Shown one piece after another: positions 1 through 64,000 of a stretch of DNA of 64,000 bases. The stretch is from Hyalella azteca (lineage: Eukaryota > Arthropoda > Malacostraca > Amphipoda > Hyalellidae). Under the pieces are notes generated by a model. The model did not search any database. It saw nothing but the letters and a program-made list of their open reading frames with translations, and was not told the origin of the DNA. Within the stretch, counting starts at the first letter, position 1, and every line of letters begins with the position of its first letter. Made by a program: the position numbers and the translations under genes. Where the stretch lies: assembly GCF_000764305.2 (NCBI RefSeq), contig NW_025932041.1, forward strand, positions 290,380 through 354,379. Reading direction: 5' to 3'.

Positions 1-194
1 TGCTGCCTCCTGCACTGCAGTGTATGATGTATGCTGCCTCCTGCACTGCAGTGTATGATGTGTGCTGCCTCCTGCACTGCAGTGTATGATGTATGCTGCC
101 TCCTGCACTGCAGTGTATGATGTGTGCTGTGTCCTGCACTGCAGTGTATGATGTATGCTGCCTCCTGCACTGCAGTGTATGATGTATGCTGCCT
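1..194. repeat. 31-bp minisatellite, window starts inside it
   Basis: Six or so near-identical 31-bp units built on TGCTGCCTCCTGCACTGCAG followed by TGTATGATGTA or TGTATGATGTG. Copies differ by one or two bases. The array is cut by the window start, so its full length is unknown. Each unit carries the small palindrome CTGCAG within CACTGCAGTG. Confidence 0.95.
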
Positions 195-785
195 TCTACA
201 TCGTGTTGGGTGTGTGAATCCTTACTCCGAAATTTCTGATGATTTTAAAACTTGAATCTTATAATTCCCGTTATAGGAAAATTAAAACTATAATTTGATT
301 TAATAATTATTAATATTCATTTAAGCTCTTTAATGCAGCGGTTCATTTATTTTAAAACCCTACGGCTGAATAATTCGGCATATAACCATGCAGCGCACCA
401 GCCCCACTCACATTCAAGGTTGCATATTTATCTTAAATACGAGCACTAATGAAAATACATTAATTATTATTATAAATTAAAAAAAATTATTCGAGTAAAT
501 ACAGTTGTTTTTCAAATATATAAAACATGGATACTTTACAAGATTGTTGTAATCCTTGCTACCTTACGCAGCCTGCATGTATTTTGACGTAGTCCATCTC
601 TGAACTTCAGAGCAGCTACAGAATCAGAGCATATTGAGAACAGAGTACTCTATTTATTTTTTAATCAGAGCAGAGTACTCTGAAAAATATATAGGTCATC
701 TTGTCAAAATAGTGACACACTTCCTTACCAAAAGCACGAGCAGAAAACGAATACGTCTATTTGCCGGGTCAAACCGCGTCACGAT
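195..785. other. AT-rich sequence, no gene seen
   Basis: Low-GC unique-looking sequence with no convincing coding signal or repeat. A short open frame at 634-825 runs into the following simple repeat and has no recognisable domain. Confidence 0.6.
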
Positions 786-787
786 GA

Positions 788-898
788 CCCGGGCAAGAGT
801 AAGAGTAAGAGTAGTACAAGAGTAAGAGTAAGAGTAGTAAGAGTAAGAGTAGTAAGAGTAAGAGTAGGGTAGAGTAAGAGTAGCAAGGGTAAGAAGTA
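788..898. repeat. (GAGTAA)n-type simple repeat
   Basis: Imperfect run of AAGAGTAAGAGTAGT words, a hexamer mixed with a 9-mer. Confidence 0.9.
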
Positions 899-1011
899 CA
901 TCGATGTATTAACAAAGTCTCACTTAATTATATTTTTAGCGAGGAAGTATTCTTTCTGTTGCAGCTTATGCTCGCAGTTAGAAGTGCAATGTTTTTTGGT
1001 CTTTAAAATCC

Positions 1012-1245
1012 ATTATGAGGTTATCATCACATCCATTATGAGGCTATCCATTATGAGGTTATCATCACATCCATTATGAGGCTATCCATTCTGAGGTTAT
1101 CATTACATCCATTATGAGGCTATCCATTCTGAGGTTATCATTACATCCATTATGAGGCTATCCATTCTGATGTTATCATTACATCCATTCTGAGGTTATC
1201 ATTACATCCATTATGAGACTATCATTACATCTATTTTGAGGTTAT
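1012..1245. repeat. Nested 17-36 bp tandem repeat
   Basis: Repeated CATCCATTATGAGGCTATC and CATTCTGAGGTTATCATTA blocks alternate, giving a higher-order unit of about 36 bp made of two diverged half units. Confidence 0.85.
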
Positions 1246-1651
1246 TAATAATACCCAAAAAATTCGTACTCATAAATGTAACAAACACCTCGTGCTGCGG
1301 ATCATCACCGAACCAACTTCAGCGTAACCATTTATCTTACAACTTCTCAACTGCAGCACCAATTTCAACTTTAGGGGCATTTCAACTTTGAAGGATTTTG
1401 TTGTTAAAATCTGTACCGAGCATAACCGCCCTCTGGACATTCGCTCGATAGCCACTATTTGCAACCTATTATCACTATTACATCTCTGAGGGCAACCAAT
1501 AAGATAAGAGATAGATAGATAGTCTATATAGATAGATAGTCTATCTAAGATAGTCCCATTTTGCAACTAATTTTCAATTGTACATCTATTTGTGCAAGCA
1601 AAGATGTTCTTAAGAAAATCACCATTCGCAACCGACTTTCACCAAGTCAAG

Positions 1652-1790
1652 GATACCTGCAACCGATGTCTTCGATATAACCACAATCTGCAACCGATGT
1701 CTACAATATAACCACAATCTGCAACCGATGTCTACAATATAACCACAATCTGCAACCGATGTCTACAATATAACCACAATAAGCAACCGT
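1652..1790. repeat. 31-bp tandem repeat
   Basis: Four copies of a unit starting CTGCAACCGATGTCTACAAT and ending in ATAACCACAAT. Flanking DNA at 1246-1651 has a short TATC/AGATAGAT run near 1507-1550 and nothing else recognised. Confidence 0.9.
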
Positions 1791-1886
1791 CCATCACTAA
1801 GACTGCATCACACTTCACTGTTCTCGCTGTCAATATTCACATCGTAAGCAACCATTGCACCCATTTAGTAATTAACTATCATTTTA

Positions 1887-3325
1887 TCACCATAAACTAT
1901 AATCTTCAAGATCGTCTTCATCGTAGGTGACGTTAAACAAGCACTGCTGACACTCGACGTCAGGCGAACAGACGCCGGTGTCAGCGTCGAAGTTCTGACC
2001 GTCAGGACAGGTTTTGTGCAGTTTATATGGCGGTTCGCAGTAGTAGAAAGCAGTGCAGTCTGCGTTGTCAGGAATTAACTGCCCAGGATGTGTGCAGTAA
2101 CTTGTACATTCCGTACAGCTAGTGTAGCACATGGTCACGTCGGTAGTACATTCATGGTTGATGTAGTCATAGTACATGTCAGCCTCACAGCTTTGGGATA
2201 TAAGTTCCCCAGTCTGGAGGCAAATGGAGAACCTGGTGCAGTTGAAAGGGTCGGGGAGAATTTGGCCGGGGATGTCGCAGGGGAAATCACATGGGCTGCA
2301 TGGGGAGGTGCAGTACCCCACAGGGGCCTCAGACAGGGGCTCGCACGCCCCACCGGCGGGGGCGTTGGGGTTGAAATACTCTAGGACGTTGCAGGCGTGG
2401 GGCCCCTGGGGCGTCACTGGGGAAGATTTTGTTGAATTATTACCGAAATAATGTAAAATTAATTGTTTATTTATTCAAGGCGATTTAATGTAACTTTCGC
2501 GGATGGACAGGAAGACTTTAAATGAAAATAGATAATTTTATATAAAATACAATCAGGTTTTTGTAATATCGGAAATGAAAATATATTTGAATGGAAAATT
2601 CCCTTATACAAACATTGAATAGCAATATCAAACAGTCGAATAAAATCAGATACTGTATATACTATATACTGTATATACTGCGTGTAACCAGATACTGTAT
2701 ACAGCAACAGAAACTTGACACATAAAATAACACACAATTCATACATGAAATAAGTTGTTGAGTACAATTTAAATGATACGTGAACTTTTAATAATGTATG
2801 TGAATGCTATATTAAATAGAATCATCTTAATTCCATTGATCATGCGAACACAGCACTGCACACAGATTCATATAGTGTATAAGAATATTAATTGATTCAA
2901 AATTCATTGAGAAATATAAGTCAAAATTTCCCTGATTCAGATGTTCAAAACTTAGAGAACACTTCACAGTGTTCATTAAGAACAGATTGTATTTTTTTAT
3001 GAAAAATCAGTCCATATTTTGTGAATACCCAATTTTGAATATATCCCCCCACCCTATTTTGCGGATACACCCCCCCACACACACCCCGCTCACCCCCTCA
3101 CCCCACTCACCCACTCACTCCCTCACCCTACTCACCCCACTCACCCCACTCACCTCACTCACCCCACTCACCCCACTCACCCCACTCACCCCACTCACCC
3201 CACTCACCCCACTCACCCCCATCCACGCAGGTGTAGAACTGCGTGCAGTTGCTAGGGTCGGGGACGGCGGCCCCCACGCGCCCCTCACACAGCGGTACGC
3301 AGGCCGACCAGCCCCACACAGCGGG
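1887..3325 (-). CDS. Chitin-binding type-2 (peritrophin-A/CBM14) repeat protein, 3' part
   Basis: Two minus-strand exons are visible: 3325-3217 and the terminal exon 2416-1887, ending in TGA at 1889-1887. The upstream exon follows an acceptor CACAG and ends at GATGGGG before GTGAGT. The terminal exon follows CTTCCCCAG. The phase-1 join reads cleanly through a CBM14 domain. The visible part (about 212 codons) holds three six-cysteine CBM14 domains. Each shows the PDxxNCxxFxxC core, for example DPSNCTQFYTC, DPFNCTRFSIC and DNADCTAFYYC. Between domains are short cysteine linkers (CTSPCSPCDFPC, CYTSCTEC), and the protein ends in an acidic tail (YDEDDLEDY). Family knowledge: such proteins are secreted and bind chitin in cuticle or peritrophic matrix. 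The signal peptide and N-terminal exons are not in view and must lie above 3325. No catalytic chitinase or deacetylase domain is visible, so the exact role is open. Confidence 0.85.
2417..3060. other. Rest of the intron of the chitin-binding gene
   Basis: AT-rich intron sequence between the two minus-strand exons. A short TATACTGTATATACTG run near 2650-2700 is the only local structure seen. Confidence 0.6.
3061..3225 (-). repeat. 9-bp array of consensus 5' splice sites after a chitin-binding exon
   Basis: On the minus strand the intron begins GTGAGTGGG and this 9-mer repeats about a dozen times (CTCACCCCA on the plus strand), with shorter variants further in. Every unit contains GTGAGT, the consensus donor. 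The unit is a multiple of three and encodes repeated Gly-Glu-Trp if read through, so a donor shift would not break the frame. Confidence 0.9.
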
Positions 3326-3829
3326 CTGTGTATACATTTGTCAATTTGAATTTAACATAATATTTTTTTATTCATTAAATTTTCGTTAAACCTGGTGTTT
3401 AATAAGATTAAGAAATTTTTATCTTAACAAGTTAGTGAATTTGTGTCAGGATTTTATAAAAGTATATTTTTTTATTGTTAATCGCTCATTTCCAAACATT
3501 TGCTCTGCATATGAGACTACGTCATAAAAATTCCAAGGATTAAAGCGCTTGCTTTTCGTCAATTAATTTTAGAGCTGTTCATTCTTGAGAAATGAAGATA
3601 TTTTCCCTATTTTTATTATGCCGTTCGATTAAATATACAGTTGTGTGCATTGCGCATCAGCGTACGTATGTATGACGTCACGAACCTCCTTCGCTAGACT
3701 GGCAGAGCATAAAGGTATATAGTTATCGAAATTAAAACCTACTTGCGTAGAAATGACATGACCTACGTTTTTTATGCATTAACGTTGTCAAATGATGCAC
3801 ATTTCAGTGAATATCAACCCCATTCACCA
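3326..3829. other. AT-rich spacer or upstream intron of the chitin-binding gene
   Basis: No further CBM14 exon could be found on the minus strand here. It is probably intron if the gene continues to the right. Confidence 0.4.
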
Positions 3830-3945
3830 TCACAACACTCGCAACTCACCATCACAACACCCCAACTCACCATCACAACACCCGTAACTCACCATCACAA
3901 CACCCGCAACTCACCATCACAACACCTCCAACTCACCATCATTGC
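3830..3945. repeat. 20-22 bp tandem repeat
   Basis: About five copies of AACTCACCATCACAACACCC separated by 0-2 bases. Confidence 0.9.
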
Positions 3946-4530
3946 CAGGGTCCACATCACGTATACGATCTTCATTGTTTCTTATTGTTAATGCGAACAA
4001 AAATTAAAAATTACAGCAGTTAGTAGAAAATAACTTATTAATAGTGATCAAGGCGTATAGTTGTACAATAAATTTGCAGTGATTTAATTTATCTACTAAA
4101 AGAATAAAAAGATATATTTTAAATAATAATTGAGTCCCTGATGAAAACTGGAAATCCAGTATATTAATTCTTATGTATTTATATCCTTATATATTGGGCA
4201 TATCTTGTAACTGGAACTTGATTCTTGAGCTTTAAAGTTTTTAAAAAAATAATACTATTGCTGTTCTATCATTGCGTCAACATCGCACAAATATCATTAA
4301 ACGATAAAATATTGCTGTTATAGTGCCATTGCATTGTTAAATCACACAAACAAGAAAATTGTCAAGTTTTCTATTCAATTAAAGCAGTTATTTCCGTTAA
4401 AACATTATCATTAGACATTATCTTGCCCCAGTTTGCGTATCACTATTTTTATCCTAAATCATTCTTATCATAGTCATGGCTCCTTAGCATTACTATAATC
4501 AAATTTTGATTGCCAGATTGAAAACTTTTT

Positions 4531-4676
4531 AGCGCATTTTCTCATTTATGAAAAAATGCACTATTGTGCTCGCCATGTTCGTCTGTCCGTCCGTCTGTTT
4601 GTCCGTCCGTGACTTCACGTTTTCGTCGACGAGAAAATGCGCTCTCTGTCACTCACTGCAGTGAGTACTGAGTTAT
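4531..4676 (+). mobile_element. GCGC-type palindromic dispersed repeat, copy 1
   Basis: Starts AGCGCATTTTCTC and has GAGAAAATGCGCT at 4641-4653, an inverted pair. A GTCCGTCCGTCTG pyrimidine/purine-biased core lies between, followed by CACTGCAGTGAGTACTGAGTTAT. Other copies are at 13641-13777 (minus) and 24679-24828 (plus). Confidence 0.85.
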
Positions 4677-4724
4677 TTGTTATATGTTTCGGCTCGAAAA
4701 GTTTAGGCCACCACAATTTTTATC

Positions 4725-4960
4725 TGCACCAGTTCACATACCGCATTTCATAACGCGTTTTCTGCACTAGTTCACATACCGGGTTTTGTAACGCGTTTTC
4801 TGCACCAGTTCACATACCGTATTTCATAATGTTTTTTTTCTGCACTCGTTCACATACCGTATTTCATAACGCGTTTTCTGAACAAGTTCACATACCGTAT
4901 TTCACAACGCTTTTTCTGCACCAGTTCACATACCGTATTTTATAACGCGTTTTTTCAGTT
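4725..4960. repeat. ~38-bp satellite inside the fold-back element
   Basis: Six copies of TTCTGCACCAGTTCACATAC followed by CGTATTTCATAACGCGTTT, with small variants. Confidence 0.9.
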
Positions 4961-5102
4961 CGTTCATGATTTAGGATAAAAATAGTGATACGCAAACTGT
5001 GGCAAGATAATGTCTAATGATAATATTTTAACGGAAATAACTGCTTTAATTGAATAGAAAACTTGACAATTTTCTTGTTTGTGTGATTTCATGCAATGGC
5101 AC

Positions 5103-6772
5103 GGTGTAAGTTCAGTAAGGATCTGCACTGTACCAAAGAATCTTTGCAGGTACCGTAGAATGTGCAGTAATAGCATATAGAGCCATCACAGCACAAACTG
5201 GCCCGTGAGAATGCAACACATGCCGATCCTTATCGCCACATACGATGCCGATATCTCTTGCTTCTGGGAACTGCCTTACTGGGTCAAAATTAACCATTAC
5301 GCTCATTTGTATGTTGATTGCAACTTTGAAGAAAGATGGAAATTATCCTTAAAATCTGGGATCTACCCGTGTAAATTACCCTAGGGATCTGTGGTTTACC
5401 CGTATAAATTACCCTAAAATTTGTAAAATTTCCATTATAGTTACCCTAAAACTGAGATTTCCTCCTTGAAAATCACGCTTAGGAGTTGACCTAGGAAATT
5501 ATTTAGCAGTACCAGCTAGCAAATTTCATTAATATCGTACTTGTTATCTATGCTTAATAAAAAAAACACCGTGCATCTTGAACTTATTACTTATCATCGT
5601 ACTTGTTACTTATCATTGTAACTTATCATCCGTTGCCATTCAGAAATGTTCACGCGTAGACTCGCTGACCCCTCGTGGAGCTGTGCGGTGTGCATGTCAG
5701 TCGCATGGAATAAGAAACATCACCAGCTAACCTTTGTTATTATTTACAAAATTACGGGAACTTCAATAGCTTCCATATAATCAAACATCGTCTTTTTGAC
5801 ATATAATGAATAAATATTCACTGAGTTTTAAAGTCAAATGTAGTCACAATTTTTTCATTTGCTGGACCAAGCTATAACTCAGAAAAATTAGGCACATTGT
5901 CCAAATAGTGACATACTTTTTTAACATATCGGGTGTAGAGAGTAAACCTGGAATATAGTGGCCATACGAATGATATAGAGGCTATTTGTTAGTGATATAG
6001 TCTCTATATAGAGGCTCTCCTAGGGATATAGTTGCAATATAGGCTACATACTAATGGTATATTGCAAAGTATAGAGGCCAAACTAGTAAAATGTGCCGTT
6101 TGGAGAGTGACATACTAGTTGTGAAATAGAGCTCATAAGAGAAATGTAGATTATTTAGAGAGGCCATCTGAAAGTTATATATGGAGCCTATATGAAAGTT
6201 GCTGCTTATGGCGCTACATTTTTCGCATTCGTACTCCATCATCATTCACCATAGAGTTGTTGTTTAACGTCTACACCCATGATAATCACTTCTTATAGTC
6301 ACTAGCTATTGCACTATGGGTTGGCGAAAAAATGATCTTTCATGCAGATGCGACAGTGTTTTTAAGACCATTGAAGCACATCTTTGATATGCATTGCATT
6401 TAAAAAGATATTTCTTCTCATAACTTCAGTTTCTAATTTTTGATTTCGAACCCTTCGAAGGAACGAATAATTTTCACAGATCCTTGGTGATGATAGGGCT
6501 CCATCCGCCCAGATGACAAAATCCGGGCTTTATCACCCCGCCATGTGAGCCTTGAGAAAATAATCACTCTGATTATTACTCAGAGGAAATATTGTGCACA
6601 GCTTAGACAAATCCGCGACACGTGTTTCATTTTGCGGACCGGAGCGCCTCGTGAGGGCAGCACGTGTTCCGAGGCCAGGGCTTCCGCGTCTCCGTTCCGG
6701 CACGCGGCGAGCGGCAAATTGCGGATGATGTTCTCCAGGGAGATTCCGGGCAGATTATCCGCATAGCTCACT
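5103..6772. other. No gene seen
   Basis: Mixed AT-rich DNA. A loose TTACCC-containing repetition occurs at 5365-5455 and a 'TATAGAGGC' repetition at 5950-6080. A modestly GC-rich block at 6480-6770 has short open frames on both strands but no recognised protein. Confidence 0.5.
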
Positions 6773-6890
6773 AGATCATCATTTGATCGGATGATGTTAT
6801 GACGTCATTTGATCAGATGATGTTTTGACGTCATTTGATCAGATGATGTTTTGACGTCATTTGATCAGATGATGTTCTGACAGGAAGTTA
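6773..6890. repeat. 26-bp tandem repeat carrying perfect CRE palindromes
   Basis: Four units of CATTTGATCAGATGATGTTT plus TGACGT. Unit junctions create TGACGTCA, the CREB/ATF consensus, at 6800-6807, 6826-6833 and 6852-6859, exactly 26 bp apart. Confidence 0.9.
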
Positions 6891-7484
6891 TGATATCATC
6901 GAGCTCTCATTTCACTTGTCTGTAGATCAAAATGTATGGTATAAAAGTTTTAATGAATTTTTTTATTATTAAAGTTTAATACTCATGAGATTAATTCGTT
7001 ATTAATTAGCTGTTATAAAATACAGATTTGTATCATATCACCGGTTATAGATAACCCATTTGCGTGTATGTGTCCAGCTACAATGACTCATAAGTTCATC
7101 ACAGTAGACTGATAAATGATGAAAAATTATGATAAATTTAATTATCCGTTTTCTACTTGTATTCATACATTCAAGCTTCATTTGAACGGCCGTTGCGCTA
7201 GAAATTGCAGTGCCAATTTAGTATTTATTATCGATTTAGATGTAAAATAGCATCATAATCAATGACGCCACTATTCCTTTTCCTCAGCCATTGAATTGTT
7301 AATTAAATCTTATATTTTACAGCCTCTTCCCACAACTTTGTAACATGTGATCCCAGCAAATTGTATTACAAACGCGACAATATTCTAGGCAATTTATCAA
7401 GTTGTTCTTAACTTACTTTACTTCAGCCTTAAGAAATTTTTTTCGCTTCTATTTCAGAAATTATCTTTCACACTGACATGCATC
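6891..7484. other. No gene seen
   Basis: AT-rich sequence without repeats or coding signal that I recognise. Confidence 0.5.
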
Positions 7485-7935
7485 ACCGAAGTCTTTAGCT
7501 CTTCAGTCCCACCACCATTGACTCGCATCACCGGTCTGTGGCTCTTCAGTCCCACCAACATTGACTTGCATCACTGAAGTCTTTAGCTCTTCAGTCCCGC
7601 CACCATTAACTCTCATCACCGAAGTCTTTAGCTCTTCAGTCCCGCCACCATTAACTCGCATCACCGAAGTCTTTAGCTCTTCAGTCCCGCCACCATTAAC
7701 TCGCATCACCGAAGTCTTTAGCTCTTCAGTCCCGCCACCATTGACTCGCATCACCGAAGTCTTTAGCTCTTCAGACCCGCCACCATTAACTCGCATCACC
7801 GAAGTCTTTAGCTCTTCAGTCCTGACGCCATTGACTCGCATCACCGAAGTCTTTAGCTCTTCAGTCTCGTCACCATTAACTCGCATCACCAAAGTCTTTA
7901 GCTCTTCAGTCCTGACGCCATTAACTTGCCTCTAA
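7485..7935. repeat. 45-bp minisatellite, open on both strands
   Basis: About ten copies of a 45-bp unit (CATCACCGAAGTCTTTAGCT, CTTCAGTCCCGCCACCATTA, ACTCG). Because 45 is a multiple of three and the unit lacks stops, long frames exist on both strands (plus TEVFSSSVPPPLTRI, minus MRVNGGGTEELKTSV). No start context, domain or splice context suggests translation. Confidence 0.9.
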
Positions 7936-8039
7936 CATCATCGACCATCCAACCTCATTGAGGACTTCAGGTCGATAACGTGAAGGTGATCTGCTAAACG
8001 CTTGTCGTGTTCTCAACAAGATGCTCGCCGCCAGCCTAC

Positions 8040-8090
8040 GGTGGTCACGTGACTTGGTTCCGCGTCACGTGACGTCACGTGGGAGAGCAG
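8040..8090. promoter_or_regulatory. Cluster of CACGTG E-boxes with one CRE
   Basis: CACGTG occurs at 8046-8051, 8066-8071 and 8076-8081. The last two overlap a TGACGTCA at 8070-8077. Three E-boxes in 36 bp of low-GC surroundings are notable, but no nearby transcription start is identified. Confidence 0.35.
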
Positions 8091-8379
8091 CTGCGTTGTT
8101 ATAAGCAAAATCAGGAAACTATAACAGCAGTGATGGCGCTGTTTTTACATAGGTTTATAAATCTCTACTCTCAATATTTTAGTTTCAACGCTTAGTTGAC
8201 TCTTCAGACTTCATTTGAAAATCTCTGAAACAGCCTCGTCAATTCACGGCTTTTGCTATTTATTCAAATTCAAACAATATATTTTAATTATATCGCTAAA
8301 AATGTTATGGGCATTATTTAACACAAATACTAAATGTTCATAACACTCACACCCATAGTAAAATAAGTGCTCACGAACA

Positions 8380-8560
8380 TTGGAGAATACTCCGTACTAA
8401 ATGCCCACAAATGTAATCTCTGCAATAAATGCGCTCAAATAACTGTAAACTCTGTACTAAATGCTCACGAATAACTGTAATTAAGCTGTAAACTCTGTTA
8501 TAAATGCTCACGAAAAGCAGCTAACTCTGAACTAAATACTCACAAATAACTGTAAAATTT
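8380..8560. repeat. Degenerate tandem repeat
   Basis: Diverged copies of GTAAACTCTGTACTAAATGC followed by TCACGAATAACT. An old array. Confidence 0.7.
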
Positions 8561-8574
8561 GTACGGAAAAAATT

Positions 8575-8880
8575 AATAATCAAGAAAGATATTAGGTCAA
8601 GGGTGGTCACTGCCGGCTGCGGCCCAGGCGGTGAACTGATCCTCTTAACTGATAAGCGCGGGAGGGCGCAGTAATGCGATTAATTACTCGCTCTTCACTG
8701 AATACTGATCGTGAGATCACGCACGGTTAAGAGACTTTGCGTGACGCATGATGCGCTTCATGCGTGTCAGTTGATGCCGTGATGCGTCATGCCAACATGC
8801 GCCATATGAAAGTTGATGCGCCATGTCACCGAGTGCCATATGACAGTTGATGCGTCGTGTCAACGTGCGCCAGCTTCTTT
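8575..8880. other. Moderately GC-rich block with homeodomain-type sites and a TGATGCG repetition
   Basis: Contains TGCGATTAATTACTCGC and a series of TTGATGCGCCATATGA-like repeats near 8755-8870. No coding signal. Could be a regulatory element or decayed satellite. Confidence 0.35.
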
Positions 8881-9731
8881 ATCACATAAGATAAGTCACA
8901 TATATAATTTATCATACCGCATGAGTGGTATCATAAAAGCTTTTCAAAACACGTATTTCAGCCGCACCACAATATGTTTTTTTTTGTCTTAACAGTTGCG
9001 TCACAACAGATTCATCACAAAAGATTGATCACAACAGATATATTTCAACAGCTATTGTCACGGTTAAATTTTTCCAGCCGAAGATCGGCCGGCATTGCTG
9101 CGCCAGGTATGCGCTAAGCTTACATGTGCTCAGTATGCGCGATGCACAAGCGCATTATATTAAAAATTATTTATTAAAGTCGCAATGTGGAGCACAAATT
9201 GGTCATCCACTCTGCACCAACACCAAGACCAGAATCCTGAATGGATTGCTGACTAAGAAAGAGATATTTTGCCTACTTTTGTTCAGTATATACTCACAAA
9301 TAATATAATATACAGCAGGAAAATTATAAAAGTAATGAAAAATATGAACATATAAAACATATACCGGTAGTCTGGATGTATATTTTTTACCAAACTAATG
9401 CAATTACCGCGAATGATCTTATGTCAACTCCATTTTCTTTTTAATTATTAAATTAGTAGGTGTTATCAAGTTCCATTTACCACAGATAATGCGTTATATT
9501 TTTTAATGTCGTAATGAAAATGCCCAAACAACTGCACAAACATTAGTAATTGAGCATTTTCGTACATGCCACACTCACTCATCCTATTCAGGAACGCTCC
9601 CCCACTTGCCTTTTATGTTGACGAACAAATTTAGCCTTTTTACCATTGAAGCAATCGTGGGAACAAAATACGAGAGTCCCCCACCGCCGGCATTCCTTCA
9701 TCCCTGTTTTCCTACCCTCCTGTTATCCTGG
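8881..9731. other. No gene seen
   Basis: Unremarkable AT-rich DNA. A short frame at 9126-9308 has no recognisable domain. Confidence 0.5.
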
Positions 9732-9952
9732 GTACTGTTGCCGCTGGAACAACAGAACACAACACGCGTCCTGTTGCCGCTACAACAACAGAACACAACA
9801 TGTTTCCTGTTGCCGCTACAACAACAGAACACTACACGCGTCCTGTTGCCGCTAGAACAACAGAACACAACACGCGTCCTGTTGCCGCTAGAACAACACA
9901 ACACAACACGCGTCCTGTTGCCGCTAGAACAACAGAACACAACAAGCGTTCG
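9732..9952. repeat. 36-bp minisatellite
   Basis: Six copies of a 36-bp unit (TGTTGCCGCTAGAACAACAG, AACACAACACGCGTCC). It is open on both strands because the unit is a multiple of three. Confidence 0.95.
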
Positions 9953-10087
9953 CCTTGTTAACAAATCGGCAATCGACCAGCATGACTCAATCGCCCTCGA
10001 GTTTTTCATTGTTTCCTAAAGCAACACTTCGCCGCAACGCTGCTCTGCTGGAGGGCAAGTGGATCATACTACACGAAACCTGACACC

Positions 10088-10375
10088 ACATCTCCTCCCT
10101 TCTGTATACTTCCCCAATTGGTGGGGGTTCCCCACTCCCTCCCCTCTGTATACTTCCCCAATTGGTAGGTGTTCCCCACCCCCTCCCCTCTATATACTTC
10201 CCCAATTGGTAGGTGTTCCCCAGCCCCTCCCCTCTGTATACTTCATCAATTGGTAGGTGTTCCCCAGCCCCTCCCCTCTGTATACTTCCCCAATTGGCAG
10301 GTGTTCCCAGCCCCTCCCCTCTGTATACTTCCCTAATTGATAGGTGTTCCCCAACCCTCTGTAAATTTCCCCAAT
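10088..10375. repeat. ~43-bp minisatellite
   Basis: Six to seven copies built on CCCCTCTGTATACTTCCCCA followed by ATTGGTAGGTGTTCCCCAGCC, the last copies shortened. Confidence 0.95.
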
Positions 10376-10437
10376 AGGTGGGTGTTGTTTTTTGGCATTC
10401 ACTGAGCAAGATGAACGTACACCCCAATGTTCAACCA

Positions 10438-10865
10438 CTAGGTGAGCGTTGGCCCCACATGTCCCATCCTCCTAGTAAGATGACACCTCACGTCCCCACT
10501 AGGTGAGTACTGGCCCCACGTGTCCCACTAGTAAGACGACACCCGATGTCCCCACTAGGTGAGTACTGGCCCCACGTGTCCCTCTAGTAAGACGACACCC
10601 ACGTCCCCACTAGGTGAGTACTGACCCCACATGTCCCCCTTGTAAGACAACACCTCACGTCCCCACTTAGGTATGTGTTGGTCCCACATGTTCCCCTAGT
10701 AAGATGACACCCCACTTCCCCACAAGGTAGATGTTGGCCCCACATGTCCCATAAGTAAGACGACACCTCACGTCCCCACAAGGTGAGTGCTGGCCCCACA
10801 TGTCCCATAAGTAAGACGACACCTCACGTCCCCACGAGGTGAGTGTTGGCCCCACATGTCCCCCT
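10438..10865. repeat. ~55-57 bp minisatellite
   Basis: About eight copies of a unit with TGAGTACTGGCCCCACGTGT, CCCACTAGTAAGACGACACC and TCACGTCCCCACTAGG. Many copies hold CACGTG. Confidence 0.95.
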
Positions 10866-10879
10866 GCAACAGCCCTCGT

Positions 10880-11105
10880 TGCGCGCGCAGATCGTCTTTT
10901 GTTTGCTCTTCTTTGCGGCGGTCAAGCGGCGCTCGGTCACGTGGCGGCGAGGCGCGGCGGTGGGAGTGATTTTGTCGCTCTATAAAAGCTTCGTTCTCTT
11001 CATCGATAACTTATTGATGTGCTTTTAATCGTTATTATAGCAACATGAAAGCTTCGTTCTCTCCATCGATAACTTATTGATGTATTTTTAATCGTTATTA
11101 AAGCA
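10880..11105 (+). promoter_or_regulatory. GC-rich block with TATA box and 62-bp duplication
   Basis: GC-rich sequence (10865-10970, including GGTCACGTGG) is followed by CTATAAAAGC at 10980-10989. The TATA-proximal segment beginning AAAGCTTCGTTCTC is then repeated once about 62 bp later. It looks core-promoter-like, but no downstream gene is identified. Confidence 0.3.
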
Positions 11106-11999
11106 ACAGAAATAAGTGTTTAAAATGATGAACTAGTATTTTGCTCAGAGGTATGTCGTAGTAAGACTACGACAGAGACTTGGACTAGTTTCATAAGATA
11201 TTTGGCTTGTAATCGCAATCCAAAAAGATGTTTATAAACGAAATTATACTTTAAATAGTTCAAGGAATTATTTAACTACTTTGTTTTCCAAGTTATTTCA
11301 GAACACTTTTTTGATTAGAGACAACAATAAACGATTTAAACATTGGCTAAATACAGTCAACAATTAATAGTATTAAGATATCGGTTGAATTGCAACAGAG
11401 GAGATCTCTATAATTTAAATTAAAGGCTAAACATTCTCCCATGTTCTGCCAACGTTGTTCTTATCATGATATGTTGGTACGGTGAAAATTGCGAATATTA
11501 TAGTTGTTTGGTAGTAATTATTCGGTATTAATTAGTAATGAGTATGTTTTGATTTAGTAAAGGTTAATGAAGTGGTCGAAAGATGAGTATCGAAGTTTCC
11601 TAAGGAAAGCCATGCAAATATTTACAGCGGTATTGCGTTACCGCTGTGGTCCCTGAGGACAACGTTGCAAGCGTTCCTTTTAACGTCGGCGTGGCAGCGC
11701 CACACGCAGCGCATGCCACGGCATACACGGCGTGTCACGGGATACACGGCGTGTCACGGGATACGTGTGAGAAGCGCAGTGACACGCTCGACACGTGCCC
11801 ACGTTTATGCGCGTGAGACTGTACGTGTTACTATGTCCGGAGGCCCCGAGTGACTGAGGTTACTAATGTAACTGATGTGGAGGATATGTTCTTATGTCGC
11901 CCTCATTGAAGTTTAGCGCGAACAGATAAGCGACTGATAAACTCAATATTGCACTTGACCTTATGACCTTATGATGAGTTTAGGACTTCGTAGTCCCAG
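11106..11999. other. No gene seen
   Basis: AT-rich DNA, with a small CACGGCGTGTCACGGGATA repetition near 11715-11770. Confidence 0.5.
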
Positions 12000-12079
12000 G
12001 TCAAGCTGATGCTCCGCCTTCGTCGTCCTCCTTCTCCGAGTCGTCGCTAGGCAGGTCATCCCGCCCTCTAGGTTAGGAT

Positions 12080-12948
12080 CGATGTAACGCTGGACGTGTT
12101 CCGTATATTTGCCCTCTTTGGACCAGCTGATGCAAGATGCTGTTGCTTGTCACTTGCTGCCAGTGTAGTTTCCCATAACTGGACAATCCGAGATCTTTTT
12201 CAGAAACTTATCCAGTTGTCTCCTGAAAGTCGCAAGGGTAAACTCGATCCCCTCCTCTCAGCACCTTTGGTAAGACGTTGAACAGCCTCGGTCCTACCAC
12301 GGACAGTAATTCCTCACAAAGAGTCTGTACTCTAGCCCAGGCACGGTTATTGAATGGGGGAACCTTGCACAGTCTCCCTCTCCTTTCGTTGTAATACGTC
12401 ACAATTTTGGAGGTCTCACATTGAAAGTTGGGAGCCAGTCCGTTTATCATCTTACAAGTGTACAGTATGATATACCTTTCCCTTCTTCTCTCCAGTGAGT
12501 ACAGTTCCAGGTGTTTCAGCCTTCCCCAGTAGTTCAGGTTCAGCTCCCTCATGCCGCTGGTCCTATACGTGAAGGTCCGCTGCACTGCCTCCAGTTTCCG
12601 CACCGCACCCGCCTTGAGTGGCGCCCAAAGCTGACAGCAGTATTCACGATTGGGGAACACGAGGGCTCTGAGGAGTGTAATCATTGGTGCTGCTTCTCTC
12701 GTTCGAAATGTCCGCCAGATCCATCCCATCCTTTGTCTCCCTCGTGCAACTATTTCCTCGCTGTGGTCATCGAACGTGGCTTCAGTACTCATCAACACTC
12801 CGAGATCTCGAACTAGTTGCTTCTCCTCAATTTCTGTGTCATCTGATGCCAAGTAGCGATGTGGCATCCCGATCTCTGGGCGGACTCTGTATCTCATTAC
12901 TTCGAACTTGGTGCCGTTGAACTGCATGTTATTCACTAGGGCCTAATA
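12080..12948 (-). pseudogene. 5'-truncated, frameshifted jockey-like non-LTR reverse transcriptase fragment
   Basis: Minus-strand frame from about 12945 down to 12208 encodes roughly 245 residues. They match the C-terminal part of jockey-clade reverse transcriptases: FNGTKFEVMRY, RDLGVLMSTEATFDDH, a WIWRTFRTR region, CCQLWAPLKAGAVRKLEAVQ and KHLELYSLERRRERYIILY. The catalytic YADD region lies upstream in family members and is missing, so this is a typical 5'-truncated LINE copy. Near 12245-12260 a one-base shift moves the reading frame; the neighbouring frame continues with the usual C-terminal residues (RRQLDKFLKKI). The probable 3' end lies near 11960-12000, where an ATAAGGTC word is repeated. 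Non-functional. Confidence 0.88.
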
Positions 12949-13204
12949 CACTGCATACTCGGAAAAATGAATGGGTTGTTGTCTAAATGATGATGCACTT
13001 TCGTGGCACAGAACACCCAAAGAATGAATGAGCTGTTGTCTAAATGATGACGTACTTTCGTACAACATCACCATCAGAGAGCGGACGTAGCACTGATACA
13101 CTCTTTTGCCCGGCCAATCTGAATCAGGATGAACCACACAAGGGCGAACAGTTCAATTTTGAGAACAACCGCCCCATAATTTTTCTGAATGCATCATTTC
13201 GATG
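12949..13204. other. Short spacer with diverged repeat
   Basis: Two copies of AATGAATGGGTTGTTGTCTA-like sequence (12966 and 13024) about 58 bp apart. No gene. Confidence 0.5.
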
Positions 13205-13207
13205 GTT

Positions 13208-13435
13208 CATGTGACGTGGACCGAGCAGCGTGACGTGGACCAGGTAGCGTGACGTGAACCAGGCAGCGTGACGTGAACCGGGCAGAGTGACGTGGACCGG
13301 GCAGCGTGACGTGGACCGGGCAGCGTGACGTGGACCGGTCCGGTCAGCGTGACATGGACCGGGCAGCGTGACGTGGACCGGGCAGCGTGACGTGTGGACC
13401 GGGCAGCGTGACGTGGACCGGAAAACGTGAAGCCG
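13208..13435. repeat. 19-bp minisatellite
   Basis: About twelve copies of GCGTGACGTGGACCGGGCA with minor variants. Confidence 0.95.
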
Positions 13436-13468
13436 CGCGTGCGCTGGCGACGGGAAGTCATCGTGGTG

Positions 13469-13556
13469 CGTGGTGCGCCTTACATGTCACGCAGTGCGTG
13501 GTGCGCCTTACATGTCATGCAGTGCGTGGTGCGCCTTACATGTCATGCAATGCGTG
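13469..13556. repeat. 28-bp tandem repeat, three copies
   Basis: GCGTGGTGCGCCTTACATGT followed by CATGCAGT, repeated three times. Confidence 0.9.
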
Positions 13557-13640
13557 TTTAGTTATCTTTACGTAGTTGTTGGCTATAGTGATGTGAAAAA
13601 CACTTTTTTTCTAAAATGGAACAGTGGGGATTAAAAAAAT

Positions 13641-13777
13641 ATAACTCAGTACTCACTGCAGTGAGTGACAGAGAGCGCATTTTCTTAAAATTCACGAAAA
13701 TGTGAAAGTCACGGACAGACGGGCGGACGAACATGACGAGCACAATAGGGCATTTTTTCATTAATGAGAAAATGCGC
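13641..13777 (-). mobile_element. GCGC-type palindromic dispersed repeat, copy 2 (inverted)
   Basis: Reverse complement of the repeat at 4531-4676. On the plus strand it begins ATAACTCAGTACTCACTGCA and ends GAGAAAATGCGC, with the GGACAGACGGGCGGAC core between. The inner GAGAAAATGCGC arm is degraded in this copy. Confidence 0.85.
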
Positions 13778-14044
13778 AAAAAAGGCCTTTAATTTCCATC
13801 CATATATGGTGTGGAAAATTTTGCGTTATCACAAAAAAATTGCTTGAGTAACTCTCAGCATAAATGCATTTCATAACAAAGGTACGCTACAAGCCCGGGA
13901 GCAGGGATTTCAGGACTCCATTAAAAATGTTAAGATGGATTATGAATGTGATAAGATTAAGATTGATTAAGATTTCTGGTTGCTGTTTCTGCGTACTTTT
14001 TGTACGTCCTGCACGAAGCCCAGGCACCTGTTACTTGGTCTACA

Positions 14045-14455
14045 GTGGTCTTAAGAGAGGAGTCTTAACTGCATAGATGGGTCTTAACTGAGAGGGGTCT
14101 TAACTGCATAGAGGGGTCTTAACTGAGAGGGGTCTTAACTGAGAAGGGTCTTAACAGCTAGAGGTGTCTTAACTGACTGGGTCTTAGCTATGATATATCT
14201 TAACTGCGTGGGGACTTGGCAGAGAGGGAGTCTTCAATGAGAGGGTATATTGACTGAGTGGGGACATTGTTATTAAATGATGAAATTAGCAAGTGAAGTT
14301 GTGACGGAATAAGAACATGATCACATTGTTGGCCGAGTGGGGAGATTGTCGTATGAGGAAGTGGTTGAGAGGTAGAGTCTGAGTGGGAGCATTGCTGAGT
14401 GGGGTCTTGGCTGAGTGGGGACGTGACATTCAAGTGAGTGGGGCAGCTGCGTCCT
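14045..14455. repeat. Degenerate 16-20 bp tandem repeat
   Basis: GGTCTTAACTGAGAGG units at 14045-14200 decay into GACTGAGTGGGGAC words up to about 14455. Confidence 0.8.
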
Positions 14456-14576
14456 GGGGCAGCAATCAAGCCCCAGCTCGTGGGGCCGCCACATTATCCC
14501 CTCATTAATCAGCCGAGACCTTAGCTCCTATCCACCGCCATCGCAAACTGGAAAGGTCAACCGAAATTACCGTAAT

Positions 14577-14800
14577 TTGAGGTACGGTATTCCTACCGTG
14601 AGGTACGGTATTCCTGCCGTGAGGTACGGTATTCCTGCCGTGAGATGCGGTATTCCTGCCGTGAGATACGGTATTCCTGCCGTGAGGTACGGTATTCCTG
14701 CCGTGAGGTACGGTATTCCTGCCGTGAGGTATGGTATTCCTGCCGTGAGATGTAGTATTCCTGCCGTACTGTGAGGTATGGTATTCCTGTTTACTGTGAG
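14577..14800. repeat. 21-bp minisatellite of hairpin units
   Basis: About ten copies of GAGGTACGGTATTCCTGCCGT. The unit is self-complementary (ACGGTA-TTCC-TACCGT in the first copy), so each repeat can form a small stem-loop. It is open on both strands because 21 is a multiple of three. Confidence 0.95.
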
Positions 14801-15486
14801 GCGATAGGCCAATAATTGCGGAGTTGATTTAAATCATTGGTGCTTTGTAATTTTTGGCGTTACAGCGGATGTTTCGAAGTAGGTTTGAATAGTTCTATTG
14901 AAAATTTCATTTGAATATTAATATGAATTAACGATTTGGAATATTAAACACACAAACATGAACTTCATTATTACCCTGCACCAGTTGTATAAGAATCTTC
15001 AAATTAACTGTTTCTATTAATTAAATTATTGATATTAGCAGCATGTACTTGAACTTCAATACGCACTAAGAACCAGTCATGGCCGACCAAAAGCTATAAT
15101 TGGCCGACGATAATTCACTTGTGATTCTCAACATTGTATGACTGATTTTTCTAGACATTAGCTTGATTAAGAAAGTGAGTGCACATTTTACATATGTGCG
15201 GTCTTCAGCTCTATGATCCGGAGCGATAATTTATGCAGATGACTAAAAAGAAGTAGAGCGAACCCAGCGCGTTCATTGGTTGCTCGAATTATGGACGCTT
15301 CTTATTGGTGGATGTCATGGAACGGACCGCAAACCGCCTCCCTTTCCGCCGCACCTACGCTGAACAGTATAAACTTTATTGTGTACATTGTAATTGATAT
15401 ATATTTCAGCACCAATTTACTAGTTACTCTGCAAGCAAACTCATTGGAAATAGTTTTTATATTATTTCAAAGCTATTTCGGTAGCC
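14801..15486. other. No gene seen
   Basis: AT-rich sequence upstream of a GC-rich island. No repeat or exon recognised. Confidence 0.5.
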
Positions 15487-15662
15487 TGGGGTGAAGGAAC
15501 AAAAGGTTGGGCTGGTCGGCGCAGAGGGCGGCGCCGGCGCTGCGCTCGCCACTGCGCAGGTGCCGCAGCATTGCCGGCCTGGCCGCCGCGGCGAGAGGCT
15601 GCGCGTGCGCGGTGCTGGAACTGCTGTACAGTGCCCGCTGGATTTCACCAGTCACAGAGGAA
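15487..15662. promoter_or_regulatory. GC-rich island upstream of Lim3
   Basis: A sharp 170-bp GC- and CpG-rich block (for example GGCGGCGCCGGCGCTGCGCT, GGCCGCCGCGGCGAG) in AT-rich DNA, 1.1 kb before the first Lim3 coding exon. It is open in several frames on both strands, as GC-rich DNA often is. It could be a promoter, a 5'-UTR exon or an unrecognised coding exon. Confidence 0.35.
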
Positions 15663-16758
15663 TTATAACTTAGAAAATATTGGAAAAATTCAACTTTTTT
15701 GTAACGGAAAATTATATTCTATATTTTAGTGAGTTTAATAACTGGAGATGATAGGAACTGAATTTCAAGTGATTAAATAAGTTATTTGTTGACAGTGATA
15801 TTGTGCTGGTGGCCGCTCATGAGTTTCTTCGGTGAAAAAGTGACTTGTTTCCTCTTATTTTTTTCAATTCAATTGGTGACCACATTTCCTTTTGGTTTTA
15901 TAGAACTATTGAGATATTATTGATGTTAGGACCAAACCTTCTCTATTGTTCAAAAAAATGCTTCACAAATGAACTTATAATTAAAGGTCGTATATATAGT
16001 ACTTCGCAAATATCCTTTTATGCGTTGTAGTACTTCGCATACGTACTTTTATACGTGTTAGTACTCCATTAATGTACTTTTAAACAGAGAAGTGCTTCAT
16101 GATAGGTCCATTAATTGATTATTTCACCGAACGAAGTTTTATACAGTACACGAACGTGCATAATCTGATGCGTGGTATAGTCGTATTTTATAAATTTCAT
16201 TTGTATATTTTCTAGAAAAGTACGCGTTAAAAGTATGTTATGTTTAAATGTATGAGATACGGAGCTGCATGATGGTACAATGCACCCACAGCGGTCATCT
16301 GTACCGATCGTATAGTGTCATCATAATTTGAGAGAGCAAATTGATTGCACTTTTTCGTTTGTAAAAAGTTTTTGATGATCGGATAACTTTTCTGTGAATT
16401 CTTTCTTACAAATTTCTAAAAAAAACTTCCCAAATTTTGTTTCAGAGAGAAAGAAAATCTGTTTCATACTTCAGGTGGAACTGAAATGAAATATATCTTT
16501 GTTGATTGTATATCTTTATTGTGAACGACTTTCTAGCTCAAAAAAATAATATAAAAATATTATTTTATCATGGAATGCTTTTGATGAAATAAGTACTGAT
16601 AATATCGGCGAGCATTACTCAAAACAAGACAATTCATACTCACTGAGGCTGAAAAATATATTTATAATAATGAGAGTTTTTAGGGCTGCCATCGAAAAAC
16701 CATAATTATTTATAAAGGATAAGCATCAGTGGAAAGAAGTACGGAAATTCCATAAAAA
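15663..16758. other. Probable Lim3 5' flank
   Basis: AT-rich sequence; a TTAGTACTTCGCATACGTAC-type repetition occurs near 16000-16080. No exon recognised. Confidence 0.4.
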
Positions 16759-16969
16759 ATGATACTGTACGGCAACACAACCCTCACTCCTCTTCCCTCA
16801 TCCTCGTCTTCATCCTCTTGTTCCTCTTCATCCCCACCTTCATCCTCTTCCTCCTCCTCCCCCCATTCCCCCATCATCCCCATGGTCGGGGTTGCCGACA
16901 TCTTCGTGCGTGAGAGCAAAGACCTCAGCACAGCCCTCATCCCCGCCGGCCTTCACCCGCTCCTCATGT
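16759..16969 (+). CDS. Lim3: Lim3 first coding exon (predicted)
   Basis: An open frame with an in-frame TAA just upstream (16753-16755) starts at ATG 16759. It reads through a TCC/TCA serine run (about residues 14-36), then [20 protein letters not shown], and ends at CTCATGT before GTGAGT. The phase-1 end joins exactly to the LIM1 exon, giving [12 protein letters not shown]. Family members have about 25-35 residues before LIM1, so the internal ATG at 16882 (29 codons before the join) is the more natural start; the serine run would then be 5' UTR. The assignment rests on phase, donor quality and position, not on conserved sequence. Confidence 0.6.
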
Positions 16970-19900
16970 GTGAGTGTCACTCCATCCCCATCCCCAATTA
17001 TTATTTATTATGATGAGCATTTGAAATAGGTTCGATATTCTCCAAGTCAGATTTCTTCCCTCCATAGGGTACATGTCACTCCCTTCCGTAATATAGTTTA
17101 TTACAACAGCATTTAACCGTACCAATAAGGTACACAGCAGAGAAAGACGTTCGTCGAGGATAGGAGCTCAGAGTCAATAACCCTATATATATACTAACTA
17201 TAATATTCTGTACCTAGTGAACTTTGGTCCGCAATCTAGTTGTAAAATCGGGATAACCGCTATTTTGTCATAACTAATTCCTTACAGTATTATTAATTAT
17301 ACCCATAATTATTCATAAGTAACCAATAAACACGTCAAATAGTTCCTCTCATCTCTTGGGTGTATCTTTGCTCAGAATTATTCTTAAATATTAATTGCAT
17401 TCTTCAAGAACCCAATGGCTTTGGAAGTTGTTGAATGACCGAACTGAAATTATTTAGACGCTGCAATAATATTGAATAAAATTCAGGAGCCGCTGCAATA
17501 ATATTAACTGAAATTCAGTAGCCGCTGCAATAATATTGATGGAAATCAGGAGCCGCTGCAATAATATTAACCTAAATTCAGTAGCCGCTGCAATACTATT
17601 AATGGAAATCAGAAGCCGCTGCAAAAATATTAACGGAAATTCAGGAGCCGCTGCAGAAATATTAACCAAAATTCAGTAACCGCTGCAATTACACAACTGA
17701 ATTTCATTAGCCTGTTTAAAAATTAGTGAAATTAATGTTCATCACCGCTGCAATAAACAGGCACTTATGCATAAACATTAACCTATGAACATAATAAATA
17801 TCGATATTTTCATTATATAGATATATAATACACGTAGATATTTCAGCTTCGCTCTGGAAATAAACTGCAATCAACGATTTAATATATACATTTTAAGCTT
17901 ATCAAGGAATTTTTTTTAAATTATGCCCTATATACGATCAAATATTCCCAAGGAATAACCAATGCTAATTTTAACTCCTAATTAATTAATATCTATCAAA
18001 CGCTCCAACAATTTTAGGCTCTCCAATAGCTGCTTATTTTCTTGTTTCTTCAACATCGAATTTCACAGATTTATTTTATAAATAATAATTTAATTTCACT
18101 CTCCTGTTTTTCATATGTAATTATTATTATACCTGTGAATACGATTATAAAATTATCAGTTTACTAGTAAAATACATATAGTTTATTATAATTTTTAATT
18201 TCGGTATATAAAATTAGTATGTTAATTTTACATTCTTTGTAAATTTGTTACTATGGCATGATAATTTATACCTTTACAATGTCAATTCGTAACTATAGAA
18301 TTTTGTGCATAGGTTGAACTTTCTTCTACCTCTTGAGAATAGAATTAAATTCCACGTAATTTCTCTGTCATTCTTTATTTAACATAAATAACGTTTTTCA
18401 TCAAACATTTCCGCAGTTTATCCAGTTGGAGTGTCGATTTTTTCGTTGAAAATTCCCTTTTAATAGCATAAATTTCGAGCAATCATATTTGTTTCCAAAA
18501 ATTTCAAGTCATTCATGACTATTCAAATTTTTCCGTAAACTATTCATGATCATTTTTTAAATATCACTTGTTTTCACTCCTGAAACACCAATATTGAAAC
18601 ACAGGAGAAGCATCAACAATTATTAGCAAACCTAAATTTGTTCAGTTGTTTAAGCAGAAAAATTTTTGAATTCAGGTTTTTTAGCCCGTCGTGAGCGTAT
18701 TTATTCCTGCTGCCTTCATTTCTCCCCCTTCCCAGTATCGCTGCATATATACTTCATGTCCCCCATTTCCCCCCAGGTTCGCTGCAGATCCCCCCTCATG
18801 TCCCCCAATTTCCCCCCAGTATCTCTGCAGACCCCTACCCCAATAACCAGCGCCCATCTCAAACCAAAAGCAAATGTTACTCCATGCCGCCCCTGGTAAT
18901 GCAGCGTCCTGTAGCCACCGTCATTACCGCCATCGCCCAACGCGCTGCAAAAGCCACACGTTTTTATCTCGCGGCCAAGAAAGGCCTTCATAGCCGTGCT
19001 GGAATGGCCCCAATGCCAGTCTCTTATTGCATCATTTAATCAGTGACGCTGCCCCCCGCCCCTCAACAAAGCCAGAATTGCCTCGAAACGATGCTTCGTT
19101 GCCGGCAAATGTTGCTCGGGTGTTGTTCCGGGTTTTTTTGGACACGTTAAGGCAGTTTTTGGTTGTCGTAGGATTGGGTTAGCGCACTTACGCGCGATGA
19201 TGCTATGGCGAGCACATTCTTGCCCTCTGATTCCTCCGGTAACGAAAAGGAGCGAGGTTTTGGATGAGTTCGGCACTTGCTTTTTTTGGCGATAGCACCA
19301 AAAATCTTTTGCTACTGCTACTGTTACTTTTTTGATTGGCAAGATATATGCTGATAATATGTTTTCAAAATATTTTCGTCATTTTAGTTAATTGTTTTTA
19401 TATTAAATGGAAAGTATTTATAAGCATCCTGCAATATGTTATAAATTAACTCTAATATATGCCCATAATTCGAGTCATTGTTAGCAAAATGACATAAACA
19501 TCCGATATCGTATTTCATATTGCTATATTAATAATTAAACTAAAATACGTATAAAGCATACTACAATATATTTAGACTGGAAGTATCCCTCAAAAATTAG
19601 TCTACGGAATTTGATACCAACATTTAATTTACTTTCAAAGCCTCCCGCAGCAGTACCCCCTATATGTGCAACGTTCGAAAAAGTTTTTTAGTAATTTAAT
19701 TATTTTAGTCTTTTTTTATTTCCGTCTTGGCTACATCGGTTTTGCAGTTTGGAGAAAGAAATTTGTTTATTATAACATTTTTTGAAACTAAATTTCGTCC
19801 AGCCATCCTTCTCTTGTCGGCTATCCAGCGTCGTAGGTTTTCCCGCAATTTTACAAACTATTATAAAATAATGATATCCCTCTTGCAATTCTATAAATTT

Positions 19901-22900
19901 TCCCTTGTTTACCTGTAGTTTTTTGACACCGATAATATTCGAAACACTCTTAAACCAGTTAAGCGTTGTAGCTGAAATTTGTGACTATTACATTTAATTT
20001 CTTGACTAATATTGGCAATACTGAAAGGGACCAGATTTCGATTTCCGAGGACCAGATTTCAATTTCTTTCTGTCGATTGTTTAATAATCTAAACCCATTT
20101 CTTTTTATTTAACAGCGACGATCCAGAATGGAATGGATGATTTTACTATTATATAGAATAAAATTATTTATAATTTTATATGTATAACGTCATTTGTGTT
20201 CTCATAGAATTTAGTTATAGAAATGATAACAAGAATACAAGAGTTGCTTTCATTCTGTATTTAAGAACCCAAAAGTATTATTTACTAATAATTAGTGATA
20301 GAATTAACCGATGTAATAATATTTTATAATATCACTTGGTATATCTAGAGCAATACCAGTAATACCCTAATGCTGATACTATTAATAACAATGATAACAA
20401 TAGTACCAATACTAGTATAGAATTTATAATAGTATACTAATATTAGCATCTGGTGCCAATATTATTAGTAACAATTCTCCTTGTTAATATTTTCCCTTCA
20501 CCACTTGAATCATGATTTGCTTTATCAACATTTAGACTATACATATTAAAAGTTATAGTTTCGATTTTTCATGACTACGATTATGATTACAACAACGTAA
20601 ACCCTAAGTATAATAAAAAGCCTTTTTTCTTATTTTTTCACGACAATGATCATGACAACAATAACCAACCTCGAGACAACGTAGAATAAAAGTTTCTCTT
20701 TTGATTGTTCGTATGATTATGGGTCTAACGTCACGACTACTTAAGATAAAAGTTTTTTTCTTTATTTCGCAGCAACGATCCCGAAGTGCGCTGGCTGCAC
20801 CGAAGCTATCCTGGACCGCTTCATCCTGAAGGTGTTGGAGCGGACGTGGCACGCGCGCTGTCTCAAGTGCTGCGACTGCGGCCTGCAGCTCACCGACAAG
20901 TGCTTCTACAGGAACCAGCAGGTCTTCTGCAAGGAGGACTTCTTCAGGTGAGGCAGGCTGCTGGGACCAGCAGGTCTTCTGCAAGGAGGACCTCTTCAGG
21001 TGAGACTTGCTGCTGGGACCAGCAGGTCTTCTGCAAGGAGGACTTCTTCAGGTGAGGCAGGCTGCTGAGACCAGCCTGTCATCATCAAGAAACGTAAATA
21101 TTGTGGAATGAACGACCAAAAATGCTCGTTGAATCTGTTGAGAATAAAATCTAACAAGCAGCCGGAACTCGTGATAGTTTTTCATGACTAGCAAGCCAAA
21201 ATATAAGACGCGATCGTTGTAGGAAGTCCAGGAACACTTCCTGGCGCAGGATAAACTCGTTGCAGGAAGCGGTAGGTCTTCCCTAAGGAAGCCTGTAACG
21301 TTGGACTTCCGAAGCCCTTCCTGCCACTGGGCATTAGATCACATGACGGGGCTACTTATATAGTGCCCTGGGCTCGACACGCTTGGCAACCATAATATAA
21401 GTATTTAAAATTCGCCCATTTCAATATTTGATAAAAAAACTTATTTCAAAACTTGAAAGAGACGAATTTCAAAGAAATTATTTTTCTTATTCGTTTAAAA
21501 TATATCCTGGGTCCAAAATGACAAAACCACAAGCTGCTAAAAATTTTATATGCATAAATGGGTTTCCAGGAAATCATGACGGGAATTTTCTCTATTTTAT
21601 GGTGAGCCAAATTAAAGGAGATTAAAGGATGAATATTGAATATTATCTTGGGACACTCCTAGCGACACGATGACCCTACAGGATTGTGATTAGAACTAAT
21701 TAGGTTCAATGCATCAATAGACGACTATTGATTATTAAAATTTTCGAATGAAAGTATTATAAAACGAATGCTCTTTTATAAATGTGTATATCATTATTTC
21801 AAAATTAGAGTAGGTACCCTGATGGATTAATTGGCAGAGTTTAGTGGAACTTTTCTGCACTTTCAAGCTTAGTATATCATATACCATTAAACAAATGAAC
21901 ATTTTTACGTTAGGCTAGATTGAGTTAGTATGGCTGGGGCATTATATTTAAAAAAATTAAGAGTTCTTACATCCATCAATCTCTTTTCATGCTAAGCCCG
22001 CTACTCACAGATCATAATTCAGCTGCTAGGTGTACTTAGGACTCTATGTGCACTTATGCCGCTACGTGTACTTGGCCGCTACATTTACTTAGGCCGCTTC
22101 GTGTACTCAGGTCGCATCGTGTACTTTAAAGGTCGCATCGTGTACTTAGGCCGCTATGTGTACTTAGGTCGCTTCGTGTACTTAGGCCGCTACGTGTATT
22201 TGTCCGCTACGTATACTTGGCCGCTACATTTACTTAGGCAGCTTCTTGTACTTGGCCGCTATATGTACTTAGGTCGCTACGAGTACTTAGGTCGCTTCGT
22301 GTACTTAGGCCGCTTCGTGTACTAAGGTCGCTACGTGTACTTAGGTCGCTACGAGTACTTGCGAGTACTTGCATCGCTACTTATACATAAACATGTAATA
22401 AAAGTACGGCCCCTGAAGACCTTGCTTCTCGTTCCTCGTCAGGAGGTTCGGCACGAAATGCGCGGGATGCGACCAGGGCATCCCACCCACGCAGGTGGTG
22501 AGACGGGCACAGGACAACGTCTACCATCTGCACTGCTTCGCCTGCATCATCTGCCAGCGCCAGCTGAACACAGGCGACGAGTTCTACCTCATGGAGGACA
22601 ACAAACTCGTCTGCAAGACAGACTACGAGCAGGCGAAACAGCGGGGTTAGTATCTTGTCTTTTTGTAATAAACTTTAACAACTATTGTATTATTCAATGA
22701 TTTTTTTAGGTTTTGCATGCTGGTTTCTGCCCGTATTCAGTTTTCTTGGAAATTTTGTTAATCTTATTTGATTTTTTTCAATTTTTTTCACTATTTTAAG
22801 AGCTTCTATTTAGATTTTATGTGCTTTTACTGGAAATCTGCTAGCCTCCATTTTTATTTTCCAATCGATCTTCATTTTATAAAATGTTCAATTCAGATTC

Positions 22901-25900
22901 TTTATTATTATTTTTCAGTTCTTAGCGTACATTTTCCCCCAATGCTTCAAAATTTTCGATTTTATCAAAATATTTTTTATATTAGCAAGTTATCTTGTGC
23001 ATAATTCGTCAATGGTCCTTAGATTAACGAATTTTTTATCACAATTCATTCAATTACTCATACATTTATTTATAATTCCTTTATATATAGTCATCCATAT
23101 CCCACGCAAGCGCCTATTGATTTGTCAAGTCTTCAGAACGATCTTAATCTAATTCTAATTCTTTAAATTATTAAGCTTAAATTCAATTATCTTATCTTCT
23201 GTGGTTTCTCAATTAATGAGAATTATTATTTGCGTGAAACGTTCACATATTTTCTAAAAAATCAAGATCAAATCCGTTATTTAATCGCTCTTTTCAGTTT
23301 ATCAATGTAAATTATTTATTCCTTCGTTATAATTAAAGACTGTAATTTTTCCTAAATGCTCATTGAATAGTGAGAAATATACATTTTTCTGAAAATGAAT
23401 TAATTTATAAGAGGATTAATATATGACCCTTACATGACCTCGTTGCCATAATTTCACACCCATGTCATCCATATATTTTCCAACCATGTCATCGGTATAT
23501 TTTACACAAAATTCATCCATATATTCTACACCCATATCATCCATATATTTTACACCCATGTCATCCATATATTTACACCCATATCATCCATTTATGTTAC
23601 ACCCATAACGTCCCTTTATTTTACACCCATATCATCCACATATATTACACCCATGTCATCCATATATTTACACCCATATCATCCATTTATGTTACACACA
23701 TATCATCCATATATGTTACACCCATATCATCCACATATATTACACCCATGTCATCCATATGTTGGGTATGCCTTTACTCGATGTTGTATACAAACATATA
23801 TCGTTCGCTTGTCCTGCTCAAACATTGCTCGTTCCATACAACATTTGGCTCATGCATTGTGCTCATGCCTTTTTGGCTCATGCATTGTTGTGCTCATGCC
23901 GTTTTGGCTCATTTTATATTGTGCTCATGCCGTTTCGGCTCATGCTATATTGTGCTCATGCCGTTTTGGCTCATGCTATATTGTGCTCATGCTTTTTTGG
24001 CTCATGCATTTTTCGGTAATAAAATTCTTTGTGTGCATATTTTGACCCATGCATTTTCATGCTCGTATATTTTTGCTCATGCATGTTTTTTCTGTAGATG
24101 TTTCCCTTTCTTTATTTCCAGTTACATTTTTCCTGCATTATAAATGCGACTAATTGACATTTTTCTGATAATTCAGTTACGAAGGTGAATGAAAAATATT
24201 CCTATAATGGTTTAGCAATATTTAACCCATTTTATCCATCTAATCATTATTGACAAACATATTTCTTATAGTACTGGCTTTTTGACTCAGATTTCTCGCT
24301 CTGGCTTTACGCTAAGAAGACATTAAGAAGTCATTAATTGATATCCTTACTGTACAAGGAACATAATGAGTTGTTTATGAAATTACTTGGCACTTGGCAC
24401 TGCATTTGCATATGTACACTGAAAATCAGAATTTCAGCTTTCAGACTGATCTGTTCACACACTGTAACGTTACACTGATTGTAACATCTATATTTGCATG
24501 CGCACCTGGTACATGGGGGAGGGTTTAGGGGCCTCTTACGATATAAGTTTTGTAACAACTTATTTAATTGTACCTGCTTACTTACATTAATTACGTAGTT
24601 GAAGAGAAATCGGCTTTATATCATTATGATCTAACGATAAGTCAAAATTCGACAAAGATAAATCTTTGCCTTCTTTTTAGCGCATTTCCTCATTTATGAA
24701 AAAAAATAAAATGCACTATTGTGCTCGCCATGTCCGTCCGTACGTCCGTCTGTTCGTCCGTGACTTCACGTTTTCGTCGACGAGAAAATGCGCTCTCTGT
24801 CTCTCACTGCAGTGGGTACTGAGTTATATTTTTTTTAAGATAGACCTGTTTCTAATAATGTGAATGGGGACTAGTATAGATAGTGGATAGTATACACTTT
24901 ACTTTTAGTTCACGTACAGCATCTTTTATGCTTGCATTCACTTGTTAAAAATCATTCATTTCCGCAAAATAATAAAGAATACTCATGAGTTTTAGCGTTC
25001 ACATGGATATGTACTGCAATAGACATCAATTCCGAGCACGAGCGCTTAATTGTACAGTTGACATAAAAAGAAGACAGCTTCTAAATAATCTAACTGACCG
25101 CACTGCACGTAATCTTGACATGAGTGTGTACTCATATACACAGTAATTATGTTAACTAGAGAGCATTAAATTTTAGCTCTACAATGGGAAGATAACACTA
25201 ATAGAGTTATGATTTTGCACAAGATAATGTCACTATTACTTAATAAAATAAATAACCTTACACATCCTGGCCATAAAACACGACATAAAGAACGCAGTAC
25301 CGCTACGAGTGCACTGTACTAGATTCATATAGATTTTTTCCTGGTATTGTGGTATTATATTAAAATGCAATGGTGACCTCTGACTTATGGTAAAACTTTT
25401 TAAAGTAGCACTTTCACTTTGATGCCGACTGTCATGGACAACGCATAGTTTTGCATCGGAATGCATTATTCCATTATTTTGACTTATGTGAAGCATTTTC
25501 TTCAGTCATAACTAACTTCACGTGATAAACTTTAGCCGAAACTATTCCATCGATCACAACTGATTTCGGTGCTTAGCCGACTTTGATTCTTCACAAGTTT
25601 GAGGCACGCTAAATTGATCGTAAGTAAGTCGGATGAATTTTTCTATCGAGTGCCTTAGTTGTTTTACTTATGATTCAATTTCAACAAAAAATTTACCAGG
25701 GCAAAATTATTTGATAATAAATTTAGTGAAACAAAATTAAATCATTCGCTTCTTATTTTTGATGACTTGCAACCAATTGTTTTTAATATCGGATTTTCTA
25801 ACGATGAATTATGTAGAAATTTATGAAATTCATTTACGGTTAGTGACGTCAAATACGTACTTCGCTCGCTGATGCAACGCGCAGAATTTGCGGATAACAA

Positions 25901-28900
25901 AATAAAGCGATAATCGAAAAATTAAAATGAAATATTTCCATAAACATTTTAAAGGAATAAATATATCGCATAAAGACTTGAAATATTCTCATTTGAATAA
26001 CACATAAATATAGAAAATACAGAAAGGAATAACACAAATTTCTATACTGGGTAACTTTTTTATTCGATGAATATATAACGTGACGCTGCAAAGTTTTGTG
26101 TGTACGGTGCCCGACGATCGATGCCGGTGTTCTCATAGCAAACTTATGACAGGCTGTTCTTTGCTATCGATCGTCTTGTGTATATATACTCATTTCAGCT
26201 CCTTATAACGTCAATGTTTACCAGCAGCCTAAATTAAACAAGTGTTTGAGCTTTGCTCTCTTGGGAAACACAGGATTTGAACAACTTATATAAGTGCTTG
26301 AAGCATTACTTCGTTTTTCCAATTAGATAAACTCTTGAGGAAATTTATCCTCATATTTTCAGTAGAAACCTTCACAAATAATCAAGTCGGAATGCTTGGA
26401 TGTTTCACCGCTATTTTCTTCTCATTGAGTTTAGGTAATAAATATTATAGTTGGTGTAACTCAATTAATTCTACTTGGAATGATCGTGTTATAATTGAGT
26501 TATCCGCATCACAACATTGCCTTTAAACATGAGGCCACTATTTAATTTGAACATGGCCTAAATTTTGTCCTGATTTTGCTGAAGAAGATGAGGATAATAG
26601 TATCAAAGTTTGAACAAGAGTTTGAACTAAACACACCTGGTTGACTTTGACAATTGAATATAGGGCGGAACGATACGATACTTTCATACGATAAGCAATT
26701 ATTGCACTAGGCATTTTACGTGATAAGAAAGATTGCAATAATTCTCTAACATGGTATCTTATTGCAACGCAAACGCAATCATCTCATACAACAAATTCGT
26801 TCAGTTATAAATTATTTAATAATTCGTAATTAAAAAACTTTTTTGCAGTCATGAGAGCTATTGCATTTCAATTAATCTCCACAATATCATACGGTTATCT
26901 CCCCAATTTGGTAATAATAATCACCACTTAAGTAGGAATATTTACGCAATGTTATTATTATCACAACACAAATTTTAAAATATCCAAACTGGTATGAAAA
27001 TCGAAATAATAGGGAATGACTATACCGCCCTATCTGACATGCTAATCTCTTCTACGCCATAATTACGAAACATAATATATATTTATGAAAGCTTGGCGAC
27101 TTACGTGTTGAGTAGAAAACATTTTTCTTCTCTGAAGAAAACAATTTACACAATTCAATTCGTATCACGTGCTTCCCGAGGTTCATTCGGTTGATCATGC
27201 CTGAAAAGCAATCTTTCGTAATTACTTCCTAATTTCTATTCGTCAAGTTGAATTGAGTTATCGCCCAACAATACATTACAGTGCTGTAAAAGTGTCTTCT
27301 CAGAACCCTATAAAATTGTAATTATATGATACATTTTCCCTTTGTCCAACAAGAATTTACAGTACTGTAAAAGTGTCTTCTCTGAACCCTATAAAATTGA
27401 GATCATATGAGAAATGTGTTGACTTCGCCCAACAAGACATTACAGTAATATAAAAGTGTCCTCTCTGAACCCTATAAAATTGCAATTATATGAGTAATGT
27501 TGACGTCGTTCAGGTATGTATTACATGTATGTATTTGCCCCTTTCGTTACTACTGCATTTGCACAGTTGCCTGCACTTAACCCCTCTAGCGTTGGATTCT
27601 TCGCCTGCTTATTCCAGTATCTCGGTTGTCTGAGCCACGCCAAGATCCACCGCAAGGTTCCTTCTCACTCGCAGCACTGGTCGAATATTCCAGGATATCT
27701 GGAAATTCTGAATATCTGTTTTGCGGGATGAATTTCTCGGCAAATTGGAAATACAAAATATTCGTTAAGTGGGAGAATATACAGCTTGTTTTTGTTCAAT
27801 TTCAACACTTACTTTTAGTTCAGAGCCGTACAATGGTGGTCTTATAAAATGTGCATAGCGAGAAGGAGCTTGCGGTGCTCTACACTTGAGTCTTCCTATG
27901 CTAAATCATGGGCGAGTCATCGGTGTCCAGATAGTAGCTAATTATGTCCACTTATTATCAGTTCATTATATTTCCGAGCTGCCTGAGTAACAGGCCGACA
28001 TTTTTGCTGACCATTAAAATGGGTTCGATATTTATAATTGTTTGAGAGTTACAGTTAAAATTCAAATGATTACTGATTATCTAAATTTAAAAATTAGCAA
28101 TTGGATTTTGAAAGAGGAATACATTTCAGACTACTTGCTATTTGCGCCCATGATTTTGAATAGGGTTACACCTCGGATTGAGGGGTTGCAATAGTGAAGG
28201 AGGAAGGGGAGGGAGGGTGCAAATAGAGTAAGGGTTGGCGTACATGTGTGCATTGGGGGAGATTTGTGTGGTTTGTGTTAGTGTGTGTGTGTGATTGTAT
28301 GAAATGTTTGTGTGAAGTTAATCGGGTGAGTAAATTGACGGATGGCTGTGTTATGTTCTGTGTGAGGTTTATGTGTGATGTTCTGTGTCTATGTGTGGAG
28401 CAAGGAATGCATAGTGTAGTGCGGTATAAGTGTGATGCATGTCCACGTGTGGAAAGAGGTGTGGAGGAATAGACAATTTATTCGGAGAGAATTTTGACTG
28501 CGTAGAGACAGATGCGCTATAGTGAAGAGAATTTGACTGTGCAGAGACATGCGCTAAGAGAATTTGACTTCTCAGAGACAGATGCGCTAGATTGGAGAGA
28601 ATTTGACTGTGCAGAGACAGATGCGCTAGAGTGGAGAGAATTTGACTGTGCAGAGACAGATGCGCTAGAGTGGAGAGAATTTGACTGTGCAGAGACAGAT
28701 GAGCTAGAGTGGAGAGAATTTTGACTGCTCAGAGACAGAAGCGCTAGAGCGGAGAGAATTTTGACTGCTCAGAGACAGAAGCGCTAGAGCGGAGAGAATT
28801 TGGACTGCGCAGAGACAGATGCGCTAGAGTGGAGAGAATTTGACTGCGCAGAGACAGACGCGCTTATAGAGTGGAGAGAATTTGACGGCGCAGAGACAAA

Positions 28901-31900
28901 TGCGCTAGTGTGGAGAGAGATGTCTCTGGAAATGCGTGTTAGGAAATTCAGAAATGTATACATGTGTACAGGCGCGTGTGTATGAAGTGAGGGTTATTCT
29001 GTATAGGGGAATGAGGGAAGCGCCTACAGGGGGAAGTGAGATTAGTGCATTGAGCATATGTGGAGAGAAACACATATATTTTAAAGAGATATGTTTGATT
29101 ATTTGTGTGAAGGTTCATATGCTTCGAGCGTGCAGTGAATAATGCAAGCTATATTGTGTGTTGGTAGCAACGTACGTAATTTAACTGATAAAGGCTGCGT
29201 AATGTATATAGGACGCTGTTGCCCCTCACGCCAGCTGAGCTGGCAGCACCTACTTGCTGTGTAAGAGTACAAGTAGTTCTAAGTAGTACAAATACAACCG
29301 TACACTGCTGTGTACATGCAGTACACAGCACAGCAGGTGTAGATTAAAAGTCAAGATGCAGTGTCAGAGATTGGCAAGAGATGCAGAAAACATTCAATCT
29401 TATGATTGTTGCACAATGTTGCAGAATTGATTGACCGACGTAGTAATTTCAGCCCCTTAAGTTTGACAAACGTAATGCAATATTAAAGTTTTATAAAACT
29501 GAAAGCTTTGACTGACTGACAATATGCCCACATAATATAGAAAACCATACACAAACATTTGTTGACTTTTAAACATTAATCAATACATTAAATGCATCAT
29601 AGACTGACGACGTGCAATCTCGATTTGACACTTGCAGGAGCGACAGGCGATGAGGAAATGTACATTCAAAAATCTCTAAATTAAGTCAAAAATTGACAAA
29701 AATTTTGCCTGCATTGATTTGAAATAAAAAAGAGAATTGATTGACAAACAATATGCGATCACGGTACTGGTGGACAAAATTCAATCATGATAATGGCACA
29801 ACATATGCCATTTTATTTTGATACTGTTGGCAATTGTGCGTTAAGATTCGTTATTGAAGAGTTTATTGCTGAAAGACAATTAATGCATGGGCATCTATGG
29901 ACTGACAGACATCAAACAAATGCGGATTGAAAGAGCACATAAAATAAAACTTTATTTTATTTATTTAGTCATATTATTTTTTTATTTATTCTTATTTATT
30001 TGCAATCATGGATTGCTCGTGACCATTTGTGACTAAGTTACCATTAGAGAATGACACTATCATTAATAGTCGGACGAACGTGGCGAATGTTAAGAAAACT
30101 TTTTCGGTGAGGCACCTCAATCGTCTGAAACATACTGCCATCTTATAATTAAAGGAAAAAATTAATACTTGTACCAAGAAGCCACATTTGAATTTGAACA
30201 ATTCCCGAATAAAAGCAGACAATAATGGAAAAGCTCCTGCAGCAACAGTATCCATACAACAGAAAAGAAAGTATGAATCATTATTATAACTCTAGAGATT
30301 ATCCACAAAAAGTAGCAGAGACCGACAGTATATATTATGTCAAGTATATATATACCATCGAGCATATATACTTTAATTGACTTGCCACAGCAATGAGTGT
30401 CTACAGCCAACAGGAATGCAACAACAGACGTTAAAGAATAGGCACATTCAGTATAGGTTGACAGAAACTACCATCTTATTTAAAAATGGACGGATCACAG
30501 TGACCAAAGAACCGCTGACTTAATTAAGGACTGGTATAACTGGGCCTATACTTTCAAAAAAAGTTAAGAGATCGTAAGTTCATCAGCCAATCATTGGCGG
30601 CCTTTCAAGGAAAATCCACTAATCATGGACAAGAAAATATAGCGTAAGTACTTACGTTCACTTAGCGAGTTTTGAAAGTATGGCCCCTGGACTCTAGCAT
30701 GAGCCGCATGCAGCCGCGGCCAGCATATCAGCATATACCGCCAGGAGTAGCGCGCTCATCATTAGCCTAAGTTTGGGAGGTCTCCGTGGCTGATATTCGG
30801 TCGTTATATGCACCCCATGGCTCGGTCGGTGGGTACAGAAGAAGACTTGTGCAGCAAGAGGCCCAGAACTACAATCAATGCTCGTCAGCTGGAAAAGCTG
30901 AAGGCAGCTTACTCAGGCTGCTCCAAACCACCGAGACACGTCAGGGAACAACTCGCTTCTGACACCGGGCTGGACATGCGGGTCGTCCAAGTGTGGTTTC
31001 AGAACAGGTACGTGTCTTGTCGGACTGCTTGCAGGGCTTGCAAGGCCTGCAGGGCCTGCAGGGTCTTCAGGGCTTGTGGGATCAGCAGGGTATTCAATGC
31101 GTTTAGACTATATATATGAAGGGCCTGTTGTGTCTTCAGTGCTTGTGGGATCTGCAGGGTCTTCAATGCCTGCAGAGTGTGAAAGGGCCTGCAAGGACTG
31201 TTGGGTCTTTATGTTCTTTACTACTTGTTGGATCTGCGGGGTCTTCAATGTCTGCGGAGCGGGAGGGCCTGCAGGTCTGTTGGGTCTTTATTTAGTACTT
31301 GTGGGATCTGTAGGGTCTTCAATGCCTGCAGAGCGTGAAGGTCCTGCATGGTTTAATAGGTCTTCACTACTCGCAAGGCGGTAAGCTGGACCAGCAAGGC
31401 TTGCAGGGCCTTCAATGCTTGCAAGGCATGCAAAGCCTGCCAGGTTTGCTATGCCTTAAAATCTTGCAAATCTTGCAAGATTTTCGGGTTTTTCATTTAT
31501 TTCTGGTCTGCATGACCAGCAGTTCGAAGGCTTGCAGTGTCTTCTAGACTTGTAGACCTTGCAACGCTCACGAAATTCGTTTGGTCTGCAAGGCTTCTGG
31601 GACCACAATTTCTCAGAGATCCTTATATAATTTACTAGACCTGCAGGCCTCTGCAGAGCTTGCGTTCTATTTCAAATCTAGCGTTTATACTTGAGCCAAC
31701 CTCTGCTCTAAGACTTGCAGGCTTTGCAGAGTCGGTAAGCCCTGCTTGCAGATCTCGATCAAACCGAAAATTCTGTGTTGTTCAGTGACAGCGCGTCCTG
31801 CTGTTAGGTGGATGAGTGAGGTGCTAGTTCCAAACTAAAGACAAGGCATCATTCAAGCGTTATATTCAACTTGATAGGACTCAATTAATGTAATCTTCAT

Positions 31901-34900
31901 AGACGGAAGACAAATGTACCATTTTACTATGTTGCGATGTCTCAGCGATATTACTTTTCTCATGAGCAGTCGAAATAACTCATATATTTTTTTGAACTAT
32001 GTTAATTGAATTGCAAAATAGTCATCATTCTTTTTGACAATTAATACATTTTAAAGCTGTTATCTCTGTGATTTTTAACGACCGGCAGTGTCAATAAAGC
32101 AGTTCAAAGAAGATTAAACAGTTAAAAGAAAGTTATTAATTTGTTAATCGTTGGCTGGAACTAGTTCTGATAAATTAAAGATTTGTATAGAAACAATTTT
32201 GTCCAAAATTGTTGTCGCGTACCTCAATGAAAAGTAGTTTAAAATAAGAAATTTTGCAGACGTTCTGCGTTGATTATGGTTAATAATGGTAGAACGTATA
32301 TAACAAATGTATATTGTACATGCAATGATACCTACAAAAATCTTGAATCGCAGGTAAAGAAAAGTAGAGGAATTTGTTATATTATGAGCAGCCTCTCTCC
32401 CCCTCCCTTAATTCTATATTGCTGCTATTGTAATGCCAGCCCTCAACCCCCTCCCTGTACCACAAATAACCCCTTGAATCTGATGCCCTCATATCCCCTT
32501 GCCTGGATGTCATACCCTCATTTACTGTACATGCGAATGTGTGTATGTGCGTTTGAGTGTACATTTTTTGCATGATATATAATTATTATATATCTTTGTT
32601 CTTACATTATTATTATCCGTATTTTCAATGGATTTTCTTCGAATTTATCAATATTGCGCTTGGAATGTCTTGATTATGATTAGAATGTCGAGAGTGTATA
32701 TAACAAACGAAATTTCATACATTTATTAATGATGTTGTTGAAGAATTTTATATGGTTCAAAAATCTTATCTTCATTCTGAACCTTTAACTAAGTCAAACC
32801 AAATAATTTTTGTTTGTACTTATAAGTAGAGTAAACAATGTTTTCCTCTTGTTCAACATTCCAGGTACAATTTTGCATGCTTTTATTCCCTCTATACATT
32901 TTTATATATTCTTCCATTTATTCGCATTTTACATCCAAGGCCATTCGCCGCACGTTTTTTAACATTTCAAACTTTTTGCGATTTTACATCTCTTATTAAA
33001 AATTATCGCTTAAAAAAGTTCTTGTTGCACAGCCGCAAGATTCCTGAATGTTGACTTTATTATAAAAATTAAATAACGGTTGACAAAAACCTTGATAGGT
33101 TTAATTTTGAGCAATGGGCAAACTCGCATATTCTTCAAAATGCAAATCTTAATAAGGAAAAAAACAGCTGAGAAACATTCATTTGTCCACATTACAATTT
33201 TAGATAATTAAATTTATGTATATATTACAGTGAGAATTGAATAACCATAACTAATTATTTTAGCTAAAAAGCTGTCGTTACTTGGTTAGACCAATCTTTA
33301 TAATTCAATGTGTGACAAATTGATAGCAATAGCAGCAGGATAGTCGTACTAACTAATCACGTTATTCCAATGTCGTTGAATTGTTCAAAATTGACTATAA
33401 GAAACACCATTATTCTTACATTATTTTAGCATTAATTTTTCTAATTCTAGCTAGAAGCGAGAGAAATAAATTAAAATTTAACGGGTCATTTGTAGACGGC
33501 GACGGGACAAACAAACGTCCCCGTACCACCATCTCTGCGCGCCAACTGGAACAACTCAAACAAGCCTACAAAGACAGCCCCAAGCCCGCCAGACATGTTA
33601 GGGAACAGCTCTCACAGACGCTGGGACTCGACATGCGCGTCGTGCAAGTCTGGTTCCAAAACAGGTCAGTGCAATAAAAACATGGGAAATTTCAAGTAAA
33701 TTCATTAAATTTTTCATCGATAGCTACTTCACTATGAAGTCAATTAACAAGGTGAGTGTCCGCCAAGGTCTCCTTGTGCATCATATGTACCCAGTATTGT
33801 AATGGTTAACTTTGATGGTGCCCATTATACTGCACTTAAGATGAACAAATAATCGTTTCAAGATAAACAGGTCAGTGTATGTTACATGGCCTCCAGGTAT
33901 ACAAACGATACTGTGATGTTGAACATTAACGGAAACTATTATACTGCACCTATATCAAACAGTCTTATTAAGCCAAATATGTGATCTTAACAGCTCTTCA
34001 ATGAGCATCATGTGAGATTAATCCATGTTGGGACCAATTAAAATTATTCTAAGATACTCAGAGTCTCATTCATATTTTTAGACAGTCTTGCGAGGCTGAT
34101 AATGAAGTAAGCCTGTTAGAGTGCACATAAGAGATATGCAGACAGTGTCGTGAGTTTGCCTACAGGCAATTGTGAAATATTCCATTCGAAACAGTTGGAT
34201 ATGTACTGCACAAGAATCTTCTCAGTTACACAAAGCCTCCTGGCAGATGACGTTGAAACAACGTTCAATCGACGTTATTTAGACGTAAAATTGTCGGATG
34301 TATTAAATAATATCGAATTTTTTCTAAAACATCAACTTCAGTTACACTAAAGCCTCCTGGCAAATGACGTTGAAACAACGTTTAATCGACGTTATTTAGA
34401 CGTCAAATACCCGGAAGTATTAAATAATATAGAATTTTTTCGATAACATCAACTTCAGTTACACTAAAGCCTCCTGACAAATGACGTTGAAACAACGTTT
34501 AATCGACGTTATTTAGACGTCAAATACCCGGAAGTATTAAATAATATAGAATTTTTTCGATAACATCAACTTCAGTTACACTAAAGCCTCCAGTCATATG
34601 ACGTCGAAACAAACGTTTAATCGACGTTATTTAGACGTCAAATGCCCGGAAGTATTAAATAATATCCAATTGTTACGAAAACTTCAACTTCAGTTACACT
34701 AGACTAAAGCCTCCTGTCATATGACGTTGAAACAACGTTTAATCGACGTTATTTATACGTCAAATGCCCGGAAGTATTAAATAATATCGAATGTTTTCGA
34801 AAATTCCAACTTTGTTGGACAGGCGGGCGAAGGAGAAGCGTCTGAAGAAGGACGCGGGACGGTCGCGCTGGGGGCAGTACTTCAGGAGCATCAAGCCGGG

Positions 34901-37900
34901 CGGGGGCGGCAGGGGGGCGGCCGGCAAGGACGGCAGGGGCGGCAGGGAGGCGGACGATAAGGCCGACTCGGAGGTCGACTTGGATGCACGTGAGTAGATT
35001 TCCTTCGTAGGATATAAAGTCATAAAATGTACTGTGAAGCTTAAAAATATATAATATCGAACAATTCAATTAAGACTTGAAGGAAAGCGATCACATCTTT
35101 GCAACCGCGCGAAAACGTAATATTTTTAAGTTAATGTATATAAATTTATAGTTTCTCTAAAAGTCTAAATATTAATGTATAAATGACATGAATGTATTAA
35201 TTAAATACGAAACCTGAGAAGAAGCTCATATGACGATACAAGTTCATTATTATTAAAGATGATGAAGGAGGATAAGGCGGATATTTTTATAAATAATTTT
35301 TTAATTGATACGTTACATCTCGTGGGGAGGAAAGTATAGCAGTTTATAGACGTTACAGCTCAAGGGGAGAGACGTAGTTATTAAAAACGAAAATTAGTGA
35401 TGTGACATACGTGGTGAATTTTTCGTTTGAGTTTCATTTTTTTTCATTTCCAGTATTTATGACTCTATTATATGGTTCCAAATACGAAATAAACAAGCTG
35501 AAGACCACATAAATAACATTAAACATTGATTATATCAGCCAAACATTGTAGTCAGTTAGCACTAGACAGTGCTTCTCTGGAGCTTGGCAGTGTTTGCAAT
35601 TATCGACTACAACCTTCATTGTCAAACATTGTCCGTGCACAGCAATGAATGGGCGTGTTTATCTATGGCGAACCCGTCAGAAGTGGGCGGTACGCGGAGG
35701 TAGAGGCGGGAAAACGGGCGTAGGGCGGTACGTGGGCCGACCGTGGCGTAGGTATAGAGGCGGGAAAACGGGCGTAGGGCGGTAAGTGGCAGACCGTGGT
35801 GTAAAAGGCGGCGGTGGAGTCCTTAGATTATTTTAAATGCATCGTCCATAATCTTTCATAGGTTTCTTAATATGAATTATAACATTTGTTAAATGTTATT
35901 TAGAACGATAACGCCGCAAATGATTTCAATTGCAGTCAGCTGTTCCTAAATAATATATGCAAACCTCGTATAGTTCAAACAGTTTCTCCTCTCGTATTGA
36001 TGCAAGCAGCGCAGCAGCGGATGGGCGGGATTTCTATGATTAAAATCCTAGCTTGCTAACAAAAAATTGATGAAAAAAATTCCCTGCTAAGTAACCTTTT
36101 CTACTTCTAGCATTTTTGAAATCTAAATTCCAATCCCAATCTAAAAAGCTTTAGAATTCGCGATTGCTTCATAATTTATTTCTTGATTATTTCTGATTAA
36201 CCTTTTAAAGTTTATGTCTCCAGTTGGTGCAGAAAAATTATAACGACTGTTATTATGAGTCTAAAACATATTTTCATACCATGTTTTTGCTCATTACATT
36301 CAGAGTTTGAATCGTTGAAAAATGAAAATAGAACACAACTGTTTTCACTGTAACAACTATTATTTTTTCGCCGTGCAGCACCGATAGTATCTAAATATTC
36401 ACATTACTTGTTATCACTCAGAAAAATGAGCAAATAGATGTCCAAATAGCGATACACTGTTTGTCATTTATGAGTCATTCAGGCACTATTTGGGCGATGA
36501 CTTTCAATTTTTTGAGTTTATATAGAGTAATGTGAGGTATAATAACGATACTTCACTCGAGTGATGTATCGTTATTATACCTCACATACCTCATTATCAT
36601 ACATCATACAACAAATTATTCATACATCACCACATATTGGCGAAAAATCTGAAAAACTTCTATAAATTATCTCCCTCACTAATAGAAGATATTGAAAAGA
36701 ATTGAGTGTTAATCGAGATAATCTGATTTTATATGATATTGAATAAGATTATTTCAAAATTTTCCAAAAATATTGTTCACACATTGCTACATATATGCAA
36801 AAAATGTAAATAACTTCAATGCACTATATTCCTCAATGATAAGAAACATTCGCGATAATAAATGTTAATCAAAAGTATTTTATTCATGTAGCCTATGACA
36901 ATGACTACGATTAATACAAAATTTTGAAAGAAATGAGCATCCTAAAAAGTTTACTTAATCTCCATAGTGTTTGTGCAATTCCCATTCTGAGCCAGAGCGA
37001 CCGCGCAGCTCGAGATCGATGGCAACATTGCAGCGGCAGTGGGCCTCGTGATGCGCGCCAGCACAACACGTTTCCGGCGTCGTGCATGCACCGTAAATTC
37101 ACGGATTTCTTGCAACTCGTAGACCGTAAGGTGTAAATTTATGTGCGGATTACGCCACGTTGCCTACAAATTTTGCCCACAAATGCCTTCCTTTCCCAGG
37201 ATCGGCGGCACATTCCTGAATGCTCTTTCCAGAGTGAAATGCTCTATTGATTTGAGGAAGTTGCTAGTTCCGTCCGTATTGAGGACATGGGCTTTGCAAT
37301 AAAAAAACTGTGTTCTCAAAGTTGCATGAATCTTGTAAGTAATACAAAGCAATGGTTCAAACTTTGATGGCTTGATTGCTAGAGCAGATCGAGGTTTATG
37401 TCTATGCAAACTTTTCATCAAAACAACATCTGAAATAATTTGCATATGAGCTAAGGTCCTAAGGAGTATGATTTAACAATTATGATATGAACAGACATGA
37501 TAATAAAGGCCACAGGCATGCATGACTCTACAATCACTACGAGTCAATAACCGAATTAAACGACAGGATTAAAAATAATGCCTAACACAAATGAGTCAAA
37601 ATTAATAATAGCACGAGCAGACATGGATCAACTCATCAGCAGACACGTACGTACGAGTCAACGAGCGTGAGCAGACACGAGTCAACGAGCGTGAGCAGAC
37701 ACGAGTCAACGAGCGTGAGCAGACACGAGTCAACGAGCGCGAGCAGACACGAGTCAACGAGCGTGAGCAGACACGAGTCAACGAGCGCGAGCAGACACGA
37801 GTCAACGAGCGCGAGCAGACACGAGTCAACGAGCGCGAGCAGACACGAGTCAACGAGCGTGAGCAGACGCGAGTCAACGAGCGCTTGAGCAGACGCGAGT

Positions 37901-40900
37901 CAACGAGCGCTTAAGCAGACACGAGTCAACGAGCGTGAGCAGATACGAGTCAACGAGCAGGACGCTGCTCGTCGCTGCCGTAATGGCGTCGCGGTCCGCT
38001 GGTCACAATCGATGTCGCCGCCGCGATTCCGAGTTTCTTGCGTCCGCGTCATAAATTGGCGCCTTTTTGCTCAGGACGCGTGCGCCTTATAGGCGTGCGG
38101 CGCTTGATTATATGCACTCTATGCGTATATTTTCACTAACACTGATTATACGCGCTCTATTCGTATATTATCGCTAACACTGATTATACGTTTTCTATTC
38201 GTATAATACCACTAACACTGATTATACGTTTTCTATTCGTATATTATCACTAAATCTGATTATACGAGCTCTATTCGTCTATTATCACAAAAAAACACTG
38301 ATTATATACGCGTTTAATGTTATAAAAGCACAAAGCCTAAACATTGATAATTATGCGCGATATATACTCCTATACGTATATCGCGTATATTAGTACACAT
38401 AATTCATTAAAAGTATTAATTCGTACATTCATTTTGCACGGGCATAATTCTTTTTTAATTTATTTTCAATGATGAATGTAACTTAGTGTATCTTAAATAA
38501 ATAATTCTAAATTAACCCCGCTTAATATTAAATTTGAGTCCATTTGCAGCAGATACGATAAATTAAGTTCGCCACGAACGACGTACCGAGGACATATTCT
38601 CGAATAAACAAATTAACCGAGGTTAAACTATAATAAAATATTTGCAGATTAATCATTTAATTGCCATTTGAGTTTTCATCTATACCTGATCATTGCTAGA
38701 ATACGAAACCATTCTATCGTCCCATTATCACACGACCATTATAGTAATGTGTAACATTAGAATGGTATTTTTAAAATAATTTTCTTCGTGAAATCCTTTA
38801 GGCCATTATATTTTCAGAATTAAGTTTCTATTAAACTAAGATACTTCGAGTTAGTATTTCATCATACTTTTTTCACCACCACTCATTATTTATCTGCAGT
38901 CATGCAAATATGCTTGCATCCAGCAACTCGGAATCACGGTTAGCATTTCAAAGCGCATAGTCCATGTAACGCATGACCGCGTCATGCGCATCAGTACTAT
39001 GATGAGTCTCGCTCAGCGATCAATATGCCTGGCGATATCATCATCAATATCATCACAATTATCATCACAATCATGAGCAGCACCGGCTGCCGTCCCCTCA
39101 CCTGCGATGCCAAAGATCATCACACCAGCGCGTCCGCTTCCGGTCCGGCAAATGCGATTTGGTCGATCCTGATTTCATCGGAGATTCCGGCACCAGTTTT
39201 TGCCGGGCTTGAATATAACAGAAATTTCCTTATGTTTCTGTCGGTCCTGACGGAGATTTTGTTTTCTTTTTACTGGCCCTCTTGGTTTATATGTGTATAT
39301 ACTGTACGTATAAGTCTTGATTTTAAAGGGACTTTCGCTTTATTTTTTCCGGTCTTTATATTAATCGAGGTTTCGTTTTGTTCTTGGAGGTCACGATATT
39401 AATGTTTTTTTTTCTGTAGTGAATTTAACGAAGATTTTATTTTTTCGGTTTGGATATTTGTTTCAATTTTTCTTACTCTATGACTTCAACCACAATTTCC
39501 TTTTTCATTGGAGATCGTGATTTTAACGAGGAAATCATTGTTTATGTCAGTCCAAATTTTAGCACAGAGCTTCTTTGTTCTCATTGGGCCCGATTTTGAC
39601 GGATTAAAAATTAAACAATAGTAAATATATTTCGGAAATAACATGAACGAGAAAAAAGACGTAAAGTTCGATTAAATCAAGTCGATAAGAAATTTTCTTG
39701 ACTTTTCTTCTGTTTCGATATATTGATATTGTGACTTAATTAGTTCCGGGTGTTTTTGCCCCTGTGGCTTTCAAACGAAATGCGCGTTCGCTGCTCATGC
39801 AATCGTGATGACGCTGGTATGCAACCTGGGAAATGACGCCTCCCATCTCAAATGACGAGAAAGAGCTTCATATTCATTTTACTTATTGATCATAATTATG
39901 AATTGTGTAAGAAAAATTGTGCCAACACATGATCGTCAATGCATCTATACAATTCTGTAAATTCATTAATGTTTAATTTAACTTTTCATTTCTTCCTGCG
40001 AACGGGAGCATCCCTTTTACTATACCTACCGTGTAACCAACGTGACATCTCTTATGACCTCATATTTCAATATTTTTGCAGCCTACGTAACATTATTACT
40101 AGTCAACGCCACATTATTACCTCTGGTAATCAATGTAGCATCATTACTTGTCAACGCCACATTATTACTCTGGGTAATCAACTTATACTAGTCAACGCCA
40201 CATTTTATTACCTTAGGTAATCAACGCAACATTATTATAAGCCAACAGCACATTTAACCTAGAAAAATCATCATCACATTTTAACACGCTTGTTATCAAC
40301 ATAACATTATTAACACTTATTTATATATTATATATTATCCCCACATTTATATATTTATAAAGCTGCCATTTCGTGCAGACGACGACATGCTGCTGGACTT
40401 GAGTGAAGGCTACCGCACGCCAGGCCCCCAGTCCATGTCAGACCTGGAGCCTGGCCAGACCACCATGAGTCCCCACATGCAGCACCACCACCAGCACCCT
40501 CCTCCCCCTCCTCCCCAGCACCCAGCACCTCCCCCACACTCAGCACTACAGCACCCACAGCAGCACCCTTTCCTGCACGGTGAGCAGCACTGCTAATATA
40601 ATGTAATGATGAAATATTATAATGATGATAAGTGCAATAATGATAAATAAGTGATAATGATAAAAATAATGATAAATAAGTGCAATGATGATATCGCTGC
40701 TAATATCATGTGATGATGAAATATTATAATGATGATAAGTGCAATAATGATAAATAAGTGATAATGATAAAAATAATGATAAATAAGTGCAATGATGATA
40801 GCACTGCTAATATCATGTAATGATGAAATATTATAATGATGATAAGTGCAATAATGATAAATAAGTGATACTGATAAATATAATGATAAATAAGTGCAAT

Positions 40901-41504
40901 GATGATATCGCTGCTAATATCATGTGATGATGAAATATTATCATAAGTGCAATGATGACGATATGATGTAAGTGAACTAAAATTTAAATAATGAGTGTAT
41001 TGATTAAAATAGAAGTTGAATAATAATTGTAAGTAATATGTTACTAAACACAAACACTCACGGCTGAATAAAATGTATACTATATAGGTTTCCGTTTGCC
41101 GCTCCATTTTTAACGCTAAAGATAAATGAAATGATTTCTTAGCGTTAATATCGGTAGCCTTAAATTACCTCATTATTTAACTGCCCTCATTTTTTAATGC
41201 GCTGAATTCATCAAGGCATATTTAATCAAAATTATTAAATTTATTGTATATTTAATTAGTATTATTAAATTTATTGCATGTTTAATTAGAATTATAACAT
41301 TTATTGCATATTTAACTAGAATTCTCAATTATTATACATGTTTAATTTACTATAAATTTCTGGCTGCAGGGGCTGGAACTCCCCCTTACATAGGAGGGGG
41401 TGCGGGAGGGGGATCTCATTCCCCAGGCGCCCCCCCAGCTCCCCCACACCCCCTGCTCTTTGCTTCTTTCGCTGACCACCTCAACCCCTACCAGAACCCC
41501 ATGA
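16759..41504 (+). CDS. Lim3: Lim3 / Lhx3-4 LIM-homeodomain transcription factor (gene span, visible coding exons)
   Basis: Predicted exons: 16759-16969, 20773-20947, 22443-22645, then one of 30839-31007 or 33451-33664, then 34823-34989, 40379-40579 and 41370-41504. All joins agree in phase and give about 420 or 435 codons before the last donor. Domain order is N-terminal leader, LIM1, LIM2, homeodomain, glycine-rich linker, His/Pro-rich tail. This is the Lhx3/Lhx4/Lim3 layout, with family hallmarks [52 protein letters not shown] and [13 protein letters not shown]. Family knowledge: nuclear DNA-binding regulator of motor-neuron and neuroendocrine identity, with LIM domains binding Ldb/Chip and Isl partners. 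The usual C-terminal YPDFP...SWL motif was not found. Introns hold many minisatellites and at least two dispersed repeats. Confidence 0.93.
17455..17760. repeat. 32-36 bp tandem repeat in Lim3 intron
   Basis: About eight copies of AGCCGCTGCAATAATATTAA followed by a variable CGGAAATTCAGG. Confidence 0.9.
17761..18659. other. Lim3 intron, AT-rich
   Basis: Strongly AT-rich sequence without recognised features. Confidence 0.6.
18690..19330. promoter_or_regulatory. GC-richer intronic block, candidate enhancer or conserved element
   Basis: About 640 bp of balanced-GC DNA inside the AT-rich first Lim3 intron. It begins with repeated CAGTATCGCTGCA and CCCCATTTCCCCCCAG words and continues through unique sequence. 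No frame has a recognised protein. Its composition contrasts with the flanks, as functional intronic DNA often does. Confidence 0.3.
19331..20772. other. Lim3 intron, AT-rich
   Basis: AT-rich intron with an AATAGTACCAATACTA-type run near 20340-20470. A weak diverged direct repetition (ATTTATTTAACAGCGACGAT at about 20105 resembling TTATTTCGCAGCAACGATCC at the LIM1 acceptor) suggests an old duplication of the LIM1 3' splice site region. Confidence 0.5.
20773..20947 (+). CDS. Lim3: Lim3 exon encoding LIM domain 1
   Basis: Acceptor TTTATTTCGCAG, donor CTTCAG before GTGAGG. Encodes [31 protein letters not shown] and FCKEDFF. All zinc ligands of LIM1 are present (CxxC, WHxxC, CxxC, CxxD). It closely matches Lhx3/4 LIM1 ([16 protein letters not shown]). 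The end of this exon is tandemly copied in the following intron. Confidence 0.95.
20948..21069 (+). repeat. Two extra 52-bp copies of the LIM1 exon end plus donor
   Basis: ACCAGCAGGTCTTCTGCAAG-GAGGACTTCTTCAG-GTGAGG begins at 20914 (exon), 20966 and 21018, period 52 bp. Each copy keeps a good donor (20948, 21000, 21052). Read-through from the first donor meets TGA at once (AGG TGA), and 52 is not a multiple of three, so use of the later donors breaks the protein. Confidence 0.95.
21070..22029. other. Lim3 intron, no feature
   Basis: AT-rich intron between the LIM1 and LIM2 exons. A GGAAGTCC/GGAAGC palindrome-like patch occurs at 21215-21320. Nothing else recognised. Confidence 0.6.
22030..22375. 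repeat. 18-20 bp minisatellite just before the LIM2 exon
   Basis: About seventeen copies of CGCTACGTGTACTTAGGC with length and base variants, ending about 70 bp before the LIM2 acceptor. Confidence 0.9.
22443..22645 (+). CDS. Lim3: Lim3 exon encoding LIM domain 2
   Basis: Acceptor TCTCGTTCCTCGTCAG, donor GCGGG before GTTAGT. A second AG three bases downstream would drop one Arg; the upstream one gives the family spacing FF-R-RFGTKC. Encodes [40 protein letters not shown] and [20 protein letters not shown]. The LIM2 zinc ligands are all present. The trailing G of the exon completes a codon with either alternative homeodomain exon. Confidence 0.96.
22646..23439. other. Lim3 intron, AT-rich
   Basis: No feature recognised. 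Confidence 0.6.
23440..23762. repeat. 25-27 bp tandem repeat
   Basis: About twelve copies of CATGTCATCCATATATTTTA followed by CACC. Confidence 0.9.
23828..24095. repeat. ~32-bp tandem repeat
   Basis: Copies of GTGCTCATGCCGTTTTGGCT followed by CATGCTATATT. Confidence 0.9.
24679..24828 (+). mobile_element. GCGC-type palindromic dispersed repeat, copy 3
   Basis: Same order as the copy at 4531: AGCGCATTTCCTC, GTGCTCGCCATG, GTCCGTCCGTACGTCCGTC, GAGAAAATGCGC, CTCACTGCAGTGGGTACTGA. Lies in the large Lim3 intron. Confidence 0.88.
24829..27264. other. Lim3 intron, no feature recognised
   Basis: AT-rich intron. Short frames here lack any recognised domain. Confidence 0.5.
27265..27505. repeat. ~86-90 bp repeat, three copies
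   Basis: Shared block: CCAACAA..ATTACAGT, GTAAAAGTGTCTTCTC, GAACCCTATAAAATTG, ATTATATGA. Confidence 0.9.
27506..28484. other. Lim3 intron, no feature recognised
   Basis: A GT-rich tract occurs at 28245-28470. Nothing else seen. Confidence 0.5.
28485..28925. repeat. 39-bp minisatellite
   Basis: About eleven copies of GAGAGAATTTGACTGTGCAG followed by AGACAGATGCGCTAGAGTG. Some 38-40 bp variants break the frame, so the open frames are by-products of the repeat. Confidence 0.95.
28926..30541. other. Lim3 intron, no gene
   Basis: AT-rich. A short perfect stem-loop TGCTGTGTAC-ATGCA-GTACACAGCA lies near 29303-29327. Confidence 0.5.
30542..30687 (+). mobile_element. GGCC-type MITE, copy 1
   Basis: About 146 bp with terminal inverted repeats: starts GGGCCTATACTTTCAAAA and ends TTTTGAAAGTATGGCCC. 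Flanked by CTGG on both sides (possible target duplication). Nearly identical to 43376-43522. Ends 150 bp before the acceptor of the first alternative homeodomain exon. Confidence 0.9.
30839..31007 (+). CDS. Lim3: Lim3 alternative homeodomain exon A
   Basis: Acceptor GGGTACAG, strong donor AACAG before GTACGT; 169 nt. It enters with two bases that complete the G left by the LIM2 exon (KQR-E), and ends with AG awaiting the next exon. Encodes [45 protein letters not shown] and [11 protein letters not shown], i.e. the N-terminal arm, helices 1-2 and most of helix 3. It is intact and in the same phase as exon B. Compared with B it lacks a long linker and differs at 12 of 51 homeodomain positions, mainly in helix 1 to helix 2. 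The short linker resembles vertebrate Lhx3/4. The acceptor pyrimidine tract is poor, which suits regulated use. Confidence 0.88.
31015..31760. repeat. Degenerate CTGCAGGG-type tandem repeat after exon A
   Basis: Irregular repetition of GCAGGGCTTGCAAGGCCTGC and GGGTCTTCAATGCCTGCAG words starting about 20 bp past the donor. Confidence 0.8.
31761..33450. other. Lim3 intron between alternative homeodomain exons
   Basis: AT-rich. No further exon or repeat recognised. Confidence 0.5.
33451..33664 (+). CDS. Lim3: Lim3 alternative homeodomain exon B
   Basis: Acceptor TTTTTCTAATTCTAG, donor AACAG before GTCAGT; 214 nt, same entry and exit phase as exon A. Encodes a long linker ([20 protein letters not shown]) then [40 protein letters not shown] and [12 protein letters not shown]. 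The linker with GSxxDGDxxNKRPRTT resembles what I recall of Drosophila Lim3, and [12 protein letters not shown] matches the canonical Lhx3/4 homeodomain, so B is probably the ancestral form. If A and B were spliced together the join would read AGC TAG, an immediate stop. Confidence 0.92.
34220..34815. repeat. 117-bp tandem repeat abutting the acceptor of the shared homeodomain exon
   Basis: Five copies with AAAGCCTCCTG at 34232, 34349, 34466, 34583 and 34704 (117 bp apart, last interval 121). Each holds TGACGTTGAAACAACGTTTA, TCGACGTTATTTAGACGTCA and an ACTTCAGTTACAC block. The array reaches to within a few bases of the acceptor at 34821-34822. Confidence 0.95.
34823..34989 (+). CDS. Lim3: Lim3 exon: end of homeodomain and linker
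   Basis: Acceptor TTTGTTGGACAG, donor GATGCAC before GTGAGT. Completes the homeodomain ([15 protein letters not shown]), then [32 protein letters not shown] and [30 protein letters not shown] is diagnostic of Lhx3/4. If neither alternative exon were used, joining LIM2 directly to this exon would meet TGA after seven codons. Confidence 0.95.
34990..36529. other. Lim3 intron
   Basis: AT-rich; two copies of GAGGCGGGAAAACGGGCGTA occur at 35703 and 35757. Otherwise nothing recognised. Confidence 0.5.
36530..36587. repeat. 58-bp near-perfect palindrome
   Basis: The arm ATGTGAGGTATAATAACGAT is mirrored by ATCGTTATTATACCTCACAT around the centre CACTCGAGTG. Only one base pair is mismatched over 29 bp per arm, with no spacer. 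Confidence 0.97.
36588..37639. other. Lim3 intron
   Basis: AT-rich with a short GC-richer patch at 36985-37090. No exon recognised. Confidence 0.5.
37645..37965. repeat. 24-bp minisatellite
   Basis: About thirteen copies of CGAGCGTGAGCAGACACGAG followed by TCAA. Later copies gain a T, giving 25 bp. Open on both strands only because 24 is a multiple of three. Confidence 0.95.
38098..38335. repeat. ~40-bp tandem repeat
   Basis: Five copies of CACTGATTATACGCGCTCTA followed by TTCGTATATTATCACTAA, some shortened. Confidence 0.88.
38336..40079. other. Lim3 intron with a GC-richer block at 39005-39200
   Basis: Mostly AT-rich. The block at 39005-39200 has ATCATCACAA repeats followed by balanced-GC unique sequence (CACCGGCTGCCGTCCCCTCA). 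It could be a conserved regulatory element; no protein is recognised. Confidence 0.4.
40080..40262. repeat. Degenerate ~23-45 bp tandem repeat before a Lim3 exon
   Basis: TCAACGCCACATTATTACCT, GGTAATCAATGTAGCAT and similar words alternate five to six times. Confidence 0.85.
40379..40579 (+). CDS. Lim3: Lim3 tail exon, His/Pro/Gln-rich
   Basis: Acceptor CATTTCGTGCAG, donor CACG before GTGAGC; phases match the exons on each side. Encodes [34 protein letters not shown], then a run of His and Pro ([19 protein letters not shown]). The tail after the homeodomain is fast-evolving in this family and I see no domain. The composition suggests an activation-type disordered region. Confidence 0.85.
40585..40962. 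repeat. ~107-110 bp tandem repeat starting just after a Lim3 donor
   Basis: Three and a half copies of ACTGCTAATATCATGTAATG, ATGAAATATTATAATGATGA and TAAGTGCAATAATGATAAAT. The first begins within 10 bp of the donor at 40580. Confidence 0.93.
41370..41504 (+). CDS. Lim3: Lim3 tail exon, Gly/Pro-rich
   Basis: Acceptor TTTCTGGCTGCAG. Encodes [40 protein letters not shown] and YQNPM. A strong donor (ATGA before GTGAGT) ends it at 41504. Reading on instead gives [12 protein letters not shown] and a TAA at 41543-41545, so this could also be the last exon. No downstream exon with the usual YPDFP/SWL ending was found before the next gene. Confidence 0.75.
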
Positions 41505-41514
41505 GTGAGTGGTG

Positions 41515-41605
41515 CTCTTTACCGTATAACTTTACCATATAACTTTACCATATAACTTTACCATATAACTTTTCCATATAACTTTACCATATAACTTTTC
41601 CATTG
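41515..41605. repeat. 15-bp tandem repeat after a Lim3 donor
   Basis: Six copies of ACCATATAACTTT. Confidence 0.9.
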
Positions 41606-43375
41606 AGGAAATCTAGAATTTCGAAAGGAAGACGGTTCAATTCTAAAGGCTACATGCATTTTTGAGGATAATAAGTATAAGACGTCACAGTATATATTAA
41701 TATCACACTATATGGTTACAGGAAAAATAAATTCTCCTTCAATTTATTAGTAAAATTTCCTAGTTATATTACAGTCAGTTTCATTCAAGTGAGCATTAAT
41801 TCTTTGTTGTTAAATTTAATTAATTCAATAATTTAAATTAGTTATTCCGTTAACATTACCAAACCATGAGCTGACAGTTGTAGGTCTGATACACCATTCG
41901 ACGATTTTAATCATCTTTTCCATACAATACGTCTTTATTTCGCTTGAAACTTAAGAATCTCAACTTAAATGAACTTTAATCATTTCAATTTGTTGGTCAG
42001 CTTGTATAAAATAGCGTCTCGTGACACCGAAGATTTAATTTAACTGGAAAGGACCTCAGGAAGTGATACAGAACATAAGAAAGTGATTCAAAGCATCAGA
42101 AAGTCATGATACAAGGCATGAGCGTGTCATATACAAGAGGGCTGATCCCAACGTCTGTGTGAGCTGTATTAGAACTGTGTACATTTGTATATTCAAATTA
42201 GCTGTGAAGAACTTTATTTCTAAGCCGATATTTCCCGCTAAAATTATTTGAATCAAAACGTACCATTGTTAATAATCTTAGTCTGTCTATACGTGGAGTT
42301 AAAGAAACTACGTTAAGGAAATAGCAGTAAATAGTGAAAATAGTCTAAATCTATATATCATTTTTAGTTCCTAATAATTTTCAGTTTAATTTAGTTTTTT
42401 TAACTATTATGTTTAAAGGATTACTTTCTATAGCTAAATGGTGCTTTATTATCTCGATGTAAATATATTTTTTTAGTTATATTGATATTCATTTAGAATG
42501 TGTTATATTACGGAGTAATTTATGTACAATGTTGCAGTACATAAGCTGTACAAATTATTTTAGTACAACCAAACAAAGAGCAAAATACCAAAGCAAATTA
42601 TGTGCTACCTAGCATAAGTTTAGCCCTAGATACTCACAAATGTTTCACTAAAGTTGGAGTGTAAATACTGGAATTAGATGTGCATATATGTACATATACG
42701 GTGCTGAATGTACGAATAGTACGTTTTTTTTTAACAAACGCGTTTAATGTGCTAAAATTGATATTATAGCGCGAGACTTCGTTTGGTCGTTAATGCTAAA
42801 ATTCAAAATAAATTTAAGGGTAGCCAACACTTTGGAAAATCAATCTTTTTTCAGATAGCGATACACTTTTGTATGTGTCATCTTGACCTAGTTTGGCCCA
42901 GCAAAGTGAAGTATCAAAGTATCAAAGAAAGTATCAAAGCTTAGACGTCCGCTCTCTCCAAGTGCTGTACCCCAAACAGTGTCTCACTATTTTAATAACA
43001 TTAGCCATTTATTTTTCTCGTTGTGAAGTGTGGTGAAGGGTTTATATTCACTATTCCCTGTGACGCGCGTCTCACAAATACAAATTTCTCAGCGATTTTT
43101 TTGCGAAAATTTATTTTTCGCCAGGTACCAATCAAGTTTTTCACTTAAAATACATATTACATACTTTTTCCCTTCGAAATTCCAAAAGTATCGTCCATGA
43201 TGCTGGGAAAGAAAAACCTGCAAATTATTTGTCATTATCGCTCAGTTTTTATTTGAAAAACAGATTGCATTAAATTATTGATTTTCATTTCAATATAGAG
43301 TTTCAATTGTCTGATCTCTATTATGTTCAGGTGCAGCATCTCATGAGCATAGTATTTTATCTGAATTTATGTTCA
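41606..43375. other. No gene seen
   Basis: AT-rich; either Lim3 intron or 3' flank. Confidence 0.5.
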
Positions 43376-43522
43376 TGGGCCCATACTTTCAAAAAAAGTT
43401 AAGAGATCGTAAGTTCATCAGCCAATCATCGACGGCCTTTCAAGCAAAATCCACCAATCATAGACAAGAAAATAGAGCGTAAGTACTTACGTTCACTTAG
43501 CGAGTTTTGAAAGTATGGCCCA
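43376..43522 (+). mobile_element. GGCC-type MITE, copy 2
   Basis: Same as 30542-30687: GGGCCCATACTTTCAAAA at the start, TTTTGAAAGTATGGCCC at the end, internal GTAAGTACTTACG palindrome. Flanked by ATGG on both sides. Confidence 0.92.
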
Positions 43523-46500
43523 TGGATGTTAATGTTGAGCCATCAGAAGCGTGAATGTGACATTAACGCTTCGTGCGCATGAATATTTCACTTCAATTAA
43601 AATATGGATAAATTTTTACGCCGTCGTGAATATTCCTGAGGAATTTACCGTGGCATGTGGATAAAGTGTGGATGATAGTCATTTGTGTTTAGTACTCGAA
43701 TTAGATAGACTCGTTACGTTCCTCGCTATTGCCAGTTACAACACTTCTACTCATCTGTTCTACTTAACTACTATTTTTTCCCATGATTACCTCTGCTTCA
43801 CTTCAAAAATTATTCTCCTATAATGAAATTAATTCTTCACGTAGTAAATTTAATGAGCACTTAGAATTTTTTCTGTAGGAATTTTTTTATCTTAAAAATT
43901 TATTATTTCATTCATAAGCAGTTTTTTTGTTAATAAATGAATTAAAAATGAATTTTTTTACCTACTGGTGAAAACACTGCACTTCTTTGAAGGTTTACAG
44001 GGCGTATGGTTACTTGCTATTCATTTGACAGATTTGCACTCTAAGTTCTGGTAATATATCCCTCATGGCTCCAATGAATGTAAAAATCTTATAGTCAATA
44101 AAAAAGTTTTTATGTTTTACGAGTAATGAAATGTGTTGTATACTGTATTATAAAGTATAATGAAGATAACTGTAAGTTTTTATTCTTCCCCGAGCATAAT
44201 ATTTATCTCTATTGGAAAATATGGATATTAGAAAAGTCTTATAAAAAAATCACAACATCAAGAGAACTTCCAAAAACCCCACGGGAAATAACTTTTTCCT
44301 ATTATAAATATTTTTACCTGTGTGATTATACAAAATAAAATAACAATATCGCTAAATTATGTTTTATCGCAATGGCGTCATGAACGACCCATCGTTGATC
44401 CAAAGTGGTGATCACGCTATCTAATTACTCATCAAGTTAACGAATTACAGTCACGAAAGTTCGTGTTGACATGCGTGCCGCAGTCCGTGGATGTTTCCGT
44501 TTACGTTACGAAACAGTAGGCCAAACTTTTGTCGTCATCATCTGTTATAAATGTAATTTAATAAAGGAATTCAAAAAATCTCTGCAAAGACGAGTTTTTT
44601 CCAACGTTGTTTCTATCAAATTTACCAATTTTGGGGCCAGTTGTCGCGTCGGTCAGCCAGTAAGAATTCTTCACTCACAACTCCGTCAATTGTAATCTGA
44701 CCTCGACGTTATTAACAACCTCGGTAATTAATCGCTTTGCAGTGGGAATAACATTTCCGGTATTAATTTTCGCTGGTTTTCTGTTAAAGCGTTACAACGT
44801 GATACGCACACACATACACTAAGGAAAATTAATGGGTTCTATCGTCCAAATGGTAACACACTATTCCTGCACGTAGCATTGATACGTCCTTTTGCAGCAG
44901 CAAATTGGTTCAGAATGACCCACGCAACCGCAATAATGTGCATCGCAATTTGGACATAACATCGCCGATTTCGTTGAGTAATGAGTGCGGACTCAAAGGG
45001 AAGCAGAGAAAATTGTTCTGAAAACGATATGCACTAGACTGTGTTATGAAATACATTGGGTTCAAAATAATTCACGGTAAACCCTTCGCCAACTTTTAAA
45101 CTTTTTAAGATGTTTTATAAAAAGTATCTATTCAATTATCTACGACAGAAGAATTAATTTTAATGGAAACTGCCCTTTTAGTAATAAATGCGACACTGCG
45201 TTTTGCAATGCAGTGTGGATTAAACTGCCAGTAGATTATAGGACTTTAACCATTTCAGAAATGTTATTCATGGGTAATTAATGGTAATAAGTCGGTCCAC
45301 ATCGAATTGAGTAACAAAATGAAGCTTTAAGGAATTGGACTGGTTCTATAATAATAATATTGTGGTGTTATCTATTTAATATGACCATGTTGGCCTGTTG
45401 CCGATTCTAAACAATACTGTCAAGTTGCCAACTTTCAACCAAAATTTTCAAAAGTTTGCAGGCCCTATTCTATTCCAACCTTCAAATTGCTACCCAAGTT
45501 CATTTTAGAGATTCTTGGCCACACCGAGTCATTGCACACGTTGCTCAAGGAGCAGTGCGCAAGAACTGAGAGTGAAGAACATAATAAAAATAAATTACAG
45601 TTCTGACCACACAGTTTAGATATAAATACGTATATTCGAATCCACTTCTAATTCGAAAAGATGCATATTTAATTGCAGTCATTTGTAATGGGCAGTTGTA
45701 ATGTGTTAGAACATAGAAGTGCCGTTATCCATTTTTAGTACATAAGTAGTGATGATAAAAAATTGTTATAAATGCACATGAGCAAGAGACGCATGGAAGT
45801 AGTACGTTGTAAAACCAATAAAGCCGGGCTGTATAGTTTTAGACGACACAATAGCCATTTTACTATCACGGATCTTGGCATTAAGAACGTTCAAGGATTG
45901 AATGCAGAGGTCTGTTGGAGAGTCAGTTGCTATAGGAGAATAATCCCCTTATGATGGCCCTATCAAAATGATTCCTGCGACCTCAATGGTTATCGATTCC
46001 AATTTCAATGTCTTTCAATGCTTCACGTTTATTTTAAAGTATATTTGTTTGGGTGTTTCAAGCCTGCCACCATAGACATGCAGGAGCAGTTCATGTGCGT
46101 ACGAGCAAACTGAATCGACACTTATGCGGACTCGCCTGCGAACTCGCAATACCTAACATCGCGATCTTAACTGGGTCTGAAATTTCATTCACTGTGGAAG
46201 AATCATGAGTTATATGAAAAAAAATCGGGAAGGTGGTCGGACTATAATTTTAGTTTTTTGTTTCGATTTAATTGATATATATTTTTTCTACATAGGAAGC
46301 GAAAAAACTAATATTGGCATCAATATTTGGGTTTACGGTATTTGATCTCACGAAATATTGAGTCTAAAATCTCTGGAAGTTCTTATATCTCAACCCTTAT
46401 CAAGTTATACGTCTCGGACAAATCACCGTCCCAACATGGTCCTGTACCATGGGATGATGAAGGAAGCGTTGCATTTCATTGACAGCCGCTCATATTATAT

Positions 46501-47030
46501 CGCAAATAAAATGTCTTGAGATTACCCAAAACAATTATTACTAGAATTGCTCGAAGATTTCCCCGGAGTAGTACCATTCAATAGGAAAATTTAATTTTCA
46601 ATCAGTTCATATTAATACGATTGACTTACATTGCACTTGATCCTGTGACAACTGTCGATTTGATGTCAATTCCCCGGTTATGTCAAACAGTAAAAAAAAT
46701 GTAATTTCTTATTGCCAAGTTTATCTGAGTTACTAAAACCACATAACTTTTTCTCCAACGCTTGACATTTTAAAATTAACTACCATATATAAAGATTTTT
46801 ATAAACAAATTTCCGATTGTGATCGGTTCCAACTGACGGTAGGCTTTTCCATGGGTAAATAATTAATTGCATGGCTGAATTAAAATTTAATATTATTTCA
46901 ACCATGGGCTTTTCAATCTTTATTTAATTTTCCTTCAAAAATAGCGAAGACGTAAAAAAATACTGGAGTGTAAACCTTATAAGTGGCAACACCACAAATG
47001 GGAACTGGCAACACTGAGTTCTGTGTGTAT
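43523..47030. other. Intergenic or Lim3 3' region, no gene recognised
   Basis: AT-rich. I searched for a terminal Lim3 exon in all frames and found none that I can support. Confidence 0.5.
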
Positions 47031-47104
47031 TTCAGCGTCTCTCGTGTTTGGTTGCCGGTGGTGTGATAATCGCGCCAAAATTTTTTGTCTATATCGTTTC
47101 AAAG
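47031..47104 (+). promoter_or_regulatory. Putative 5'-UTR exon/promoter of the hnRNP F/H gene
   Basis: A GC-richer stretch (TCTCGTGTTTGGTTGCCGGT, ATAATCGCGCCAAAAT) ends at TTTCAAAG before GTGGGTA, a fair donor. It lies 8.2 kb upstream of the exon with the hnRNP start codon, whose acceptor sits only 9 bases before the ATG, so an upstream noncoding exon must exist somewhere. This is the best-looking candidate, inferred only. Confidence 0.3.
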
Positions 47105-47239
47105 GTGGGTATCTAATTCCTGAACTTAATCATGAAAAACTGTAAGGTTTGAATCAAAATGCCGCTATTTTTCTTCAAAGTTTTTTTTTGTGTTGCTCAC
47201 CGTCTTGTAAGCATTATTATTTTGTTCTTAAATTGAACA

Positions 47240-47485
47240 ATGAACATTTTCAATTATTTTGAGCTATTTTACACCTGCTTAGGCTGCTTGCAATTTCAAG
47301 ACGAATTTTTTGACAATCAAAAGGAAAACTTTTACTGTTATGATGAAGATTCTCTAACTTCTCAGTCGTCCCAGTCACCCACACCCAGTGCATCTCCAAG
47401 TCCGACTCTGCAGACTTCTGGTTGCCGAGTCCCAGACAAAATTTTTTACCATTTATCTATTATCGATGCTTGTTTTTTTAATTGA
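47240..47485 (+). CDS. Unidentified small ORF or exon, Ser/Pro-rich
   Basis: Starts ATG 47240 and stops at 47483. Encodes 81 residues with DEFFDNQKENFYCYDEDSLT followed by SQSSQSPTPSASPSPTLQTS. The composition looks more like coding than random AT-rich DNA. No family recognised. A splice acceptor (ACACCTGCTTAG at 47283) would place the GCLQFQDEFF part in phase with the last visible Lim3 exon, so it could be a Lim3 terminal exon, an alternative 5' exon of hnRNP F/H, or chance. Confidence 0.25.
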   Translation: MNIFNYFELFYTCLGCLQFQDEFFDNQKENFYCYDEDSLTSQSSQSPTPSASPSPTLQTSGCRVPDKIFYHLSIIDACFFN

Positions 47486-47682
47486 CCGAAATTGATACTA
47501 TTCGCAATTGTAAGCTAACCTAGTCACCTTAGTGGCTTAGTCCTTAGTCAGGGAGATTTATCATTGTAACTTGTAAGAGTATCAATAATAATACATTGCT
47601 CATGGGTACTAGCCTACTAGGTAATATATGTGGTGACTGGTGGCCTCTGGCGAGTGGCGCTCCCTGGTGCTACCGTGCTAGT

Positions 47683-48251
47683 CTGGAAAAGTCATATTTT
47701 TGTCTGAAATATCGCGGCTCTAATATCATATAATTTCAGTAGGTATGAAATCTCGCGGCTCGAATGTCATAAATTTTTGTTTGATTAAAAAATCGCGGTT
47801 TGCACTTCGCAAACATGTCATTTCATAAAATTTTCAACTTCTGCAATCCGCATTGCTTTACTGTTTCCGCCAAAAATATCTTGCAGAAAAAACATAAACA
47901 TCGTAATGTAAACAAATAAACAAAACGTTTGTTGAAGATCGCGCATAGTTGCGGTCATGTCAAAGCGATCAGACTGTATATTAATACGTGCTGAACTTAC
48001 AGTAGAGACAAATTTTATTGTTACCGTTTGACTGTTTAAGGGTAAAATTAAAGATTTGGGGTAACACGTGCATAAACTTTGTAAATAAATTTGCATTCGC
48101 ACCTCGTAAATGGCTTTTCATGGCCGAGATATGGAATTCACGACTCGGTGAAATAGAATCACGGCTCGTAGAAATGGAATCACGGCTGGCAAATCCATAA
48201 AACCACGTCTCAAAAAATTCAGTCGCGGCTCGCCAAGTAGATATATTCCAT
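47683..48251 (+). repeat. Duplicated 570-bp segment, copy 1 (without insertion)
   Basis: Begins CTGGAAAAGTCATATTTTTG and ends GCCAAGTAGATATATTCCAT. It matches 48600-48658 plus 49293-49778 in order and orientation. Contains repeated TCACGGCTCG motifs near 48130-48230. Confidence 0.93.
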
Positions 48252-48599
48252 ACTAGCCCTGGTGGGGGTGGCCGGGTGGTGGTTGGACCGTGGGCAGGTG
48301 GCTCCGACTCTGAGACCTGAGTCAATCAAATATTGATATTTTGACCCACTTTCTTCAGTTTCTTGTGATTCTTGTCCAACTCAGAGTCAGAGAGTTCTGC
48401 ATCACTGCATGCAGCCTTGCAGGGTTCGTACCAGTCATGGTTCTGGAAAACGTGGAAAGTCATGGAATTTTATTTTTCATTTTCCAGGCTTGGTCCCCTG
48501 GAAAGTCATTGGATTTCATATCATGATATCAGGTTATGGAAATTCATGAAATTTGCAAATAAAAAAAGAAAAAATGAATTGTTTTTCTGTGCTGCAGGG

Positions 48600-49778
48600 C
48601 TGGAAAGTCCTATTTTTGTCTGAAATATTGTGGCTCTAATATATAATTTCAGTAGGTAGAGTAAACGCGGTATATTCCGACACATTAAGGACGCATCGAG
48701 AAATGAAAAACTATTAAAAAAACTGTATGCATTACGTAAGTTCTGTTGCCTTCACGTGACTCTCAAAACACTTCACTACGCGTCAGCAACGATGAAACGT
48801 CACAAAATGTTGCCATATTTATTAAAAAGCCTTTTGAATGGAAACCTACCAAATCGCTTCAAATTTAACTGATACGTAATGCCGACATCAACGTATTCGA
48901 ATTCTGTTCGCTGTGTGAGCTGTATTGGGATACAACACGGCTTTGAATTAGAACACTAACGAATATTGAACACTACTTAATTACGTTTTAATTAACAGCT
49001 ATTAGGCTTTTAATTAAGCAAATTTCAATTTTTGTACAAAGCTTGGAACAATCTGTGTGTGTCCAATTCAAGTTGTGTCAGAATTAGTTTTGATGGGTCT
49101 AAATCCATATCTCAATATTTTCCCACTAGATGGCCAAGACCTAGTGTTTTTGCAGTATTTTGACACGCAAATGTATGACGTCACCATTTCAACCATCAAT
49201 GAACGCATGGAACTAAAACAAAGCTTAATATAAAGGAAAAACTAGAGAAGTGACAGAATTACCTACGATGTCGGAATATACCACGTTTACCCTATGAAAT
49301 CTTGCAGCTTGAATGTCACACATATTTGTTTGGTTGAAAAATTGCGGTTTGCACTTCGGAAACATGTCATTTCATAAAATTTTCAATTTTGGCAATCTGC
49401 ATTGCTTTACCGTTCCAGCCAAAATATCCTGCAGAAAAAACATAAACATCGTAATGTAAATGAATAAACTAAACGTTTTGTTGAAGATCGCGCATAGTTG
49501 CGGTCAGACTGCCATTAACACATGCTCAACTTACAGTAAAGACAATTTTTATTGTTGCCGTTTGATTGTTTTAGGGTATAATTAGAGATTTGGGGTAACA
49601 CGTGCATGGAGTTTGTAAATAAATTTGCGCCTCATAAATGGCTATTCATGGCCGAAATATGGAATTCACGGCTGGGTGAAATGGAATCACGGCTCAAAGA
49701 AATGAAATCAAGGCTGGCAAATTCATAAAACCACGGCTCAAAAAATTCAGTTGCAGCTCGCCAAGTAGATATATTCCA
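48600..49778 (+). repeat. Duplicated segment, copy 2, split by a MITE
   Basis: 48600-48658 and 49293-49778 together match 47683-48251. The break is exactly at a TA dinucleotide where the 634-bp element sits. Confidence 0.92.
48659..49292. mobile_element. 634-bp TA-flanked MITE (Tc1/mariner-type)
   Basis: Terminal inverted repeats of 24 bp: GAGTAAACGCGGTATATTCC-GACA at the left and TGTC-GGAATATACCACGTTTACCC at the right. TA is present at both borders (48657-48658, 49293-49294), while the paralogous empty site at copy 1 has one TA (GTAGGTATGAAATC). No transposase frame inside, so non-autonomous. Confidence 0.95.
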
Positions 49779-50651
49779 TGCCTGCTGTGCTGCATGTGTT
49801 TACTGTTTATCCAGTCTCTTGTTTCATGCATCCTGATTGCATTCTACCAGTCACGTAAGCTCGGGCAGACAGCCACCAAGCTCAGTTGCATTCAACAACT
49901 TTTTGATGTGCAGTGGCAGCGTTCCAACTTCAGCATGCAACTTCTACATCACCATGCCTGGAAAGTGCAAATTTCATGACTTGTGATGAAGAATAGAAGC
50001 TTATTGTGGCTGGCTTGCTTGACATCCAAAGCATGAAGGTATGGAGATATGTACATTGTGCTTGAAAGACTTTGATGTGTCGAATATGGGGGAAGCAGCT
50101 TTGAAGAGCCATGCCAGAGGCAACTAACACACCAAGTTAACTAAGCAACACAGTGGAGAGAAAAGCAAAGCGCAGTCACGCATTTCCAATTTGTGGTCTG
50201 GCTCCACTGACAGCAATGTTACTGCAGTTTCTTGCTCCAAAATCAGCACTGTAGTTTCTACTGCCACTGTGAATGTAGAGAAAGAGAGCAGGCCTGTATC
50301 CATGGCCCAAAGCCAACCCAGAACTGACCAGCTTCGTAACAAAAGATGTTCTGACGTCTGAAACCACATGGACATTGAAAATGGTGACTTCTCACTTTTC
50401 TTTTCATAGCAACATTGACGTAAGTGATTTATTCTGCCGCATGTCTCCTGACAGTTCAATAGCTAGCAAGTTTTCACACGGCAAAACAAAGGCAAGATAT
50501 ATCACCAGTGATTCACCACTTTTGGCCTGGGACCTTGCTGTCATATACCTGACCGAACCTGTCTTATACAAGTCTTGGAAAATTATATTTATATTCATGG
50601 AGAGTCATGGAAAAGTCATGGAATTTTTTTTAAATACCGGTACAAACCCTG

Positions 50652-51281
50652 TGCATGACTTGGTCTGGGAGATCAGAAATGGAAAATTTTTTATATTGTT
50701 TTTTAGATATTTTATAGTTCTGCTCCTTTAAGTTTGAGTCATATACAGGCTTGGAAATGGAATATATGTATATCTATCTTCCCGTTGCGACTAGGGCTTT
50801 CTGGCCATTTTTGGACTCGCAAGATTCTGGATGGATGAGCTATCTGTCATCTAATTGTTGACCAAGGTGCACAATCAGACTGCAAAGTTCCAAATATATG
50901 TAAAATAGGTTACATTAGAGCTGCAAAATTTCAGTAATAAGTAGAAAATTACTGTACTAGGCCACATATAATTGTTCCTTTCTTTTTATATTTTATTTAA
51001 ACAAAAATCAGGGTTGCATTGATTAAACCATTTGATTTTCTATAAAAAAGGCTAGATTTTTATTATTTTTTTTATAATTTTTTTATATATATAAATATAT
51101 TTAGTGGCAGTCTTTAATTTATTTTGAGGTATTGTTATTCGTGGTTTAGTATAAATGTACTATGACAAATTGGAATATAAACTTGTTGCCTTTAATGTGT
51201 ATTAGGTTCTAATGAATTGTATGTTTTTGGTACAGAGGCATCAAGTGTTGCAATACATTGTACATAGCTAGCTTATACATT
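50652..51281. other. No feature recognised
   Basis: AT-rich spacer, probably within the long 5' intron of hnRNP F/H. Confidence 0.5.
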
Positions 51282-52018
51282 GTGGGGCAGAACCGATTGA
51301 GCAGTTTTCAGGCAAAATAAGAGTAATTGAGGTATATGAAGAAGAAAGTTTATTTTCCTCAAAGTTAGCATAACATACCATTTAAAATACTTATGTTTTG
51401 AAAACAATATTAGGAAGATGGTATCCATTAGCTACATCACACTGTTGGAGTGGTTCTTGGAAATTTCCTACAGCACATTCACCCATGTGGCAAGGTATTG
51501 CCATAACCTCTGCTGCAATAATCTGTTCCCTTTGCTGTGGTAGGGTGTGAGGGTGGCTTCTCTTTTAGATGTCCCCAAAGAAAGAAATTGCAAATGCTCA
51601 AATTAGGTGACCTTGCAGACCACTGTAAATCACCCCTCAGAGACACCAGATGTCTGGGAAACATGCGTTTCAAAACATTGAATGACATTCGGGCTGTGTG
51701 AGCTGTAGCCCCATCCTGCTGGAACCATTTGTCTCACAATGCTTCATTTTCAACAATGTTTTCCATCCTTTGCTGCAAGAAATTTTGCAACATTGCAGCA
51801 TAGCATTTGGAATTCACTGTCACGGTTACTACCTCTTCTGAGAATGACTCCAACAGTGTGTTGCAGCTAACGGCCACCATCTTCCAGCTATTGTTTTCAA
51901 AACATAAGTATTCTAAATGGTATGTTATGCTAACCTCGAGGAAAATAAACTTTCTTCTTTATGTTACTCCAATGCTCTCTTATTTTGCCTCGAAGCTGCT
52001 CAATCAGTTCTGCCCCAC
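51282..52018. mobile_element. Two mariner 3' ends joined head to head
   Basis: Inverted arms of about 140 bp (51282-51421 and 51878-52018), both ending GTGGGGCAGAAC outward. The left part carries, on the minus strand from about 51835 to 51390, a decayed mariner transposase C-terminal half (WFQQDGATAHTARMSFNVLK, WSARSPNLSICNFFLWGHLK, HLPNIVFKT then stop) with at least one internal stop. The right part carries on the plus strand (51851-51911) only the last residues LQQCVAANGHHLPAIVFKT. Not functional. Confidence 0.88.
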
Positions 52019-52645
52019 CCTAATATGAGTATTCTAATCGAAATATTTAATTTCAATTTTTAAATATGTCAATTTAAATCTAGACAAAACAATTACAATT
52101 ATAAAACTAAATATAAAATGATTAAATACAGTGAATGGAAATATAATGTTTGAATGTGCATATGTTTATTTCAAACAGTGTTAGCTTCTTTCTTAAGTCA
52201 AGTCTCATTTCAAGACATTTGAGGTTTGTTTGGTTATCAATCAGTTTATGTTTAGTATTGGTTTATTTTTCTGAATCAAATGGGAAGAGAGCAGCCAGTC
52301 ACTCAGTCACTTCTGTTGGTATGTTTAGAGGGTAGAGTCTGGTAGATTTATAGGACATAAAACTAGTAGATCTATTGAGAGTGTTGTGCACTGTGCTATC
52401 AGCTACCTATCTGTTATGTGACTCTCCAATGTTTAAAAGATTCACATTCCTGAAGTGTTTTTGTATATTAAAGCCAGTTAAATGGTCGATGATTTGCTTG
52501 TTACCTTGCTCCATACAAACTTCACAAAGCTGATGAATAGACTTATCAATAATTGTTCACCTAAAGTCCCAAAGTGGTAAACACCACCTTGGCCATTATT
52601 GAAGGCAATAAGTGCCATTTTTAGTCATCCATTTTGATCCATATA
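52019..52645. other. No feature recognised
   Basis: AT-rich spacer. Confidence 0.5.
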
Positions 52646-52971
52646 CAGGGTGACACAAAAAAAAACAGAGCTCATAAAAAGTTGAATAATTTCCACAATA
52701 CTCAAGTAATCCTGTTATTTGTTTCAGATTCATTAAGAAGACGGATTGATCTAAGAGTCTACCACGTGTGAGCTTCGAGATGCCTTGGACTACAGAGCAA
52801 AAGACATTTGCAAGGCTGTAGAACAAAGAGTTTTTGTGGTATAGAATTGAGATTTTGCAGATGTTGGCTACATAGGTTGTACATAATTCCATAGAATTTT
52901 TGTTTCAAACTGAATAAAATTTCAGGAGTTATAAGACTTTTAGTGAGCTCTGTTTTTTTTGTGTCACCCTG
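52646..52971 (+). mobile_element. 326-bp mariner deletion derivative
   Basis: Terminal inverted repeats CAGGGTGACACAAAAAAA... and ...TTTTTTTTGTGTCACCCTG extend about 35 bp and include GAGCTCA. TA flanks both ends (52644-52645 and 52972-52973). An ATG at 52780 opens MPWTTEQKTF, the start of a mariner-type transposase, and is soon stopped. Confidence 0.93.
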
Positions 52972-53530
52972 TACTTTTATTGTTAGTAGGCTAATTGCAA
53001 CATAAAAAATAAATAACATTTCAAAAAGACAAAAAGCTGAAAATTTCAAATAAATCATATAAGTAAAAAATCATGAAAAAAAATATTGATTTTTATATTA
53101 AAGAAATAAGTAAAAAATGACCAACCCTGACAAAAATTAGTGCAATTTTCTAATAGTTTCAGTGTTACTGGTACTCTCTCAAAATTAACCCAGTGGCTGC
53201 CAGGCCTACCCAATCAAATTTTGAAATCATTAGTGATGACTGATGAGCATTAAAACCTGTTGTTGATATCTGCATTTGCCTGTAAATGTATAAAAATTAT
53301 AGATAGTCTTGGCATTGGCAACAAACCATTCTGTAAACATGGGCAGAATCTACCTGTGAATGAGCCTAAAATGCCTATGCTTGCAATTGATTTCAACCCA
53401 TTTTTTATAATTGGTGCCTTATTTATTTCATTTTAAAAATTATTTGCCAACAATTTTCAAAAATTGCTCATGGAATGATTTTTTTCCCTGCAATATTATG
53501 TCAAATTCTGTCTTAACATTCTAGATTGGG
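52972..53530. other. No feature recognised
   Basis: AT-rich spacer. Confidence 0.5.
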
Positions 53531-54626
53531 TTAAGGGGACTGACTACCCTCTGGAAAAACTTCTACAGTTATTATCCGATCATCATGAAACTTCACATAC
53601 ATACGTAAAATGTAAAAAAAATAACATTTTGCTCCTATAAATTTTTTGAAAAAATTGATAGAAAACGTGAAATTCATAGAAAACGGCTAAAAAGGGGTAC
53701 TTTAGAAAATCTATCTCCTACAAATATCATCCTACAACATCGAGACACATATCATTCAGTTTGTAAGGACCATACCTATAGATTTGATGATCATTTTTCT
53801 CATTTTCCCCTTAGTTTTTTTTATGCACGTTTTATCCCATTTTTCTCATTTTTTCTCTTTTTTCCCCCCTCCCCCCTTTTCTCCCCCATATAAAAAACGA
53901 ACCAGACAGAAATTCAAAAAAATGATCATCAGTTCAATAGGTATGGTCTTTACAAATCGAATGGTATATGTCTCATTGCTGTAGCTTGAAAACTGTAGTA
54001 GGAGATAGGTTTGCCGTGCAACCAATCGGAGGTTTTCAGGACACCCAAAAAACTGCCGGGCGGCACGTAAAATGACGTAAAATAGTCGTAACGTAGCCAA
54101 CATACCGCAACCAAGCCTTAAAACTAAGTGAGGAAGGCATAGAGCTAGTGGCTGCACACCTTTCACCTCGCTGTCATGATGGGCATTGAAAGACCTGGCT
54201 GCATCTGGCAGTATATCAAGTCATGCCCCGTAATTAATGCCTTAGGAATTTGTTAAGGCCGCCCCCCACCGCCCCCCATTCCATGGGGCGTGGTGAACGT
54301 AAAAATGGAGGTAGAAAGATGATTCTGCCACCAATGCAATCGTCAGAAAATAAGCTTTAAAATGAGTATGAGCACCGGATAATGCCATGATTGGCCGCCT
54401 TACGTCAGACGTTCCTTTTTAGTGTGTCGACCCTTCTAATTAATCCCTTAGGCTTTAGTTAAGGGCTCTAAAAACTCCCTCCCTTTGGGGGGCTGTTACG
54501 AAATCATTTTTTGACGTAGAGGGATGATTCTGGTACGGTTGGATGCGTCAAAAACTAAGCTTTAAGATGAGCTCAAAAACCAAAAAACGCCAAAATTGAA
54601 AATTTTAGGGTAGTTGGTCCCCTTAA
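53531..54626. mobile_element. 1.1-kb TTAA-flanked (piggyBac-type) non-autonomous element
   Basis: TTAA at 53531-53534 and 54623-54626 flanks GGGGACTGACTACCCT and AGGGTAGTTGGTCCCC, inverted repeats of 16 bp with two mismatches. An inner inverted pair lies at about 53745-53797 and 53919-53972 (GGACCATACCTAT...GATGATCATTTTT and its complement), separated by a C/T-rich tract. No transposase frame. Confidence 0.9.
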
Positions 54627-55278
54627 GAATCTTCAGAACTTGATAAATTCTAGAAAAAACTTATAGTGGCCTATGACATATATAATGGACATGCATGGAA
54701 TGCATGACATGCATGAGTTTTGCAACTCATGCATTAGCTCTAAACTTGTCTAAGTATATTTATTGACAGGACAATCCCCAATCTGGAATTTCAGGCAGAA
54801 TTTCTAACAATCTTGGGTAAAAGCCAAAACTGTTTTGCTGATTTTCAGGAATTGCAGGTGAAAATTTGTGGTTTTTCTCTTATTTTATAAAATAAATTAG
54901 GCAAAGGTAACATAAACAGGTGAAATGGTCTGAATGCCATTGAGGATTTTTGTTATATCTTATCTAATTATTGATAAAACATTTTTAAAACTTGAAGCTC
55001 CACATTAGAGCCACAAAATTTCAAATATACCTGAATTTTATTTCCTATTAACTGCAGTATTTCAGTAATAAATAGGCTTTTTACAAGCTTTGGATGTGGA
55101 AAAATTTACAAAATAGCAATATTGATTCAATTAACCAAGTTCCAATTACCACCATAGATAATATTATGGGTATAGAATGTTGATGTTGGTGATCAATATA
55201 TTTGAAAAATTCTTATATTACATTGGAACATGAATTCTATGTCAAATTCAAAAACAATTCTATTTTCAGAGGCCCGCA
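54627..55278. other. End of the hnRNP F/H 5' intron
   Basis: AT-rich. The acceptor ATTTTCAG lies at 55262-55269. Confidence 0.6.
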
Positions 55279-55354
55279 ATGAGTGAGGACATAGTTCTTC
55301 GTCTTCGTGGATTGCCATGGTCTACCACTGAAGAAGAGATTGTAAAATTTTTTG
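55279..55354 (+). CDS. hnRNP F/H coding exon 1
   Basis: Encodes [20 protein letters not shown] and IVKFF. The acceptor is at 55268-55269, so nine untranslated bases precede the ATG. Donor TTTG before GTAAGA. Confidence 0.95.
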
Positions 55355-58300
55355 GTAAGATTCTATTTTCTTAATATTATTTCTAACTGCATCCTGTTCT
55401 TTTCTATCATGATTAGGAAATAATTTTTTTACTTAAATTTTACTTAGTCTACTGTGATATTCTCTTCCTGTTATGTCACATTAATCCATTTTATTCTTCT
55501 TTTAAACATCATGGAAGGACCCTAATCCATTTCCTGAGGATCACTGGATCAGAATTGGCCTGTGGCAGACACTTGTATCTTTATTTAGAAATTTCTTCTA
55601 AACTTGCAAAGACATTTTCTTTAACCATTGTTAAGAAAATAATCAATCAAAAACACCAGGGTTTGGAAAATTGTTTTAAAATGTTGTGTTTGTTATCAAT
55701 CATATTAATTAATTATTTGCAATTCATATCCTGGTATTTGTTATCAATCATATTAATTAATTATTTGCAATTCATATCCTGCTTAGGAAATTCTTTTCAA
55801 TACTCTGATTGATTTCATGTTGTTTTCAGACCCAGTGGAGCTTGCTGGGGGCATAGACGGAGTCCATATAACTCTGTCCCGAGATGGGCGTCCCAGTGGA
55901 GAGGCTTATGTAGAGTTGGCCAATATGGAAGATTTATCAGAAGCAGAGAAGAAACATAATCAGCACATTGGTCGCAGATATGTTGAAGGTATATAGAAGG
56001 GAATATTCTGTTGGCATAATCTCATTCTGAAATGATTTTTAATGATTATGAGCATTGATTGCTTCCTATCAGTACATATATACATAATTGCTCCTCAAAT
56101 AGAAATTGCTCCTCTCCATATAAATGGAAATTCCAAACTGTGTATGTTGTATGTTTGGAATTTAACAATGTATGTTCTTTCATAATTACTTTTAATATTA
56201 TGATATGTATAGTTCTTTTCCCATTTGGAAACTACTAAATTACTCTTAAGAAATAATTTTATTTTGGGGTTTTTATCTTATCAAGAGCATTTCATTTGTT
56301 TTAGCAGCAGATCGACCTATTATTGATGACCAAGATATGTAATCTATACTATTTGAAATACTTATCATTCTGAATCAGAATACCACCATCCCAAATTTTG
56401 TATCCAGTTGATGATCTAAAAACTAACAAGTTATTTAAAGAATGTCCTACTCCAACCTTTATAAAGCATGGAACTTCCAATTTAGATCCCAGTTCGAAAT
56501 TTGAAGCAATTAAAATTTTTCCTTAGTGCATTAAATTTGACATTCTAAAGTGAAAAATTTCATTAAAATTTAGTAAATCACCCTCGCCTTGTCTTGCAAC
56601 TCCTTAATATTTCCCCCCAAAATAAAACACCAGGTCCAGGTAACATCCTGTTAGTACCCTAACTATCCTGGTTGCGCACCCCTACAGCCCCGGTGTGTTG
56701 CTTCGCCAGGCTCTAAACACTCAAGCATTGACAAATGTGTATGCGTTAGACTACTTAGCAAAATACCCGCATGATGATGCAGAAGCCAGCCCTGAATGCT
56801 CAGTAAGAATTTTCTTTCAGTTTTTCGCGCCCGCCGGAGTGAAATGGAGCGGTCCATGAACCGAGGCAAGTTCCCTGACAATAAGGACGACTGCTGTGTC
56901 CGTCTGCAGGGACTGCCCTATGGCTGCTCCAAGGAAGAAATATTGCAATTTTTTACAGGTCAGTTTCTTTAAATTACTATTTTTTTCTACACAGGTTTGA
57001 CTATTGATCTGAAACTAATGAATTTGAAAATTTGAAGTATGCTGCAAATGGTAACACTAGTTTGTAGTATATCTCATTCTTTGAACCCTTTTACTCTATG
57101 TTTACTTGTCTATTCAGATTCTCAGTGGAGAAATTCAAATTCCTTATTTTCTGTTATCTCTATCAGGATTCCATTTTTCTCAATTGTTGTATTGATGATT
57201 TTCTATCAATTTTGAGTGATAACAGCAAAACATTTTTTGAAAATTATATTATTGATAATTGATAAAATTAATTGCCTTTTTCAGCATTAGTTGGGGTGAT
57301 CATATGTGATTACAAAGTTACATTGGAATAGTTATTTTGCATTCGAACTGTGGCGGTTACTTTGAAATTTTATTCAGCATATATTATTTATTTCAAATTA
57401 CTGCTCGAAATTATTCAAATGTTAGCACTATTATCGTGTTAAGTACAACTTACAAACATCCTTCCTGTTTACAGAGAAGTTACCAGTTAAACAATTTCTC
57501 ATAATAGATGCTGCGTTGACCATTCAACTTATTTAATCCCTTTTTATATGGTCCTGCTCTACATATGTTTGAAGCTATGAGATCTGTTGAGCTTTGCCGC
57601 CTTTGTTCTAAGTTTGTATCTGAGCTAAACGAGGCATCAGCTATGGACACATATTTTCTACAATTCTGTTCCGTTCAAATATATTGCAAGATGACCTTCA
57701 TTTCTTTAGGTAAAAATTCTCAAGTGCACTACACTGCCCTAATATCTTCTATTGTTATTTTACCCTCAAATTTGGATTCTAAGGAATTTCATCACTCAAT
57801 TTTAAAAGAAAAGATGATAGCATCTATTTAAGCAATAAGAAAACTTCTAGGGTGACTTCTCCAGAGGTTTAATGTTCAATTCCAGCATCACAAAAGTTTT
57901 CCTTCTTTATCTGAGTTGCTGCTACTTTTTTTCTGATGAAAGCATTCGACTCAAACAGAACTGTACTGTTAATCATGTAAGAGACCAGACTCGTGTGGAG
58001 GTAAACCATGAAAGTTTCATGGTTAAAGCACAAACCATGAAAGTTTTTTGGTTAACCTCATGGTTAAACCATGAACAGTTTTCATGGTTAAATCATGAAT
58101 ATTTGATGGTTTACCTCCGCCATAAATAAAATTGGCTCGCGTGGTTGACTCTAAGTCAAGTTCGTTGTGTTAACCGTGTTTTCTTCTGGTGTTTGCTGGG
58201 TGCCACCAACTAGGGTTGGAGGTAGTACCTAACGGTATAGCGCAACCAACGGACTACCAAGGGAGGACCACTGGGGAAGCTTTTGTTCAGTTTGTCGATA

Positions 58301-60854
58301 AAGAAACTGCCGAGAGAGCTCATGAAAAACACAAGGAGAAGATAGCGCACAGGTGGGGGGACCGTCGGTGGTGGTGGTGATGATGATGGTGGTGGTGGTG
58401 GGAGGTGTTCACCACATCACTCGCTAGTTAACTACTACTCCTGTCACTGGGTGGGTCGTAACAAATAAGATTTCATTCACTCGACTGGGAACTTTCTGCG
58501 CCATGGGGACGTGCAGCTCCTTACCCAGAGTAGATGGTTCTCTTCATCACAAACTTGTTTCGATTCTTACTGTTGATAAAACTTTACTTTTTTGCCTCCA
58601 AATAACGTCCGTTGTTGCGTTACTATGAAGTGATTATTTGTTTCTATTTCTCTTCCATGGATCATCAACATTATCACTGTTTAGTTCAGATAGCCAAAGA
58701 GGAATGAATGCTTTATCATTGGTTTCATTAAAAAAACAAATCGATTTGCGTTCGTCACCACGCATTGATTCGATACAAAATGAAAATTAAATTACCAGAA
58801 TTTTATAATTCAAATTAAAAACAATTTTGCTAATTGTTTGAGCAGCCGATTTGTTTTGCAGGCGTGATACGTTTCTGAATTTTGTAAAACGTTCAATTAA
58901 TCTACATTCATTATGAAATATATTTGATTAATTTTGATTCTATGTTTCGTTGTTGAGCTTTAACACAAAATTCAGGTTTGAATATTGCTCTGATATTTTA
59001 AAATTTTAAAATATAAATCAATGTCCAAAAATGAGCAGTGCAGAGCTACTTGTATAAGGCTGAATTAGGTCAAATTCCGACAACAATTCATTTACTTTTT
59101 TAGCAAATATGTAGAAATGGATGCAGTTTTCCTCGTCCTAAGAATCGGAAATTGCACGAGTTGCTGCCAAATTTGTCATGTTGAGAACCATCGTTGCGTG
59201 GGTAGAGAGTAGCTGTGCAGGGTTCTGGTGGTGAGTGGTATGAACAGAGCGGTCACGGCACTGGTGGGGAACGCCTCCTGGTGATTAAACGCTTACACCA
59301 CCGCGGTGGTGGTGGTGATGGAGGTGGGGCCGAAGTGGTGGTGTGGGCCCGAGCAACGTGGGAAGGTGGGGTCTATTTTCTTATTCTGCGCTCGTTCTTC
59401 ATCTAGTATTATCACTGTGATGAAATGGTTACATTGCTCGCGTGTGATAAGTTAAATACGAAAATGCATAGGTTTTCATTTTTAAATGAAATATCCTGAA
59501 CATATTTTGGATTCACGGAGCGCGCTAAATCAACTTCTATACCGTGTAATGATAAGTTTATTAAGTTAAGCAGTCAATTGTTTAAATCTTCTACGATCAA
59601 CGACCTATTCTTAATCTTTGAAAGCATTCATTAAATTATCAAATACTTCCAGGAAACTATCTTGAAATATGTCTTTACTGAAGTTGTGCGTGTTAGTAGA
59701 GACAGATTCCGTCACCCTTGAACTGTTACAAACCAAGAGACGCCTCTGCAAGTTGCATCATATTCCTAATGTGAGTCATTTCGTTGTCAGAATCTGTGCT
59801 TCAATGGAAGTATTGAGCACATTGATATTCTTTGTCATGCATAGAGATTGGGTTAACGTCATCGCACAACCGACCACCGTTGAGATGCAGCCGCTATGAT
59901 AGCCACACACTTTTCTCAGAGAGAGGACTGACGCCCATACCAGATGCGAGCTTTGGCTCAATGCAAAATTTCAGTTTTTCACCCTGACGCCTATTTTCGT
60001 ATTTTTATAGTCATTCCATTCAAACCTTGAAGTTGTCGAAACATGTTTTTGATTAAGGCTTCTTTGGAAAACGACCATATTTAGCTCCGTGTTCATGTTC
60101 CTTGTCAATTAAAATTGGAATCGATTTCATCAAGTCTCTTCTAATTAGATACCCGAACTAATCTTTTATATCTAAGTATACCAAACGAATTATCAATGCA
60201 GGCGATCCATATGAAACTGAAAACACGTTTGTACCCATCCATACATTGAGTTATTTAAAATTGCAACCCAATTTAAATTGACCATGACCCGTCGTGTTTC
60301 ACGTGGTTAGAGATCTGTGTCTGAACTGCAGTTGGCATTGCGCAATCAATCTAGGCAAACCTTGGCAACAGACACTTAGCACTGACACAATTGTTATGTA
60401 AAACGTACATCTTGAAGTAGACTGCTCAATAATTTTTGAAGTTCCAGGCTGTAACGCATTTGCTTGCCCATTTAGGTACATCGAAATCTTCAAGAGCAGC
60501 ATGGCAGAGGTGAGAGCTGCCCTGTTCCCCCGTATGAGGGGAGGCGGTCCCTATGGGGGTCCCATGCCCGGGTTCAACAACCGACCTGCCCCATACGACT
60601 CCCGCGACAGATACGGCGGCCCCAACCGTTACAATATGGGCGGCAGACGTAAGTTGCACGCATCTACGAATCAATAAATCTTTGAGATTTCCTTAGATGT
60701 TTTAAATCTCGGGAAAATATTAGTCTATGAACATTTATAAACAAAATGACAACATAGTGATAGCTCAGATTTTTTTTGATAGCTCAATGCGTTTAAGCTA
60801 GCATTTAAGCTAATATGACAGGTCGTGGATTAAGTAATCTCACTGAACTGCATG

Positions 60855-60890
<36 letters not shown>

Positions 60891-62620
60891 AGCTGCCAAA
60901 AGTTAATTTGCATATTATTCATTTTGATGTACTTGTATGTAAAGAAAATTAAAACAACCTGCGCCTCGCAGCGGGGTACGACGACTACGATGGTTATGAG
61001 GGCAACGGCTACAGCGACGGCTGGGGTGGTGGCAGAAGCAGGATGTCGGCTCCAGGAGGAGGAGGTGGTGGTGGTGGTGGTATTGGCGGAGGCATGAAGG
61101 TGAGTTAACTGTTATGCCTTAATGGTTTCCTCTACACTTGATGTTTACGCTGGAATATAATCAAGAATTGTTGGTGCTAAATTTTCTTGGAAGCGCTACA
61201 AAACAGTTCGATCTTATTTTCTAAGGCTTGATGCGACAGCCGAGCTGTTGAAGAAATTGAAATATTTTTGGTGCGCAGCCGTTCCGTGGTGGACGTGAAG
61301 GCGGCGGCCATTGTGTCCACATGCGGGGATTGCCATTCAAGGCCTCTGAGATGGACATTGCTGACGTGAGTATTTGATCCATTTTGATTGGTGGCAAATC
61401 AATCTATTTTTTTGATGTGAGCATTGTACTGTTTTACTTTCGTTTAGATTTATATGCTCGTTTAAGCTGGGACAAAAATATTTCTTTTAATTTTCAACAT
61501 GCATGAAATATTCGAGCTTCATGATATTATTTGTGCTATCTAGATTCAGTGAATGTGAATTGTGAAAGGACAATTTTATTCTAGTAATGTTATATTGAAG
61601 TACATAAATTTTTACTGTTCTTGCTAAATCATGCATATTCTGCCTCCAAAAGTTGAAACAGTGGAATGAATTGCATCTTGCACCTGATAATTTAGTCCAA
61701 TTCATCCAGTTTAGTTATCAGCTTTAAAATTTCAAATGGGCAGTTTTTCCGGCCACTGAACCCCATGAACATCTGCATTGTTAAAGACCACGCCGGTCGA
61801 CCTTCCGGGGAAGCCGACATCGAGTTTGCTTGCCACGAGGACGCTGTGCGAGCCATGTCTAGGGTGAGTCTGGGTGAGGGTTCTAGTTGGCTTTCCGCGA
61901 AAACATTGCTAGCCATGTCTAGGGTGAGTCTGGGTGACGGTTTTAGTTGGCTTTCCACGAAAACATTGCTAGCCATGTCTAGGGTGAGTCTGGGTGACGG
62001 TTCTAGTTGGCTTTCTACGAAAACATTGCTAGCCATGTCTAGGGTGAGTCTGGGCGAGGGTTTTAGCTTGCTTGACACAAGGGGTAGAGGTACTACCCCT
62101 CGTGTCAAGCGTGAAAGTGCGAGCTGTGTTTATGGTGTCCAAACCTCCAAACGAGTGATATTGTGTAATATCAATCAGACTTCGGCCATTTCTAAACCTT
62201 TCTCTATGTAAAACTATTGTTTAATGTACACGATTGCAAAAAAAAATTTATCGTGAAGGTACATTTTGTCTAAGTAATCTTTTTAATAATGTGGACTACT
62301 TTTATTCCCATCAATGCATGCGTTGTAAATTAATCTGTTGGTACTAACCGTAACCTTTTCATTCATCCTTGTGAGCAACGAAAATCCGAGTTGTCACCCT
62401 AATTTGCCCTACTAATTCATAAAATGTGCAGATCTTCGTTTGGTAATGCTATGTCAATGATGTTGCGCAGGACAAGGCCAATATGCAGCATCGGTATATT
62501 GAGCTCTTCTTGAATTCTTCCCCTGGCGGAGGTATGGCCAGGTCGGGAGGCTTTGGAGGAGGATACAGAGATGGTCCCCGTATGGGGTCCGGCGTGGGGC
62601 GATATGGAGGCCGTTATTAA
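55279..62620 (+). CDS. hnRNP F/H family RNA-binding protein (Drosophila glorund-like)
   Basis: Nine coding exons: 55279-55354, 55830-55988, 56821-56958, 58214-58352, 60476-60648, 60972-61099, 61279-61365, 61744-61863, 62471-62620. They total 1170 nt, 389 residues, with all phases agreeing. Three quasi-RRMs are visible: residues about 5-80 ([21 protein letters not shown]), 103-180 ([29 protein letters not shown]) and 282-355 ([28 protein letters not shown]). A Gly/Tyr/Arg-rich linker ([16 protein letters not shown], poly-Gly) separates qRRM2 and 3, and the C-terminus is GGRY. This is the hnRNP H/F layout. Family knowledge: nuclear proteins that bind G-tracts and control splicing, polyadenylation and translation. 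The start is the ATG at 55279, nine bases after the acceptor; ALPWS-type qRRM1 begins within ten residues, as in the family. Confidence 0.96.
55691..55786. repeat. 48-bp direct duplication in intron
   Basis: TGTTATCAATCATATTAATT followed by AATTATTTGCAATTCATATCC occurs twice, 40 bp before the next acceptor. Confidence 0.95.
55830..55988 (+). CDS. hnRNP F/H coding exon 2, rest of qRRM1
   Basis: Encodes [40 protein letters not shown] and [13 protein letters not shown]. Acceptor GTTTTCAG, donor GAAG before GTATAT, which is a weak donor. Confidence 0.95.
55989..56820. other. hnRNP F/H intron
   Basis: AT-rich. A GC-richer patch just before the acceptor (56640-56810) has no recognised feature. 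Confidence 0.6.
56821..56958 (+). CDS. hnRNP F/H coding exon 3
   Basis: Encodes [20 protein letters not shown] then the start of qRRM2, [21 protein letters not shown]. Acceptor TTTTCTTTCAG, donor ACAG before GTCAGT. Confidence 0.95.
57997..58118. mobile_element. 122-bp palindromic element, AACCATGAA-rich
   Basis: Starts GGAGGTAAACCATGAAAG and ends ATGGTTTACCTCC. Inside, AACCATGAAA and its complement TTTCATGGTT alternate several times, so the whole unit can fold into one long hairpin or several small ones. It lies 95 bp before a coding exon. Possibly a MITE. Confidence 0.75.
58214..58352 (+). CDS. hnRNP F/H coding exon 4, qRRM2 core
   Basis: Encodes [40 protein letters not shown] and KEKIAHR. 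The acceptor is poor in pyrimidines (GCCACCAACTAG). The donor CACAG before GTGGGG departs from consensus at +5 and is followed by dense G-runs. Confidence 0.94.
58353..58410 (+). promoter_or_regulatory. G-run cluster after a weak donor, candidate intronic splicing enhancer
   Basis: GTGGGGGGACC then GGTGGTGGTGGTGATGATGA, TGGTGGTGGTGGTGGGAGGTG. G-runs next to weak donors are the known binding sites of hnRNP F/H, the product of this very gene, so autoregulation is plausible. Confidence 0.4.
58411..60475. other. hnRNP F/H intron
   Basis: Largely AT-rich. A G-rich block at 59205-59370 (GGTGGTGAGTGG, GCGGTGGTGGTGGTGATGGA) has an open frame but no recognised protein; it may be another splicing-regulatory region or decayed exon. 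Confidence 0.5.
60476..60648 (+). CDS. hnRNP F/H coding exon 5
   Basis: Finishes qRRM2 (RYIEIFKSS), then [40 protein letters not shown] and PNRYNMGGR. Acceptor TTTGCTTGCCCATTTAG, donor AGAC before GTAAGT. Confidence 0.95.
60861..60889. repeat. (GA)n microsatellite
   Basis: Fourteen or so AG dinucleotides in an intron. Confidence 0.97.
60972..61099 (+). CDS. hnRNP F/H coding exon 6, Gly/Tyr-rich linker
   Basis: Encodes [40 protein letters not shown] and MK. Acceptor TGCGCCTCGCAG, donor AAG before GTGAGT, phase 0. The poly-Gly is coded by GGA/GGT triplet repeats. Confidence 0.93.
61279..61365 (+). CDS. hnRNP F/H coding exon 7, start of qRRM3
   Basis: Encodes [20 protein letters not shown] and KASEMDIAD. 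Acceptor TGGTGCGCAG, donor GAC before GTGAGT, 87 nt, phase 0 at both ends, so skipping it would keep the frame but remove the first strand of qRRM3. Confidence 0.95.
61744..61863 (+). CDS. hnRNP F/H coding exon 8, qRRM3 core (shortest form)
   Basis: Encodes [40 protein letters not shown]. The first donor is TCTAGG before GTGAGT at 61864. Joined to the last exon it gives [18 protein letters not shown], as in other family members. Three further donors of identical context follow at 60-bp steps. Confidence 0.95.
61851..62067 (+). repeat. 60-bp tandem repeat of exon end plus 5' splice site
   Basis: Units of exactly 60 bp: AGCCATGTCTAGGGTGAGTC, TGGGTGAGGGTTCTAGTTGG, CTTTCCGCGAAAACATTGCT. Junctions TCTAGG-GTGAGTC occur at 61863/4, 61923/4, 61983/4 and 62043/4. 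There is no stop between them. Each extra unit would add 20 residues, beginning [11 protein letters not shown] and ending LLAMSR. Reading past the fourth donor stays open to a TAA at 62209-62211. Confidence 0.97.
62070..62110. repeat. 18-bp-stem hairpin just after the donor repeats
   Basis: GCTTGACACAAGGGGTAG, loop AGGTA, CTACCCCTCGTGTCAAGC. One mismatch in 18 pairs. It begins 26 bases after the last of the four donors. Confidence 0.95.
62471..62620 (+). CDS. hnRNP F/H last coding exon
   Basis: Acceptor ATGTTGCGCAG. Encodes [40 protein letters not shown] and GVGRYGGRY, then TAA at 62618-62620. Confidence 0.96.
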
Positions 62621-64000
62621 GCTGCCCAAAACTCTCCGTACAAAATCAGATCTATACTGGTATTGAATCCAAAGCAAGCGGGAAGTTTGGTGGCCAGGAT
62701 TTTGAATGTGAAGTTCTATATCAGTTTCAGGGAATCATTTATGATTGTCTTCGAGTATCATTCATCCTAAAATATTTGTAGGCACATTGTAAGAGTTGCA
62801 GCAAGTTAATTGTATTTTCTTTTGTGAAAGTGCTTATCGATGAACCTTGGCAAGCTTTTGTCTCTAAAATGGGAGCTCATTAACGTGATAGGTCGAAGAA
62901 TATCTTGTAATCTACTTGAACATATGAAACTATTCCCAAAAATGTTCTGTGCTACTCGGGGCATAAATAATGTGATCTTAGTAGGCTGGATACAATATCA
63001 GGCGCTCTTTACATGATCCAGAGGAGCAATCAAATCTGTCATAGGGCAGTAGGATAAGTTCTAGTATTATCATTTATTCCAACGAAAACTGATCGGTAGC
63101 GATTATTTGTAGACATATTTCTTGCCAATTTTTTCCTTGGTAGTCAGTCATTTTGCATGAACATTAATTTGGCGGACGACTTAGCAGACTATTTTATTAG
63201 TATTTTTGGTACCTGACTTTAACTTTCTGGTGTGTGTATGTATCTATGTGACTTCTATACTGGACGTGAAGCGCTTACAACTTCAACGCGTGTGGCACAC
63301 TTTTGGCAATAATTGCGCGCGGCAGGTTTTGTTGTCCCTGTCGTATTTTGGACGGACAAGCTTCTACCATCAAAATTATCCTTGGAAATTATTGATTCAA
63401 TTCTCCCGTGAATGACTTGAATGCAAATAGTAACGGTTACCAATGTACTTATGAAAATTGTAATGATCATGACAATTAATTACATCCCCGCTTATGTGTG
63501 GGGATGTTAATTTGGTGTGAACAATAACGAATTGAATGCGTTATACAAGAATTATTTTATTTCTCTCCACTTGGATCCAGCTTGCTTACTAATAACCATA
63601 TATATAAATATTTATATGGTGATTCTAGAACCGTGTTATCATGCAAAATTATAGATCCTTGAAATAGGCTTGTGTATTCGGCTCGATTATTCCTCATTTG
63701 TGTTACCGTCTAAGAGTCTCTTATTATGATTTGAATTAGGTTAGGTTTCGTTTAATCCGATGCTATTATACACGAGATGTTGTACATTTCCTTCCTAATG
63801 TACAGAGTTCCGCGGATAGTTTAAGTAAATTATCGGCGACTCTTCAATGGATGCTGATAACAAGTCTAGCAAATACAGTTGCGTGTCTCCTGTATTGATA
63901 ATGCGTTTCAATTCCAGTTACCGTGCATTATAATTTATCAACCTAATTTTCGAATATCAGTACATAATTTGATTCATCATTCATCCTTGTTCATTCCTAG
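62621..64000 (+). other. hnRNP F/H 3' UTR and downstream DNA
   Basis: No further exon seen. No clear-cut AATAAA near the stop was identified, so the transcript end is open. Hairpin ACATCCCCGC-TTATG-TGTGGGGATGT near 63482-63508 and AT-rich sequence follow. Confidence 0.5.

What the first reader, a model, noticed from the sequence alone, without database searches (positions are those of the whole stretch)
30839..33664. Two mutually exclusive homeodomain exons in Lim3
Exons 30839-31007 (A) and 33451-33664 (B) both encode the homeodomain arm, helices 1-2 and the start of helix 3, with identical entry and exit phase. They share 39 of 51 residues there and both are stop-free. A plus B together gives AGC TAG, an immediate stop; omitting both gives TGA after seven codons of the next exon. 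Only one-or-the-other use makes protein. Differences cluster in helix 1 and the helix 1-2 loop (YSGCSKPP versus YKDSPKPA) and in linker length, while the recognition-helix start is identical. This could tune DNA affinity or partner binding. I know of no described homeodomain exon swap in Lim3 genes.
Basis: partly seen in the sequence, partly recalled or inferred. Interest (0 to 1): 0.93.

Follow-up and report, generated by a model that had tools for sequence, protein, structure and literature searches.

The report
Two alternative Lim3 homeodomain exons
An amphipod crustacean's Lim3 gene, which encodes a developmental transcription factor, carries two old, conserved versions of the exon for most of its DNA-binding domain, and gene models from related crustaceans suggest that both are used, so one gene probably makes at least two forms of this factor.

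Summary
The window very probably holds Lim3 (Lhx3/4) of the amphipod Hyalella azteca. Exon A (30839-31007) is real. The B copy is real too, but its start is probably wrong: eight of eight other malacostracan B rows lack the 15 residues added by 33451 and fit an acceptor at 33496. B is then 33496-33664, 169 nt, exactly A's length; the linker-length difference and the 'AGC TAG' stop disappear. A and B share 39 of 51 homeodomain residues at nearly saturated silent divergence (dN about 0.23, dS about 1.8). A-type exons occur in a shrimp, a crayfish, a porcelain crab, a krill and three unnamed sequences. A and B each form a supported clade; a Hyalella-only duplication is rejected. Protein models join LIM2 to A or B, and each to exon C. 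Strict exclusivity is not shown: Penaeus monodon isoform X1 joins A to B, reading B in another frame for 35 codons, which completes the recognition helix and then stops; the window offers the same reading and stop position. Best reading: an ancient tandem duplication giving alternative homeodomains with the same base-contacting residues but different helix 1, helix 2 end and linker, plus a possible truncated A+B isoform. No transcripts were available.

The parts
16759..16969 (+). Lim3 first coding exon (MILYGN...), ends ATGT|GTGAGT
   Evidence: tblastn of the Penaeus P0001 N-terminus, E 8e-11; donor read
20773..20947 (+). exon L1, LIM domain 1
22443..22645 (+). exon L2, LIM domain 2, ends in phase 1 (CAGCGGG|GTTAGT)
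30839..31007 (+). exon A, alternative homeodomain exon (linker, arm, helices 1-2, start of helix 3), 169 nt
   Evidence: relatives
33496..33664 (+). exon B, the other homeodomain exon, corrected start, 169 nt
   Evidence: comparison with 8 other B-type rows; splice borders
   Evidence: present in the Hyalella model P0228
33496..33601 (+). alternate reading frame of B after an A-to-B join: 35 residues RRRRDKQ...RQTC and TAG
   Evidence: same kind of reading in Penaeus P0001
34823..34989 (+). exon C, rest of helix 3 (RAKEKRLKK...) and beyond
40379..40579 (+). downstream Lim3 exon D
   Evidence: resembles the C-terminal part of Eriocheir P0120 by eye
41370..41504 (+). downstream Lim3 exon E ([10 protein letters not shown]...)
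   Evidence: the end 41504 was read by eye, scripts used 41501

Best explanation
The homeodomain exon of Lim3 was duplicated in tandem early in malacostracan evolution. The spliceosome joins the LIM2 exon to A or to B, and either to exon C, giving two full-length Lim3 proteins. They share the base-contacting positions (3, 5, 47, 50, 51; list recalled) and exon C, so the DNA motif is probably the same; they differ in helix 1, the end of helix 2 and the LIM-homeodomain linker, so stability, cooperativity or partner contacts probably differ. When both exons are joined the frame shifts and the product stops 35 codons into B, either as a decay substrate or as a short isoform. Shown: two conserved, constrained copies with matching splice phases. 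Inferred: regulated choice and functional difference.
For: Equal length (169 nt each, B from 33496) and phase. Between A and B 23 of 38 same-residue codons differ silently; LWL85 dN 0.226, dS 1.84. A-type exon in 7 rows besides the window: P0001 Penaeus, P0002 krill, P0003 Cherax, P0005 Petrolisthes, P0230-P0232 unnamed; Hyalella A matches them at 47-52 of 57 residues but its own B at 40 of 57. Tree: A 99/98, B 99/99; Hyalella A with Hyalella B as one clade rejected, p-AU 0.004. Cherax P0003 joins A to C; P0009, P0014, P0120, P0122, P0132 and P0279 join B to C. The reading QNRYV, consistent with a donor AG|GTAYGT as in the window, follows A in 4 of 4 read-through models (P0005, P0230-P0232). 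A's acceptor has the weakest pyrimidine tract of the 8 acceptors scored (0.42), as regulated exons often have (recalled).
Against: No transcript was available here. The relatives are database proteins whose names mark many as predicted. A-to-C joining rests on one model (P0003), whose C-terminus is itself odd; A-to-B joining is in two models; Oratosquilla P0013 continues after B into yet other sequence and P0011 ends with B, so models vary. No splicing device enforcing exclusivity was found: borders are GT-AG, the A-B intron is 2,488 nt, and no striking paired elements appeared. Among the rows that I saw A was not found in the stomatopod, the brachyuran crab or the isopods; lists were capped at 120 of 309 and 120 of 401, so losses and missed models cannot be told apart.
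Confidence: 0.72

Rival explanations
1. A is an optional exon placed before B. A-to-B joining makes a truncated LIM-homeodomain protein: homeodomain A is completed by B read in another frame (RRRRDKQ in place of RRAKEKR) and a short tail replaces the C-terminal region. B is thus a dual-coding exon.
For: Penaeus monodon X1 (P0001) ends so, and its tail is DNA-compatible with the B of isoform X3 over all 36 positions. The window reading is open for 35 codons with the same stop position; krill P0002 also has a 35-residue tail beginning RRRR. Homeodomain profile matched over all 57 positions in P0001 and P0002. Predicted helix 3 of P0001 runs through the alternate frame, pLDDT 86 in 241-250, and the homeodomain fits LHX4 5hod_D at 1.1 A over 57 columns. 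Window/Penaeus tails 21 of 35 identical against a simulated mean of 15.6, p 0.03; both stopping at codon 35 in 0.035% of simulated pairs with this gene's codon usage. PBX1 exon-7 skipping is a known truncated homeodomain isoform that escapes NMD (PMC11701043, passages read).
Against: A 35-codon opening is not rare (34% of simulations with this gene's codon usage, 4% with flat usage), and the basic start RR.R.K arises in 6-17% with own usage and 2% with flat usage. Simulations ignore shared ancestry, so the stop position may only reflect conserved codons. The krill tail fits neither krill B that I held. The fold used an alignment whose other rows hold the normal helix end. The joined transcript may be an NMD substrate.
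Confidence: 0.3
2. A is a poison exon that lowers Lim3 level: its inclusion with B causes frameshift and decay, and its protein is unimportant.
For: A+B frameshifts to an early stop, with exon C and later exons downstream of the stop.
Against: A's protein is conserved at 47-52 of 57 residues between Hyalella and the seven other A rows and the A-B dN/dS ratio is about 0.12; a poison exon needs no conserved homeodomain reading. Cherax P0003 joins A to C in frame.
Confidence: 0.1
3. A is a decaying recent duplicate or assembly artefact.
For: The Hyalella model of this spot in the database (P0228) is poor.
Against: A-type exons in seven other database rows; clade support 99/98; Hyalella-only duplication rejected; strong constraint.
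Confidence: 0.02

Closest known systems
Lim3 / LHX3 / LHX4 LIM-homeodomain genes
   Same: Two LIM domains and an Lhx3/4-class homeodomain; LHX4 is the best solved match of exons A and B, and LHX4/LHX3 of the Penaeus A form P0001
   Different: Two alternative exons for most of the homeodomain; no A-type row was seen among the non-malacostracan proteins that I fetched, 14 of which are in the tree. Proteins cannot exclude unannotated exons
FOXP1 exons 18/18b, mutually exclusive exons in a forkhead domain (PMC11701043, passages read)
   Same: Alternative exons swapping part of a transcription factor's DNA-binding domain
   Different: There critical forkhead residues and the preferred DNA motif change; here the base-contacting positions are the same in A and B
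PBX1a/PBX1b (PMC11701043, passages read)
   Same: A splicing frameshift truncates the protein but keeps the homeodomain, comparable to A+B
   Different: In PBX1 an exon is skipped and the homeodomain is retained; here the homeodomain itself would be finished in another frame of its duplicate
Human mutually exclusive exon clusters (PMC5740500, passages read)
   Same: Similar neighbouring exons in one frame; joint inclusion may frameshift
   Different: The homeobox gene named in the passages seen, CUX1, was not described there as a homeodomain swap

Membership tests
Lim3/Lhx3/4 | LIM1-LIM2-homeodomain with Lhx3/4-class homeodomain | tested here: met
   Exons L1, L2, A/B, C; LHX4 homeodomain best match for A and B
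Mutually exclusive exon pair | Neighbouring exons of similar sequence | tested here: met
   40 of 57 residues, 111 of 169 bases, tblastn 3.5e-23
Mutually exclusive exon pair | Same or similar length and same reading frame | tested here: met
   169 and 169 nt with B from 33496 (214 nt from 33451); same phases
Mutually exclusive exon pair | Each exon is joined to both outer exons | tested here: inconclusive
   Only through relatives' protein models: L2-A-C in P0003; L2-B-C in P0009, P0014, P0120, P0132
Mutually exclusive exon pair | The two are not joined, except as a frameshifting product | tested here: inconclusive
   P0001 joins A to B with frameshift and early stop; P0002 has a similar tail from a B-type exon
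Mutually exclusive exon pair | Splice-site incompatibility or steric block as the cause | tested here: not met
   GT-AG borders; A-B intron 2,488 nt; exclusivity, if any, would rest on regulation or decay
Mutually exclusive exon pair | Splice-junction reads | not testable with these tools
   No RNA data held

The most novel reading that the evidence does not exclude
Malacostracan Lim3 makes three DNA-binding forms from one duplicated exon pair: homeodomain A, homeodomain B, and a truncated A form whose recognition helix is completed by exon B read in a second frame, kept open since before amphipods and decapods separated. B would be a dual-coding homeobox exon.
Probability: 0.27. Interest if true: 0.82.

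Novelty: new variant of a known kind. Interest (0 to 1): 0.62.

Why it matters
Lim3/Lhx3 is a motor-neuron and pituitary regulator (recalled). A homeodomain exon swap shared by amphipods, krill and decapods would be a natural experiment in altering homeodomain surfaces outside the base-contacting positions, testable in Parhyale, an amphipod used for transgenesis (recalled). The 15/37 pair (K with D in 8 of 8 A rows; Q or R with T, A or S in 9 of 9 B rows) gives a concrete hypothesis: different inter-helix bonding and stability (that 15-37 is a common salt-bridge pair is recalled).

Tried and rejected
Rejected: exon B from 33451 as the main form (its extra residues are in none of 8 other B-type rows). 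It may still be a Hyalella alternative acceptor. Rejected: recent Hyalella-only duplication (p-AU 0.004). Not resolved: whether A and B are sisters; the best tree does not group them, and holding them together is not rejected (p-AU 0.129), on only 57 columns with an unsettled bootstrap. A third test, B with the barnacle row, was uninformative (p-AU 0.423). Led nowhere: a search for paired intron elements gave 11 inverted pairs with no clear docking design. A second fold, Cherax A+C (P0003), gave a confident homeodomain like that of P0001 and adds little. Krill P0002 was at first taken as the same A+B form as Penaeus; the compatibility test showed that its tail fits neither krill B sequence held, so it counts as weaker support. 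Literature: nothing on a Lim3 or other homeodomain exon swap was seen in the result listings (no hits; no hits); these cover open-licence papers only, lists were capped, and apart from passages of PMC5740500 and PMC11701043 I read listings.
Full report
Identity. The reading frames at 20773-41504 form one gene: LIM1, LIM2, homeodomain and further exons of Lim3/Lhx3/4. A first coding exon at 16759-16969 matches the N-terminus of Penaeus monodon Lhx3-like (E 8e-11). The A open frame is 100% identical over the 58 residues searched to a Hyalella azteca protein, P0228, whose other parts also match window translations by eye, so the window is very probably that amphipod's genome. The final C-terminal motif of other malacostracan Lim3 proteins was not found in the window.

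Exon A. 30839-31007, 169 nt, with AG and GT borders, enters after one base of a codon and leaves after two. It codes for EEDLCS and then homeodomain residues 2-52. Its best solved-structure match is LHX4 (E 1.4e-21), and it passes the Pfam homeodomain cut-off by itself (60.8 bits against 22.9).

I compared eight other B-type rows: Cherax P0009, Penaeus P0011, Oratosquilla P0014, Eriocheir P0120, krill P0122 and paralogue P0132, isopods Armadillidium P0279 and Idotea P0241. For the alignment a script took the six residues before KRPRT from every row, so the equal lengths there are by construction; the evidence for the start is what stands further upstream. In P0009, P0011, P0014 and P0132 the LIM2 end runs straight into EGDATNKRPRT; in P0120 five residues (GMSIK) lie between, as they do before A in Cherax P0003 (GMSLK), so they belong to the LIM2 side; P0122, P0279 and P0241 have unrelated residues upstream. 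None has the 15 residues of the window's 33451-33495. In P0279 and P0241 the residue before EGDAT is alanine, as reading through an AG acceptor at this place would allow (GCA-GAG; inferred from residues). The 33451 acceptor has the better pyrimidine tract (0.68 against 0.47), and its residues are in the Hyalella model P0228, so it may be a lineage-specific alternative. With 33496 A and B have the same length, and the LIM-homeodomain linker is six residues in both.

Age and selection. Of 38 codons coding the same residue in A and B, 23 differ silently; LWL85 gives dN 0.226 and dS 1.84, NG86 gave no finite dS, YN00 failed. Lists were capped: one search showed 120 of 309 matches, 120 of 658, 120 of 401. 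I fetched 53 proteins (24, 9, 20). A-type rows besides the window's own P0228: P0001, P0002, P0003, P0005, P0230, P0231, P0232. The tree holds 29 fetched rows and the two window exons; 24 fetched rows were left out: P0228, P0013 (same species and exon as P0014) and 22 rows that by eye were neither A- nor B-type. Hyalella A agrees with the seven at 47-52 of 57 residues and with Hyalella B at 40. The tree puts the 8 A rows on one side of a branch (99/98) and the 9 B rows likewise (99/99). Pairing Hyalella A with Hyalella B is rejected (p-AU 0.004); A plus B as one clade is not rejected (p 0.129), though the best tree does not show it. So the duplication precedes the split of amphipods from decapods and krill; an origin on the malacostracan stem is likely but unproven. 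B has T/A/S37-L38 where A and the 14 outgroup rows have D or E37-T38, while B keeps P24 (7 of 9) and A27 (8 of 9): each copy has changed in its own way.

What differs. Ten columns separate A and B with no shared residue: linker columns 2, 4 and 5 (homeodomain -3, -1, 0), helix 1 positions 15, 18, 21, 22 and helix 2 end positions 36, 37, 38 (helix limits from the model of P0001). Positions 39-51 are identical in A and B of the window. The list of base-contacting positions (3, 5, 47, 50, 51) is recalled. I therefore expect similar DNA motifs and different stability or partner contacts; this is inference.

How it is spliced. No RNA data were held. Protein models give: LIM2-A (Penaeus X1 P0001, krill P0002, Cherax P0003), LIM2-B (Penaeus X3 P0011, Cherax P0009, Oratosquilla P0014, Eriocheir P0120, krill P0132), A-C (P0003), B-C (P0009, P0014, P0120, P0122, P0132, P0279), A to a B-type exon (P0001, P0002). 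P0011 ends with B and P0013 runs from B into other sequence. Isoforms labelled X are, as I recall, NCBI predictions guided by transcripts, so this is supportive but not proof.

The A-B join. With B from 33496 the window reads [43 protein letters not shown]. Penaeus X1 ends [35 protein letters not shown], also 35 residues, and a DNA sequence exists that gives both this and the X3 B exon. Krill P0002 also has 35 residues beginning RRRR, but is incompatible with either krill B sequence I held. Pfam's homeodomain is matched over 57 of 57 positions in P0001, against 51 of 57 in P0011, which stops at the end of B. The predicted P0001 homeodomain fits LHX4 5hod_D over 57 columns at 1.1 A, though other rows of the alignment hold the normal helix end and may help the model. 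Simulations with random synonymous codons: open for 35 or more codons in 34% (this gene's usage) or 4% (flat usage); both of a pair stopping at 35 in 0.035% and 0%; identity 21 of 35 against a mean of 15.6, p 0.03, given both open. The basic pattern RR.R.K arises in 17% (window peptide) and 6% (Penaeus peptide) with own usage, and about 2% with flat usage. Shared codons by descent are not modelled, so I treat this as suggestive only.

Verdict. A real, old pair of alternative homeodomain exons, probably new for a homeodomain gene as far as the listings reach. Exclusive use is plausible but unproven, and joint use has a specific annotated form. FOXP1 18/18b is the nearest precedent in kind (PMC11701043, passages read); the MXE criteria are from PMC5740500 (passages read); PMC9741552 was searched for homeobox and homeodomain and held neither term.

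Noticed in passing
20914-21075: A 52-bp tandem repeat (3.1 copies) triplicates the end of the LIM1 exon together with its 5' splice site; possible exon ends at 20947, 20999 and 21051, and 52 is not a multiple of three.
   Followed up: partly
34222-34803: A 117-bp tandem array (4.9 copies), with ACGTT-type palindromes by eye, ends 19 bases before the end of the exon C acceptor.
   Followed up: no
31142-31348: A 78-bp minisatellite (2.7 copies) begins 135 bases after exon A, in an intron stretch full of CTGCAGGG/CTTGCAAGG-like repeats by eye.
   Followed up: no
P0003 and P0120 (Cherax, Eriocheir): Five extra residues (GMSLK/GMSIK) after the LIM2 exon, before A and before B respectively, probably an alternative donor; in the window the same reading would meet TAG.
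   Followed up: partly
P0132, P0002 (Meganyctiphanes): Krill seems to hold a divergent Lim3 paralogue (P0132), and the tail of P0002 implies a further B-type exon whose normal frame differs from conserved B at seven of 35 positions tested.
   Followed up: partly
1887-2474, - strand: Open frame with two matches to the peritrophin-A chitin-binding domain (CBM_14, E 2.7e-12).
   Followed up: partly
51479-51733, - strand: Fragment that looks like a Tc/mariner-type transposase by eye; no Pfam match at 0.001.
   Followed up: no
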